From Pezicula radicicola (lineage: Eukaryota > Ascomycota > Leotiomycetes > Helotiales > Dermateaceae), in contig PDUO01000022.1 in NCBI GenBank assembly GCA_003008705.1, positions 706,549 through 770,548 on the forward strand: a stretch of 64,000 nt of DNA, read 5' to 3'. The notes below the pieces were generated by a model. The model was not told the origin of the DNA. It searched no databases and saw only the letters and a program-made list of their open reading frames with translations. Made by a program: the position numbers and the translations under genes. Positions 1 to 64,000 of the stretch are shown piece by piece (within the stretch, counting starts at the first letter, position 1; each line of letters begins with the position of its first letter).

Positions 1-556
1 TGGTCTTCGTTTAACAAAGTGTAGAATTTCCTTATAAGATTCTAAATATCCGCAACTGCCACCTCATGCAGAAAATTACAAAAGTTCTTTATGCAACAGA
101 TTTCAAATATTCAACATTCTCTTGGAATTCATGTATTCTAGAAGTGCTTGATTTCAAATGAATTATTGAAACTTAATAAAGTCTCTAATAAACCTTGACT
201 TTGTATATGAGCCTTTCTCTTCTCTGAATACATTATCTACTACCGCTAATAGACTAGAATTTTCATTTTAGACTTCGATTTTGGAAAAGGGTTTTAGCTA
301 AGGGAAAAGCTGGACTTTAATCTGTATTAATTATTAAAACATAAAAATCAATCTATGTTGTGGTGCCCCTCCCTTTGGTAATTCGTCACCCTCCCTCGAA
401 ATCCCCCCTGATACTAATCGTTGGCCTCGCTTAAGGTCTTAGTGCCACAAAGAAAGTTTCATAGCCTTGAAAACTTTTTTGCATTGAGCCCACACAAAAA
501 TTCCTTTACATAAACTAGATTAAGGCACATTGCTTCAACAAACATAACCCGAAAAT
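1..556. other. AT-rich intergenic sequence
   Basis: No open frame with protein-like composition and no RNA gene seen. The stretch is AT-rich up to the tRNA gene. It may hold the end of a gene lying outside the window, but nothing visible supports that. Confidence 0.6.
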
Positions 557-661
557 GCCCGGGTAGCTCAATCGGTAGAGCGTGTGGCTCTTAAGCAGAA
601 TTGGTAACAGTTCGAATCCAAGAACACCTCAAGGTCGTGGGTTCGAGCCCCACCTCGGGCT
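557..661 (+). tRNA. tRNA-Lys (anticodon CUU) with intron
   Basis: Nuclear tRNA that delivers lysine at AAG codons. The acceptor strands GCCCGGG (557-563) and CTCGGGC (654-660) pair, with one G-U pair, and T661 is the discriminator. The D arm contains TAGCTCAATCGGTAGAGC. The anticodon loop CTCTTAA places CTT at 590-592. The T arm GTGGG-TTCGAGC-CCCAC is perfect. Between positions 37 and 38 there is an insertion of about 32 nt (roughly 594-625), the canonical site for introns removed by the tRNA splicing endonuclease. In my folding the spliced anticodon stem has one U-U mismatch. Intron ends may be off by one or two bases. Confidence 0.93.
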
Positions 662-1701
662 CAATCCCCGAGGTTATCTGTCAAAAGATAGCTTCCATTC
701 TTTTTTATTTCCTTTTCAGATGTTGAAACTCTTTTTTCTCAAATTTTTTCAAATTTTTTTGCCAGTTCGAATGGAAGATTAGATTGAGCGCCTTTGCTTT
801 TTGTTCTTTTTTGGGGCAGAGGTATACAATGCGAGACAAGTGCCTTTAGCGAGCTTAGTTCCCGCCTGTTCATATAGAGTGGTACTGAACATAAGTAAAC
901 ATTATATATATAGTATTGAATGTATATGTGTATACCAATAGGTATTTGAGCTTCATAAAAAGGTATCCCGTCTCTACCTTCCCATATATCTATAAAGATT
1001 CCATTGCAACCAATGTATGCTCCTATCAACCGAAAACCAGCCTTAAATTAACTTCATACTGCCCCACCACCGGTAGTAATCCCATGTAGAAGTTCTAAAC
1101 ATTTGAGGCAAAGGCAGTGCATATCCGTATGAACTTGCGGGACAATATCGCAGGGTTCTGGTCTCGAACATACGACGAGTTCTTGTGTAGTATGACTAGT
1201 GAATCAGTTAGCATCTGTTTTGTTGTTCAGAAAAAGAGTGTTCTGAATTACCCGCACTCGGCCCAGTAGTATGTATATCTATGACACATTTTGAGTTGAA
1301 CGTTGACTTGTTTTGACTTGCGGTCGTAGAGTAAAGGGAGAATAGGGACTGAGTGTTGGATCTGATCCAAGAACTTTCCTTTGGGTGAACTCTCCTTATT
1401 TGGGATTCGTTTCTTTCATTACTTTCTTTGATAGACTTTAAACTGCATTTCATACACTAATGTCGCCGTAAATGGTATTATTCTCTTCTTCAAATAAAGA
1501 ATAAAGAAAAATCCTTACCTTATTAACAAAGAGCAAAAGTCCACCACCAGAAGCATCGCGAGCCAAAAAAGTCGAACAAAGGTGGCAATGGACAAAGAAG
1601 TGTTTTCGCAAGTACATCAAATTCTAAAGAGGTGGTCGAACTACTTCTGAATACAATAGGCAAATTTACAAAATAGCTGCGGAATATCAAGGTACTCAAC
1701 G
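662..1701. other. Intergenic region, promoter side of the HExxH gene
   Basis: About 1 kb without a convincing gene. Short open frames here have no protein-like composition and no consistent splice sites. The last few hundred bases should contain the promoter and leader of the gene starting at 1702. No clear TATA box seen. Confidence 0.5.
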
Positions 1702-4527
1702 ATGACGACTACTAATGATCCAAGCCAGCAAGGCCAGCAAGGCCAACCAGTTCAGCAGAATCAACAACCTCAGCAAAGCCAACAAGCCCAGCCAAGCCAG
1801 CCACCCCGATTTACTCCACTCGCTAAGAGGTATACTCACCCAACAACAGACAACCATATCTCGATACGTGGAATAGAACCATTCAAAAGCGGTATGACGC
1901 CACTTTATCTCAATAGCCCCTCGACAGGAGCAGAACGAGGTCTTCACAGAAAACTTGAAAGATATCAAAGGGCCAGATTTGAAAGTGAGTATTAGCAGTG
2001 AGATTTCCCCAGAAACGAAGTTTGAAATTTGAATCTGATTTTAGGGTGTTTTTTTTAGCTTTTACAGCTGCTGATTTGCATGATTTGGAGTGCTTTGCAC
2101 CCTGGTCTACACTGACACTAAGCCCGCGTAATGAAAATTGGCTACGCAGTATTCCTATTCATCCAATTTTTGACATTGATAATTGGGATATGCCACCTAA
2201 GGATCAGCATCTTGCTAGCTTTCCCGTACGTGATGGTACTGATGGGCTTTATGTGGCAAGTAATCCAATTGTCTGGAGAGAACTTGAGCCTTGTCTGAAA
2301 CTGGCTTCTCTCTTTCTCATGAACGCTAATATATGGCCATGGTACGTATTTATCTGATTTGAACATAACAGGGCGCAAGCTTATATCATCATAGGTGGGA
2401 TGCGTTCTTCAAAGATCAACATACAGTTATCCCCCAGTCCGAGATACCACCCAATGCTAAGCGTGATGTCGAACTTAAACGCTTCAAACTTCGAGCAGCA
2501 AATTTAAGAGACACTCAAGAAGCCCGTAATGAAGTACAAAACTGTCTGACGCATTGTGCAGGACGGATTGGCTATAGTTTTTTTAGTGGCTGGTTGGATT
2601 CTGAATCACACTTACAGCCGGTTGACCCTAGACACTATAATTATGGTTTGACTGCCCCAACTCAACCGGATATTGGACATATTAATGTATGGATCTCTTT
2701 TGAGATGCTTGAGCCTTTGATAAAGAGGAAGGATCATACTGAAGCAGAGAGGGTTTTGGATAGGTGGAGGGTTGCGAGTACTATATTGCATGAGACTGTG
2801 GTATGTTAAGAACTCCTTACATAAAATTTCATGTATATATACTGAATGAGTTATTAGCATGCGATTTGGAAGGTTTACCATTTGGGAAAAGCAAAGGAGC
2901 CTCCGGAGCCATACTTCCATGATGAACCGTATTCAGAATTGTGAGTTCTGTTATTCCACATCTACATTCAGAAGTAGCTAATTGTGATAGGGGATGGTCA
3001 ATGGAGAATTCGGTAAGTAAACTCATATACTCTATCGCTTTGTGGAACTGATTAATAACAGTTATTCAACGGCGTAACCCATCCCATTGTTCATGACTAC
3101 GAGCCAAAACATGGACTCTCTTGCGGGGGGGTATATGAGATGAAGTATCCAATCCAGATGGCGCACAATTCAAACCATCTTGATGCTCGGGCACCGTTAT
3201 TAAACACCAAGCCACCGTGGTGGGATCTAACGATAATATATCCCTGTGCAGTGAGCTGGTTTTTTGATATCCACAAATTAGATTTCTGGGAGGCACACGT
3301 CAAGAAGTAGGTCACTAGTATTCCAGAAAATAGATCGTTGCTAAAAAGTTATTAGATATGGAGACAAATCTACATATAGAGGACCGAAAGTAGAAGGAAG
3401 ATCCATTGATGGAAACCTTCCACCAATTGATGAACGTTATGCTAACGGTGACATAATCGAGACTGAGCAAATACCCATCGATTATTCCACAATGAATGAC
3501 GAAGAAGTTCGTGCAGTAACCCTCGAGAATGAACGCAGGTCACGAGTTGCACGACTTCGACAAATGACTCAGCAAGTTTGCTCACGCGTAGGTACAGCTG
3601 TCCGAAGTAACAATAATACTGATCTTGAGCCTCAAAATGCAAGAAACCTCAAGCCTGGCGAGAAACAGGAGCCTCCTAGAAACCCGTTGATCGATGCTCG
3701 TTTTAACACTATCCGTGACTATCTCGTTAATAACCGAAGGCAGTTGGCTTTGGATACGATGGAGACTTGGATGCCAGAGCACGTCATGTATGCCCATATT
3801 ATACGAAATGGTGGATTGCAACTCGGCGTGGATGAGTGGCGACAGTTTCTTTGGGATTGTGACACAAAAGGCACACTCTTCGTGTAAGTGTTTACTAACC
3901 CAATTCTTCAATTTCAATATTTTGAAAGACTACTAATATACGCATTAACACATTTAGATACTATCCTGATGACGGTTATGGTATGCTCCAAAGAATAGAT
4001 AATGGCTGGCCCCCAAATCAATCACCACCGGTACAATATCAAGCACCACGAAGCGAGCTATGGGTTTTCTTTCAGGACAAAATTCTCCCAAAATTTCGAG
4101 AAAGAGAACAGGATATATACTGGTTATGGGACGACCCTAAGGTACATGGTGAATATAGCGATCTAGATGCTGAGTCTTTCCGAGCGATGTGTAATTGGTT
4201 TATAAGGAACCAAGGACAACAAGTTAGGAGTCTTTTGTTGAATGGACAGCCGGAATTGACGACGAGTCAGATTGATGAGCTTATTGATATGACTGACAAA
4301 AGGAAGGGATGGATGACGTAAGTACTTGTGGTTTCGGATGTGCTGTTTACGATTGTGGATTTGTTTACTGACTATTTTGATGCAGCTTTGGTCCTAAGGG
4401 TGTATATCGTGTTAGGAAATCGAACTGGAAGCTGCCACAGCTTCCATTGACCACGAGGGTGAACAAGAAGTTAAATAAATTAAATGACAGGTTTGAGGAT
4501 AAGTTTACAAGGTGTAAACAGCAATAG
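1702..4527 (+). CDS. Uncharacterised fungal protein with HExxH (zincin-like) motif
   Basis: I model nine exons: 1702-1984, 2059-2341, 2395-2800, 2858-2940, 2991-3012, 3062-3306, 3356-3883, 3958-4317 and 4386-4527, giving about 783 residues. All joins keep frame and have GT/AG ends; the second acceptor could instead lie at 2068. A Gln/Pro-rich N-terminus (about residues 5-35) precedes a globular region. Residues about 321-325 read HETVH, within ILHETVHAIW, which matches the zinc-binding HExxH of metallopeptidases. Glutamates at about 351 and 357 (ELGWSMEN) sit where gluzincins carry the third zinc ligand. No signal peptide is seen, so a cytosolic location is likely. An intron falls inside the HExxH motif, and exon 5 is only 22 nt. 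I do not know a named family for it; peptidase activity is inference from the motif. Confidence 0.85.
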
Positions 4528-5267
4528 TTTAGGTTTCTGTAATTGTATTTGCGTATTGGAGATTTATTACTTTCGTATAACATGTGTCACTGATATTGAA
4601 GCATTAAGCTATAGTGGTCTATCATTTTGTGTGTCTAACAAACTGTCTCTGTAGTATTTAAAGTTGTAACATATAGTTGTAGCAATGTCCCCCTACACTT
4701 TTAATCCTCTTTTCTCTCTTATTTTCTACACCTAGGATTTATAATTGTAAGTATTCTATCATTAGCATTATAGGGATAGAAAAGGTACTACGTAAATGAC
4801 TTAAAGCATTTATGCACAGGGCTCCTAAATTAAAGAGGTGGTCCACAACAAACGTCACTTCTTACACCTTAAAATGTAAGAATTTAATCTTTTATTCTAT
4901 CTACCTTATGTCCTTGAAAACTACCCTCCCGATGTAATCACTTCACTAAACAAAATTTACCACTATCATACAAGTAAGTGTGAAGACAATTTCAACTCAA
5001 TTCCCAAAAGAAAATTCTACACAGAACTCCCAGATATACAATTTTCCAGCAGTCCTTAAACACAATTCTCTAAACCAGACTCAAAAACAGTCATTCTAAT
5101 CCTTAGGTACAAACCAATGCTCAGCCAACTAGCAACTAGCCAGGAACGACCCTCACCGTTCCAAAAACGGACCTAGCTAGACCAAACCAACCATCCCTAA
5201 TCCAGTCAACCCATTCTCTAGCCTAGAAAGCGTAGAACTAAGAAACAAGAAAAACCACCAGAAACAG
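4528..5267. other. AT-rich intergenic sequence
   Basis: Downstream of the HExxH gene; contains its 3' untranslated region and A/C-rich noncoding sequence. No gene seen. Confidence 0.5.
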
Positions 5268-6893
5268 CTTTGTTGCACATCGGAAAATGATCGCAAAGCC
5301 ACAAATCAAGTTAGAATAGACATCATTTTTAATTCTGAATTATTTTTTAATAGTGGTAGGTGCTAAAAAAGAAGAAGGGATTTGTTGCAAATCTGCATAT
5401 TTTCCAATATTTTTGACTTCCAGCTTTCTAATCAAGGCTGTAAACTATTACAATGATAGTCGAGGTGATTTATACTAAGTGGGCCAGTAAGTAGAGCTAT
5501 CTCAAGCGGTCTCTCGAAAGCGTAGCCGCCAACCTGGAAAAGGTGAAGATAGTGTCTTTGGTGTCTTTGAATATGATTTTTGTTGCATATCGTATAACTA
5601 TGTAACATAGTTTAGTCATGGCAGCATTTTCTAAAAGTCTTTATCCTCTTACAAGCTTTGATCTACTTCTAGACTAGAGACGTTGACTTACTAAGTACGC
5701 TATCTCGAAACGGTCTGTGTAACTAGCACCGAAATAGCGTAAACATTTTTTGAACACCACTTTTGTTGCATATCGAATGACTATGTAATATTATTTGAGA
5801 TCTTGCTAGTTGTGTGGTTTCACAGCCTCAGGACGCCTGCCAGACGCATCTGTATATTCCAAGCCTTCGGACTTGGAGCTATTTGGAACGCTACTTCGGA
5901 GCGATCTCTTGACTCTAGTCCGGATGTAGTCTAGATGTCTTTGAGCAAGACTTTTGTTGCATATCATATAATGATTGTCTTTGATAGTATTTTTGATAGT
6001 GATATAGTTAAGAGCCTTGATTTGTTCGTGTCTGTCACTAACCTTTGGACCCAAGGTCACTTAGATTCTAATTATGCGACCTTGAAATTTTATCATGAGT
6101 TTTGTTGCATATCGTAGAATGATGTGCTTTAGTAGGGCTTTTACTAGTGATATAGTTAGTAGGCTTGAGTTTTTTGTGTTTATCACTAGCATTTTGGACC
6201 CAAAAGCTATTTGGATCTAAATATGTGATCTGGAAACCGAGCACAAGTTTTGTTGCATATCGAACATGATCGCCCCATATTTTGATTCTTGCGAGTCATG
6301 TAGTGGATAATAGCCTGACGTGCTTGACAATGTCGTTATTGACTTATTATTTAGAGTTAGAACTATTAGACATGCTTCTAGAAGCGGTCTATCAAAACTT
6401 GCCCCAAAGTAGCGAAACAGTGTCTATTGTTGCATGTCGAGCATGTTTGTAATTACGTGATTTATTTTGTTTCTTGATAGTTCCGTAGCTTTGATGTACT
6501 CATGTTTGGGCTTGAGGCTTACTTGAAGTTTGGCGCGATCTTAAAACGGTTCTAGAAGGCGAGGACACCAGCCCCGAAGTTGGAAATGAAATTTTTTGTT
6601 GCACATCGAATATAGCCGATATACTTCTCTTCTTGCTACTTGATCGATAGTATGACGTGCCTGGTAATATTATAATTGACTTCTTATCCAATGGGGCGTG
6701 GATCAGTACTTTTTGTTGCATATCGAAAAAAAAGTTTTGATTACATAGTAGGTAGCCTTATAATGTCATTATTGACATCTGGTCTTTGAACATGAAGCTA
6801 TTAAGTACATTATTTGTAAACCATCTCAAAATAGTCTCTCAACTAACCAAGATATGGCGTAGATATCCACAAACAAACACTTTTGTTGCATAT
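5268..6893 (+). repeat. Array of about 11 diverged units with conserved TTTTGTTGCATATCG core
   Basis: The core TTTTGTTGCATATCG(AA) occurs at about 5268, 5381 (weak), 5577, 5761, 5952, 6100, 6248, 6426, 6594, 6710 and 6881, all on the plus strand, spaced 113-196 bp. The sequence between cores is also repetitive but much more diverged. Units ending at 6115 and 6263 are clear 148 bp tandem copies sharing GTGATATAGTTA and TTTGGACCCAA. Several other units share a CTATCTC-AAACGGTCT block and a CCGAA-TAGCG block. No reading frame runs through the array. It is an old tandem repeat (satellite-like), or a noncoding RNA locus or protein-binding array, in which only the core has resisted change. Confidence 0.85.
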
Positions 6894-8594
6894 TAGAGAG
6901 TTGTGTGCAATCGATTTCGCTTCCAACCTTTCGGTTTCAGGCTTTGAATCAATACCCATTATACCCAACTTCAAGAAACTAAAGAGAATTCCTCTCCAAA
7001 TTCATATAAAACATCTCATACCTACCAATCTACAAACCTACAAAAATAACAGAACGCAATAGTAAAAAAGCATGAAGCAACTAAAACGTCAACAATCTTT
7101 TTCCATCTCCATTCAATAACCACTATGTGAACAACCTACCTCCATATTTACTTGTCTCCTCTCTATCACAGCCAAAGACGGATTCCATCCCATCACGCAC
7201 AAACCAAAGCCAAAAACCAAAAACCAAAACTCACAACAGCAATATTGCACATATACAATCCCGACCCGAAAATAAAATATCACACAATACCATTAAATCA
7301 TCAACCCATTCACTCATCTTCCACCATTCCCCAACTATAGATGAAAACAGCACAATTCAGCACAGTCCAAAAGAAAATTAAGGACAAAAGGCAACCTATG
7401 AAAAGCCCACTATGTTCGGGCAACTGTGACTGATTTAAGTTGGGAGGCGTGCGAGGCTGAACGAACGGACTGACGGGCATGCTAATGGAGGGGGATCAGG
7501 GAATGCACGGATATTCGCGGCCAAGTGGACGATGTGCAACAAAAATCAGAAAGGAAAAAAAAAAGAAAGGAAAAAGTTTGAGAAGGAGTAGGAGATTTGG
7601 GAGTAGATCGAGTAAACTGCGCACTTTGCTATGAGATTAAGTCGCTATGGGTGAGAAATAGAGAAACTAAGTTCTCCTTGGAGGACGAAAAATATCGAGG
7701 TCGAAGCACTAGCAACGACCTCATAGAATTGACGTCACGAAGGGGGTTTAATTTGATTTCATTCCATAGTAGTTTCAGCCCAACTTAGACCTCAATTTAA
7801 ACCCCAACCTGAAAACTTGATTCTCAACGGCCAAAGGGAGAGAGACGATTAAGGTCTGGTGCGTTTCAAGTCAAGCCACGCTCTATGGCGTACAAATATA
7901 GAAATAAGCGGCCGATACTGACATGGGGCCACACTTCACCAAATCTCGATACTGAATAAGGTAACTAGTAAAATCAGTAATAAAATGACAATTTTTTTTT
8001 ACAAAAAAAAAAGATATACGAGACATCTTTAAGTTAGAAGCACATGGAATTGTAAATAAATGATTTTTTATTTGATTTCTTTTGTTATTTTTAAGGGGGA
8101 TTTAAAGAAAATGGTCTATGTTTAAATTAGCCACTTATCTTATCTCTACGCCGTTGAGCCACCTTAGAAGCGCTCGCTTAAATTTTAAATCCGGGAGCCT
8201 AGTAGGCTGAAGCCGCTGGAAGGGCTGGATGCGTGCGGCACAAGCAGATCTACACCTGGCATACCTTGTGAGGCTTACGGCCGTGACGCCTTCTCGTCCA
8301 GTGATGAACCACCAGAATGGTTGGTGAATCTCTCCGCAGCGGCGCAATAATAGCAGATGATCGGCGTAACTGAGCTTCATTGTCAAAGGTTGGATTTTGG
8401 ATTCGATTAGTATAAGAACTCATTGAAGCTCTCGTAATATCGCTATTGTTCAACTCCATTCACATTAAGCTCTTTCCAAGACAAATATCATACAGCCAGC
8501 TTCTCATTATCAGCGTTATCATCAACCCTTCTATCGTTTTATCACTTTCTGCTACTCATCAAAGACCAACGAACCAGATTCAAAACCTCTCAAT
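6894..8594. other. Noncoding region upstream of the NmrA-like gene
   Basis: No gene recognised. Contains an A-rich, C-rich stretch at 7020-7380 whose open frames are low complexity, an inverted isolated copy of the array core at 7531-7545, an A/T homopolymer pair near 7987-8010, and a GC-richer block at 8150-8340 with no convincing coding potential. The promoter of the gene at 8595 should lie at the right end. Confidence 0.5.
7531..7545 (-). repeat. Isolated inverted copy of the core motif
   Basis: GATGTGCAACAAAAA is the reverse complement of TTTTTGTTGCACATC, the CAC variant of the array core (also seen at 5268 and 6594). It lies 640 bp beyond the array and on the opposite strand. Confidence 0.6.
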
Positions 8595-9500
8595 ATGTCT
8601 ACAAGAACATTCCTAGTTATTGGCGCCACGGGCACCCAAGGGGGCTCAGTCGTAGCCGCTCTCCTCTCCAACACAACTCTGCAAGACAATATCAAAATCC
8701 TTGCCCTAACTCGCAACACTACTTCTACCAAAGCCAAATCTCTGGCGACGGACCCACGGGTCCAGCTCCTCAAAGGCGATCCAACATCTCCCGAACAAAT
8801 CTTCAAAGATGCTAACACACACATCGACAGTGTGTTCTGCGTGACAGTTCATGGCCCACCAGGAGCTGAGGAAGCACAAGCACAAGGACTCATCGACGCC
8901 AGTCTCACTCATGGTGTCAAGCATTTTGTTTTCACTTCAGCTGATCGCGGCGGTGAGATCGTGTCCGATAATAACCCCACGCCTGTTGCGCATATTGCCA
9001 CGAAGCATCACATTGAGCAGTACTTGAAGCAAAAGACTCAAGGGACGTCGATGACATGGACGTTTTTGCGTCCTGTAACCTTCATGGACAACCTCACACC
9101 GGACTTTGAAGGGAAGGGATTTGCAGCCATGTGGAGACAGGTTGGCAATAAACCAGTGCAACTTGTTGCAGCGACTGATATCGGACATTTTGCTGCGAAG
9201 GCATTATTGGAGCCAGCGAATTATGCGGGCAAGGCAATTGGGATTGCTGGTGATGAGTTGAACTTCGAGGATGCTTGTAGGGTCTTTAAGGAGACAATGG
9301 GTGTGGAGATGCCCACGACTTTTTGCGCTGTTGGATCAGTCTTGAAGTTCGCGATGAAGGATATTGGATCGATGTTCAAATGGTTTGAGAAAGATGGTTA
9401 CAATGTTGATATTGTGGGACTAAGGAAGGAATATCCTGAGCTACAGGACTTTTCCACTTGGTTGAAGAAGAGTAGTGGCTTTCGAAAGAGCGAGAAGTAG
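8595..9500 (+). CDS. NmrA-like family NAD(P)-binding protein
   Basis: Single exon, 301 residues, starting at an ATG that follows a pyrimidine- and adenine-rich leader. The N-terminus TFLVIGATGTQGGSVV (about residues 4-19) is the Rossmann dinucleotide-binding motif GxxGxxG of atypical short-chain dehydrogenases. FVFTSADRGG (about 115-124), the TKHHIEQYLK helix and the TFLRPVTFMDNL segment match the NmrA/HSCARG group. That family includes NADPH sensors, nitrogen-repression regulators and isoflavone-reductase-like enzymes; many members have lost the catalytic Tyr-x3-Lys. Length is normal for the family. No signal peptide or membrane segment, so cytosolic. No cluster partners nearby. Family assignment is secure; whether it is an enzyme or a redox-sensing regulator cannot be told from sequence alone. 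Confidence 0.93.
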   Translation: MSTRTFLVIGATGTQGGSVVAALLSNTTLQDNIKILALTRNTTSTKAKSLATDPRVQLLKGDPTSPEQIFKDANTHIDSVFCVTVHGPPGAEEAQAQGLIDASLTHGVKHFVFTSADRGGEIVSDNNPTPVAHIATKHHIEQYLKQKTQGTSMTWTFLRPVTFMDNLTPDFEGKGFAAMWRQVGNKPVQLVAATDIGHFAAKALLEPANYAGKAIGIAGDELNFEDACRVFKETMGVEMPTTFCAVGSVLKFAMKDIGSMFKWFEKDGYNVDIVGLRKEYPELQDFSTWLKKSSGFRKSEK

Positions 9501-10167
9501 AAATACGATGAGCAATAGTGTGACCGAATTAGAAACAATACACTTAATAATGAAAGCGATTTGAACAAGGAGATTTTGAAAATAAGAGTGACAATGCCAA
9601 GGAGTCTAAGTCTGAAAAACAAACCTCTGTCCAAGAATAGAAATGCGCCCGAGGAATTTATTGGTGGCGGATTAAATATTTGTTATACCAGTATGTCTCG
9701 ACCCACAGGCACAACAAAGTTCCGCTGGAACACATGCCATCAAAAGTACACTTGAGGTGTATGTAGCAATTCGCGATGCATTCCATGGGTCTTGGGTATA
9801 GCACACCGATATGATCTGATGTTTTTGGTTCGTCTGAAAGCTTCCCGGAATCTCTGTCTTTCTTGTGCTGTGCTATTGTGACAGCCACAACTTCTGCTTT
9901 TGGGGCTACCGGCTTGCTTACAGTCGGCACACAGCACCTGGTGTTTCTGAGTTCGAAAAGAATGGAGGGTATACAATTGTCGCAACCTCTCATCAGTCCC
10001 TTCTCTGCTGCTGCTAGGTTTGGTATGGCGTTCTTTCTAGCTAGCCGAATAGGTAACCACGCGTAGGTTTTCGAACAACGCATCGATGAATGTATGTAGG
10101 TATGCTGCTTACTTTTCCACTTGACGAATGGTTGCACGCATGTTTGCAATGTATTCAGTGTTTGCTT
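9501..10167. other. Intergenic region between convergent genes
   Basis: Lies between the NmrA-like gene (plus) and the cupin gene (minus). Should hold both 3' untranslated regions. Short open frames on both strands show no recognisable protein. Confidence 0.5.
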
Positions 10168-10547
10168 TCATTCTCCGATGACGTATGTACACCCTTCATC
10201 GCCCATCCAAACCTCGTGGACCCTACCCGCGTCGACATCAATTCTGTCGCCGACACCGTATGTCTTCTTCTCAGCATCTTTCTCTTTGGGGTAGGTAATG
10301 GTCAATTGGCCTTTGAGAATGAGATGTGTCGTTAGGCCCCGGTGGGAGTGAGGGCTGTAATGGGCGTTGCTGTGGCAAATGATCAATGATCAGCCTCGCC
10401 TTCTTGCTGCATTTGTACGAGGCTGTGTGTGCTGTGTGGAGGCAGACACTACTACTGTACTTACGGGCCATCTGTCCAAGTAAAGACATGTGGAAAGCCC
10501 CATGACCGTACGTCCTGCTCTGCCTCACGTTGCGACTTCGCAGCCAT
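10168..10547 (-). CDS. Small single-domain cupin protein
   Basis: Two exons, complement 10547-10465 and 10369-10168, joined by a 95 nt intron (donor GTAAGT, acceptor CAG) to give 94 residues. Cupin motif 1 is visible as HYSPHSHRGLTTHLILKGQ: the H-x-H pair and the following glycine match, but the usual downstream Glu is absent. Motif 2 is GVGDRIDVDAGRVHEVWMG, with a conserved His. These histidines normally bind a metal inside a small beta barrel. The protein is one domain, as in cupin_2 family members, and has no signal peptide. Substrate cannot be predicted. The gene is divergent from the phospholipase C gene, with about 800 bp between starts. The intron interrupts the domain just before the first metal-binding His. 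Confidence 0.85.
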
Positions 10548-11343
10548 GGTTGTATGATCTGAGCAAGGTTTGATATTGTTGTTGATGATGATGCGAGTGA
10601 TGTTGTGAAAGGGAGGAGAATTGGCTTTCTGAGATATCCTTGGAATGCATGCTTGGAATGCTGGGACCATAAGCACGGAGAAAGGGTCGGGCCGTCCTTC
10701 TCACGCAGATCGAGCAGGGTGAAGCTTGTCCATCAATGCCGTCACCAAGCGCGAAACCCAAATGCATTCCAATGGCGCCCTTCTGCTTGAACCCCCTATC
10801 CAAAATCCACCTTAATATCAATATCAAAATACGAACATCTACACCGTGCTCATTGCTTTTCTATTTGCCTCCCTTGCCCATAAGCGCCTATTTCCGTTTC
10901 ATCTTGATTTGAAGAGCCGCTGAGTGCTCCTATCTCTCCATACGAGTCCCAAGAAATGTACGAAGTATTGGCCCCCAACATTGCTGTCAGCAGCTGAAAG
11001 CTCCGCCTTACCTTTCCCCAATCGACCAAAACCACACCCAATGTGACTCCTGAACAGCTTCCAGTATTTAGAATCCTCTTAATAACGAAATGGACGTTGG
11101 ATCCCACAACTTCTCCTTTCTCTGCTCATAAGGTACGTGTCAGTGACATCCACATCGCCCGATCGAGCACTGCCACCAGCTGCCACGGTGTAAGTTGGCA
11201 AGTGTTTGCCTGGGCGCTGCCTTGGGTAAGTTGATCAAGCCCGGAAGAGGCATCCTCTGTGGACCAGCGACTGCCAAAGAAATGGTGGAGCAACCAGTGA
11301 CTGACTCAGGCCAAAACTATAGATATTCGCGAGCTCCAGCGCC
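10548..11343. other. Divergent intergenic region (cupin / phospholipase C)
   Basis: Holds the promoters of both flanking genes. No clear TATA box or repeated operator seen. Open frames here lack protein-like composition. Confidence 0.5.
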
Positions 11344-13842
11344 ATGTCGTTCCTAACACCATCTGGCAAGAAGTTCGGCCTCCATACACTCATGGCAATG
11401 TCGACCATGGTCACCCCTACACACAGTACACATATGCGACCCTTGGTACAAGCAGGAGGAGGCGATGCCATCTCTGAAGTCGCTCCGCATCAGCTGTATC
11501 TCTCACATGGCATTCAGGATCATATACGGCAAATCTTCGAGGACCTGTGCGCGCCAAGGTCGACTCTCTCGAAAGAACAGCTCGCCGACTTCTTGAAAAA
11601 TGTGCAGGAGGAGGCAATCGATCTAGATCAGGACGAATACAAGTTTGAGGAGTTCATGGGATTTGTCTATTACCATGGTGCATCGATAAGACCGGTCAAC
11701 CCAACGGAAAAGGACTTGACAAAATCAATTAGCAACTACTATATAAGCAGCAGTCACAATACGTATCTGTCGGGGAATCAGTTGGCGTCGAAGAGTAGTA
11801 CAGACGCATACAAGAACGTAAGGAACTTAAGGGGTTGCTGTTAAAGCTGTGCTGATTGACGTATAGGTCCTAATCCGTGGATGTCGCTGTATTGAAATCG
11901 ACGTACACAATGGAGAATCTCCAGACTCAGTCTCGGACGCAGGTTCAAATCCATCATCTCCAAAACCCGAACACAAGCGCCATCTTTCTGGCAGCACATT
12001 GTCAAGCCGAGCTGGTGCGATGGTTGAAAAGGCAGAGCAGAAGTATGAGAAGACAAAGGCATTGTTGGCTGAGAAAATTGGGAAGGATAAGGACAAGGAC
12101 GGAAAGGAGAAAATACCTCCGTCACCCTCAATGTTGTCGTTAGCTATTACAGAACCTCTCGAGAGACCACCTTCAACAAGGTCCATGCGGCTTGGCGAAC
12201 CCCTCGTTCTGCATGGTTGGACCCTCACAACGCCGGTTGGATTCAGGGCTGTCTGCCAAACTATCCGAGATACAGCATTCGAAACCAGCAATCTCCCAAT
12301 TATTGTTAGCTTAGAAGTACATGCCGATTTGGAACAACAGGAAATCATGGTTGATATCATGAAGGAGGAATGGAAAGGGATGCTTGTCGAGGAAGCCCAT
12401 GAGGCTTGCAACCCCGACGAACGACTTCCACGACTTGAAGAGGTATTGAACAAGATTCTTATCAAAGTCAAGAAGGCTGCGGAAAAACCTCAACCAGTCG
12501 TCGGCGCAGCCTCCCTCTCGCCAAACCACACAAGAGAACAGCTAGATTCTGGAGCATCTGGCTCAGAAGACGAGCGCGCAAGTAGTAAAAAGAAGGCCAA
12601 AATATGCCCATCTCTCAGTGCGCTTGGCATCTACACGCACAGCGAGCATTTCACGAGTTTTGAGTCAAAGGCAGCCAAGAAACCACCCCATGTCTTTTCA
12701 ATTGGTGAGAGACAGATTATGGAATTACACGAAAAGAAACAGTCAGAAATGTTCTCCCACAACCGTGACTATTTCATGCGAGCCTACCCAGCGGGATTTC
12801 GTTTTGACTCGTCCAACCTAGATCCCTCAGTTTTCTGGAGAAAGGGTGTTCAGATGGTCGCTCTTAACTGGCAGATGTGGGATGAGGGAATGATGCTTAA
12901 TGAAGGAATGTTTGCTGGAGAGAACGGTTGGGTCCTGAAGCCTCGAGGCTACCGCAGTCTCGATCCAGCGACAAATCAAGCCGAAGCCATAGAACACAAG
13001 ACTCTCGACTTGAAGATAACCATTTTTGCTGGCCAGCACGTTCCCGTGCCCGACGATCAAAGTGCGAAGGGATTCCACCCATATATCAAATGCGAGCTGC
13101 ATGTTGAGAAATCAGAAGAACGCACAGGTGAACCCATTGAAGGCGGTGGCCGAGCAGTCGCAGGCGAATATAAACAACAGACCCCATTCAAGAAAGGAGA
13201 TCATCCCGATTTCGGTCCTGAGGGATTTCAACTAGAATTCATGGGAATTCCTAAGGTCGTAGAAGAGCTCAGTTTCATTAGGTGAGTGATTCGCATTCCG
13301 AATTTCTATGTTCACTATTCCAGACGTTATATTTCTTGTGTGACCGTTGGACTGTGCATCCAACATGCATTCCCACACCGCTTGAAATCAGTGTTGGGTC
13401 CAACCTGAAGAAAGCCGGGTAACTAGAGCCGATTTATCAATTATCACGAGCACGGTGCAGTACGCAGATGGCCGCAGATCTGAACACCGATCTCGCCTCG
13501 GCGTCTCCAGATGATCTCTCGATGAACTAAGTGGCTTCGCATAACGGCAGCCAATATTACAACCGCTATTTTGGTTCCACCAGCATTATCTATTCCCGCG
13601 TCTTGTCGCCTTTTTTTTTTCCGTCTTACATCGCAACTTTAGACGTAGTAGCGCTAACTTTCAATGATTTGCATAGATTCAAAGTTGAAGACTCCCGTTA
13701 TGTCAATGATTCTCTAGCCGCATGGGCTTGCATCCGTCTCGATCGCGTCCAGCAAGGCTACCGCTTCGTTAGTCTACTAGATGCCAAGGGGCAGGCGACA
13801 CCAGGCCTATTAATGGTCAAGATTGAAAAGATTTTACGATGA
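11344..13842 (+). CDS. PLC1: Phosphoinositide-specific phospholipase C, delta-type
   Basis: Hydrolyses PI(4,5)P2 to diacylglycerol and inositol trisphosphate at membranes. Three exons, 11344-11817, 11867-13281 and 13677-13842, give 684 residues. A short EF-hand-like N-terminus (about 45-120) precedes the X domain, where SSSHNTYLSG carries the first catalytic His (about 138). The second catalytic His, in LVLHGWTLT, is at about 274. Between them lies a Ser/Lys-rich insertion of roughly 90 residues (about 175-265) relative to animal PLC-delta. The Y domain includes FWRKGVQMVALNWQ and GYRSLDP. The C-terminal C2 domain starts near LDLKITIFAGQ and ends KIEKILR. No PH domain is visible. The last intron is long for a fungal gene (395 nt), but its join restores FIRFKVEDSRY in frame. 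Symbol given by analogy with yeast PLC1; fungi often have several paralogues. Confidence 0.93.
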
Positions 13843-14454
13843 TAGCACTATCTGATTCTATTTCGAGGCTTGGAAAATGATTCATAGGGTATGGGACTCG
13901 CATGATGGGCATTTTGCGATGGAGTAAGTTTTATGGGATACCCGGGTGGCGTTCGGTTTCTTGAAGCTTGAATCATAGCCTATGCTATTTCTTTTTGGTG
14001 ATTGTATTGGAGAACAACGGTACCACGGGACGTAATGGAATGGTTAGAAAACGAACAGATGTTTTCTTTAATTTTGTACTCATATCAAGATACCTATTAT
14101 AGCCTCAATCTGTTAATTGTATACCGTATCTCTCGTCCTCCCTTACCTGTGAGGTTAGCGGTATGCACAAATCAAACCCACTTCTACATGATCAGCCATC
14201 ATCCCGACCTTGATACTCAAAAATACGTTCCACATAGTTAGACTACAATTTCCAATATCCCGTCTCCACGATACTGCATTAACCCATTAAATTCTTAAAC
14301 CTACAGAATCTATACAGTAAGGTCCTAATATACGTACCTTATTATACAATCAGACAAGCCCATGAATGATATTTGACAAAAGCCATGATGTAATTAATAA
14401 CAATACAAAAATATCCCCTCGGAGTATGCTCCCACCGTTCCTATAGGCGTGTGT

Positions 14455-14610
14455 TTGGTTAAGGTTAGTGGGTTAAGGTTGGGATCTGGGGTGCAGTAAT
14501 GGGTGGCGTTACGGACTGGGGACTGGGGATTGGGAACTGGGAACTGGGATAGTGGAGGGTTGGAGGGATTGGGGGTCGGGAAATTGGAACTGGGGGATGC
14601 GGGATGCGGG
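14455..14610 (+). repeat. G-rich block with telomere-like and G-quadruplex-capable sequence
   Basis: The left part contains GGTTAAGGTTAGTGGGTTAAGG, a degenerate match to fungal telomere repeats. The right part (from about 14518) has five or more G3-G4 runs separated by three- or four-base loops (GGGGACTGGGGATTGGG and onward), which satisfies the usual G-quadruplex pattern. Strong G over C asymmetry on the plus strand continues to about 14830. Confidence 0.6.
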
Positions 14611-15648
14611 ATCGGTTGGGATGTTTTGGTGTGGTGCTAGTGGTGCCAGTGGTGGGAAAAGGAGGTGGGTGGTGGATGGTGGGTGGTAGGGGGGTTGTTT
14701 TGGAGTGATATACATTGGAATGGAGCCCAGTCTGCGTAGGAGGATGGAGTGACGTGGAAGAGGGGGGTGGGGATTAGGTATTATGGGTGGGTAGAGACAA
14801 TTTTGTGTTTTAGTGCTGAGGGGAAAGAGCAAAGCAAAGGGGAGGGGGATGAGAATGAATGGTTGTATGTTGGTGGCTTGAGGTAGTGAACTATCTATGA
14901 CGGAGAAGTTTGGTATGAGGAAACGGTAGGATGAGTCTAGATTGTGTAGATATGCAAATGCAATGCAATGCAAAGTAAAGTAAAGGAAAGAGATAATGTA
15001 AGATTTTTGTGGGGTAGTAGAAGTAAAATAGCTAGTTGTGATACGGAGGTACCTCCGTAGCTTCCGTAGCTTACAAGTAAAGATCTACGATCTGGAAGAA
15101 TAAGCAAGTAAATTCCTATTATAATCTATAGTATAGATATAATAGTAGATATTATTACTTTCTTATTGACTAAGACAGAGCGTAACAAGGTATCTACAGA
15201 TTATAGTAAAAAGTAAGTAATAGAATTTCCGTTTTACACTTACTTCTATGGATATAGTTGTTGTCGGTTACATAAACAAGGCAAGGTAAGATAAGTCTTG
15301 TAAACTAGTTAGTTCTCCAGTGATACCTCCAAAGGAAATCATGTCTACCATAGATCGAATCCCAAAACTACAATCCCACATCTCACAAAATACGAAATAG
15401 CTAAATATCTATTTTTTTTTGGTCATGTTACACATATGAAAAATGCTATAGAACAATGATTAGTAAACATATAGCAAAGACGAGCGGGGTTAAGATAGAA
15501 ATGCAGATTGCAGATCGCAGATTTCAAATGTAGATATAGAGATGTATAACCATACCCGACGAAGGTAGGGAACGGGAATTGTTTCCATTTTCAATTTTTG
15601 ACTTTCCCCAATTTTGGGATTTTGGTTTTCTGGTCGGAGATATGTCCG

Positions 15649-15695
15649 TTGCAGATGCATGTTGCAGATGCATGTTGCTAGATGCATGTTGCAGA
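15649..15695. repeat. Minisatellite, GTTGCAGATGCAT unit
   Basis: About three and a half copies of a 13 bp unit GTTGCAGATGCAT with one slightly altered copy. Short direct tandem repeat, probably replication slippage. Confidence 0.7.
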
Positions 15696-18600
15696 TACAG
15701 GGAGGGATATGCTGCCGGGTGTGGAATCACAATTTCTGTAATGTGATATGAGGTAGGGAAGGGAAGGAAAATTCTTATTCGCTCGCTTGTTATAACGTAT
15801 ACGCCATACGAATGGTACTGTACGTACGTAGAGTTACACAGAGGCTCCCGTTTCTCTATCGTTTAAATAATAAGTAAATAAGTAAGCAAAAACCAAAAAA
15901 ATCCTCAATTTAATATCCAAGAATAAATAAAAATAACTACCTTATCTTTAAAACCCTCTAAATATAACCCTCTCTTCTCCCCTTAACATAAAAATACCAA
16001 GAACTTAATAACCCTAGTTGTTTTATAAATATACGTAAATTAAAAATTACCCTACCGAATTTAATATCCCGAGGTATCTTATTACTACTGTACTCGGCGT
16101 GGCGTAGTGGCGCAACCGTCGCTTAACATACATGCATACATATTGCATACCCGCTACCAAAGCACCTAGCCTACAAACCGGGTATTCAGAGAAATTATTC
16201 TGTTACCATCTCTCTGACAGGAGACAGTCTCACAATCGAAATATATGCGGCTTACTGTATACCTTGTTAGGCTCACCGTGTACAGTGCACACTAAAAAAG
16301 AAACAAAAAAGAAACAAAAAAACAAAAGCACTCCTACAAAAAAAAAACAATAAAACAAAACAAAACAAAACAACGTACGAGTATGTATTTATTTATTCGT
16401 AAATTCGTACATACCAAACAATAAAACCAGACACTTTTTTTTTCCAAGAGTAGACTAAGACCTGTCGCCGAGTACATAAAAGTACACCTGAAATCGCTAG
16501 ATCTAGAAACAACGTCTATCCATCCCCGTAAATTGTATTCAACTCTTACTCTTTCGCTTAGCAAAAAAAAAAAATTCCTTAAAATTCCCTACTAAACGTA
16601 ATAAACTTTCCCTCTACCCTCTCTCCTCTTGACATTACGCACTGCCGTATATCTCTGTAGCGTGCGGGTAAGCCCGTGAACATACTCCACCATTCTTCTA
16701 CAGCGGCGTAACGTTGTAGTAGAAAAAGAAACAAAGAGAAACAAAACCGAAGAAGCAAAGCAACTACAACTACCGCTTCCAGCTCCCATCTCCCATCTCC
16801 CATCGATCCGGAAATAAAAAGAACTGGGTTTTTTTTTTTTTTTTTTTTCAAAAAAAAGCCAAAAATAAGCAATTATATACTCTTCTTTTTCCCAATGGGA
16901 GTCATCTCCGAAACCCCTCGCATCCCGCCTGACGGGAACAACGAAAATATGACAACTCAGAAGGCGGTTCGTAGCTGTGGGTATAGGTCAGAAAAGCGGC
17001 CTTGCAGAATAGTTTGACAGCGGCCACGAGCTGCAGAGAAGGTTTCGTTGCTCTTCTTTTCTTTTTTAGTTCCTTTTTAAACGACAGAGGAAAACTGTCT
17101 GTCTTCTTGCTCCTGATCTGATTCGCTTCTAGGATTCGAGATGGCTATAGAATGTAAGACGCCTCAAAAGAAGTCGGCTCGACATACCGCCTGACCTAAG
17201 CGATCGCTTTGTCATCCATTTCGATTTTAGCACCGTACCTGCCGAGACTTCCAACTCGGGAAGTTAGGTACTGTATCAAGACATTGGCCGTTCAGGGATT
17301 CTGCAACTGCCAACCCTGACCTGCGATTTGCCAGCACAAAATATAGAGTTTGGTGAGACGAATACTGCATTTTGCTAAGTTTCAAAGGTTTTGTTGCTGA
17401 ACATACTGTACAATACTGGACCCAAGGGTGAGGTTGGATGTCATGACCATGCATGCCACAGGCGTTTGGATAGCCAGATATTCCCAGTGCTCCTGCTGGG
17501 CAGCATCGTACAGTACAGTACAGGACCACATAAACCGCTTGATGTACTCGGTCATTGTTCAAGAAGAAAATCTCAACCCCACCTACAAGGCGGGCGCAGA
17601 GATCAAATGCCCTTGAAGAACGAAGCCCAAGCGCTCTACTGCGGAACCGGATTCCGCTTCCCCCGGGTAACGAATGTCAAAAAGGACATGCAGAACCCAA
17701 TCAAGGCAGCTCAGGATTGCCAGCTACTTGTATTGACCTGTGCGCTTTCGTATTATTGCCATCATTGCGATCTAAGACCACTTTGCCTCGCTCTCAGATG
17801 CTTGACGTCTCTAAGCGGCAGCAACCTTCCCGGCATTGGAGAATTATTTCATTTATTTGTCAGCTAGAACCTAGCTTGCATTTCCATGGCAAAGACGTTA
17901 GGAATATGGCCAAGATGCCTTTAGAGGTATACTCTTTAGCGGAAATCCTGCACCATTGTGAAGTGAAGTTAGACAACCCCTGACCCCAGTCGTCTCTGTG
18001 GACTAATATTTGACAGCTTCTAGATTGTCATAGATCTGATAAGCAACCATGCCGGACTCCATGATTATCTCCCCCCCCCCTCTCTTCTCTCTCTCTGAAG
18101 TTGAATAAGACACGACAGCGGAATTATCGGTGTAGATGACGGGAGAGCCATTATGTCGGGATTCCTCAACATCGGACACTAATCTACAGCCTCGGTTTGA
18201 TGCACAAGTTGGATCTCATATCGCAGCTAGCCTTCCCAGGATCGTAGACTTCCTTGAAGTCGGTCGATCCTTGTGGGACGTGCCCCGGGTAAGTGCGTCC
18301 GCTTTCCATACCCAGTCCATCGGCCCACTTCTATGTCTGCGAAGGTATATTCGACCTTACATACCTTGTACAGAGGTAGGAGTCTTTCCCCTTTCGCGTA
18401 TCTTACGAAGCAAAATAACCAGTCCAAGCCAAATAACTTTTAAAATTTCAGTCCTGGCCATTCAAAGCTAAGTTTCACCGCTGGAACATGAAGGACCAAG
18501 AGAGCACAATATCCAATAGCTTCATGCTTACGTGCAGACGGGAGGAGGAATGAAGCAGTTGTGGATGCTGAGATCCTCTTGCACACTTGTGCATTCTTCC

Positions 18601-18710
18601 GCCCCATCACCTGAGCAGTACTCTGCTGTCCGTGGTCGGGCAACTGGGTCCTTGCATATCTGTGTCCTGATATTCCGAGAGAGACCAACTTTGATCCGCA
18701 GCCCGTAAAA

Positions 18711-18720
18711 GTATAAAAAC
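18711..18720 (+). promoter_or_regulatory. Possible TATA box
   Basis: GTATAAAAAC lies 147 bp upstream of the ATG of the small Cys-rich gene and is followed by a C/A-rich leader typical of fungal promoters. Position only; no experimental support. Confidence 0.35.
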
Positions 18721-18866
18721 ATAGACTCTCCATCCCCAAGTTTGAAAAAGACTAACCCCCCATCATCTTCACCATCGTCAGGCTCCAGGTTCTTTACCAC
18801 ACATCCACTTTCCACATCACAATACTGCCTTTCACCCAAGTGCTTGCTCAACCTACAATCATCAAC

Positions 18867-19140
18867 ATGTGTTTCGAATCCATTCCCTGTGGTCTTGGTT
18901 GCAATGGCTACGAGACGCTACCACGACCAAGCTTTCCCATGCCATCCATGGATGTGAACGATGTGAACGCAGGTGTCCACACTGTTCCCGGTGTACGTAT
19001 TCCTATCAGTTAAGACTTGGGTTTCGAGAACTGACAAAAACCAGATGTCCGGAGTCAGATGCCCTACATGTGCTGCCAGAGGCCAGGAGGTTTGGGTGAT
19101 TCCGGGAAGAGCTTGCGGTTATTGTGGTACTGGCTGCTAA
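18867..19140 (+). CDS. Small Cys-rich protein with CxxC pairs (73 residues)
   Basis: Two exons, 18867-18992 (42 codons) and 19045-19140 (31 codons plus stop), are joined in phase 0 by a 52 nt intron with donor GTACGT, branch-like ACTGAC and acceptor CAG. The N-terminal exon has Cys at positions 2, 8 and 12. The C-terminal exon reads RCPTCAARGQEVWV and then ACGYCGTGC, so CxxC, about fifteen residues, then CxxCxxxC. That spacing resembles a small zinc ribbon. There is no signal peptide, so an intracellular zinc-binding protein is more likely than a secreted effector. A second intron-like segment (GTATGA to CCAG, 19149-19198) follows in the probable 3' untranslated region. I do not recognise a named family. 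The consistent splice signals and Cys pattern are the support. Confidence 0.65.
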
Positions 19141-19670
19141 ATCAGCAGGTATGAACTAAAAATCATCAGCTGCAGAAAAGCTACTGACAAAGTACCAGGG
19201 CCTATCACAAATATCCAAAGACTCTATTCGTATGGTAATGCTCTTTGGATGATCGTCAACAAGGGCAGTCGGCGATACCGGTGGCGTCCAAGGGGATCAG
19301 TAAAAGTTATGGGAATGAGGTGGAGATGACACCTTTGGGGTCTTTGATATTTTGCTGCTTTCATCAAGAATCAATACCAATCTTACACAAAAAGAATTGT
19401 TGAGGGCTCACCATGTGTCACCGGAGATGAATTGCGTCAAGCAAGGTTCCCTTATTTGAGTTTTTTTTTTCACGGGGAAAAGCGGCGGTGAGAGTGAGGC
19501 CATGAGAAGGTGGTTGAGAGAGTTCCGAGTATCTTTGCTTGACTACACCAGCGCACGCAAAATAAAGTTTGTGAGAGTCCAGAAATCAGTCCATGCGGGG
19601 GATCGGGTAACACACTGTGTAGAAAAGTGATGAGTGACATAGCAGGAGGTTCTAGCCGGCATCTTGCTCA

Positions 19671-19721
19671 TCTCTTTCTCTCTCTCTCTCTCTCTCTCCC
19701 TCCCTCCCTCTCCCTCTCTCC
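19671..19721. repeat. CT/CCT microsatellite
   Basis: A run of TC dinucleotides passing into CCCT repeats. Overlapping open frames reading Ser-Leu or Glu-Arg repeats are artefacts of this sequence. Confidence 0.9.
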
Positions 19722-20148
19722 AAAACTCCAGAAGTTTGTTCCCACGGTGGGAGATGAAGGATTGTATCAAAGTCGTTCCAAGACAGACTTCGCCGAGGAA
19801 ATGTGCTGGATAATATAAGGATTGCTAACCCTAGGTCACAGGAACTTGGCGGCCAAATCCTGCTTTGGGGACAGGGTTCGTCAAGTCGCAGGATCAATGT
19901 TCGGACCATTCAGAGGCCTTGATTTTTGGCACGCCAGGGAACCAACTACCCAAATGACGGCATCTAAGAAGCTAAAGTAACACAAATAAAATTTGCTATT
20001 TTCCGGAGTACAAGTCCGATCAAATTGGATGACAGGTCCCTTCACCTAGTGTAGGCTTGCCGATAAGGGTGGGCAATCGTCGATATGAGCCAATGGAGGA
20101 TCTCCTAGCCCGCCTCTCCCATTCGATCTAGTTATCAAAGACTATTCG

Positions 20149-20522
20149 ACGGGCTTCGCGGGACGGGGCGATGGAAAATGCTTTGGGATACGGTTGTGGT
20201 AGCACCTTCTCCGCCTCATCGGAAAGGCCGTGTGTAGCTCGGGTGTACAAGTACGTAGATTGGACCGGCTTAGTAGGTCCCGAAAGACAATTCCTTGGTA
20301 TGAAGATTCCCGAAGAATGAGTCGCAAAGTCTTTAGGCAATCGGATCGGGCGTTGGGCCTTGAGCGTTGAATGAAGATGCGACACAAAAATGATGGGCAA
20401 ATGTCGTAACTATTGTTTGTTGTACCGTTCGTTCCATTTAGGAGTGTGCGATAAAACGTCGTGGCAATTGGTACGTGATAGGAATAAGGCACGATTGAAG
20501 GATGTTAAGCATTTCGCAAAAA
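20149..20522 (-). other. Possible small gene, unrecognised
   Basis: The minus strand shows an open stretch ending in LSDEAEKVLPQPYPKAF, then SIAPSREARRIVFDN and a stop at about 20149. An upstream ATG near 20510 opens a different frame starting MLNILQSCLIPITYQLPRRF, which looks like a mitochondrial targeting segment. I could not find a splice pair joining them confidently. This may be a short two-exon gene or chance. Confidence 0.2.
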
Positions 20523-21507
20523 AACAATTATGTGTGTAGTTGGAAAGGAGGAGAAGGGAGAACGAAAAGTCGCTTCCAGGTTGTCGGACCACAACAGCTA
20601 AAAGCTTAGCGGATGATGCTAGTCCCCCCTTTTAGCTAGGCAGTATTCTTCTAAAAAGCATACCATTTAACGAGATGACAAACTCAGGACTGTAGGCTAC
20701 ATTCTCTCCAGATATTAGTAGTGAATTGTCAGTTATCCTGGATTTTGTCAGCACACTGTTGTAAATCGAGTAGAGCCAGAATTCAAGTCACACAGGAAGG
20801 TGCCATCAGTGGCTCACTTACCCACACATGTGAAAGATCGAACCTCTCACTCAATTAGTCGCTATTCAATCCCATTAATCACAAAATAAAGCAAAGAATT
20901 AACAAGCAAGCAAACTATTGGTTGAGTTTTCATTCCATTGCATTGCAGATCTATTCCACTTTCTAAAAGCAAAGCTCTGTTGCTATGCTATGCACAATTC
21001 CCTTTTCATCACTGCCCTGCAGTTGTCGGGCCCTTTTGACAGAGGAAGTAAGCTATCTCCTTACTTCCGTTCCCTCATGTATCAACAAGTCCGACTCTAT
21101 CCCAATCTTATGCAATCCATCCCAGCAATGACGCAATAGGAAATCCCCAATCCACACAATCCACAAACCTCTCTCAACGAGTGCAACGAGGGTATAACCC
21201 AACCGCCATAACCATAAAACTCCCACACAAAGAAAAATCGTATGTAATCGGGCGCAAAGCCCTAGTCAGCCAAACCAACAAGCTACCAGAGCAGAGAACG
21301 GGGGTATAAAGACTCAAAACAGAAAAACCTCAACACCATCAAAACATGATAATTCTCAGAGACAAAAGAGACTTTTGAATGCTTAAAGCAAAATGCAAAT
21401 GCAAATGAGCCAAACACCAGCACTTGGTGTGGCCGCGCGCGCGACGCAAACGCAATGCAAAACCCCCCCATCAATGCAACACTGAGTCGTGTATGTGCTC
21501 AAGAGAA

Positions 21508-23065
21508 TCAAACTCGTCCAACAGGTGAACTTTGTCCCTCCCTTCGTCTTTTCTCTTCTTCCATCCTGATTATCCGACCCACCATCTCACTCTCTCTACT
21601 ACCACCTCCACTTGTAGTACTCAAACTTCTAGCACCCAGATATCCCTCCGTGCTTCCGATACCATCACCAAGCTCCAACGGGGTCATAGCAGCAGACAGT
21701 TCATCGGGAGAACCCCTGGGTAGCAATCTCGGACTAACTGGCTTTGCAACTAATCCAGCTGGCATCGTTGAACCACGACCTGATGGAGACGTAGACGACC
21801 ACGCAGCAGTTTGAGCTTGTTGAACCATGTCACGCTGGTATTGTTGGAGTTTGCGCTTGATATCCGAGGGGTTACGCTTGTGGTGTCTGGGGCTTTTTGA
21901 CGAATGTTGGCGGGAACTTGAGGGCATTTGTAGGTTTGTTGGCAATAAAGGAGAAGGGGAGGAGGTAGTTGGTGTGTTAGCCGTAGATGTGGTTGGAGTT
22001 ATTTTGTAGTTTGAAGGGTGGTATTTTCCTAATGGAATGGAGAGCGATGGGTCCTGGAACGGTGCCCGCGGCGTTGCATCTCGGGATGATGGCATTGTGG
22101 CAGAATTCGATGTTTGGTACTCGGAACCTGCAAATGAGTCCTTGGCCTTCTGTCGTGTGGAGTGGAAGGGGTGTGGTTTATAGGATTGTTCACTGGTGGA
22201 TGCGTCTTTGCCTTGGTTTTCGTGGAATGGAAAATAGCCTCTGTGATGACACCGTCAGTAAACTGGATTTGTAGATCCCCATTCCTAACGAATTCCCATC
22301 GTGACAAAGCACACTAAGTCCACGACTCGAGTAGCCGGCATCTTCCGGCCATCGATTATGCAACAGAAAGACGAGGAAACGTACCCAACTAAGTCACCTC
22401 TTGCAGATAATGGTTCGCAATCGGGAGTACAGGCAGGTAGGCTCTTCTTTCGTGCAGCAATTGCAGAAGATGGTAATTCAATGGCGATGGGTTTGCTGCG
22501 TTTACTTCTTGGTGTTGTATCAACGGAAGATACGGTTGTGGCTTTGTCGGAAATATTTGATGGAAGTAGGTGGCGTGATACTTCTACAGAAGGACGATGG
22601 TAATCCGAGGAAGCTAAAAAATGCAAAATATAATTAGTTTGGTAACAGGGACGTTTGGGGGTTGGTGGAGAGGTAGAAGGATGCGTATGTGGCGTCCCCG
22701 CACTGCCAGCACCGGTGGGACGCCTCGGACACCATGCGGTATGCGGATTGGGGGGCTTGAATAGGCTTGTCAAGCCTGTACGCCGTTGCAAATCAGGGCC
22801 GCTTACCTGTACTACGGGGGGCATCGCCTGAACGTGCTACGCCACGACTGGCTGAACTTTGCTGCTTTCCAGATGAGATCGCATCTGTACTAGTCAAACC
22901 TCTTTGGTTAATCGCTGTGATGAAGGAATCTTTTGAGGCTTGGGACTTTGCTAGACTTGAAGCGCCCGCTGACGAGGAGGATGCATTGCTTTTATCGGAG
23001 TGTTGACGATTTTCGTTTTTCTTGGGCCTAGGGGAGAAGTAGGATGACGGGGGAAGGGAAGACAT
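21508..23065 (-). CDS. Conserved fungal protein of unknown function, Ser/Pro-rich
   Basis: Three exons model as complement 23065-22807, 22775-22385 and 22240-21508, giving 460 residues with frames kept at every join. The join at 22385/22240 restores GDLVGGYFPFHENQ, a segment I associate with an uncharacterised family in filamentous ascomycetes (from memory, not checked). The rest is low in hydrophobic residues and rich in Ser, Pro, Thr and Arg, so probably disordered. A short basic segment HHKRNPSDIKRKLQQYQRD and a C-terminal charged helix IIRMEEEKRRREG may be interaction sites. No signal peptide or membrane segment. The first intron would be only 31 nt, unusually short. A second in-frame 39 nt intron ending TTTTTTAG at about 22625 is also possible, which would shorten the protein by 13 residues. 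Confidence 0.7.
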
Positions 23066-25722
23066 GGTGCAGGCTTGATGATTTGATCGTGGTAGCGCCC
23101 GGTTTGATGCGGAGGAAGCACCACAGCCGCGATATGCCTACTAGTAAGTAGACTTGATGAAGCAGTGGAGTCTTGTGATACTTTGTAAAGTGGAAACCTC
23201 GTGAGGAGACCTTCAACTTTGGGCAACGTCAAGAGTGGAGTTGTTACAGGAACAGCTTGGTCTAGTAGTCCGGAGTTGGAATGCGACTGGCGGAAAAGAG
23301 GACGATCGTGAGCCAGACGAGTCGGGCAGGCTCGACCTGCTAGTTGCAAGAGTTGCAAGCATGAACTCTTGACAACATAGGCCCGCGGAGGATAGGAAGT
23401 GCCTGCGGACTCCGCCTTTCCTTGTATGCAGATGTTAACGTACGAAGGGTACAATCGTAGAGATGACGATGTTCCGGAGAAGTTGGTCAAGAAAGTGGGG
23501 ACGTTTCTTCGTTGTCGGTGATGTGATGTGATGTGATGTTGAAGAGAGAAACAAAGGGAGGTGAAGGTGGATGAAAGATAGTTGCTTGTAATTAGCTTTT
23601 TATCAGTGTCGTCGTCTGCTGGAAGAAAACATTTGATTGCTGTTTCCCAGCTGAGCAGTCGAACATTCGTTGCTGCCTTTGTTGCCTTGGGTAGTTATTA
23701 AGCTGGTGTGCACTGTGGTGTGCTTTTCTCATTGCTTGATACCCTCAGGTACAGACCGTACAGTACTGTAGGCAAGGTATTTTTGTAATGATCCAGCGCG
23801 GATGTTGTTGCGCAGAAACAAACAAAATCACAACCAGAAAAGGTTCCCAAATTCTTAGAGTAGCTGTTTAAACTTCTCACTGCATCTGCATGGCCTTCTT
23901 CTAATTATATCACCTCCGATGATCCCTTTAAGTACCCGCAGAAGGCAGAAGCCAGAAGCCCTCACTCATACTTCCACCACAACAAGTTATGATAACTAAA
24001 ATGTCAGCCCACCACCATCTCCATTCCTCCCTGAAACAAACAAGTTAAGACCAACCAATTTGTCAGGCGGTGCAGTGAGAAACAGGCGTGAAGAAGTTTT
24101 GCGTAGCGCTGATCATCTTCCTTCGGAGATAGTGGATGCGGACAATCGCTCCCCTAAAAGTATCTGCCAGTGGTGAGATTCAAACTCTTGGCTCTCAGTG
24201 ACTGCCTTGCGGTAATTACCTTGTTCTATAAGGTTTAAACCCAAAAGACTCACCTTATCAACTCAGCATGATTTCAGTTTAACTTTCTAAGGGTTATGTT
24301 GTGTAACCGAACTACTGTATGTACGAAGTATAAAAGGTACAGTGCAGCAGTTTCTGAACCATAAAGCAAGGAAATACCAACTGTGCCACCACCGCAAAAG
24401 GTGCCTCGCGTGCTTCCTTACTCTGGTATATAAAATATAGTCTTTTTATCATAATTAATTCATACATTACTCGAGCACCTGTTTAAACACAAGACAGTAA
24501 CTACTGGTAGCGGCCCAACCTAAATCTCAGTCAAGATCTACGGCAGATCTACATCTTTCAAACTGGTTTCCAGCACGCAAGGACCCTAGCCATGCCATGT
24601 GGAGAAGGCTATGCGATATCGGGTGCCCTGTCGTACAGGAGCACGGAGGACTTAGCATTTTAGGCATTAAATGCGTCTGTTGTCACCCGCATCAACTTTT
24701 TGTTCCTTGCTTCCCAAACTTTTTCTGTTCCGCTACAGCACAGTAATGAGTTAGTAAGTACTTCCTTTTATCTGCGCTCCACTCCATACAGGACAAAACA
24801 TCAAAAATGTCTCTTTCTGTGCGACGTGGCTCGAGTTAGCTTGAACCCTTGGGAAAAAAGCATACAGAATCAAGTATGTTTGACAAGTCATTTTTTTCTT
24901 CTCTTTTCTAAAGGTAAGCACACGCGGAGATCAACGGACAGTAAGTGGGGTTGAAGAAAGATGCGCAATGTGCATTTTATGAAAACAGGAAGTCAAGCCT
25001 CATTGATCCCCGTTTGCACGTTTGTTATGGAGGGGTCGTGTGCCGATGGATGGCGGATTGAACGGGGTGTTATGCTATGGTTTAAACCAATTTTACCTGT
25101 TGTGAGTGTGCTCCTGCGCCGTTTGATCAAGATGTTATCACTCACCTGCGATAATGTAGAGTCTCTTTTGAGATAGAGTTTGACGGAATGTTTTAGTGTG
25201 ATGCGCTGCCTGTCGAGGGGGTGTTACATAACGCTGCCAAAGTCAAAGTATTGCACAGTACGGTATGTTGCATGTGAAACATAAACAGATTGAGACCTGT
25301 GATAGAAATAAAACAGAACTGTGTACAAGAGACAAAGAGATGTGGGAATGTACATATATATATGCATAGTAAGAACGTATGAGAACCAGTAGACCATCTA
25401 TCTCTAAAGTACAGAGTACCGCAGGTGTACTTTCACCGTGCGAGATCATAAGAAATTGTATACAAAATAATAAAAGGACTTGGAAGCAAATCGTGCGCCA
25501 AAAAATCAACGAATTGTATGGTATCTTTGTAATTTCCTGTGCTAAAACCACAAAAAAGAGAAAACTCGCAGCAAAAGTATGGGTATACGCTGTCCCTTGC
25601 CTTCCCTCCAGTCCCTATTTCCATTCCAAACAGCATAAAATATATCGTATCTTCATATCCTCGTATCCATCCCATTTCTACTTCTCTCATCTGTACTATT
25701 CTTCGAGAGTTGTACTTTGTAT
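23066..25722. other. Intergenic region
   Basis: No gene recognised in about 2.6 kb. Begins with the promoter of the minus-strand gene ending at 21508 and includes a TGATG microsatellite at about 23518-23540. Short open frames are not protein-like. Confidence 0.5.
23518..23540. repeat. TGATG microsatellite
   Basis: About five tandem copies of TGATG within the probable 5' leader or promoter of the adjacent minus-strand gene. Confidence 0.8.
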
Positions 25723-26267
25723 TTAAACCGTAGCGCGTCCCGTGAACCTCGTCCGTGTATGTCCAGTCTTAACAAAGTGGATTGTCATGCCCACGGCCGA
25801 GATGAGCCAAAGCAGCGCATTGACAAGATCAATCCATACCGCATGCTTCATACGTTCGATGCCCGCGTTGCCTTCAGCATTCTCCTTGATGTACATCTGC
25901 AGATATCTTCATTAGCCCTCGCCCCAAAACAATTGCACCAGAGAACGGGAGAGGGCATGAAACGTACATTTCCAAACAAGCCAAAGAGCGCAATCCACAG
26001 AATGAAAAGTATCGCGTCCCAGACGAATAGCATTGGGATGCGCATGAAGAAGGGAATCATGTATAGTACCGCGGTAAAGGCAGCTAATGACGCAACGACC
26101 TCAGCGTATACCCATTTCCCATCGCTGTACTTCCCAGCTTTATTGGCGGCATTGAGGTCAACGCCGTAGAGACCGCAGACGGTGAGGGCGAGGACGAATT
26201 GGATGAAGCGAAAGATGGTGTGCAGGATGTAGGAGAGCGTTAGCTCTATTCCCTTTATGATTCCCAT
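25723..26267 (-). CDS. MARVEL-domain membrane protein (157 residues)
   Basis: Two exons, complement 26267-25968 and 25896-25723, joined in phase 0 across a 71 nt intron (GTACGT donor, CAG acceptor). Four hydrophobic segments fit the tetraspan MARVEL fold: about residues 8-32, 58-78, 80-100 and 122-143. The loop after segment three is acidic and polar (MYIKENAEGNAGIERMK). MARVEL proteins sit in sterol-rich membrane patches, cell junctions or secretory vesicles; yeast relatives such as Nce102 organise eisosomes. Length is typical of small fungal members. The C-terminus is basic and probably cytosolic. Family assignment rests on the topology and on the look of the last exon. Role in this organism is unknown. 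Confidence 0.85.
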
Positions 26268-27352
26268 GGCGATGGTATCGTGGTGTTATGTAGTGGTTTC
26301 GAGAGTTCGAGGCTACGATATCTTCTGCTTCGCGATTGGGAATGCGACACGCTTGAGTATAAGGTAGGTGGTGTGTGTCATTCGTTGGTGAGGGAGTGGC
26401 GTCTTTTGATATCGTCGTTGCTGTTGTCGTCGAAGTGAACGGTCCAGAATCAAAAGAAGGGGTTCATGCAGATAGCAATAACGACTCCTCTTATGAATCA
26501 ACTCCTCGAGATCCCCTACAACAATCACAACCCTTCTTTTGATTGTATGACGATCCTTTACTGTAAATGCTCATGTCCACATTCTTCATCCAAGGTCTTA
26601 CCACTCACAAGCAAGAATTTGACCAAGTTGACGCTGTGATGAGGTTGGTGGCTTCAGTGATGTCATGGTACAAGGTGCTTTGATTGGTTGGACCTGAGCA
26701 TGAGTGGAGTGCGGGTGCTACCGACGCTTTTCGACGTGGCTTGACTTGACTTCAGATGACATTCTCTCTCATCGGGTGGCGTTGCGAATTGCTTCACTTT
26801 TTCTTGCCCTCTATCTCCCGTAGACATTCAAAAATAAATATAATCTCTTGTCGTTTCGTTCTACATATGAGGCATTTTTAGACATACTTTGAGGCCGAAT
26901 CTTTGGCTTATTGAATTTCTTCATGAAGCCTGTTACCATGTGGTGTTTTGTCGAGTTAAATGGGTCCTAGGTTTGTTGCTGTTAAGAAGCTTTGTGGTTT
27001 TTTGTTGAACTGTTGATTGTGCAGTAGTTAGTTGCTCTTCATGTCTTTAGTTTGATGATAGTAAGTAGGCATGGGGTGTACCGTACTCCTCGTCTATGCC
27101 CATGGCTATCTGAAGTCTTGTTTTAAAATACGGGTAGAAGCGCCTTGGTATTGGAGAGTAAGTGTGCTTTTTCTGGGCGGAGGCTGCGGAGTGAAGATTG
27201 AGGTCTTTGATATTACAGTGTATATAGCAATTGTAACTGCAGACTTTCATACTTTTCTTACTATTATCTTCTCTATTTTTTTTTCTCGGGAGTTAACTTC
27301 ATCTGCATGTTACAAGGTTAGGAGATGATTTCGTTGTTGAAGTTGTGGATAT
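26268..27352. other. Intergenic region upstream of the MARVEL gene
   Basis: Contains the promoter of the minus-strand MARVEL gene. No other gene seen. Confidence 0.5.
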
Positions 27353-28314
27353 ATCCTTATCCACCACCACTATTACCAGCACGCTGGTGGAGCATTAGGT
27401 GGTATCCAAGCAGGATTACCATCGATAGCTGGTCTAACATACGGTGCCACATGCCTCCTCCTCTTATCATCCTGTTCACAAACCCAAGCCCTAAAATCGA
27501 CCAAATCCTCATTAGGTCCCGAAATGTCCGCCGCATTCCACCCATTATACCAACTAGCATTTCGTCCACAATTTTTCCTCAAAGCCCCATTATTCGGGCA
27601 CCTAATATAATGCCTGTCTAACCTTCGAGTTTAAAGGCTTCCATCCATCTGACACCCTATTAATTGGTGGTGTGTCTAGTAGAGGAAGGTAAAATTCTGT
27701 TTATGGAGCTTGGTGAAGATCTTCAAGAAATGACTTCACGAAACAAAACTAGAACATGGGTGGTCTGCCAAAACCATGTCGATTTGTTCCACTAAGTTCT
27801 GTATGCCATCGATTCGCATAATGACACACAAACTCTAAATAAGGTGTTATAATTCGTGTTCCTCGCCGTAGTTTTATCAGTTCGTAGGTCATCTCGCAAG
27901 TTATGGCAGCATTTTGTCCGGTGTTGGTTGTTGCTTTTGGTTTTGTGTAGAGTTCTGTTGGTACTTGTGGGATTGCTCGGGCTGGGACAAGCGGGGTTTG
28001 CTTTATTAAAGTTTCTGACACCTTGTACAGCTGCTCGGTAGTTCCGGTAATTCGCAATAGCGTTTTTGAACAGTGTTTGGTCCTACAAGGCGCTCTCTGT
28101 TGAAAATTCTGCTCTTTTCCAAGGCAATAATTGCTGTTGAGCGTCGGCTGCGAGGAACGAAGGGATTCATAGGAATATCTTCTAGGGCGTTAGGATTAGA
28201 TATTTTTGTTAGTTGTCTAAGCTGGCTATGGGCAATTTGAATTAAGAGCATATCTAGCATGAGTTGGAAGCCATTATTGAATGTGGATTTTGAGTCGTTG
28301 CTCATGGCTGCCAA
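27353..28314 (-). pseudogene. Possible degraded gene, unrecognised
   Basis: On the minus strand three neighbouring stretches look like protein but lie in different frames. One starts at 28314 with MAAMSNDSKSTFNN and runs to about 28050. A second reads LPLLDTPPINRVSDGWKPLN (about 27690-27625). A third reads CPNNGALRKNCGRNASWYNG onward to a stop near 27353, with Cys residues and a Trp-rich start. The second and third pass into each other by a one-base frame change at about 27600, with no room for a normal intron. This fits a gene carrying frameshifts, or one with an unusual exon structure. I do not recognise the family. Confidence 0.3.
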
Positions 28315-29389
28315 TGAGCAAAGAACAGGGCGCTTGAGTTTAAGCGACGATAACTGAGAAGGACAAAGGCAACAATGCTCTAAGCTCTTTCAAAGAGAAT
28401 ATGATATTACAATGCGTCAAAGAACCCAGACCACAGCCTAGTTTCCTAGTTTGGAAATGGAGATAAAGAAAAATTGTGGTCTAGAGCGTTTACACGAGTT
28501 TCCTCTTGCGGCATTGAATACGAATTCATTGAACTGCAATAACGAGTAGAAAGTCAATGGTCCTCGTAAATTATATCACAATGGACTTATTAATCACTAG
28601 ACGGTTGTGGGTTTGTTCTTGAGTAATTTGTGAACCGTTGCGGATCGTTACAATACGACTTACACTCTAAGATCTGCTATGCAGTAACGAGTTTTGAGAG
28701 ACCAATCTTACAATACATGATATAGATATCGCTCAAGCCTGAGGAGAGTGGAAACCAGATATAATCGTTTGCTTGCACCTACATATCCAACGGTGGTAGT
28801 GAGTTTAGCTGCATTTGTTTGACTTGCTTCTTGTCTTCACTACTTTATTTGCCCCAAGAAAATAGTACTGAAATCCAATATTCGAAGCGAGAAGTTTGGT
28901 ATGGTCATGACCCATGGCTGAGGAACCTCTGAATCTGAATATCGAATGCTTGAGCCATTTTTCGCAGTCCAGGTGAATTTGAACAATTGGACCAAGTTGG
29001 ATTGTGGTTGTCTAAAACTAGTACAACGACACCCCAATGGTGACCCCTGTGATAAAATACAGGAGTAAACAAATCAAATGACTTAAGGACAACCACTTCA
29101 AGGGATGACCTTGAAATACGCGAGGCTTTTCAGGGGAGAGTATCGCTTAACAAGGAGTCAGGCATGGCAAAATCGCGGGGTTTCTCCCACTCTTCGGTTC
29201 TTCGTCCGAGATATCTAAGATTACCTTCCTCAATTGTCTTCTCCACTATGATAGCAACGTTCCGATGACGACGTTTTTCAAATTAAATTAAATGGCGTGC
29301 GAAGATATAAATTCGAGCGATTGTCCAGAACCTCGAAGATCGTCGCGGGCAACTCGTCGACAAATTTGGAAGTGCAGTAATTGGACGAT
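28315..29389. other. Intergenic region upstream of the PNGase A gene
   Basis: No supported gene. Should hold the promoter of the gene starting at 29390. Short minus-strand frames at 28840-29096 have no recognisable features. Confidence 0.45.
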
Positions 29390-31311
29390 ATGATGATGAA
29401 GGCACTTTCGCTCGGGTTGATCTTCGTTGGGTCGTTGGTCAGGTTCACGGCTGCATTGCCAGCAGCCGATGGGCTCAAGAGAGAAACAGCTAGTGCAGGA
29501 GCATTGGAAGTAGTTCAGGCTCAGGTTCCGCCAAGGATTAATTACGACTCCCCGGCTTGCAAGCAGGAGATTTTCAATTATAACTTCGCGAGTAGCTATG
29601 GCATTCCATACGTTGGTAAGTCAAAGACATTACTTACAAGAACAATTGAAACTAAAATAGCCGTTCAGGAATATACAGTCCTCCCAAGAATTGCAGCTTT
29701 ACAACAACCATCTTCAACATCTCGGTAACCTCAGCGGGTCGCCAGTATGACCGTCTTGCGTTGCTATTCCTCGGAGATCTAGAAGTATGGCGTACTTCAA
29801 CTGCAATGCCCACGGAAACTGGCATCTACTGGACTTACCAAAAGGATATGACTATTTTTGATACTCTACTGAGGACAGACCAGAAAGTCATTTTCGATCT
29901 CAGCAATGTGTATTCAGATGTCTACACAGGAGCATACAACGTTACGCTAGAAGCTTTGTATTTCAACGATCACTATGACAACCTTGATCCGGCAGATATC
30001 ATATATCCTATCTCAGCGCTCGCATCTAGTCGCAACATCTCATCTGTAATGTCTCTTCCTGATGACAATGGCACGGTCTCTGTTACATTCCCGAAGAACG
30101 TCAAGAGCGCTGTTGTTTCCATTCTTGCTTCTGGAAATAGCGCTGAAGAATTCTGGTACACGAATGTGCCTAGCGAATACGTAGATACATTCCCAAGCAA
30201 CCCTGGCTGGCTTTATGGCTACAGTCCGTTCCGTGAGATTGAACTCTTCATTGATGGGAACATGGCAGGTGTCTTCTGGCCCTTTCCACTGTTGTTCACT
30301 GGAGGCGTTGACCCAGGACTTTGGAGGCCGATTGTAGGGATTGACAGTTATGATCTTCCAACATTTGAAGTCGACGTCACGCCATGGCTTCCTCTATTAT
30401 GCGATGGAAAAGCACATACTTTCACACTCAAGGTGGTTGGGTACGATAGTAGTGTGGCTGGGAATATTGCGACTGTTGGGGAAAATTGGTGGGTGACTGG
30501 CTTAGTTTTTCTCTGGCTCGATGCCACAGGGAATCAGACAACAGGAAGTGTAAGTCAATTTTTTCGGTATAGCGGGAACGTGAAAAAACTGATTGTTCAT
30601 TTGCAGAAGATTGAGACCTCTTTTCCCGCCCCAGAATTTTCATTCCACCCAGAAGTAGGCACCATAAACACTGGGAACACAACAACCAACACATCTTTCT
30701 ACTTCTCTCTCTCGGCCAAACGCAACCTCTCTGTCTCTTCTATAATTCATACTTCCTCAGGAAGTAAATCAGTAGCTTGGACACAATCTCTCACCTTCCA
30801 AAATACTCAGAACATGACCTCGGAAGCATACAACCAATCTCTTAGTATGCTTACGACAGGAACCTTCTCCAACTCCCTCTCTACAATTCCGACATCTTAT
30901 TATTACCCTATCAACCTCTTTAGTGCCTATATAATAGCTCCAACGTCAGCAACCCTCTCCTCAGTCTACGCACTTATCGACCGCTCTTTGATCTCCACTG
31001 GTATCAATACCCTTCCTTTCTTAACTGGAACATCAGTTGGAGAAGAAAATTTGGCAACGAGGCAGAATGCATCAAGTAATTATTATTGGAATGAGACAAT
31101 TGTTGAGGGTACAAGTGCAGATGTTGGCATTACTGAGCAGTGGTTCTCGTATGCGGGAGCGCCGGGGAATACCCAAACTGGGGTTATGGAATACTCAAGG
31201 AGACTAAAGGAGGTCGATGATGCAATTACGGTCGATTATTCATCATGGGTAATCATGGATGTGCCGAGTACCGAATCATTGCCTCTCGTTGAAGGCGAGC
31301 CTCTCGTATGA
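29390..31311 (+). CDS. Secreted peptide-N4-(N-acetylglucosaminyl)asparagine amidase A (PNGase A)
   Basis: Removes N-linked glycans from glycoproteins by cleaving the amide bond to Asn. Exons 29390-29615, 29669-30549 and 30607-31311 give about 603 residues. The second intron is a multiple of three and open, so an unspliced reading is possible, but the splice sites are good (GTAAGT ... TTGCAG). The N-terminus MMMKALSLGLIFVGSLVRFT is a signal peptide with likely cleavage near TAALPAADG. Typical family segments are YDRLALLFLGDLEVWRTSTA, PTETGIYWTYQKDM, the FRE(I/V)E-type strand, and WWVTGLVFLWLDATGNQTTGS. Many N-x-S/T sequons indicate a glycosylated extracellular protein. There are three possible start Met codons in a row. 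It lies alone on its strand, next to a repeat-rich block. Confidence 0.92.
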
Positions 31312-32480
31312 AGCATAGCAAGTTGACTCTCTTAATCATGATAAATTATAATATATTCAAACAAGCCTTTTACAGTGGTTATCACCGAAGGTAAAAGGTG
31401 TCCTGTTGATTTCAACCGAGTGCTAAATTGTGTAATAAGTTTTATGTGCCTGGAAATAAGTTGTAATGGGATATCTGCATCACTCCCTTGGAGAAGAGAC
31501 TCTATGGGCTTCATTACCAGTTGATGCCGTAAGTGCAGAATGTTAGATTTGTGACTTTGCAGCTTCTCATTCATTCCTTACCTGTACTCTACAAGCTCCA
31601 TTACTGAAAATAATCTATCTAGAACGAAATATTTGGAAGTTGTCTAAAATTCCCTTCATTCGCGGTAACCTTGCACAAAATACTAAGATACTCGGAATTC
31701 TATAATATTACTTCAAGTTTGCTTTTTCTATAGGACCAAGAATGGAGTCCTGAAGAAGAGTACGTACTGTCTATAAAGTACATATGCAGCCTCATTGATA
31801 TCGACTCATTGTCGCCGGAGTACAAATCCGGCCAGAAGCTAAATGACGGAACGGCTCGGTCCCAATCCACGAACATAAGGTAGTATTCATTCTAGACCCC
31901 AAAAGAAAACCTCGACAGGTAATAAAGCCAAGTCAAAAGTTTTGTCATACAATGCAGCCCCATCACTAGCGGCCCTATTGCCGCTCTTACAATACTCACT
32001 TAGCATATTACGTTCCTTATTCCTCCAAATTCTTATACCCGACCCGAGTATCCAACAGAAAAAAGCAAAGAGAGTTTGAGATAAACTCTAAAAGAACGCT
32101 ACCATGCCTCCTCGCCGTCTCGGTGACGTTTCAAACCTTCACCCGCCCCCACGAGCCTTCAAAAATTGATAGATTTTAACTTTTCGACAGTTGACAAAAT
32201 TATACTTTCTTGATTTACGGTACGGTAATTCTGCAGAGACGGTAAAGTTTCCTGATACGCATGGGATCAACGGTATAGGAAGACGGAATTTTGAAATTAT
32301 CTATACTCTAGGTGATCGGTAGTTGACATCGAACCATTCACCATGTTTGCCATTACCTAACGCGTCAGCAGTCAGCTGGCTTTGCTTTTCCCTCATCAAT
32401 ACTTGTGGAAACTAAAAGGAAACGTTGCATAATTTAGACTGCAGCTGCGTCTTTTGGGGTGACGTGGTGGAAGCTGAGGA
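31312..32480. other. Intergenic region
   Basis: No gene seen. Contains, at about 31815-31835, CCGGAGTACAAATCCGG, which resembles a segment at 20003-20018. Confidence 0.5.
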
Positions 32481-32970
32481 TGTAAGAGTTTGTGCCATTA
32501 CAAATGGCCCACCCCACGAAAATACACCAAAAATGGCGAAATTACACCTTTTTAAATCAGTAACTACTAATTTATTTCTTATAAAATTAAAAAATCTAGT
32601 AGATAATTACTTAAAAATATATATACTATAAGGAATTAATATTTTCTTTAAAATTAAGTGTTTAATATATACTTAAATATAGTATATTTAAATTTTTTTA
32701 AATTTTATATAATTTTATATATAAATTAAGTGATTTTAAGTAAAATTTTCTTTTATACTTAAAGAACATCTTGTAACTTTTTTATTAGGTAAATAAATTA
32801 AATTCTAAAGATTACAAATTAAAAATAAAGTAATTCTTATATATAATCTTTAATTTGATATCTTTATTTCTATTTATTGTTGATTTATAAATAATTTAAC
32901 AAGGTATAATTTCGCTATTTTTGGTGTGTTTTCGTGGGGTGGGCCATTTGTAATGGCACAAACTCTTACA
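32481..32970. mobile_element. 490 bp nonautonomous inverted-repeat element (MITE)
   Basis: The two ends are inverted copies of each other over about 70 bp: TGTAAGAGTTTGTGCCATTA at 32481 is matched exactly by the reverse complement ending at 32970. Identity continues through ATGGCCCACCCCACGAAAA and beyond, with about four mismatches. The roughly 350 bp interior is very AT-rich and has no transposase. I could not find a clear target-site duplication, so the superfamily is not assigned. Long terminal repeats with a noncoding core suggest a MITE or a deleted DNA transposon, possibly mutated by RIP. Confidence 0.88.
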
Positions 32971-33868
32971 GTTAATTGTCTAGAGTTGGAGAGCAAGTCT
33001 GGTGGAAATAATGAATCAGGCTACCGACAAATTTGTTTGCCCGCTAAAAGTTTCTTTTTATTAATGATTGGCAGCTCATTAGGTAAGAGCTATTAGAGAT
33101 TGTGGATGCGTCTCCTGCTATATTTGAGAAGACAAGGCCAAGATGAGACTGGTCGCGAAGCGGCTGTGGATTTATGTAGTGGCAGGCAAAATAGGTTCTT
33201 TTATTACAGTATATTTTATAGGATAGATGAGCAGCTTTTAATAAGGCTTAGAATTAGTGATGTTCATGAGCTCTAAAACAGCGGTTATAGAAAGGTTACA
33301 TCGGTGACAGATTTTGAAGATCATAGATGCAAATATATTCTTACTTGATACTACTTAATTAATATTGTTGCAAGTAATACTAAATTTTATAGACAATCGC
33401 TCTAGAGACGTACGACTGTCGTATGCAATTATAATGTCGTTTCTCAGAAAGGGAGCTGGAGTATGCATAAATAGCATTTATATAGGAGCATACGCTACTT
33501 AAGTAGAGAACCTGCCTAATTTAAGTAACTAACTTACTGCAGTAGCTGATTTAGAGTCAAATAATTTAAATCCAAAAGATCAAATAAGTGGATTGGTCTG
33601 TCTTCTCTACAAGGTACAGTTTATTTGTTGACCTAGTGTAATTATTCGCAAAACTCTTTGTTTAAATTTTTAAAGACGAGTTCTTGTGTAATTGTAACAT
33701 GTTGTAAAGTAGTAGGGCACATTGAATACCATTACACAACGAATCAAGGGGACAATTTATCATTAAAGTGAACTACACAGCATACGGAACAAGAACGATT
33801 TCAACTATATTATTATTATAGATTCAAGAGTCTAAATATCTTTCTCCTTCCCACCACGTTTCCTGATA
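32971..33868. other. AT-rich intergenic sequence
   Basis: No gene seen between the inverted-repeat element and the 3' end of the aminotransferase gene. Confidence 0.5.
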
Positions 33869-35481
33869 TCAGCATTCTCGTAGAACCTTGACAAAGCTAT
33901 TCAAGAACTTTTCGAGCTCCGTTTCGGCACCCACAGTGATTCTCAAGCATGCTTCACAACCAACCTCACTTCCACTATATCGAACTCCAACAGAATGCTC
34001 ACTTTTCAGCTTTTGAGCTACTAAAAGAGCCCGTGAATCATCTCTGATGCGATTCACCCCTCCATCACGCTGCAAAATTGGTAACAGAACAGAATTGGAA
34101 TCAGTTCCTCCAAGAGGGTGATCTACTCCCAGCTCTTCAAACTTGGTTGAAGTGATAGTCTTTAGTAGATTCTGACGATTGGTGATCATATCGTCAATAA
34201 GATTTTGGTAGTCTTTTCGGTGGCTTGGAGATAGCGCTCGTAATGCGAGTATTGATGTCAGTGTACATATATTGAAAGGCATCCGGACCTTTTCGAGAAT
34301 TTCAATGAGTGCAGGTTGTGCAAAGGCCATTCCGAGACTAAATAGGAATTAGAAAGCAAAAAATATCAGAGAGGAATTGAATGTTTACCGAAGGCCTGCT
34401 AAACCGTGACTTTTGCTTAAGGTTTGAAGAACAATAAGGTTACTATACTCCTGGAGCATTGGGAGTACAGTGACGGTAGCTGGTGAAGAGCAATAATCTA
34501 TATATGCTTCGTCAACAACAAGAATACCCTTGAAGGCTACATGGCCGTTAAAATTGATTGTTGTACATTTTAGAAGGTGAAGACCTACCAGGGAAATCCA
34601 GAATATTTTTAATATCAGATAATGGAAGGAGTCTGCCCGTCGGGTTCCCAGGCGAAGCAAGAAATACGACTCTTATCTGCGGGTTGCGGACCAGCTGGCG
34701 TAATACCTGAAGCGAACATGAATGTCAGCCAAGAACTTGCTAGAAGGGAAAACTAAAAGAAAAGAAGTTCACCTCTTCAAGATTCAGAGTAAATAAGCCA
34801 TCTGTTGAATTAAGTGGAACCTCTATCACTTCCACCTCATTGAGCAAGGCTCGGGACTTATATAGTAAGAAGGTAGGTGGTGCGATTAGAATAGCATCTC
34901 TTCTGGTTACTGTACATGTAGAGTGAATAATGATATCGATGAAATCACTTGAACCTAAACCGAGGCATACCCAACGTGAGCCTGAATAAACTGGTCAGTA
35001 TTTTACATGTCTCGGAATTGAAGAAACCTAAGGAAGGAAGCGCCCTCACAAGGATGACCTTCATACTCAGATAGTATAAAGTAAAAAGTCTCATACCTCC
35101 AAGGCCTCTCCATTCTGCCAAATACTGCTTCAATTGTACCTGGGCAGCTGATGGATAGCGGTGAAGAGATGCTACCTCTGGAATTTGCGCAATTGCATGA
35201 TCAAGGGGAGTTGAATTTGACACATGGTTGGAAATGTTTAAACAAGAATTTAATCCCTCGTTAGCATCCAGGAGGGTCTCTGGACGCGGTCCTCCATCAT
35301 CGAAAGTTGGAGATGTAAAAGCAAGGAAGGTCCGAAGGTTGGGACGAATCGCATCTTTCAGCGAGAAATATGGAGGGCCGATTGTTGGCTGGTCGCCAGG
35401 CTTGAATCCGTTCTTACCTAACATCGTAGAAGGTATGAAGCTTGTAGAACTCTCATACCGGGCGTTAAAGTAGTTCGACAT
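33869..35481 (-). CDS. Histidinol-phosphate aminotransferase-like PLP enzyme
   Basis: Five exons, complement 35481-35097, 34981-34773, 34706-34589, 34536-34389 and 34337-33869, give 442 residues with all phases consistent. Fold-type I aminotransferase signatures are in order: RYPSAAQVQLKQYLAEW (about 110-126), VCLGLGSSDFIDIII (cofactor phosphate region), FLASPGNPTGRLLPL, VVDEAYIDY (Asp 246, Tyr 249), and TLSKSHGLAGLRLG, where Lys of about 279 forms the Schiff base. ACLRITVG near the end carries the substrate-carboxylate Arg. The overall pattern is HisC/His5, which transfers an amino group between glutamate and imidazole-acetol phosphate. The usual GSDE is GSSD here and the sequence looks diverged, so it may be a paralogue with another substrate rather than the histidine-pathway enzyme. 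It shares its strand with the aldolase gene 1 kb upstream. Confidence 0.9.
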
Positions 35482-36494
35482 TTCAATAAAGAATATTTAA
35501 AATTGGTATTAGTGACCGCCATTGGAAGTTCTAATCTGTCCTCCAAACATTACCACTGGAAAGTGAAATGATAAGGACATTCTGAGGAGCACTGCATGTT
35601 TAGTCGATTGTGTGATTTCTCTTCTAGTACACGTCAATTTTATTAGTACAACAATTCTTAGAACGACCTGCGAAGAACCGAGATTGGTTGGTTGTGAAAT
35701 ATCTCCCAAGAAAACTACATAGTACAGCTGCAGATTGACTTGGTGCAACACGGAAGACAGACCTCTTTGGAGCTCCGAGATACATAAAACTCCGCCTTTG
35801 GTGACGAAAATAAAGGATACAAATTGTCCCATCTGTGAGCAATTTCTGCACGTCTGTTCAAATAGCACTATGGATCAACAGCACCAGAGAATAGTTGTCT
35901 CATCACCGCATTAACACTACACTTTGTGCTATGTGATAGATCTAATGAGAGCACAGTGAAAGGAAAACACATACTAGACAGTCTTAGTGAAAGGCTGTGG
36001 AATATACCAGAGCTCTCTGGAAGTTACACCGCAGGAAATTATGTTGGACGACATATGCAGTACTTTATTTAGGTGCCCATATGGAAGAATGCCACCGGTA
36101 AGATCATCACAGAACAGAATGAAGAAATGAAGAAATGTCAAAAACGATCATGCTATAATGCTCATAGGAGCTCTTATTATCCTAGGTAACAGTACGATGA
36201 GTGTTCTCAGGGGCATCTCATATAAGATAGATAAGCGAGCCCCAGATACGCGAACCAGCAACATAGGATCTCTGTTAATTATGTTAGTATAACAGATATT
36301 TCAGGCCGCGAGACTGCGAAGAGGAAAATGATTGATCATGAGCTCTAGTTTTGGATTTTTAGTTGACACGGGACCATCTTGCATCTTGCTCTGTTTTCAA
36401 TGATCTTCAGAGCTTCCAAAGTTTCAAATGCATACTGCCTCCTACCCACCAAATGCCTCCCTATTCAATGCTCCCTGTAACCATTCATTCTGTT
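35482..36494. other. Spacer between the aldolase and aminotransferase genes
   Basis: About 1 kb holding the promoter of the aminotransferase and the 3' end of the aldolase. No supported gene. Confidence 0.5.
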
Positions 36495-37571
36495 TTACTT
36501 ATCACTCTCATTCATACTGACATGCCCATTGCCCAGTTTCTTGTAGGCTGCGACCATCTCTTTTGTATTGGCGAGGTCCTGACGATGGGATTTTATGACA
36601 CTTGCCATATCTGCACTGGTAATCAATAGCTGGAATTTGTTGATCCAGCCGTCTGATTTTGCCTCTAATTTAAATGCAACACACATGAGCGGCTTTCGGT
36701 ACTTCTGTGATATCTGAAGAAGTTGGTCAATAGCTTCGAGAAATCTTGGTTCATCGTGCCGGCCGAAGAGTCGTGCTGGAAGTCCCATCGATACTCGAAG
36801 ATCAGTCGGTCCGAGCATCAGCGAGGTGACTCCGGGAGTTGCTGCAATTGCGTCCAAATTTTCGAGTGCGAGCTAAGTAGAAGAGTATGATCAGCGTAAA
36901 AAAGCGTATCTTCGGTGTAGAATCTCTTACAGTGCTTTCTATCTGACAGATTACTGCAATATGTTCATCTGAAACTGTATAGTGAGAGTATCCCGAGGGG
37001 GCCATATCTGTTGCACCTGCAGTGAGTGCAGATGGTGAGCAAGAGCGGTCTCCGCCGGAATATGCATATTTTGTCTTGGCAACGCATGCAGCAGCCTGCT
37101 GAGCAGTATCCACATGGGCAAATACTATTCCTCCAGCTCCTATTGATCCAAAAGACAAAATTTAGCACATGGTGCAAATTTGAGGAGAGTAACTGACCAG
37201 CATCCACGGCGTGTGTCAAAAGCTCGGAATCGGGTGTTGCAATACGAACCACTGCAACAGTCTTTCCCTCGCTGGCCAGGTTGATTGTTTGTATGATTTG
37301 GATTAAATTCTCTGCATTGATTGCTCTATTGATTGTCAGGTAGGCCATAAGGAAGGAATAGACAAGTGAAACGAACGTACGTATGCTGAGCGTCTACCAT
37401 AATGAAGTCATGCCCAAGAACTGCAACAGTACGAGCAACAACTGTATGTGGAAAAGACATTATAGCGCCAAACAAATGAGCTGGTTCTCCTGGGGCAGGA
37501 TCCAGTGTTGCCGTTATGGCTGCCGCTAAGTTCGACGGCTGAAAAAGAGAACTTGCTCGCCAACGTTGCAT
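36495..37571 (-). CDS. HpcH/HpaI-family aldolase
   Basis: Class II pyruvate aldolase family, which reversibly joins pyruvate to aldehydes to give 4-hydroxy-2-oxo acids. Four exons, complement 37571-37381, 37325-37198, 37139-36931 and 36872-36495, give 301 residues. Expected active-site features are visible: FIMVDAQHTAIN (catalytic His of about 63), VVRIATPD (substrate Arg), the metal-binding Glu in CQIEST and the metal-binding Asp in LMLGPTDLRVSMG. AGGIVFAHVDTAQQA is the usual GAxGIxxPxV strand region in diverged form. The bacterial DxEH motif is DAQH here. No signal peptide. The adjacent same-strand PLP aminotransferase suggests that the two might make and aminate a 4-hydroxy-2-oxo acid; that is inference only. 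Confidence 0.9.
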
Positions 37572-39385
37572 GATGAAGATATTGTTGTAACTTGACGATT
37601 AATCGAGTGTCTTCAAATTTTCAAAATACTATGTTTACAGTAGCAAGAAATCGAGTATTTTGAAGTAGTTAGTTCAGTAACACTGCAAAGTGGCCTCAAA
37701 ATCCCTCGATCCTGCTACTACTCGTTTCGTGATTATCAAGGTTCAAAACATCAGATCTGTACAACTTGAGCTTGCATATTCGGAAATGAATGGTCATACA
37801 ATACCGGAACAGAGGGATTCAATAATAGTTAGCCGGGTATGTGTGACCGCAGATCGACGGCAGTCCAAGAAAATTTGATTTGGTGAAACTACTCCTGCCT
37901 ACACTATGCCAATTCTTTTTCGCTCAGCCGCATGTATTTTTCAGCTGAGCCTCGGGGACATTCCGCACCTTTTGTACAATCTTTTGGAAATCCTCAAGGT
38001 TTGCCAAAACTGTTCCTTCATCATTGACTCATGCTTCGAAATAGCCCCCACCTTTGCCCCTCATTGGGGCTCTACTAAATTCCATCTTGTCCGGGGGAAA
38101 AAAGAAGATGATGAAAACCCCTGAATAATAACACACACTAGAAAAGCTCATTGGAAGAATTTCATGTCTTAAAGCTTCAACGATGGAAGATAAAAGTTGA
38201 CCAAATTTCGGATTAGGACTAAGTACAGATCGTGTCTATACCAAACATCGAATACGAAAAATAAACGAAACAATACTTAAGATTGGTTTTAAGTCAGGAG
38301 GAATGGGCAATCAACTAAGTTGGAAAGCAGAGTGCTACTGTGCTTAAAAGAGCGGTTATTCTATAGCTCAATAGCATAAGGACTGTACTTCAGCACTTCC
38401 GCATTCGTATAAAGTTTAGTACTTCATATCCACTGTCTTGAGATCAGTAAAGAGTAATTTATCTTTAATATTTACTGCTCGCATTGCAAGCAGTTAGAGC
38501 ATTTCACAGCAGCACCTGCTGCGTAAATCCCACTCCATTAGTTCAATTAGTCAGCTCTCATTGGCGCTGCAAAACATTTTCGTTGTTATAGGGAAAACGC
38601 TTGATATTGCTCTTTTAGAAATTGAAAGAAAGGTTATTGACTTCGGCTACTCCGTAGTTTTACCTGGTTGCTTTGTTAATTGTGAGTTGTTTAGATAAGT
38701 CGCTTAAGTTGTCGCAACTAACACTTTAAAAGCGTTCTAGCAAAAGCCGCGAGACCTCTAAATTAGCTCTACCCCCTTTCGTACTGAGAATGAGGGCCGT
38801 TTCTGGACTCAGAAACTATTTCCAGGACATCCACTTTTAAGGGAACCTTTCTACCGCACTTGTACTTCGTACGGTATGGTTTATCTCTGCTAACGCAATC
38901 TCGTCTACGGTGGTATGAAGGATAAATTGTGTATACTTTCCGTAATTCCGTACAATGTCGGCTTCGAAGCCAGAAAGCCACCGAGTACATGTGCCGGAAG
39001 AGCAATAGATTGTGGCCGACGACAGCTTTTTGTCCACCTATTTGTCCACCTGGTGGTCTGCCCCGTAATTGTCGGCGGTCCTCAAGCGAACGCCGACTCT
39101 GAGGCCGGGGTACTTGCTCCTTAATCACTTTGCATTCATCATAGTTTCTAGCCCTTTTGGACGTCAACTAAATTTTTGACCACTAGTAGGATCATGGGCC
39201 TCACTGCCAATACGCACTCTAAATTAATTCTGAGCCCATTCGCAATCTCCGTAGCGTCATTACCGTAACGGCTCCAGGATTTCTCGTAGATCCGTAGATC
39301 TTTAAATACAACGAGACCCCACAACTGGAAAGCTTCAAAGCACAAGCCAAAGAACGTCATTCTTTTTAATTAGCTTTCATTCTCA
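37572..39385. other. Intergenic region
   Basis: Promoter side of both the aldolase (minus) and the carboxylesterase (plus). About 1.8 kb with no supported gene; moderately AT-rich at 38150-38750. Confidence 0.5.
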
Positions 39386-41048
39386 ATGATTTCATCCAGT
39401 CTTCTCGCACTTGTCCTGTCGCCATTGGCTGCATTGGCCTCGATCGCTTCGACCAATGCCACCATTGAAACGACCTCTGGCTCAGTACAGGGTGTGCCAT
39501 CTGAATATGTCTCTTCAGACATCACCGTTTTTCGCGGTATTCCATTTGCAGCCTCAACAGCTGGTGAAAATAGGTGGAAAGCGCCTCAGGACCCTGAAAA
39601 GGTAAGAACACTAGTGAACCTGCATTCCAGAATTTCATGTAGTGCAATACCAACTGTCAATTTTATAGTGGAATGGCACCAAAGTTATGAGCACTTTTGG
39701 ACCTTCTTGCCCCCAGAGCGATACCATCGATACTATTAGTGAAGATTGTCTCTCGCTTAACATCTGGTTGCCACCAGGAACAGATACCAACTCATCATTG
39801 CCTGTCTACCTGTGGATTTATGGTGGCCGGGGAGCAGCAGGCGCATCTGATCTCCCTGTGTATGATGGAGCTGGGCTGGCGAACAAAGGCGTCATCCAAA
39901 TAGGCGCAAACTACCGGAAAGGAATATTTGGCTACCTTGCTCTTGCCGAGCTTACAGCGGAGTCTAGCTACAATTCCTCTGGCAACTATGGATTCATGGA
40001 CCATGTCAAGGTTTTAGAATGGATTCGAGACAACATCGCAAACTTTGGAGGCGACCCCGAGCGAGTCACTATTGGAGGGCAATCTGCAGGATCTGCAGCA
40101 ACTCAGCAACTTCTCTACTCACCTCTTTCTCAAGGTTTATTCAGCAGCGCGATTATTGAGAGTGGTGTTCATGATCCGTATGACCCAACCACCGCTACTG
40201 TGGCTTCAAACTATGTCCCATCATTGGCATTAGCTGAAGCAGGCGGCCTCAGCGTAGCGCAAAACATCAGTGCTCCAACACTGGCTGAACTGCGTAATCT
40301 TTCTACCCAGACTTTGGTCGAGGCTCAGGCTAATTACTCGAGCTACGAAGGTCACAGTCTCTGGGCCGTGAACCTGGATGGCTATGTCATCAAGTACACG
40401 TACGATGAAGGATTGCTCAATTCTTCGCTTGCAGACGTTCCCATATTGACTGGCAATGTCAAGGATGAAAACGGAGTTACCCTTTCTGGCGTCACGCTAG
40501 AGACTTATCAAGAATATGTGGTCGAGGAATTTGGCAACCTCACTGATCAGGTTTACGCACTCTACCCAGCCTCGAATGACAGTGAAGCAACAACTGCTTA
40601 CAACACTCTCATTCGTGACAATACCAAGGTAACCACCTTCCTCTGGTCCAAGCTCTGGAACGCCAATCGCAAGAGTTCTCTCTACTCATATTTTTGGGTT
40701 CACGGCCAGCCTATTGCCGATGCGGCATCAGAGGGAGCTTTCCATGGTTCTGAGATGAACTATGTCTTTGACACCCTTGGACCGATCTATGGTCAAGATC
40801 CCGGGGCTATTGCAAATTGGACAACTGAAGATTATCAACTTGGTGATACGATGTCAACATTGTGGGCTAATTTCATCAAGACTCACAACCCTAATGCTGG
40901 GAACTTGACTGGGTGGCCTGCATCAGCACCAAATAGTACCACTACGTATCAGCTTGGCCAGAATATGACTGTTATCTCCCTCGTCGATAATGATGCCAAA
41001 ATCACCCTCATCGAGGAGTGGTATGCCCAATCAACCAGAGTATTTTAG
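39386..41048 (+). CDS. Secreted type-B carboxylesterase/lipase
   Basis: Alpha/beta-hydrolase that cleaves carboxylic esters. Exons 39386-39601 and 39669-41048, joined in phase 0, give 531 residues. An N-terminal signal peptide (MISSSLLALVLSPLAALASI) marks secretion. FRGIPFAAS is the usual family start. EDCLSLNIWLP is the family's second signature. The nucleophile elbow is TIGGQSAGS, with Ser of about 211; the more common residue before Ser is Glu, here Gln. The acid is probably Glu of about 339 (KDENG), and the catalytic His of about 431 is in GAFHGSEMNYVF. The oxyanion-hole loop reads YGGRGAAG, where GGGF is usual. Several N-glycosylation sequons. Likely substrates are extracellular esters; specificity cannot be told. 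Confidence 0.93.
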
Positions 41049-41859
41049 GTGGTTGAGGCCAATACTTTATATGTACATAGTTTGGGGAGCTTGATTGTAG
41101 ATAACCAAGGAAGAGAAATTGAAATAGAAAATTTCATGTCGAAATCGTGAAGCCGGATTTCGCGAGGACTTGTATTTAGTAAATATACTGAAATACTGAT
41201 CCCAGTGCATTATTGTCTGTTCTATGTCACTCTAATAAACTAAAACTTGATTATAAATTACTTACTCTGAGTATTGTTCAAAAAACCTTTAGATATTTTC
41301 AAGTCCTTTCAATACTAACTTTAGTAACAAGAAATATTTTCTGTCCTACCATTAGACTATTGTGCATTAGCATATAAGCAGTAACTCACCGAACTAGTCG
41401 TGTATTTGTGCTAATTTCTAGCCCCTTTTAGTAGGTACACGAAATCAATCAAAATCCATGAAAATTTTCGGCGCTAGTATTCTTAAAAGCTTTAGCTAGG
41501 TAATTATTTGGTCAGTCCATCCTAAAATAACACGCATATAAAATCTGTATCTTCGGCATTTAATATTTGCATTCACTTCTACATTTATCAAAACTTGAGA
41601 CGTATTGATAATTTGGATATATTCAGCTCGCAGCACAACCAGCGGTGTTATATGAAAGTAACTTAATTTTAAAGTACTCCCTGTTGTACTTGCTAATAAG
41701 CTTCATCACCGACTACTTCGTAAGGCTCCACATATTTTGAAATACATCTTGTTTAATTAGCAATCAGCTTCGTCTACAACAACGCAACAATCAACCAGAT
41801 ACTAATATTTCTTTACCGTGCACAGATAGTCAAAAGAGAAAGAACATACTTAAGCAAAA
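41049..41859. other. AT-rich intergenic sequence
   Basis: No gene seen; holds the 3' end of the carboxylesterase gene and the upstream side of the broken MGN gene. Confidence 0.5.
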
Positions 41860-43565
41860 ATGGGAAACGTAATTAGCTACCTCGTTGATTGGTGGCAAAG
41901 TGTATCAGCACGTAGAGTCACCTTCAATAATAACCCTACCTATGACCAAAATTTGCACCAACCCGACTCCAAACGAAAGAATCCCATGCCAAAATTGATT
42001 CTCAAAGTCAAACACAGTCCCTTCCAACAATGCCTCCGCACCGAAGCACCATTCCCTTTCCAAGACGGCTTCTCGACCGATACCCAACGAATATTTGTCG
42101 TTGAAGAGTGTTTCCACCATCATTTCTAAAGACAAAAAAAGGATAAAATTTGGGGCAAGGATAAAAAAGCGGCGATAATCAACCAAAACCCCGCAGATGT
42201 CAAGAAATGGATCAAGAATATACACAACACATTATCCCGTTACTGGGCATGTACCTGGGATCTACTGCTACCAACCTTGTATGATGAGGAAGGCATGTTC
42301 AGGGGTAAATTAAGGGTCCTGAAGTTTGTGACCATCTGGAATGTACTCATGAGAAAAGAGATTTGAGTCTTAATAACCTGCAGAACTATATTTGGGATTT
42401 AGATAGTAATCTCCGCTACAAGTTCGACAAGATGCTGAGTTTTTGGGCCCTTCATACTCATTTTGAAGCCAGTATGATACACATACATACAGCACCAGAC
42501 TTTTCAACGCTCGAGGGCCCGGGAACTGTGGCTGAGAAATCAGAGGACGAAAGCGATACCGAAAACGATTAACATCTCCGAACGCAATGTTGAAAGCAAC
42601 ATAGAAAGCGACATCGATAATGAGGCCGAAGTCCAGCAACTGTCAGACACAGAAAAAGGAAAGTTAGAACTTCCAGCATTTCATAAATGGCCATCATAGA
42701 AGCTCTAGACGACATCCGCCACGAACGCCGTGATCTCGTCTTGCATTTAAGAGAAGCCCTATCTCCGGATTGTAACTATGTATACTGTACAAAGCAACTA
42801 GCTATAGATGAAAACTGGTTTGATCTCGATGATACCAAGAACGGATTCTGGAGTGTACCAGACGAAGACCTACTAAAGAAGTTGGAAGAATGTAGAGAAG
42901 CAGTAAATAAACTACGAAAAGAGGTTTATGGAAAACTTTGGCCGAATCGGGAGTTTGATCTAGCTAGGAAGAAATATAAACAACTGGTTGAAGGAAGAGT
43001 ATGTGCTGATTGCCGGGGGTACCATTGCTGTCCAGGCATGCCGTTTAACGAGATTGATGGGAATGACTCGCGATGCTTACCTAGTTGTCCGCGCTTAGCC
43101 TCGAGTTCCTGTGAAAAGCTTGACGGCCATCATGGTTGTTGGTATTATTGCCTTCATTATGAACTCAATGGCAAGATACTAGTAGGACGTAAAGCTGGGG
43201 ATCTCGGATTTAAGCGAGCTGTTGACAAGCTTTGTCTTCCTAAATTATTGCCAGAGGTGGAAAAGATTATGGGGAAACCTTGGACTAGAGTGGTTTTATT
43301 TGGTGAGAGGGCACCGCCGAATTCTGGGTTTGAATTGAAGGCTTGTGATGTTTGTGGAGAGAGCAAGGCACATCGTGTCTTGTGTCTACGTGCGTGTTTA
43401 TATGGATTTGTTGGACATAAGGGACCTCCAAGATATCATAACCAGTGTCTCCTTAGTGACCTGCTTTGGGACGAGTGGGAAAGGCCGAAGTGGGGGGACC
43501 GTGGGAAGACTAGAAGCATTGTTGAGAAGGTAGGGAAACCTCGGGAGACGCAAAAAATCTTTTGA
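41860..43565 (+). pseudogene. Broken gene: myristoylation-type N-terminus, acidic linker, Cys/His-rich C-terminus
   Basis: Starts MGNVISYLVDWW, an N-myristoylation-type start, followed by a basic stretch ARRVTFNNN. The frame stops at TAA 42127-42129 but is open again to about 42366 (KKWIKNIHNTLSRYW). Protein-like sequence then continues in a second frame (42363-42572, ending SEDESDTEND), returns to the first frame (ISERNVESNIESDIDNEAEV, to about 42694) and ends in the second frame from 42687, where a 292-residue open frame survives. That last part holds many Cys and His residues between about 109 and 153 (CADC, HCCPG, CLPSC, CWYYC) and again at CDVCGES, so it may bind zinc. No introns explain the breaks. 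The surviving 42687-43565 frame may still be expressed. Family not recognised. Confidence 0.55.
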
Positions 43566-44098
43566 ATGATATGATTATGTGTTGGTTTTGACTAGCTATT
43601 TTTCTTTACATTGAGTTACCCTCTCAAACTAAGTTAATGACTGGAGATTCAACATGTTTATGTAAACTTCAAATTTCAACAAATCTAAGTAGTTCAGTAT
43701 TCTAAGCTAAACGAGCATAATATTCACAATAATCGCAATCATGCCTAATCTGTCATGATTACAGTGAATCAAGGAAATAGAGTGAAACATCATTATTCAG
43801 TTTTGCAGCAGCTCTTCTCGCTTAGCATAATCAATTACCCGCCCAACAAGTGTTCACGTTGGCAACATATTCACTGCTACTGAAGGCGGATTGATTCATG
43901 TCATTGACAATAGCAATCTCATTTGTGAGTCTTAGGTTTCCAAATAGTGTCTATAAAGCGTTCTGGTGGACCTTCACTCCTTCCTTGGAGTTCATACCAC
44001 ACGACAAAGGTAACCGATATTCAACCCACCACTACCACCAAGTCATCTCCTGCGTGCCTTTGGGTTTAGTCAAACGTCACTTCAAATCATCCTCAAAA
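43566..44098. other. Intergenic or leader sequence
   Basis: Between the broken gene and the next plus-strand gene. An in-frame upstream ATG at 43898 would extend the next protein by 67 residues of unremarkable sequence; I take it as leader. Confidence 0.45.
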
Positions 44099-44806
44099 AT
44101 GGGTTCCTCAACCTCTGAGCCTATTGAAACCTCCTTTCAACCACCATCCAAAAAGGATACCTCGTCCTTCCCACACAGCGAAAGCGTCCCTAAACAACTA
44201 TCAGAAAAACATACCCCATCTTCTCCATCCAATGGAACTCATGTCAAAAAAGTCAGGAAAGTCCATTTCTCACCAACTACAAATATCGCATCAAAGCCTA
44301 CTATCTTCCCATCTCTTAGGTCAATCCAGAAAGAGGAACCATTATCATCAGTCGATTCTTCCAACAAGGTACAACAACATAAGGACGAGAAAATCCAATC
44401 ATCGTCTTCCACTACTAATGCAAGAACCAAGCCATCAAACTCATCCAAGAATGATGAAGTCCAAGTTGCAGACCCAAAAGTTGTTACGCCGAGTCATTTT
44501 TCGGACTCGATGGAATGCAATCAGCAAGCACAAGTCCAGCCATCACCCTCAATAACCAATATTCAAAACCCGCTTCCATACATGCCGCAAAAAGAGCAGT
44601 TTTCGTACAAGCCACAACAAGATAAACACAAAGATATTCATCAGAGAGGTGGAGAGCAAAAGTGTTTGTGTGATCAAGATTCCTACAATCATGATGATAG
44701 TAAAGGAAAAGAGTGTTGCAAGCTTTGCAAAGGATGCTACGGTGAGCTATATCCCCTGGAAGATAAGAAATGTTGTGATTTCGGGTTTGACATGAATTAT
44801 AGGTGA
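44099..44806 (+). CDS. Uncharacterised protein with myristoylation-type start and Cys-rich tail
   Basis: Open single frame of 235 residues from the ATG at 44099. I chose this start because MGSSTSEPIE fits an N-myristoylation signal (Gly2, Ser6) and is preceded by a CAAAA context; an upstream in-frame ATG at 43898 is the alternative. The middle (residues about 10-195) is rich in Ser, Pro, Lys and Gln and probably disordered, with a basic patch VKKVRKVHFSP. The C-terminus (about 196-235) has nine Cys residues (KCLCDQDS, then ECCKLCKGCYG, then KKCCDFG), suggesting metal binding or palmitoylation. It shares the MG(N/S) start and a (R/K)V(T/H)F motif with the broken gene upstream, which hints at a family. 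No recognised domain. Confidence 0.55.
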   Translation: MGSSTSEPIETSFQPPSKKDTSSFPHSESVPKQLSEKHTPSSPSNGTHVKKVRKVHFSPTTNIASKPTIFPSLRSIQKEEPLSSVDSSNKVQQHKDEKIQSSSSTTNARTKPSNSSKNDEVQVADPKVVTPSHFSDSMECNQQAQVQPSPSITNIQNPLPYMPQKEQFSYKPQQDKHKDIHQRGGEQKCLCDQDSYNHDDSKGKECCKLCKGCYGELYPLEDKKCCDFGFDMNYR

Positions 44807-45070
44807 GGAGGATGGTGTGGTAATTTTTACTGGATATAATTGAAAGGGCTTTCTCTCTCTTCTTCGGAAATGGGGAAATATGTATGAATATGAGTATATC
44901 TATTTCTTCCTTGGAAAAATGAAAAGTGATCCATTATTCTCATCGACGTATGTACTGTACATTTGTGAATCTGAAATTTTCACAATTGCCTCATTGGAAA
45001 ATTCCAGAATTAAAAGCTGTAATTTACTCCATATATATGATAGGAATTTCTAAAACTATTTTGTGAATGA
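44807..45070. other. Intergenic sequence
   Basis: Short spacer; no feature seen. Confidence 0.5.
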
Positions 45071-45579
45071 ATGATAAGCCATCGAAATCATAGCAACTGT
45101 TTACTCTCTCTAAAAGTCTTCATAATACAAATCAGCACCAATCCAACGCCGCGGACTAGGGACTCCAAGAACAATCATAACAAGACTCCGCTCGACAATC
45201 AGCCAAGCTCGAATCTTCGCCGATCTATCAACTCAAGTCCCAAGCCTTGAAAAGCGCAAAAATGGACACCACAAACTGAACCTCAACCTCAGCCTCAGGC
45301 TCAGGCAAACCGACAACTTCGCCTTTGCCATACAAGATAGTTCAAACAGCCGCCACATTTGATGTCCCTTCACGACAGAACCGTGTCGAAACAATATGGC
45401 CAGATTATACTAGCCCACCTCGGGTATACGAAGAACATCTCCAGCAACTTACCACTACAAATACTAGACATACAGCAAAGATGAATGGATTTTCTGGGGG
45501 TAATAGGCAAAATCAACAGGCTTTCAGTAGCTCCGAAGATGAGAAGAGTGGTTCTGGTTGCGGTTGTGTCATTATGTGA
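45071..45579 (+). pseudogene. Broken small gene ending in a CVIM CaaX box
   Basis: The last open frame ends SGSGCGCVIM at 45579. CVIM is a classic farnesylation CaaX motif, and the Cys two residues before it could be palmitoylated. The frame is open back to about 45280 but has no ATG except at 45481 (a 32-residue product starting MNGFSGGNRQNQQ). The upstream in-frame ATG at 45262 runs into TGA after five codons. Other upstream protein-like sequence (from ATG 45071, ending NSSPKP then TGA, then TPQTEPQPQPQAQAN) is in a different frame. I found no GT-AG pair that repairs this. Either the gene has decayed or only the 32-residue end is made. The lipid-anchor signal itself is clear. Confidence 0.45.
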
Positions 45580-47690
45580 CTTGAGGATACCGGGGAACCT
45601 GGATTGTTTGAGAGATGTTATTTGGGCTGGAAGTTGAGAGCCTGGGATGGAGATTGTGAACTTGTGGTGAGAGTTTGAGGCATTTCATTTGGTGGTGAAA
45701 AAAAACTCGATTACTATGGTCAAAACATCCCTTGCTCTGCGCAGATGTGTTCCTTGGAAGGGCCATTCACTAGATGTTCTCAAATGAAAATTGCGTTGTG
45801 TTTTGAATTACTGTTTTTTTTTGGATATGGCAAAATTTTTGAAACATATTCGATTTTGTGTTTGTGATTTTACTCTTCTAAAGCGTATTTACCTCTTGTG
45901 TTGCCTAAACTAGGAAGTAAGTGTTCTTTGTCAAGTGAGCTTCCTCGCTTAGCAGATGCTCGCTCATTAACATTTCTTTTTACCATAGGGCACATCAACA
46001 CCAAAATAACCGCAACTAAAAACCCATGCTTGTGAGCAACGTCTGGACCCTTTAAGATGGTGAAGTTAAGAAGACAATGGAGGTTATACAGACTAGGCCC
46101 AGGTTTTGCATAAGTAGTGTATCACGTGACATATATCGATAAGGAACTTCGTATTCGTACCGACTACTAAGCAGACAGTCTTCAATTTGGCTTCAATATT
46201 TAGATGTATGTGCCGACCACATCCTGTCATAATGCCAGCGCCAACAGCGCTCTTGCATAATCCCAACAATGAAGCAGAGGATTATATTTGAGGTATAGAT
46301 TATAGCACAATGATCCCTTCACCAAGTCGCAGACTAATACTCGTATTGAGTAGGAGATGATGCCACAATCACCAGATTCCATCCCAGACATCAGAGCCCC
46401 CCAGTCCAAGTTCCAGTTGATACGACTAACGACACCTCCGACCGATCCTGGTGCATCGAGAGTCGCAAAATTCTCATCTCATCACTTCCCTCCGCTAAAG
46501 TCGGCATGTCTCTCAGTTGTTCACCTCTCATGTAGACCTTAAGCTTTAAGTGCGTATGAATGTCGACAGCATGGAAGTTGAGCTACGGATATTGCAACAC
46601 ACATCAAACACAGGGACCCTACAAAACGGGAGGACTTTTGTCAACGCATTTGCACTTGGCTTTGAGTTGCCGATGTGATCGCGCTGTTGAGGTTGGATGA
46701 CCTGTACGTATTAGGCGGAAGGCTCCTCATACCCCAGAAATCCGAAAATTTATCTGGAGACGATCGAAATCAAGGATATCAAATCCCTACAGGGCGAGCA
46801 TCTAGGACGAGCGACCTGTCAGGTGGCTCGCGAGGCTAGTAAAGATGGAAAGGCAAAATTCGCTATTGAAAACTCGACTAAATCCCGAGCCGCCGATCAA
46901 AAGATCTCATATCCTAAGAGACTTTGCGAGGGATAGTAAGAGAATCAATTGTCAGCCTTGTGCTAGGAGCTCCTCTTAGCATATAGCAATTTACCGAAGT
47001 TCCCGAGAGAATAAATGTAGCGCTCCGATCGAATCGAATCGAATCGAATCGAACTTTACTACCTTAGATTTGAATTCGATTCGAATTCGAGGTTTGTTTT
47101 TAATGAAATTCGTATTAAATTTAACGTTAAAAACATTCGACTTAACGCTATTCAACTAAACACTTAACTAAGATATTAAGGCTTAAGCGTTATCGCAAGA
47201 AATGCCTAATATAGCTAGATACCTACCTATTATAGTTAGATACTTGCTTATTCTAGTATAGACCGAGTTACATAGGTACAACGTAAGTATCTTAGACATT
47301 AAATTGCTATAATGTTAGCTTTAGAATTTCAGCCCAATATTAAGAAGTCTACTTAAGGTATTTACTGTTCTAGCTCGCCAACACGCATCACAACTCCTAA
47401 CTAATAGGGAATCAAAGGCTCTAAACTGTTTGCAAGTAAGACTTGGTGAAATACAAAGCCTGGTAATAAGTAGATAGGGTAGATCATAGAATTTCTCCTA
47501 GAATTATATGGACAGTCACTGTTCAAGTTGTATCTGTATTTTGTACGGGGTAGATGCGAAGAAAATTCTTGTGACTATGAGGGGAACGAGCGAATCCGAG
47601 TATTCCTTAATTACTTCGTCCTTCCTATATAAAAGAACCTTCTATCTGCCAAAAAGTAATGTCTGACTCGAGAGAACTCTATTCCTTTAA
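45580..47690. other. Intergenic region
   Basis: No supported gene. Contains a GAATC microsatellite and TTCGAA-rich palindromic sequence at 47026-47130 and is increasingly AT-rich toward the right. Confidence 0.5.
47026..47053. repeat. GAATC pentanucleotide microsatellite
   Basis: About five tandem copies of GAATC, followed at 47070-47095 by interleaved GAATTCGATTCGAATTCGA palindromic sequence. Confidence 0.85.
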
Positions 47691-48267
47691 CCCTTTGCCC
47701 GCCAGTGGGAGCGCTTTTTGGTGCGACAGGGGTAAGCGAGCTAGTTAAAGCTATAGATTTAATATTTTTGTGATACATCCTTTTAACTCTCTATATATTA
47801 ATACTACTGTATCCCCTCTAAATGAAGGTTATTTTTTTCGCTTTTGCCACACCGTAAAAAATAACCTTCAAATCGGGGTAAGGGCGGGTGGGGGTGGGGG
47901 GATAAGTAGAAACTATAAGAATAAAGTTGTTTTCTATATATAGGTCTTCTGTAGACTATAAAGTTATACCCTAATTTTTCTCTAAATTTTTAGTATAAGT
48001 TTTATTAAGAAAGCAGCTAGGGGGGAATATATATTTAAGGAATTATATTTACCTACCTCTATAGATAGTAAGATACCCTATAGCTACTTATTTAACTAGA
48101 AAAAATAGGAATATACCTAGAGTAGAATTATAATTAATTGTATTTAAGTTTTATCTAAGAGAAGTTTTATATTACTCTTATTTTCTATAGAGTAAGTAAG
48201 GTTACAAGTTTAGTGTTCTAGTGCTAAGACCGATTTTGCGCTAAAAAGCGCTCTGGCGGCCAAAGGG
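47691..48267. mobile_element. piggyBac-like nonautonomous element (MITE)
   Basis: The left end CCCTTTGCCCGCCAG (47691) and the right end CTGGCGGCCAAAGGG (to 48267) are imperfect inverted repeats. Both continue into AGCGCTTTTT, with a four-base insertion in the left copy. The left end is directly preceded by TTAA, the target site of piggyBac transposons, and CCC...GGG ends fit that superfamily. The right flank reads ATGA, so the duplication is not intact. The interior is AT-rich, has no transposase, and carries a 14-15 bp stem-loop (47823-47837 with 47856-47870). Confidence 0.65.
47823..47870. repeat. Internal inverted repeat (hairpin)
   Basis: TGAAGGTTATTTTTT and its near-perfect reverse complement AAAAATAACCTTCA are separated by 18 nt, inside the piggyBac-like element. 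Confidence 0.8.
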
Positions 48268-48896
48268 ATGATCGAGGCATATTTCAGGGACTAGTGAAGA
48301 AAGCTTGCCTCTATCGTAAGATGTGTCCACATATGGGATTTTCCCGCCAGCGGGATGGAGCAGAGGGAGCAAGGTGCATAGCTTCGCTACGTACAATACG
48401 TAAGTAACACAGCAGTCATGTATAGGTAATTAAAAGCAACAATTTTCTGCTCTCACGAAGTACTTTGTATGTTTCTGTATGCTTCACAGGTAGTACGAGT
48501 CGCTCTTCATTAATGCGATCGTCGCTCTTAGGTTCGTGCATTATTATTTTTTTCAGGGTCCTCCTACGGAGTACTGTATCCAAATCCCAGGGCACTCTGC
48601 CAAATTGCCATGCCGCGGCGGAGAGCCCCTCCCGACCCTGCGAACAGTGCTCTCGCGAGTGTCGTTGGCACGACGTCATCCGTCGTGTGGTAGACTTCCA
48701 CAAACAAAGGAAGGCTACTTTGTATGACGCTACCCAGAGAAAGCAAGCAGTGCTCACCCACAAGAAACTTCATTTTGTCTTGCCTTTGCTTTCCAGTTCT
48801 AGAATTATTCACATTTCACATTCATATGCACCACACCCAAATGTCAACCACTCCTCTACACTCGAACGACAATCCATAGCTGGATAACAACTATCG
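48268..48896. other. Upstream region of the Zn2Cys6 regulator gene
   Basis: Contains a TCCCGCCAGCGGGA palindrome at about 48342-48355, similar to the adjacent element end, and the probable promoter of the gene at 48897. No other gene. Confidence 0.5.
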
Positions 48897-51564
48897 ATGG
48901 TTATGGATGACCCCAACCTGCAAAAACACGCCCCTGCAGACGAGACGAGCAATTCCAAGAGGAGCAGAGGACTCGGCGTCGTGACGCCAAATGCTTGCAC
49001 GGAATGTCGCAAGAAGAGAGCAAAGGTATGCAGCAGCTCCATCGATGCTTGGAAAGACGCGAAAAGAAACACGGGTTTGCTGAATGCCTGTCTGCCAGTG
49101 CGATGGTCAGAAGCCTTGCACCAGGTGCAAATCCCAGAAAGATGTCAACTGCGTCTACGAAGTCCCCGTACGCCAGTCGAAGGAGAACATGCGTGCCGAG
49201 ATTGAGCAACTCCGAAAGCATCAACGTCAGACGGAGAGTATACTTGGAGCCTTGACTACGGGGGACCGCGCAGATGCTGTCCTCGAACAAATACAGAGGG
49301 GGCAGCCGCTAGAAAGGATCACAGAGAGCTTGGACAAGTCAGCACAACCTGGTTCTTCTGTAGACTCAGATGTGACAACATATATGCGCTACTGCGACCA
49401 ACAAGCGATCAGTAATGTATTGAATCCTGTCCGAACCCTCACGCTGAATAATATCAGCAGCCCCAACAATACTCTCCATATTAGAGACCAATACTTATTG
49501 TCTCAGCAGCGGCAGCGAAACTACCAGCAGGGCGGGTCGATTCGGCCAGCTCCCAAACAAGTGCAAAGCACAACCTCAACAAATTCAAATTCGTGGCATT
49601 CTGGTCGAGGCTCGCCCAATGCACCAGTATCCAGTAGCTCCACAAGCCGGCATGAGGATATGATGCAATGGGAGTCCGAATCTACACAAAGCAACTCTAT
49701 GGCGAATTATGATAGTCTACCTCTTGTTGGTAGCACGTTTGAAGAGACGCCTAGTCGGCATCCACAAGAGGATATTAGCTACCAAGCCAGAGGCCACGGA
49801 CAGGAGACTATCCTAGGAGAAAATTTTGGCGGAGAAGAACGCATCAATCCGGCTCTAAGTTCAGGTGGCTCATGGACTACTATCACCTCCGATATAGGGT
49901 TTGTGGAGCATCTTATGGCCTTGTATTTCTGCTGGGAGTATCCGACCTTCGCTTCTTTAAGCAAAGAACATTTTCTTGAGGACTTCAGACGTGGAAATGG
50001 AACCAATTGCTCCTCCTTACTGGTTAACTCAATATTGGCTCTTGGTTGCAGATTCTCCTCACACCCAAACTCTCGATCTGACCCAAATGATAAGAATACT
50101 GCAGGGAATCATTTTTTCGCGGAAGCGATGCGGCTGCTGAATCTGACGACAGACCGCCATCAGCTGACAACCATACAAGCCCTTGGACTTATGGCTATCC
50201 GAGAAGCTAGCTGTGGACGACCAAGCGAAAGTATCTATCTCTCGGGCCAATCTATTAGATTAGCCATCGAGATGGGGTTACATTGTGAACGAGTTCAAGA
50301 CCTAGATGGGTTGGTCGAAGAATCGGACCAGGCTGTACGTGCCGCAACATTCTGGGGCGCATTTTCTCTAGATCAGTAAGTTGTTGCCAGTTTCCAACCC
50401 GCCCATGGCTTTTCGATGGACCGTTCCATGGCATGGAGAGACTTGTATGTAACTATTGTACATCCTGAAACTGACACCAGCTAACAGAGCCTGGTCTGTC
50501 TCAATTGGGAGGCTTCCCTGCTTCTCTCAAGACACCAAACTCGTCTCTAAGCCCGGTCTTGTGGATCATGTAGAAAAGTCTGCGTGGGTGCCCTACACCG
50601 ATGAGGGTAATATGACTTTTTTCGACCTCGGCACAGTGACTGATCCAATAACAGGCATTCCTGTTGAGAGGAACTGCACACAGCCATCAAATGTCCGAAG
50701 TGTATTCAAAACATTCTGTGAATTATCCGAGATCGTCCACAAACACTTATACGCGTTTTACTCTCCCGGCGAGACTTTGCGAAGTAAGACATTGCTTGAT
50801 GTCTACACACAATATCTAAACTGGTATGAATCGATTCCAAATGCACTTCGTCTCGGGCACAACTTTACACCAGCAGTGCTTTTTGCACAGTGAGTATCTT
50901 GAGGCATTTTTGCAAATTTGAAATTAACAGCAGTAGTATGTACTATCATTATGCCATTCTGCTCCTCTTTCGGCCGTTTCTGAAAATGGAAATCACTGGG
51001 TCTAGTGTGCTACCTCAAGACGTTTGTAATCAAGCTGGAGACGCTATTTCAGCGCTTGTATATTCGTATTCCCAACTATATACCCTTCGACGTACTCCAT
51101 CATTTGTTCCTTACTTTGTACTCACCTCAAGCGTTACACATCTCGTAGCCCTAGGAAACACAGGCAAGAACGAAGACAAACTTGTCGGTGCAATAGACTC
51201 TCTGAAGCAAATGACCGAATGTCACGCGTTTGCTCGTCGCGCCCTGGATATCCTTCAGTTTCTAACCCATTACTGGAAGGTCGATTTGAAGGTCGGAAAC
51301 CGAATTGACGTTCAGGACGTTGATACTATGAAACTCTGTCTTCCTCGAAGCGACAGTACGAATGAGTTTTGTCCTAATATGGAAGGTGCCCACATGATGA
51401 AGGGAATTGGCAATCCTGAAAGTGATGACGAAAACGCCATGTTTTGGGTATTTCCTCTGCAAGGTCGCCCATTATTGGCTGTGGAGAGGGCCGCACTGGA
51501 GCTGGCGGGTTTTAGAGTAAGGGGGAAGGAGTCGAGCATGGATATTCCTTCAGCGCAGTCTTGA
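48897..51564 (+). CDS. Zn2Cys6 fungal transcription factor
   Basis: Four exons, 48897-49025, 49099-50375, 50488-50889 and 50931-51564, give 813 residues. The zinc cluster spans residues 34-61 with spacing CX2CX6CX5CX2CX7C (ACTECRKKRAK, then CDGQKPCTRCKSQKD); its first intron falls exactly between the second and third Cys. A linker and short coiled-coil-like segment (NMRAEIEQLRKHQRQTES) follow, then a Gln/Ser/Asn-rich region (about 130-270). The fungal-specific regulatory domain begins near FVEHLMALYFCWEYPTF and includes FWGAFSLDQAWSVSIGRLP and YHYAILLLFRPF. The cluster and linker resemble the NIT-4/NirA-like group, but target genes cannot be inferred. No neighbouring pathway genes point to a role. 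Nuclear. Confidence 0.94.
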
Positions 51565-54500
51565 GTTGGTAGGTGTGCGGCGCCTTTGATCTTGGTTGGA
51601 TGAGTTGTGCTTATGCTTTGCTTAGCGTGGAGTCTGGAGATGGGGAGTTTAGGCTTGGTAAGTCGCAGTATGTTAATAAATCTTCGATACCCCGAGTCTA
51701 AGCAGCATTCGTTACATCTTACATTTAGCTTGGATGAACTATAATTTGTATAGTAGTGATGTAAAGATATAGTGTGAAGATATAGGAAATAGTATAGAGA
51801 ACTTTCTTGTTTGGGTTCTTAAATTTTGATGTTGGTTTCAGGAATTATAATGGGATTGATTTGGATAGCGTAAGTAGTCTGGAGAGTATGCATTATATCT
51901 CTAAATATGTCATATATAGACCTGCTATTGCTAGGTGTCGATCCTTAAGATACGTTTCCCCTTGCCTCGAGTAACTAATTCTTTACTAGACTGCTTCCCG
52001 CTCAACTAAAACTCTACACTCGAACCCAGCTTCTGTAGTGACACCAGCTCCAATTTCTGGAAGAGCCATCAAGCCACCTAAGGGCCAAAGTAGGCTCTGA
52101 AAATGGTCCTAGGTTGGGACAGGAGTTTTGTGATTGACTTTATGCTTACTATAGTACTTTTTGCTCAGTACTAAGTGAGCTTAGTGGTTGAAGACTTTTG
52201 ATTGTTTCAGTTGAGATATTTTATATAAATACTCGATGTGTTTGTATATTTGGGGTTGGGGGTTGGGAGTTGGCAAGGGGGTTAGAGTTGACAGTTGATT
52301 TGAAGGATCTTAGATTGGTTTATGGGGATTGTAGAGGTGGGGGGGCTGGGGTGTCTTTTGCTGTGGTATGCTATTATTGGAGTTGGAGTTATCTTCGCAG
52401 GGGACTTATTTGAGAATTACTTATCTTATGTTAACGGAGCTTTTCTTAGTAGGTAGGTTTTGCACGTTGCAGTGTTGCGGTGTTGCGGTGTTGCGGTATA
52501 GGGCTTTAAGGTTATTAGGTTTTGTGTGGTTGTGGTGTGGTTGTAATTATGGTTATGGTATCTGTTATTTGATATTGTTTTGAAATAAGAAGCTATGGTA
52601 TCATAATATAACTCCTCATTATATAGTTAACGGTTTTATAAGACTAGACGTATAGTCCACAAGCTATTCGATGCATATAAGAGATTGTACTTGTTAAGAC
52701 GAAGCAATAAGTTATTCTTTGATTCCCTACTACAAAATGTTGTAGCAAGGTTGGGATAATTTAGTCCAAACCAACCTGCGGATCTGAGATTACTCTAGGA
52801 CGGAAAGAGGTTTCATTGAGAGGTAAAGAGCAGTTAGAACTTAAGTGATGGCTTGATTGTGGTAAATATATTCTTCGTTTGGATTTAAGGTTTGGTGTAT
52901 TACGATAATTTATTGGAGGTATAAGTTGGCAAGGAGGTAATAATTGACAAAAGATGTTAGTTATTTTAATCTACTTAACATTTAAAATTTACAGGTATCT
53001 GTATCTATTTTGTATATATGTTTAACTAGTCGTTAGGAGCACTATAGTTAGTCGTAATAATGTTCCGCAGATGCAAGCCTTCTTAAGTCGCTTTGAGCTG
53101 AGCTTCGATTAGCTAGAGCTTAGATCCTTTGTTAGGAGGTCTATTACCTTCGATGGCGGTATGCCTGTTTATATTTCTAATTCTTTTGAGGTTCATAGAA
53201 AACAGGTATGTTTCATTTTTGTATCACTAGTATTGTTTGTCTCCGCTTATATATAACATTATCTCCAACCTACTTCCTTTAAAACCTTATCCTTTCTGTC
53301 GGCTTATCGTCAAAGCAACGTAACTTTCGCCCTTGTGTTTATCGACCACTATTCTAACCAATCAACAATCTGTCGTTACAAAACATTGGCTGGAACTAGA
53401 TTTGATGTTATACGGCTCAATGGCGAGTCTTCGGGGCGAGATCTAATAAAGTTCGAAGTGATAGGAATCTAAAAAGAGCATAGGATTCTGTTTTTGGATT
53501 TCAGATTTAGCTTGTTTGATAAATTTGTTGGATATATGAGATGGCAAGGAGGTAATAGTTGATACTCTTCTTTTTTCTCTTCCTAATTTCGTAGATAAGA
53601 AGCTGCTAGGTGTAACAATTGCCATTGAGTTGCTTATAGGGAGGTGGGTATAATTACTTCATAGGAGAGTATTCTAAAAAAAGGAATATATACTTTTATT
53701 CAGCGTGTTGTGGTAAATCGTCCAACGTATAAGGTGACAATTACAAGTTTTGTAACAACAATTTTAAGGTCTTTAGCTCGCTTTAAGATACAGACTGTAA
53801 ATATAGCAAGATTTCGGAAGATTTTAATAGGAATAGTTCTATAATAGTTTGCTTGTGCGCTGTGTTTTTCGAGGGTTGTATGGAACTCTAGGCTGACAAA
53901 GAACAAGTTGTCTTCGGGGTTATAGGTGCCAGAGGCTACCAGATATTTTCTAACTGGCTTGACCTTAAGACTACACTAATATATCGAAATCATCTTTCCA
54001 TCGGCCTTACTAATATACTATCGAAGTTAGAATCGTTCTTGTTGAGTAGATAACCTTGACAGAAAGTATAATACTGCATCTTTTAGAACATAGTTTAGAA
54101 TCAGACGGTAGCAATATTCTTAGGTACAAGTAGTAGAAGTGCACATTAAGGGAAAGTACAACATGCAAAAGCGCCTTGCGAGATTGCAGTTAATTGAAAA
54201 CATTTCGGTCAGTTCTTATAGTAAAAATCAATACTATATGAATTGATTTCCAAGAAATAGGTCACCTTGAAGAGCTATCTGTTCAGATAAGAGATGGAAT
54301 TTGAGTAACGCACTTAGTTTGAGCAACTTACTTACCTTGATCAAAATGATCGCTTACAACCTAATTCGTATGGTATACTATACTTCTTCTTTATTTTCGA
54401 AATGGCTGCTCTTGCTTAGCATAGCAGACGATTTGTTGATTTGTTTCCTTCTTAGTCGCAATTCGAAAGGTTTCTCAAAAATACCAAGGCAATTCCATTC

Positions 54501-55419
54501 TATATCCTGAAAAATCTCTTCCCGGTCTCGTCTGTACAAGCATTGCCGGCAACCAAGAAGATAGAGAACTTGGGAGAGAAACTTTTTCTATACAAAATCC
54601 AAGGCACTTCAAGTATATATCCTAAAGAATATACTCCGCCAAGATGAGCAGGTAGGAAAAGCAGTATGATACCAATCCATACGAGGAGTAGACCTGATCA
54701 AGGAACTTAACAAATGCTTTCATACGCTCTAGTACAGCTCCAAGAATAGGCATGAAATCTCTGTCTTGATATCTAGGTTCGATGTTTTATACTAGTTCGG
54801 TATCTTTTTTTAATCCGTCGAGCGTAGAGATTGACAACAAGGTGAAGCGTGACAATAACTTAGATTAACTTTTTAGGTCTGTCTTTAATACTGTTACTAG
54901 AGAGGTCTTATATACGTTTTGGTGGAAGTGGTTTCAAGGAACGTTCTTGTTAGAGAAAGAAGCATAATAATATTGTAGCTCTTGGAGGCTCAGAGACTGT
55001 TCTAGAGTGCGGTATACTAGAAGTAAATTAAATGGGGACATATACAGCTTCTTGAATTTAAATAAGTTAGATTCCACATTGTCGAGTAACTCAGTTAGAT
55101 TACTCTAGTAACTGGTTAATGAAGGCCCAGTGGTATAAATTTCGCTGTGCAAAAGAAATGTCAAGGGTCGGATAAAATAGGCGATGCACATTATAAATGC
55201 CAGCGTTCAAATGTGAGGTTTGGTATTAATTTATTCTTAGGTCTTTTTATTAATGTACAAGTTGACCTAGAAGTTTTCGACCATTAAATGAAAGTCACCT
55301 TAACAGTAACTTTACGCAGACAATCCTCCTAAGAAAATTCCCTGGATACGAAATTACAGCTGAACCTTTTCTGGCAATCCTCTCTTGCTCACGCTAGAGA
55401 TTGACATTACTGTCATCCT
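51565..55419. other. AT-rich gene desert with degenerate repeats
   Basis: Nearly 4 kb with no intact gene. A motif like TGGCAAGGAGGTAATAGTTGA recurs at 52270, 52926 and 53541. A short GTGTTGCGG tandem lies at 52472-52498. Composition suggests decayed, perhaps RIP-mutated, transposon sequence, but no transposase or reverse transcriptase motif is legible. Confidence 0.5.
52472..52498 (+). repeat. GTGTTGCGG tandem repeat
   Basis: Three copies of a 9 bp unit in a T/G-rich strand. Confidence 0.8.
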
Positions 55420-56010
55420 CTATGCAACGCCGTATGCCTGGGATGGCTCAATGGTGAAGGCCTCAACTGGTGCGATGAACTGGTTGTACGAAGCAGTGGC
55501 GTTGCCAGTGTAGTTGTAGTAAGTGCCACTAGATCGATTCAAATTAGCCACAAGCCCTGGAAGCTGAGCGAAGAGGAAAATAAAACTTACACTTGGGTGA
55601 GATCAGTCCATTGGAAGCTCACAGCGATGTGAGCACCGGTTCCAGTCTCAGCAGGCAACAACTTGGCAGCAACACCTCTGTTTGCAACTCCATTGTCAAA
55701 CACATTGCATGGGACGAAAGGAGCACCTTCGCCACCACCGGAGCAGTATGCTGAGAAAGCTGGAATGGTTGGGTTGGAGCCGTACTCAGAGCCGGTGACG
55801 TTGAAGTCTATAATTCGTTTGATGAGCAAAGGAGTTTAGAAGGGGATTGAAAGTTAACTTACCGTAGTAGCAGCCTGAGCGAGCACATCCTGCACTCCAG
55901 CCAGTTACTTGCCACTGGTATGCTGGGTCATTGACTCCAGTTTGTGGCATTGGAGCCGCAAAGACAGCGGTGGAGAGGACGGTGAGAACGAGGGCCTTGA
56001 CGTTGAACAT
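55420..56010 (-). CDS. Small secreted Cys-containing protein (157 residues), effector-like
   Basis: Three exons, complement 56010-55863, 55807-55591 and 55528-55420, with all phases consistent. The N-terminus MFNVKALVLTVLSTAVFAAP is a clear signal peptide, so the mature protein is about 138 residues and extracellular. Four Cys residues remain (CARSGC in exon 1, AYCSGGG and VPCNVFDNG in exon 2), enough for two disulphides. N-x-S/T sites occur at NVTG, NYTG and NATA. The middle (GVAAKLLPAETGTGAHIAVSFQWTD) looks like beta strands. No domain recognised. Size, secretion and Cys content match fungal small secreted proteins, among them candidate plant-interaction effectors; no activity can be assigned. 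It lies next to a repeat-rich desert, a common setting for such genes. Confidence 0.82.
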
Positions 56011-57659
56011 GGTTGCTGTAGTAGTGAAGTATTGAAGGATATGTGGTATTTTAGTTTGTGAGAGTGAAACGAGGGTTGTTAGTCTTGAGAGAGTAAAGAA
56101 CGAGTGTGTTGATTATTTGATACAGAAGCCAATAGGTGCGAAAGAAGTCATTATATATCTACTTGGAAGTTGGAGGCATATGACGACATACCGTATTTTG
56201 GACAAGTCATAAATACGAGGAGTGGAGAGATGTACAACAATGGGGAGCCAACTTGGCAGGCATACGAGCCTTGGCTTCCAAAGTTGCCTTGCCAAATGTG
56301 GGGACGGATCAGCGGTTTCAGAACACCGGACGAGATCTGAGCCTTTTTCTCCAGGAACGCCTTCCCGAAGCGTAATTGATTTTGTACAGCACAGCCGGCA
56401 CTTTCGTAGATCTTAATATATTTATCGGGACTTTTGGAACTTTAAAGATCCTTCTGTGGAGGTGGATTTTAAAGTAAGAGATGTGGAGCATAGCTGAATT
56501 ATGCGAGCTACTGACGCTTGATTTTCCCAACGCGGTGAAAGTTGAAGGATTGACCCTTTCCAATTAGAACTTATCTCGGCTAAAAGTTTGAAACAACAAG
56601 AGAGGAGAGAGCGAATTACAGAACTTTAGAAAGAGGAGTTCGTCTTGATGAATGTTGATCTTCTCTTGCTCCCAAGTTCTTCCAATGGTTCGTATCACGT
56701 GGACTGGACTAAAGGGGGCTCAACACGAGGTCTGCATACGATACTTGAACTCTTTCTATGTTTAGCCGGTGCGAGCGGATGGCTGCCAAGAAAATACAAC
56801 ACCTTCTCCATTCAAGCAGGTTACTCTATTACCTAACAGGAACCCCTTCTTGATTTCTCCTCCAAGAAAGTTGCTCGCTAAACAGCGCAATCAGACTGGC
56901 CATTGTTTCCAGTGACTACAGTACAAGTCCGGATTCCTCGAGCGCAATTTCTATCTTACATACTAAATGCATAACCAAAGTTCAAAAACTGAAAGGAAGT
57001 AAGGGATCCTGAGGAGTACTTTCAATTGTTATTTTTGTCATTCTCGTCATGATTTATAGTTTTCTATCCAAGGAACACATTTCCCTATTGTTAACAAGCA
57101 AATATAAAGGCAAATATAAAGGCTGTGCTAGTAAGCGACAAAAATGCTTGAAGAATTGTTAAAATTAGCATGTCATGCGCTAAACTCCTGCCTGCTGCAA
57201 GCAGCAGTGCTCGCTTAAATTCAATGTTATGCTTTTACAAGGTTCGCACTCATAGATGAAGGCAGCAAACTATTTACAGTCTGTTAATAACTCAATAATG
57301 CAATGCTCAACTAATTTTGAGTATAGCCACTAACGTTCTAAGTTATAAGTGTTAAACGTTAGTGTCTTTATTTTTAGCAATTAGCAATGTCTCCTTTCCC
57401 ATTATCATCATTATCTCAGCACCAATCAGAGAATAAATTGTACAAGAAATCTTTAGTAGTGAATGTAATGAATGTTTCTAGCCCAGGCATAAAAAGTACA
57501 ACAAAGGTGAGCCTTCTAGTAGCCTTCTTACTATACACAAAATCCATGTTCCTTTGATGCACAAACCAAAGCAAATACAAGTTTGACCAAGCATACAGGA
57601 AAGTAGAAGCACAGAGATACTAAGGAGTTTGAAGACAATCTCTAAAATTTATAGGTTCT

Positions 57660-58025
57660 GTAATACACCTTTACTATTGTTAATCTCAGCAACAGATCTC
57701 CAAAGTTGCCACTGAAGGTCGCAGATACCGACATTATTTAAGTACATCTAAAAACTCTTGCTGGTAGCAATAATGCATTTAATCTTCAACTACATCACCT
57801 ACAGTAGTAAACTTGACCTATGCTTAAAAGTAGACAAGATATAGGTCTGCAAGGATTTTTAACTCTTATAAATCGCGCTAATGGATCTCTGAAGTAGCTG
57901 TTAAAGGCAGTAGGTACTGACATCATTAGAGTACTTCTAAAAATTCTTGCCGTCGATGATAGTGCGTTCAATTTTCAATTACATGGTCTATGGTTATACA
58001 TGCTATGCTTAGTTATAGATCTATT
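57660..58025 (+). repeat. Two diverged tandem units of about 190 bp
   Basis: AGATCTCCAAAGTTGCC at 57694 and GGATCTCTGAAGTAGCT at 57883 start parallel stretches. Both continue through a (C/T)GACAT(T/C)ATT block, a CTAAAAA-TTCTTGC block and a shared CCTATGCTTA-like end. Period about 190 bp. Confidence 0.65.
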
Positions 58026-58499
58026 ACTTGCTATTTTTACCACTCACTATTCTTACCACTTGCTGTTTTGATTGTTCTTGGCTTTCTTAGTTTGCTAGTA
58101 CAACAAGCGCCCTTGGATTGACACTACGAAAACGCACAGCAACAGTAAGATCCATCCTAAATTCAAAGAACTATTTAACTTTATGTTCAGCTTACTAGAA
58201 AACATTACATCAGGACTACTAAATTCACTAGGGAAAATGTAATTCATTTACCAAGTACCACTTGATCTTGGCTCCTCTGGGTTCCTAATTTCTCGGGTGT
58301 TAAGGAGGGGTAGAATCTTGTTTAGTTAGGTATATTAGGTTAGGTCTAAGAAGACTGTGCAGGAGATGTGAAGAGGATTGAAATAAAAACTTTAATACTC
58401 CTAATATTTGCTGTTTGCTTATTAGCAATCTATGCTTACTATTATCTAAAACTATATAGCTTGAACTACACAGTTATCTCCTACTAGCTGAGACACTAC

Positions 58500-58805
58500 T
58501 ACAGGAGCAACCTATACCTTCTATAGCCTGGTTAGACATTAAGACTATAGCTATTAACTGCATTGGTTGCTTTGTTATTACTGCACAGAAATTCCTTAAG
58601 TATATAACAAGACTAGGATAGTGTAAAAACAACCCTTGCCTTCTTTCTGTAACCTAATTAGACTTTCAGAATATAGTAATTAACTACATTAGCCTCTTAA
58701 TTATTACTATATAGAAATCCTATAGGTACACCTTAAGAGTAGGACAGTAAAATAGTAGCCTTTGTCTTCTGCTACTAAATTAGATACTAAGACCATATAA
58801 TTGGC
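58500..58805 (+). repeat. About three diverged tandem units of 122-126 bp
   Basis: TTAGACATTAAGACTATAG (58532), TTAGACTTTCAGAATATAG (58658) and TTAGATACTAAGACCATAT (58780) mark successive units. Units one and two also share ATTAACT(G/A)CATT, TTATTACT, CAGAAAT or TAGAAAT-CCT, and TAGGA(T/C)AGT. Confidence 0.7.
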
Positions 58806-59394
58806 GTGTATTGATCCTCTGATCATGGCTCCTTGGAGACTCCTTTATTAAGAAGAGTGCATACTAGAATCTTCACATAAACTGCATCTACTATGATATA
58901 CAAGGGATAGTACATATAGATGCATCCTTCACGGCGAATATTTGAAGTTTTTTCATTTAATCAATATTGTTGTCATATAGCGTAGTGCTGCCGAATAAAA
59001 AACAGTTTTGTTTTGATTTTAAGTAAATTCTATCTATCTTCAGAGCGACTAGTCGTTTGTTTGTCTTTTAACACGAAATTGTTGAGTAGTTCTTGCAGAC
59101 ATGCTTGATTTTCCTTCTGATTGGGTGCAACTCCTAACTTTGGCTTTGAATTGATTTTAGTGTTCTGAAGGAAAGACGCTCTAGTATCTAAAGGAATAGA
59201 AGGTAGATGTAGTAAAGCTAAGCTACTACACTCTTTGAAATAGCAATATAGTATAGGCCTGCCTCCCTCTACTTCGTTCTCTATCAGCTTCATCATTCAA
59301 ATTGCAGAACAATGTCTTTTACTCATAGTAGTATTTTAAAACAGTCAGGAGCACCGAACTCTTACCAAGTCTAGATGTATCTCAGAGATCCACC

Positions 59395-59691
59395 ATGAAG
59401 CTTCTCTCCTGCAGTAACAAATTCGGTTCCATAACCGCCATTAAGAGGCATCTTCAGATCTACAAGCTTCAGAGCAGTTACATAAAGCAAATCACAGACA
59501 GAGAACCCCAATTCAGAGCCAAACCAGATTTTTCATGCACAAAGAAACCAGGGCAGAATCAAGGTAAACCTTCTATTTACTTTCCCGGCGGCCAGAAGTG
59601 TTGTTGTTATGTCGCTTGTTGTTGTCATTGCGTTCACGACACGAATACAAGGATTAGAAGATTTGTGACTTTCTCAACTGAGTTTTAGTGT
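59395..59691 (+). CDS. Possible small Cys-rich protein
   Basis: An open frame of 97 residues from an ATG in a good context (CCACCATGAAG). The N-terminal half is basic and unremarkable. The C-terminal part has a dense Cys cluster (KCCCYVACCCHC) that could be palmitoylated or bind metal. There is no signal peptide and no recognisable family. It may be a chance frame; the Cys cluster and start context are the only support. Confidence 0.3.
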
Positions 59692-60330
59692 ATGTATGTA
59701 ATAAATCGTAATTGATTTAACGCAAGATTCTAGCATTGTAAAACATTAAAGAGGATGATGCTACGCCTCGCACTCTCTGGAGGCCCGTCTTTAAGTCTGT
59801 GCATGGGAGAAACGTAATAGGTAGGATTCTGGGGAAATAGTTGAGATATCATTAAAAAGCAGCAAGGAAAAAGGGGGTTGGGAGCTTTTGTCTGATTTTG
59901 ATATTAAATTCCGTTTCCTTGTGATGATGGGATAATGGACCTTGTGCGTCTGCGGCATTCTGTTGCACTGCCACCTTTTGAGACATTGTACCACTGTAGC
60001 CTAACTTAATTTCAAATGCAGTGACAGCTAGATCTTTGGATACTTTTATGGTTCAAATGTACTCTTGTACCGTATATTACACCTTGGAAGAGGGTTTTCC
60101 ACAAGTATACAATTGCTGGTGTAGAAGACTGGACGTGCTTCTTGAAAGTGCAGAAGTACCTAAGATTATATCTATCATTCCCTTCTTCTTTTCGAGAAGT
60201 CCAAGCATCAAAAAAAGAATAGGATGCTTTTTTTGCTTCGAAATTACGTTGAGGGTCACATGGCTTTGGTCCTATCGTTCAATCTCGGAAGTTGCATCAG
60301 TAAGATATTCCTATCTTATGATTTAGATCC
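59692..60330. other. Intergenic region
   Basis: No gene seen; holds the 3' end of the minus-strand gene that stops at 60331. Confidence 0.5.
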
Positions 60331-62073
60331 CTAGCTCTTAAATACCTCTGATGAACCTGTAATCGCATACTCAAAAGCCTTCTTCCCATCATCATCATGC
60401 AACACATCAATCCAAAGATATCCCTTCAACCTATCCCTCACATCTTTCCATTCCGTCAGGTCCAACGCCTCAAGAACCTTCCTTATTTCAAGCGTAAGCC
60501 AGCACCAATCACCAGAATCTTCATTTCCTAATTCTCCAACAATAAACATCCGCGCAACAAATAATAACCACATGTTAAATTCTAATATAGAATCGTCGTT
60601 TTCAAGACCCAGATCTCGAAATCTAAGTATAGAATCTCTCAGTCTTGTAGAAAGCTTTTCAAATCTCACCGCAAGACCATGCGTCTGCAAGAATATATTC
60701 GTTGAGAAAGCTAACATGCCCACGTGAATTACCTGGTCTAGAGAACCAGAACTGGTGCTCAAGTCGAGAAGTAGCAATCGGTATTGAACCGAGACTAGGA
60801 TTTCCTGAAAGAGAATACAGTCCATCTTTTGACCGGTTTGAAATGCTAGATTCGCAGATCTGGTAAATTCTCGAAGGTCTGCCCAAATGTAGGAAAGCTT
60901 CGTATCTAGAGCTGCGAAATGTTTGGAGTTGGGGAGAGGTGGAGATGAGTGAGAGGTGGGGGTAGAGGTATTCTGTACTTGAGCGATATATGGTTTCCAG
61001 GATATATCGCCATTTGAGAAGAACTTGGGTTTGTTGTCTGTAAGTAATGCCATGGTGACATCAGCTCTAAATTTTCCTTTTCGTCAGCCAATTCGGGATG
61101 AAAATCTTTGAAGTAGGTGAAACATAGCGAGATGTAGCGTGGGGTTTAAACACATACCTACAAATTTTAAGCTGAATTTGTCCATTCTGCATGAATGTCC
61201 TTACACCGCCTCTCAATTCCACCAATTTATAGAGACCCATCATATGCTTCATTGCCAACTCATGATCACCCACGAGTGCGGTCATCATAACGAAGGCCAC
61301 AACTACACAAATAGTAACATCTGAAGTAGCCAGTCGACTATCAGTTAACCTTTGTTGTAGAATTCTTAAAGTTTCATGTGCATGTTGTATCTGGATATAA
61401 GAATTTTCAAAGGCGGAGGGACTCTTGAGCCAGTCAAAGTATGCTTGGGTTATCCATAGAACTGAGTGACAGTATAACGCATCAACCGCAAGATATTCGA
61501 TCCATATTGAATTTTTCACGTCGAATATTAGACAGAGTTGGATAGGGTACATTGCTTGTCCTACTATTGTGAAGACTGGTATAGTCCCTTGGGGATTAGT
61601 ATATTGTAAGAGTGGTATTAATAATACTTAAATACTGGCATGAGAACTCACACTTGAAGATGAGATCAAGGGCATAGGGTGGCATGTTGTACGCAAACTG
61701 GGTAAGCGGCAGATCGGACCCGAGCTGCATTGGACGTGGAAAATATAGGTCAGAAATAACCGCAGAGTTCGATAATAATTGAGAATGCTGGCTACAGCTT
61801 TCCTGGTTGATCCACGACCTCAATCTCGGTCGATCAACTGCTCGTTTACGTTGATTTTTGTGGCGCATGACATGGCTTCTGATGAGCTGCCGAACATTCT
61901 GGTCTGGTTTTTCCAAGGAACTACTAACGATAAATGCTAGCTTGCGTTGCTCTATGTATGTATGGTTGAATTAATGCTTGCTCTGGTATGTGTTTACGAT
62001 TGTGAGAGAGACTTACTGGGTCTGGGCGGGATGGTTGTGGCCATCGTTTATGAGATTGTATGGGGTTGTTCAT
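60331..62073 (-). CDS. Fungal-specific regulator-like protein (Fungal_trans_2 type) without zinc cluster
   Basis: Four exons, complement 62073-62017, 61949-61652, 61575-61158 and 61066-60331, give 502 residues with consistent phases. The segment after the short first exon (KLAFIVSSSLEKPDQNVRQL, then IRSHVMRHKNQRKR) matches the conserved start of fungal proteins related to the Fungal_trans_2/DUF3468 group: a phrase ending RxHVM followed by a basic patch. The helical remainder (for example FTIVGQAMYPIQL, then HELAMKHMMGLYKLVELRGG) fits that regulatory domain. No Zn2Cys6 cluster is present at the N-terminus, and the first exon codes only 19 residues. Such proteins lie beside metabolic genes as possible regulators; here the neighbour is an SDR. 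The second acceptor is the second of two adjacent AGs; the first would give a stop. Confidence 0.75.
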
Positions 62074-62618
62074 GCAAAAAGAAATGAAACGAAACAGGAA
62101 CGCAATGCTATCTTTATGATGTACTATAGAAATTGGACTTTGAGATAATATGTTAGAAGTAGAATAGTGACGGGCTGTTCTGGCTATTAAGACTACCCCG
62201 TGCAAGAAATGAGGTTTTATTGTATTCGGCTGCTTAAATCCTAACTCCGAGCCCTTACCGCCTGTAGTATTTCATCTTTGTATTAATTTTTCGTAGACCA
62301 TATGGCACTTATTTCGGGCTTTTATTTAGGGCTCTAAGATCGGACTTAGGAAGGTAAGGGAGGCTCGAAATTGGGGAGTCAAGAAAGACTCTGAATTATG
62401 GAAGATGGGACGCCGGTACAAATGTCAGCCGTGAACGCAAAGGAGGCAGGTTACATACAAATTTACTACATTTCGACTGTCTTCAATTTTCTAAAATAAT
62501 AATTATCGCTAGTATCGAAAATCTAGAGCAATTGGAGTCATTCCGGTTTGACTTCCACCAAGGTATCCAGATGCGATGGTTATTCGCGCCAAATCCCAAT
62601 AAACATGCACAAACAAAG
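62074..62618. other. Intergenic region
   Basis: Promoter of the regulator-like gene (minus) and 3' end of the SDR gene (minus). No other gene. Confidence 0.5.
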
Positions 62619-63712
62619 TTACTGTTTCAAGCCCTCCAATATCCTCAAAGGTCCAGCAAATTCAAGCTCCTTCATCGTTTCATCCCAGAGCTGTTCGGTC
62701 ACGGTGTTACTATCAGGTGCATAAAGAAGTGCCGCGAACCTGTCAAGCAACAAAGTCAGCAACATAATTATCTGTCCATTGATGAAACTTACGGGCAAAT
62801 CTTCCAGTCCATCAAAAAGCAGCCATGCGACTCCTTCCCCTTGACAACAGCAGCATCGACATACGTAGTCGAACCCAACTCAAGGGTTCGACCAGTTGCC
62901 GACGTGAAGACAGCGTAAATGGCAGTTTTAATGAGGCCGGAGGAGACATCACGAAGAAGACCTGACCCTTTGCAGAGGCCCGGGTCGACAATGTTGACAA
63001 TGACATCCTTTGGGTTGACGAAGTTCACCAATTTTGCGATAAAGTAGTGTCCCAGCAGCTTTGAACACCAGTATCGCTCATTAGAGTCCCAATTTGCGCC
63101 ATTGTCGAAAGACTTCAGCAATGGAACCTGATGACGGTTGGAGAATGTTGCAGCAAGCGCAGTACCGGAGCCAACGATGGTCAGACGACCGGGAGCTGAT
63201 GATGGAGACTTTGTCTTGAGAGCTGGCAGGATGAGAATGCTCAGGAGGACGGTAGAGAGGTAGTTGACCTGGAGAACCTCCTCATGGCCCGTACTTTCGA
63301 CAACGTTATACTCCTGTTTGATAACGGCGGCATTCAAGATGGCAATGTCGAGTCTCGTAAGATTTTTCTCCACTTCGCGGACGAAGGCTTGGATGGACTC
63401 GTAAGAGCTCATCTCAAGCGTCCACACCTCAATCTTGGCGCTAGGGAATTGGGTGCGGAGCATGGAGGCAGCGTCCTCGCCCTTCTTGACTGATCGCACG
63501 GCAATGATGAGATGCGACAGCTGAAATGAGAGGAGATGGCGGCAGCAGTGGAAGCCGAGTCCGGTGCTGGCGCCAGTGACGATAGCAACCTTGCCGGAAA
63601 GGTTGGTATCTTTTGGTGGCTTTGCAGGCTTTGCACAGAACTGGGACTTTATGAAGATCTTCACAAAACCGTCCTTGTTAGGCTGCATCTCGAGTGATTT
63701 GGAAGAAGCCAT
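62619..63712 (-). CDS. Short-chain dehydrogenase/reductase (retinol dehydrogenase/WW-oxidoreductase-like)
   Basis: Two exons, complement 63712-62793 and 62739-62619, give 346 residues. The cofactor motif TGASTGLG is at residues 46-53 after KVAIVTG. Next come the structural NAAV near 127-130, catalytic Ser of about 182 (IVGSGTALA), and Tyr 214 with Lys 218 in YWCSKLL. The classical SDR triad is therefore complete. The basic residue in AVRSVKKGE suggests NADP(H) preference. The C-terminal PGLCKGSGLL replaces the common PG-V-T. The second exon completes the fold with WDETMKELEFAGPLRIL. No signal peptide. The substrate is probably a small alcohol, ketone or secondary metabolite, not determinable. 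It is co-directional with the regulator-like gene downstream. Confidence 0.93.
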
Positions 63713-64000
63713 GCTGAGGTAGATTCGTTATTGCTTGCCGAGTTCAATGATGTACCTAGAATGTGTGATGGGCCAGGTAAGTTGGATTGGTTCTTGAGAT
63801 GTCTGTCTAAAAACAAAGAATGATGAGACATAGCAATGATGCTGAGAATCGCCATGTTTTTATACTAGAATCTTTGGCCCGGAGAAAAGCATATGTTACT
63901 TCGTGTCGGACATAAGGCACATCAGAGCACGATGTGAAGCATCGTCACTTGAGGTTTTGTCCCAATCGGGAAATCAGTCAAGTCTTGGCATATTGCAGCG
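63713..64000. other. Upstream region of the SDR gene
   Basis: Probable promoter. A TTTTTATACTAG stretch at about 63855-63866 reads CTAGTATAAAAA on the minus strand, a plausible TATA element about 145 bp upstream of the start. Confidence 0.4.

Follow-up and report, generated by a model that had tools for sequence, protein, structure and literature searches.

A short, asymmetric sequence word that recurs as a same-strand array in the window (the whole stretch of 64,000 nucleotides analysed) occupies about a hundred non-genic places in the genome, and we judge the chances to be about even that it is the recognition site of a putative sequence-specific DNA-binding protein. The word is strongly over-represented in the genome, clusters on one strand, is more conserved than the spacers around it, is absent from predicted exons and tolerates zero or one base before a loose right-hand part. 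That it is kept by selection, as the sequence-only reading had suggested, appears well supported within this one genome by the roughly 58-fold excess, by arrays that are alike in little else and by a core identity above that of control positions.

The array in the window

A search of the whole window for the 15-letter core, allowing up to three mismatches, gave 16 matches versus 2.45 expected; none of 100 shuffles reached 16, and the highest gave 7. Eleven of the matches, with 0-3 mismatches, form an array at 5268-6895, all on the + strand. The cores and the genes beside them are as follows.

3345..4321, + strand: gene before the array, no Pfam match (open stretches 3345-3887 and 3926-4321, taken by inference as one gene)
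5268..5282, + strand: core 1, 2 mismatches
5380..5394, + strand: core 2, 3 mismatches; T form TC-T-GCA
5578..5592, + strand: core 3, exact
5761..5775, + strand: core 4, exact
5952..5966, + strand: core 5, 1 mismatch; A form
6100..6114, + strand: core 6, exact; its unit and that at 5952 share approximately 75% identity
6248..6262, + strand: core 7, exact
6425..6439, + strand: core 8, 2 mismatches
6594..6608, + strand: core 9, 1 mismatch
6711..6725, + strand: core 10, exact
6881..6895, + strand: core 11, 2 mismatches
7530..7544, - strand: single inverted core, 1 mismatch
8469..9500, + strand: NmrA-like gene after the array

The array thus bears out the earlier claim of at least eleven same-strand cores, with core-to-core spacings of 112, 198, 183, 191, 148, 148, 177, 169, 117 and 170 bp. 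It was also correct that the window holds no further copies except the inverted one: the other four matches have three mismatches each, and their number is at chance level. The description of the core as "frozen" is a little strong. Of the 11 cores, 5 are exact, and 11 of 165 letters deviate. Some units are approximately 75% identical in pairwise comparison, and others are recognisable chiefly via the core.

As had been stated from the sequence, the array is free of long open frames, and the longest stop-to-stop frames in it have 84 and 85 aa. With only such short frames, no Rfam match in window positions 4000-9000 and no tRNA anywhere in the window, the array looks noncoding. Protection from RIP was considered and rejected, the RIP indices of the array being ordinary (TA/AT 0.96 and (CA+TG)/(AC+GT) 1.16, versus window means of 0.87 and 1.19) and the arrays in L130, L136 and L137 being more RIP-like.

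The best named match of the NmrA-like protein in a protein search is from Tricladium varicosporioides (77% identity), with further matches in Cudoniella, Coleophoma, Cadophora and other fungi. Also among the matches are a partial chytrid protein (78%) and proteins of the basidiomycetes Rhodocollybia, Mycena and Gymnopus (74-76%). Judged by this one protein, the host is a filamentous fungus and probably belongs to the Helotiales. Elsewhere in the window, at 32481-32970, there is an imperfect palindrome of approximately 490 bp, which matches its reverse complement at 69% identity; of all 2-kb bins in the window, the one that contains it has the highest A+T content.

Genome-wide occurrence and clustering

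Across the 61 Mb and 152 contigs of the one assembly searched, TTTGTTGCAYATCK has 168 exact sites versus 1.8-2.9 expected (approximately 58-fold over the expectation of 2.9), and its reversed pattern has none. The strands are used equally, with 87 and 81 sites. A search with the 15-mer allowing two mismatches, which the sequence-only reading had proposed, likewise gave an excess, with 458 matches versus 118 for the reverse. Rather than being scattered at random, which that reading had named as evidence against its suggestion, the cores occur on many contigs but far above chance, in clusters and, within these, mostly on the same strand.

Among the matches listed, 162 of the 168 sites could be placed, and joining those less than 2.5 kb apart gave 105 loci, comprising 82 single sites and 23 clusters, of which the array in the window, the only one within view of the sequence-only reading, is one. 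Eighteen of the 23 clusters lie entirely on one strand, and only about 0.45 neighbours were expected by chance. Strand agreement between adjacent sites is seen in 51 of 55 cases at distances below 1 kb, compared with 28 of 53 beyond 20 kb. When the pattern is relaxed, the biggest clusters hold 12 cores (C1, near 1.300 Mb), 11 (C14), 10 (the window) and 8 (C120). Phasing of the spacings was rejected, with R of 0.09-0.20 across five periods for 58 of them. In the parts of the literature accessible to the search, no description of the word was found; the papers that matched concern honey bee larvae, animals and mammalian cells, and our guess is that the words in them are primers.

Consensus of the word

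In a consensus built with per-locus weighting from 120 sites at 41 loci, only TTTTGTTGCA, Y, A, TC and K carry clear information; because the collecting pattern prescribed TTTGTTGCA and TC, their invariance alone proves nothing. When the sites are split by the base after TC, the right part is offset by one, TC-G-Y-A versus TC-T-R-Y-A. GYA follows immediately at 39 of the 120 sites and one base later at 13 (background approximately 3% each), which gives 52 sites with TTTTGTTGCAYATC plus 0 or 1 base plus GYA. A further 10 sites have AYA one base later (background approximately 4%), and 58 have none of these three right-hand forms. We describe the motif as TTTTGTTGCAYATC(W)GYA with a loose last part, which lies 3' of the core and beyond what the sequence-only reading had seen.

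The form TC-A-GYA, searched for afterwards, was found four times versus 0.03 expected, and three of these sites (C2:511811, C14:881641 and C65:341842) lie less than 500 bp from other listed cores. Genome-wide, the base after TTTGTTGCAYATC is G or T in 168 cases, A in 17 and C in 1. One array, C74 (L168), has a longer common stretch, TTTGTTGCAYRTCTGAATCTCGGCACACAAA, in the consensus of its seven units. G+C is weakly raised at positions 21-25 counted from the core start, and no clear second motif was found near the core or at a fixed distance from it.

Conservation of cores and spacers

Used as genome queries, the window array and the C120 array each match their own place alone. When 42 sequences were cross-compared, similarity in the core flanks was found within loci, except for a single locus pair (L149 and L002). 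The arrays are therefore unrelated to each other, which indicates that tandem duplication occurred separately at many cores. Long-period tandem repeats are also found without the core, in 10 of 17 rows from 20 sequences.

Several other repeats were noted in these sequences. L138 has two cores in opposite orientation, set within 36-bp arms at 4874-4909 and 5231-5266 (94% alike); no other clear inverted pair with longer arms came up in the cross-comparison. A 210-bp stretch occurs twice in L144, 3 kb apart and 74% alike (4462-4669, which adjoins a core cluster, and 7477-7679). A dispersed repeat with AAGTGAGTTACTCAAATC-like units, unrelated to the core, is present at L132:1101-1208, L002:908-986, L164:1978-2034 and L139:5729-5763.

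For the comparison of core and spacer, which the sequence-only reading had also proposed, cores were masked so that units were not picked by their cores, each unit was aligned to the remaining array with a register search, and the core position was then examined; pseudo-cores 35-60 bp away, handled identically, served as the control. Pooled over arrays, identity was 0.81 for 32 core pairs versus 0.60 for 112 control pairs (Mann-Whitney p = 1e-7, an optimistic value because pairs within one array are not independent), with flank identities of 0.74 and 0.76, respectively. In 7 of the 32 pairs, including two of the four from the window, the alignment brought no two cores together. Only four masked pairs from the window align well, with cores 14/15 and 15/15 identical in two of them, so the contrast rests mainly on the pooled arrays. 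An earlier alignment without the register search gave no core excess (376/630 in the core versus 4139/5664 in the flank), and an N-masked version without it left too few usable alignments; we attribute both outcomes to masking that broke alignments or let them slip. Loss of the core does happen, as seen from homologous units with decayed cores (e.g., in L168, L143 and L136).

Position relative to genes and alternative explanations

Positions relative to genes were analysed for 88 sites in 28 strand clusters from 20 sequences, with gene calls made by a simple codon score. None of the 88 sites falls in a predicted exon, where exons cover 19.8%; the chance of this, computed by cluster, is 0.002. 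Relative to the gene on their 5' side, the 16 clusters with at least two cores are sense in 14 cases, antisense in one and unscored in one, whereas the 12 singles are sense in three, antisense in seven and unscored in two (Fisher p = 0.0017). By the arrangement of the flanking genes, eight of these clusters are in convergent, five in tandem and one in divergent regions, and two have a missing flank. The sense bias is partly geometric, since any site between convergent genes counts as sense; in the tandem-gene regions, clusters are sense in five of five. The neighbouring genes are mutually unrelated: 11 of 20 reading frames scanned received Pfam names, namely Vps62, dynamin, pyruvate carboxylase, catalase, MYND, PB1, G-patch, MFS, adaptin, prenyltransferase and FMN dehydrogenase. 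Within the pyruvate carboxylase gene, a stretch between two predicted exons (L136:9069-9198, - strand) is one of three of approximately 120-130 bp that are 74-83% alike (the others being L146:2776-2894 and L149:799-925, both + strand). Each has GTAAGT ... CTAAC ... TAG, and they resemble introner-like elements, which are introns copied into different genes.

The orientation of the clusters (14 of 15 scorable in sense, against 3 of 10 singles) is also what an RNA-level element would give. An explanation of this kind is the main rival, although it seems to us rather unlikely: the arrays would be transcribed sense to the preceding gene, as a 3' extension or a separate lncRNA, in which an RNA-binding protein or a small RNA would attach to the core. 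The tandem-gene regions and the difference from singles fit it, yet half of the clusters lie between convergent genes, where every site is sense, and the singles run mostly the other way. Fourteen nearly invariant letters are also long for single-stranded RNA recognition. No fold signal emerged from 115 sites (mean z of 0.00 sense and -0.11 antisense), and Rfam gave no match over any core in window positions 4000-9000 or in six array loci, the latter having one sub-threshold match away from the cores, to the snoRNA family Afu_198 at L137:7167-7330 (33.5 bits, cut-off 40). It is extremely improbable that the core is a promoter element of small noncoding RNAs, like the element upstream of snRNA genes or nematode piRNA genes. 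Such an element would account for independent units that have one short element in common and unrelated sequence behind it, as well as for the weak G+C rise at positions 21-25; however, no second motif at a fixed distance was found. Because of a resemblance between the right half of the core and the plant upstream sequence element, the stretches before U1 and U2 were checked: an snRNA-type promoter was rejected because the core is missing before all six U2 and six U1 matches (the U1 matches being below the Rfam cut-off), the best agreement being 10/13 letters. U2 and U1 matches lie head to head at C47:744764-745414 (L176 is the stretch between the genes), and by eye, several of the upstream stretches (C47 and L177-L186) have GCAAAC, (A/G)TCACATG and TATATAA in common, possibly an snRNA promoter of this fungus.

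The core could be a break or recombination site that causes tandem duplication and is shared as a cause, without any use; this is quite unlikely, for although separate arrays of unrelated units do each contain it, 82 of the 105 loci are single, tandem repeats arise without it and the conservation of cores above spacers is left unexplained. A transposon origin, with the core as a terminal or subterminal repeat that a transposase recognised and that many insertions left behind, is in our view very unlikely. The inverted pair in L138 and the pogo/CENP-B-like HTH domains in the genome (HTH_Tnp_Tc5, seven matches) point toward such an origin, but flanking sequence is common beyond the core in L149 and L002 alone, the genome searches with two arrays found no other copies, and four HTH loci contain neither the core nor core-like terminal repeats. 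A transposon end or MITE was accordingly rejected, as neither a shared element body nor terminal inverted repeats were seen in the 42 sequences and two genome searches. A viral source was rejected as well, because patterns of two cores spaced by 150-180 or by 80-110 had no match in viral contigs; the single 15-mer matched at least 120 stretches, with one match each in the 80 listed, which are probably chance matches. Two 5.8S matches were above the cut-off, and the surrounding stretches, which lack an intact rDNA spacer, hold no core.

A candidate DNA-binding site

A recurring word at about a hundred non-genic places, amid spacers that have drifted, suggests recognition by some molecule. Because the word is long and asymmetric, uses both strands equally, lies outside exons, gives no fold signal and is kept amid drift, it has the look of a DNA-binding site; we infer from these patterns what kind of molecule would be bound, that it would read DNA rather than RNA, and its likely task. 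The site would be long and composite, with TTTTGTTGCA, YATC, then 0 or 1 base and often GYA, and a protein with several contacts that tolerates one base of slack would fit it. At some loci the stretch bearing the site would have been tandemly duplicated, after which the spacers would drift and most cores be retained. Since spacers drift and cores are kept, we propose that an array acts via the number of proteins bound, independently of spacer sequence, and arrays would increase local occupancy. Counting against the DNA-binding reading are the 58 of 120 sites without a right-hand form, the 7 of 32 misaligned pairs, the decayed cores and the tandem repeats that lack a core.

The location of clusters after gene 3' ends or between convergent genes would make a boundary, terminator or polar barrier likelier than a promoter element. 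More speculatively, and on balance doubtfully, the word could mark an undescribed kind of site by which this fungal lineage organises its chromosomes: composite, approximately 18 bp long and with one base of slack, it would be read by a dedicated putative protein at about a hundred non-genic stations, the arrays being placed mainly past gene ends or in convergent regions and duplication setting the dose of protein bound. Sites that range from one copy to about a dozen in an array would offer a natural series for copy-number tuning of a binding-site effect, and with a consensus this precise, optional base included, tests by pull-down, footprinting and deletion are easy to set up.

Comparison with known systems

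Centromeres, pairing centres and regulatory noncoding RNAs are the main settings in which short words are known to be kept while the repeats around them drift. The CENP-B box of alpha-satellite DNA is a short, protein-bound word kept within otherwise diverging satellite units, in which it resembles the core; however, it belongs to megabase centromere arrays, whereas the core occupies about a hundred small loci on many contigs. Identity with the box, whose consensus is NTTCGNNNNANNCGGGN, was rejected in a by-eye comparison with this consensus: the core has TTTG instead of TTCG, and CGGG is missing at the place needed.

The C. elegans pairing-centre motifs, words of approximately 12 bp bound by the HIM-8/ZIM zinc-finger proteins, are likewise repeated in clusters amid unrelated surroundings. 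The word is a different one, and the clusters here are small and are not known to mark an end of every chromosome. Short motifs are also repeated in regulatory noncoding RNAs, such as the Xist A-repeat, the roX boxes and the S. pombe DSR, which have in common with the arrays a short core in several same-strand copies with drifting spacers; the arrays differ in occurring at about a hundred loci and without a structure signal.

The Reb1/TTF-I terminator arrays and RTS1 are polar barriers to replication or transcription. Like them, the clusters described here are same-strand arrays of an asymmetric site, often past the 3' end of a gene, although the sequence differs and the arrays lie beside unrelated genes. 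With respect to a fixed polarity after 3' ends, and on gene calls from the simple codon score, clusters are 14 sense to one antisense and singles three to seven.
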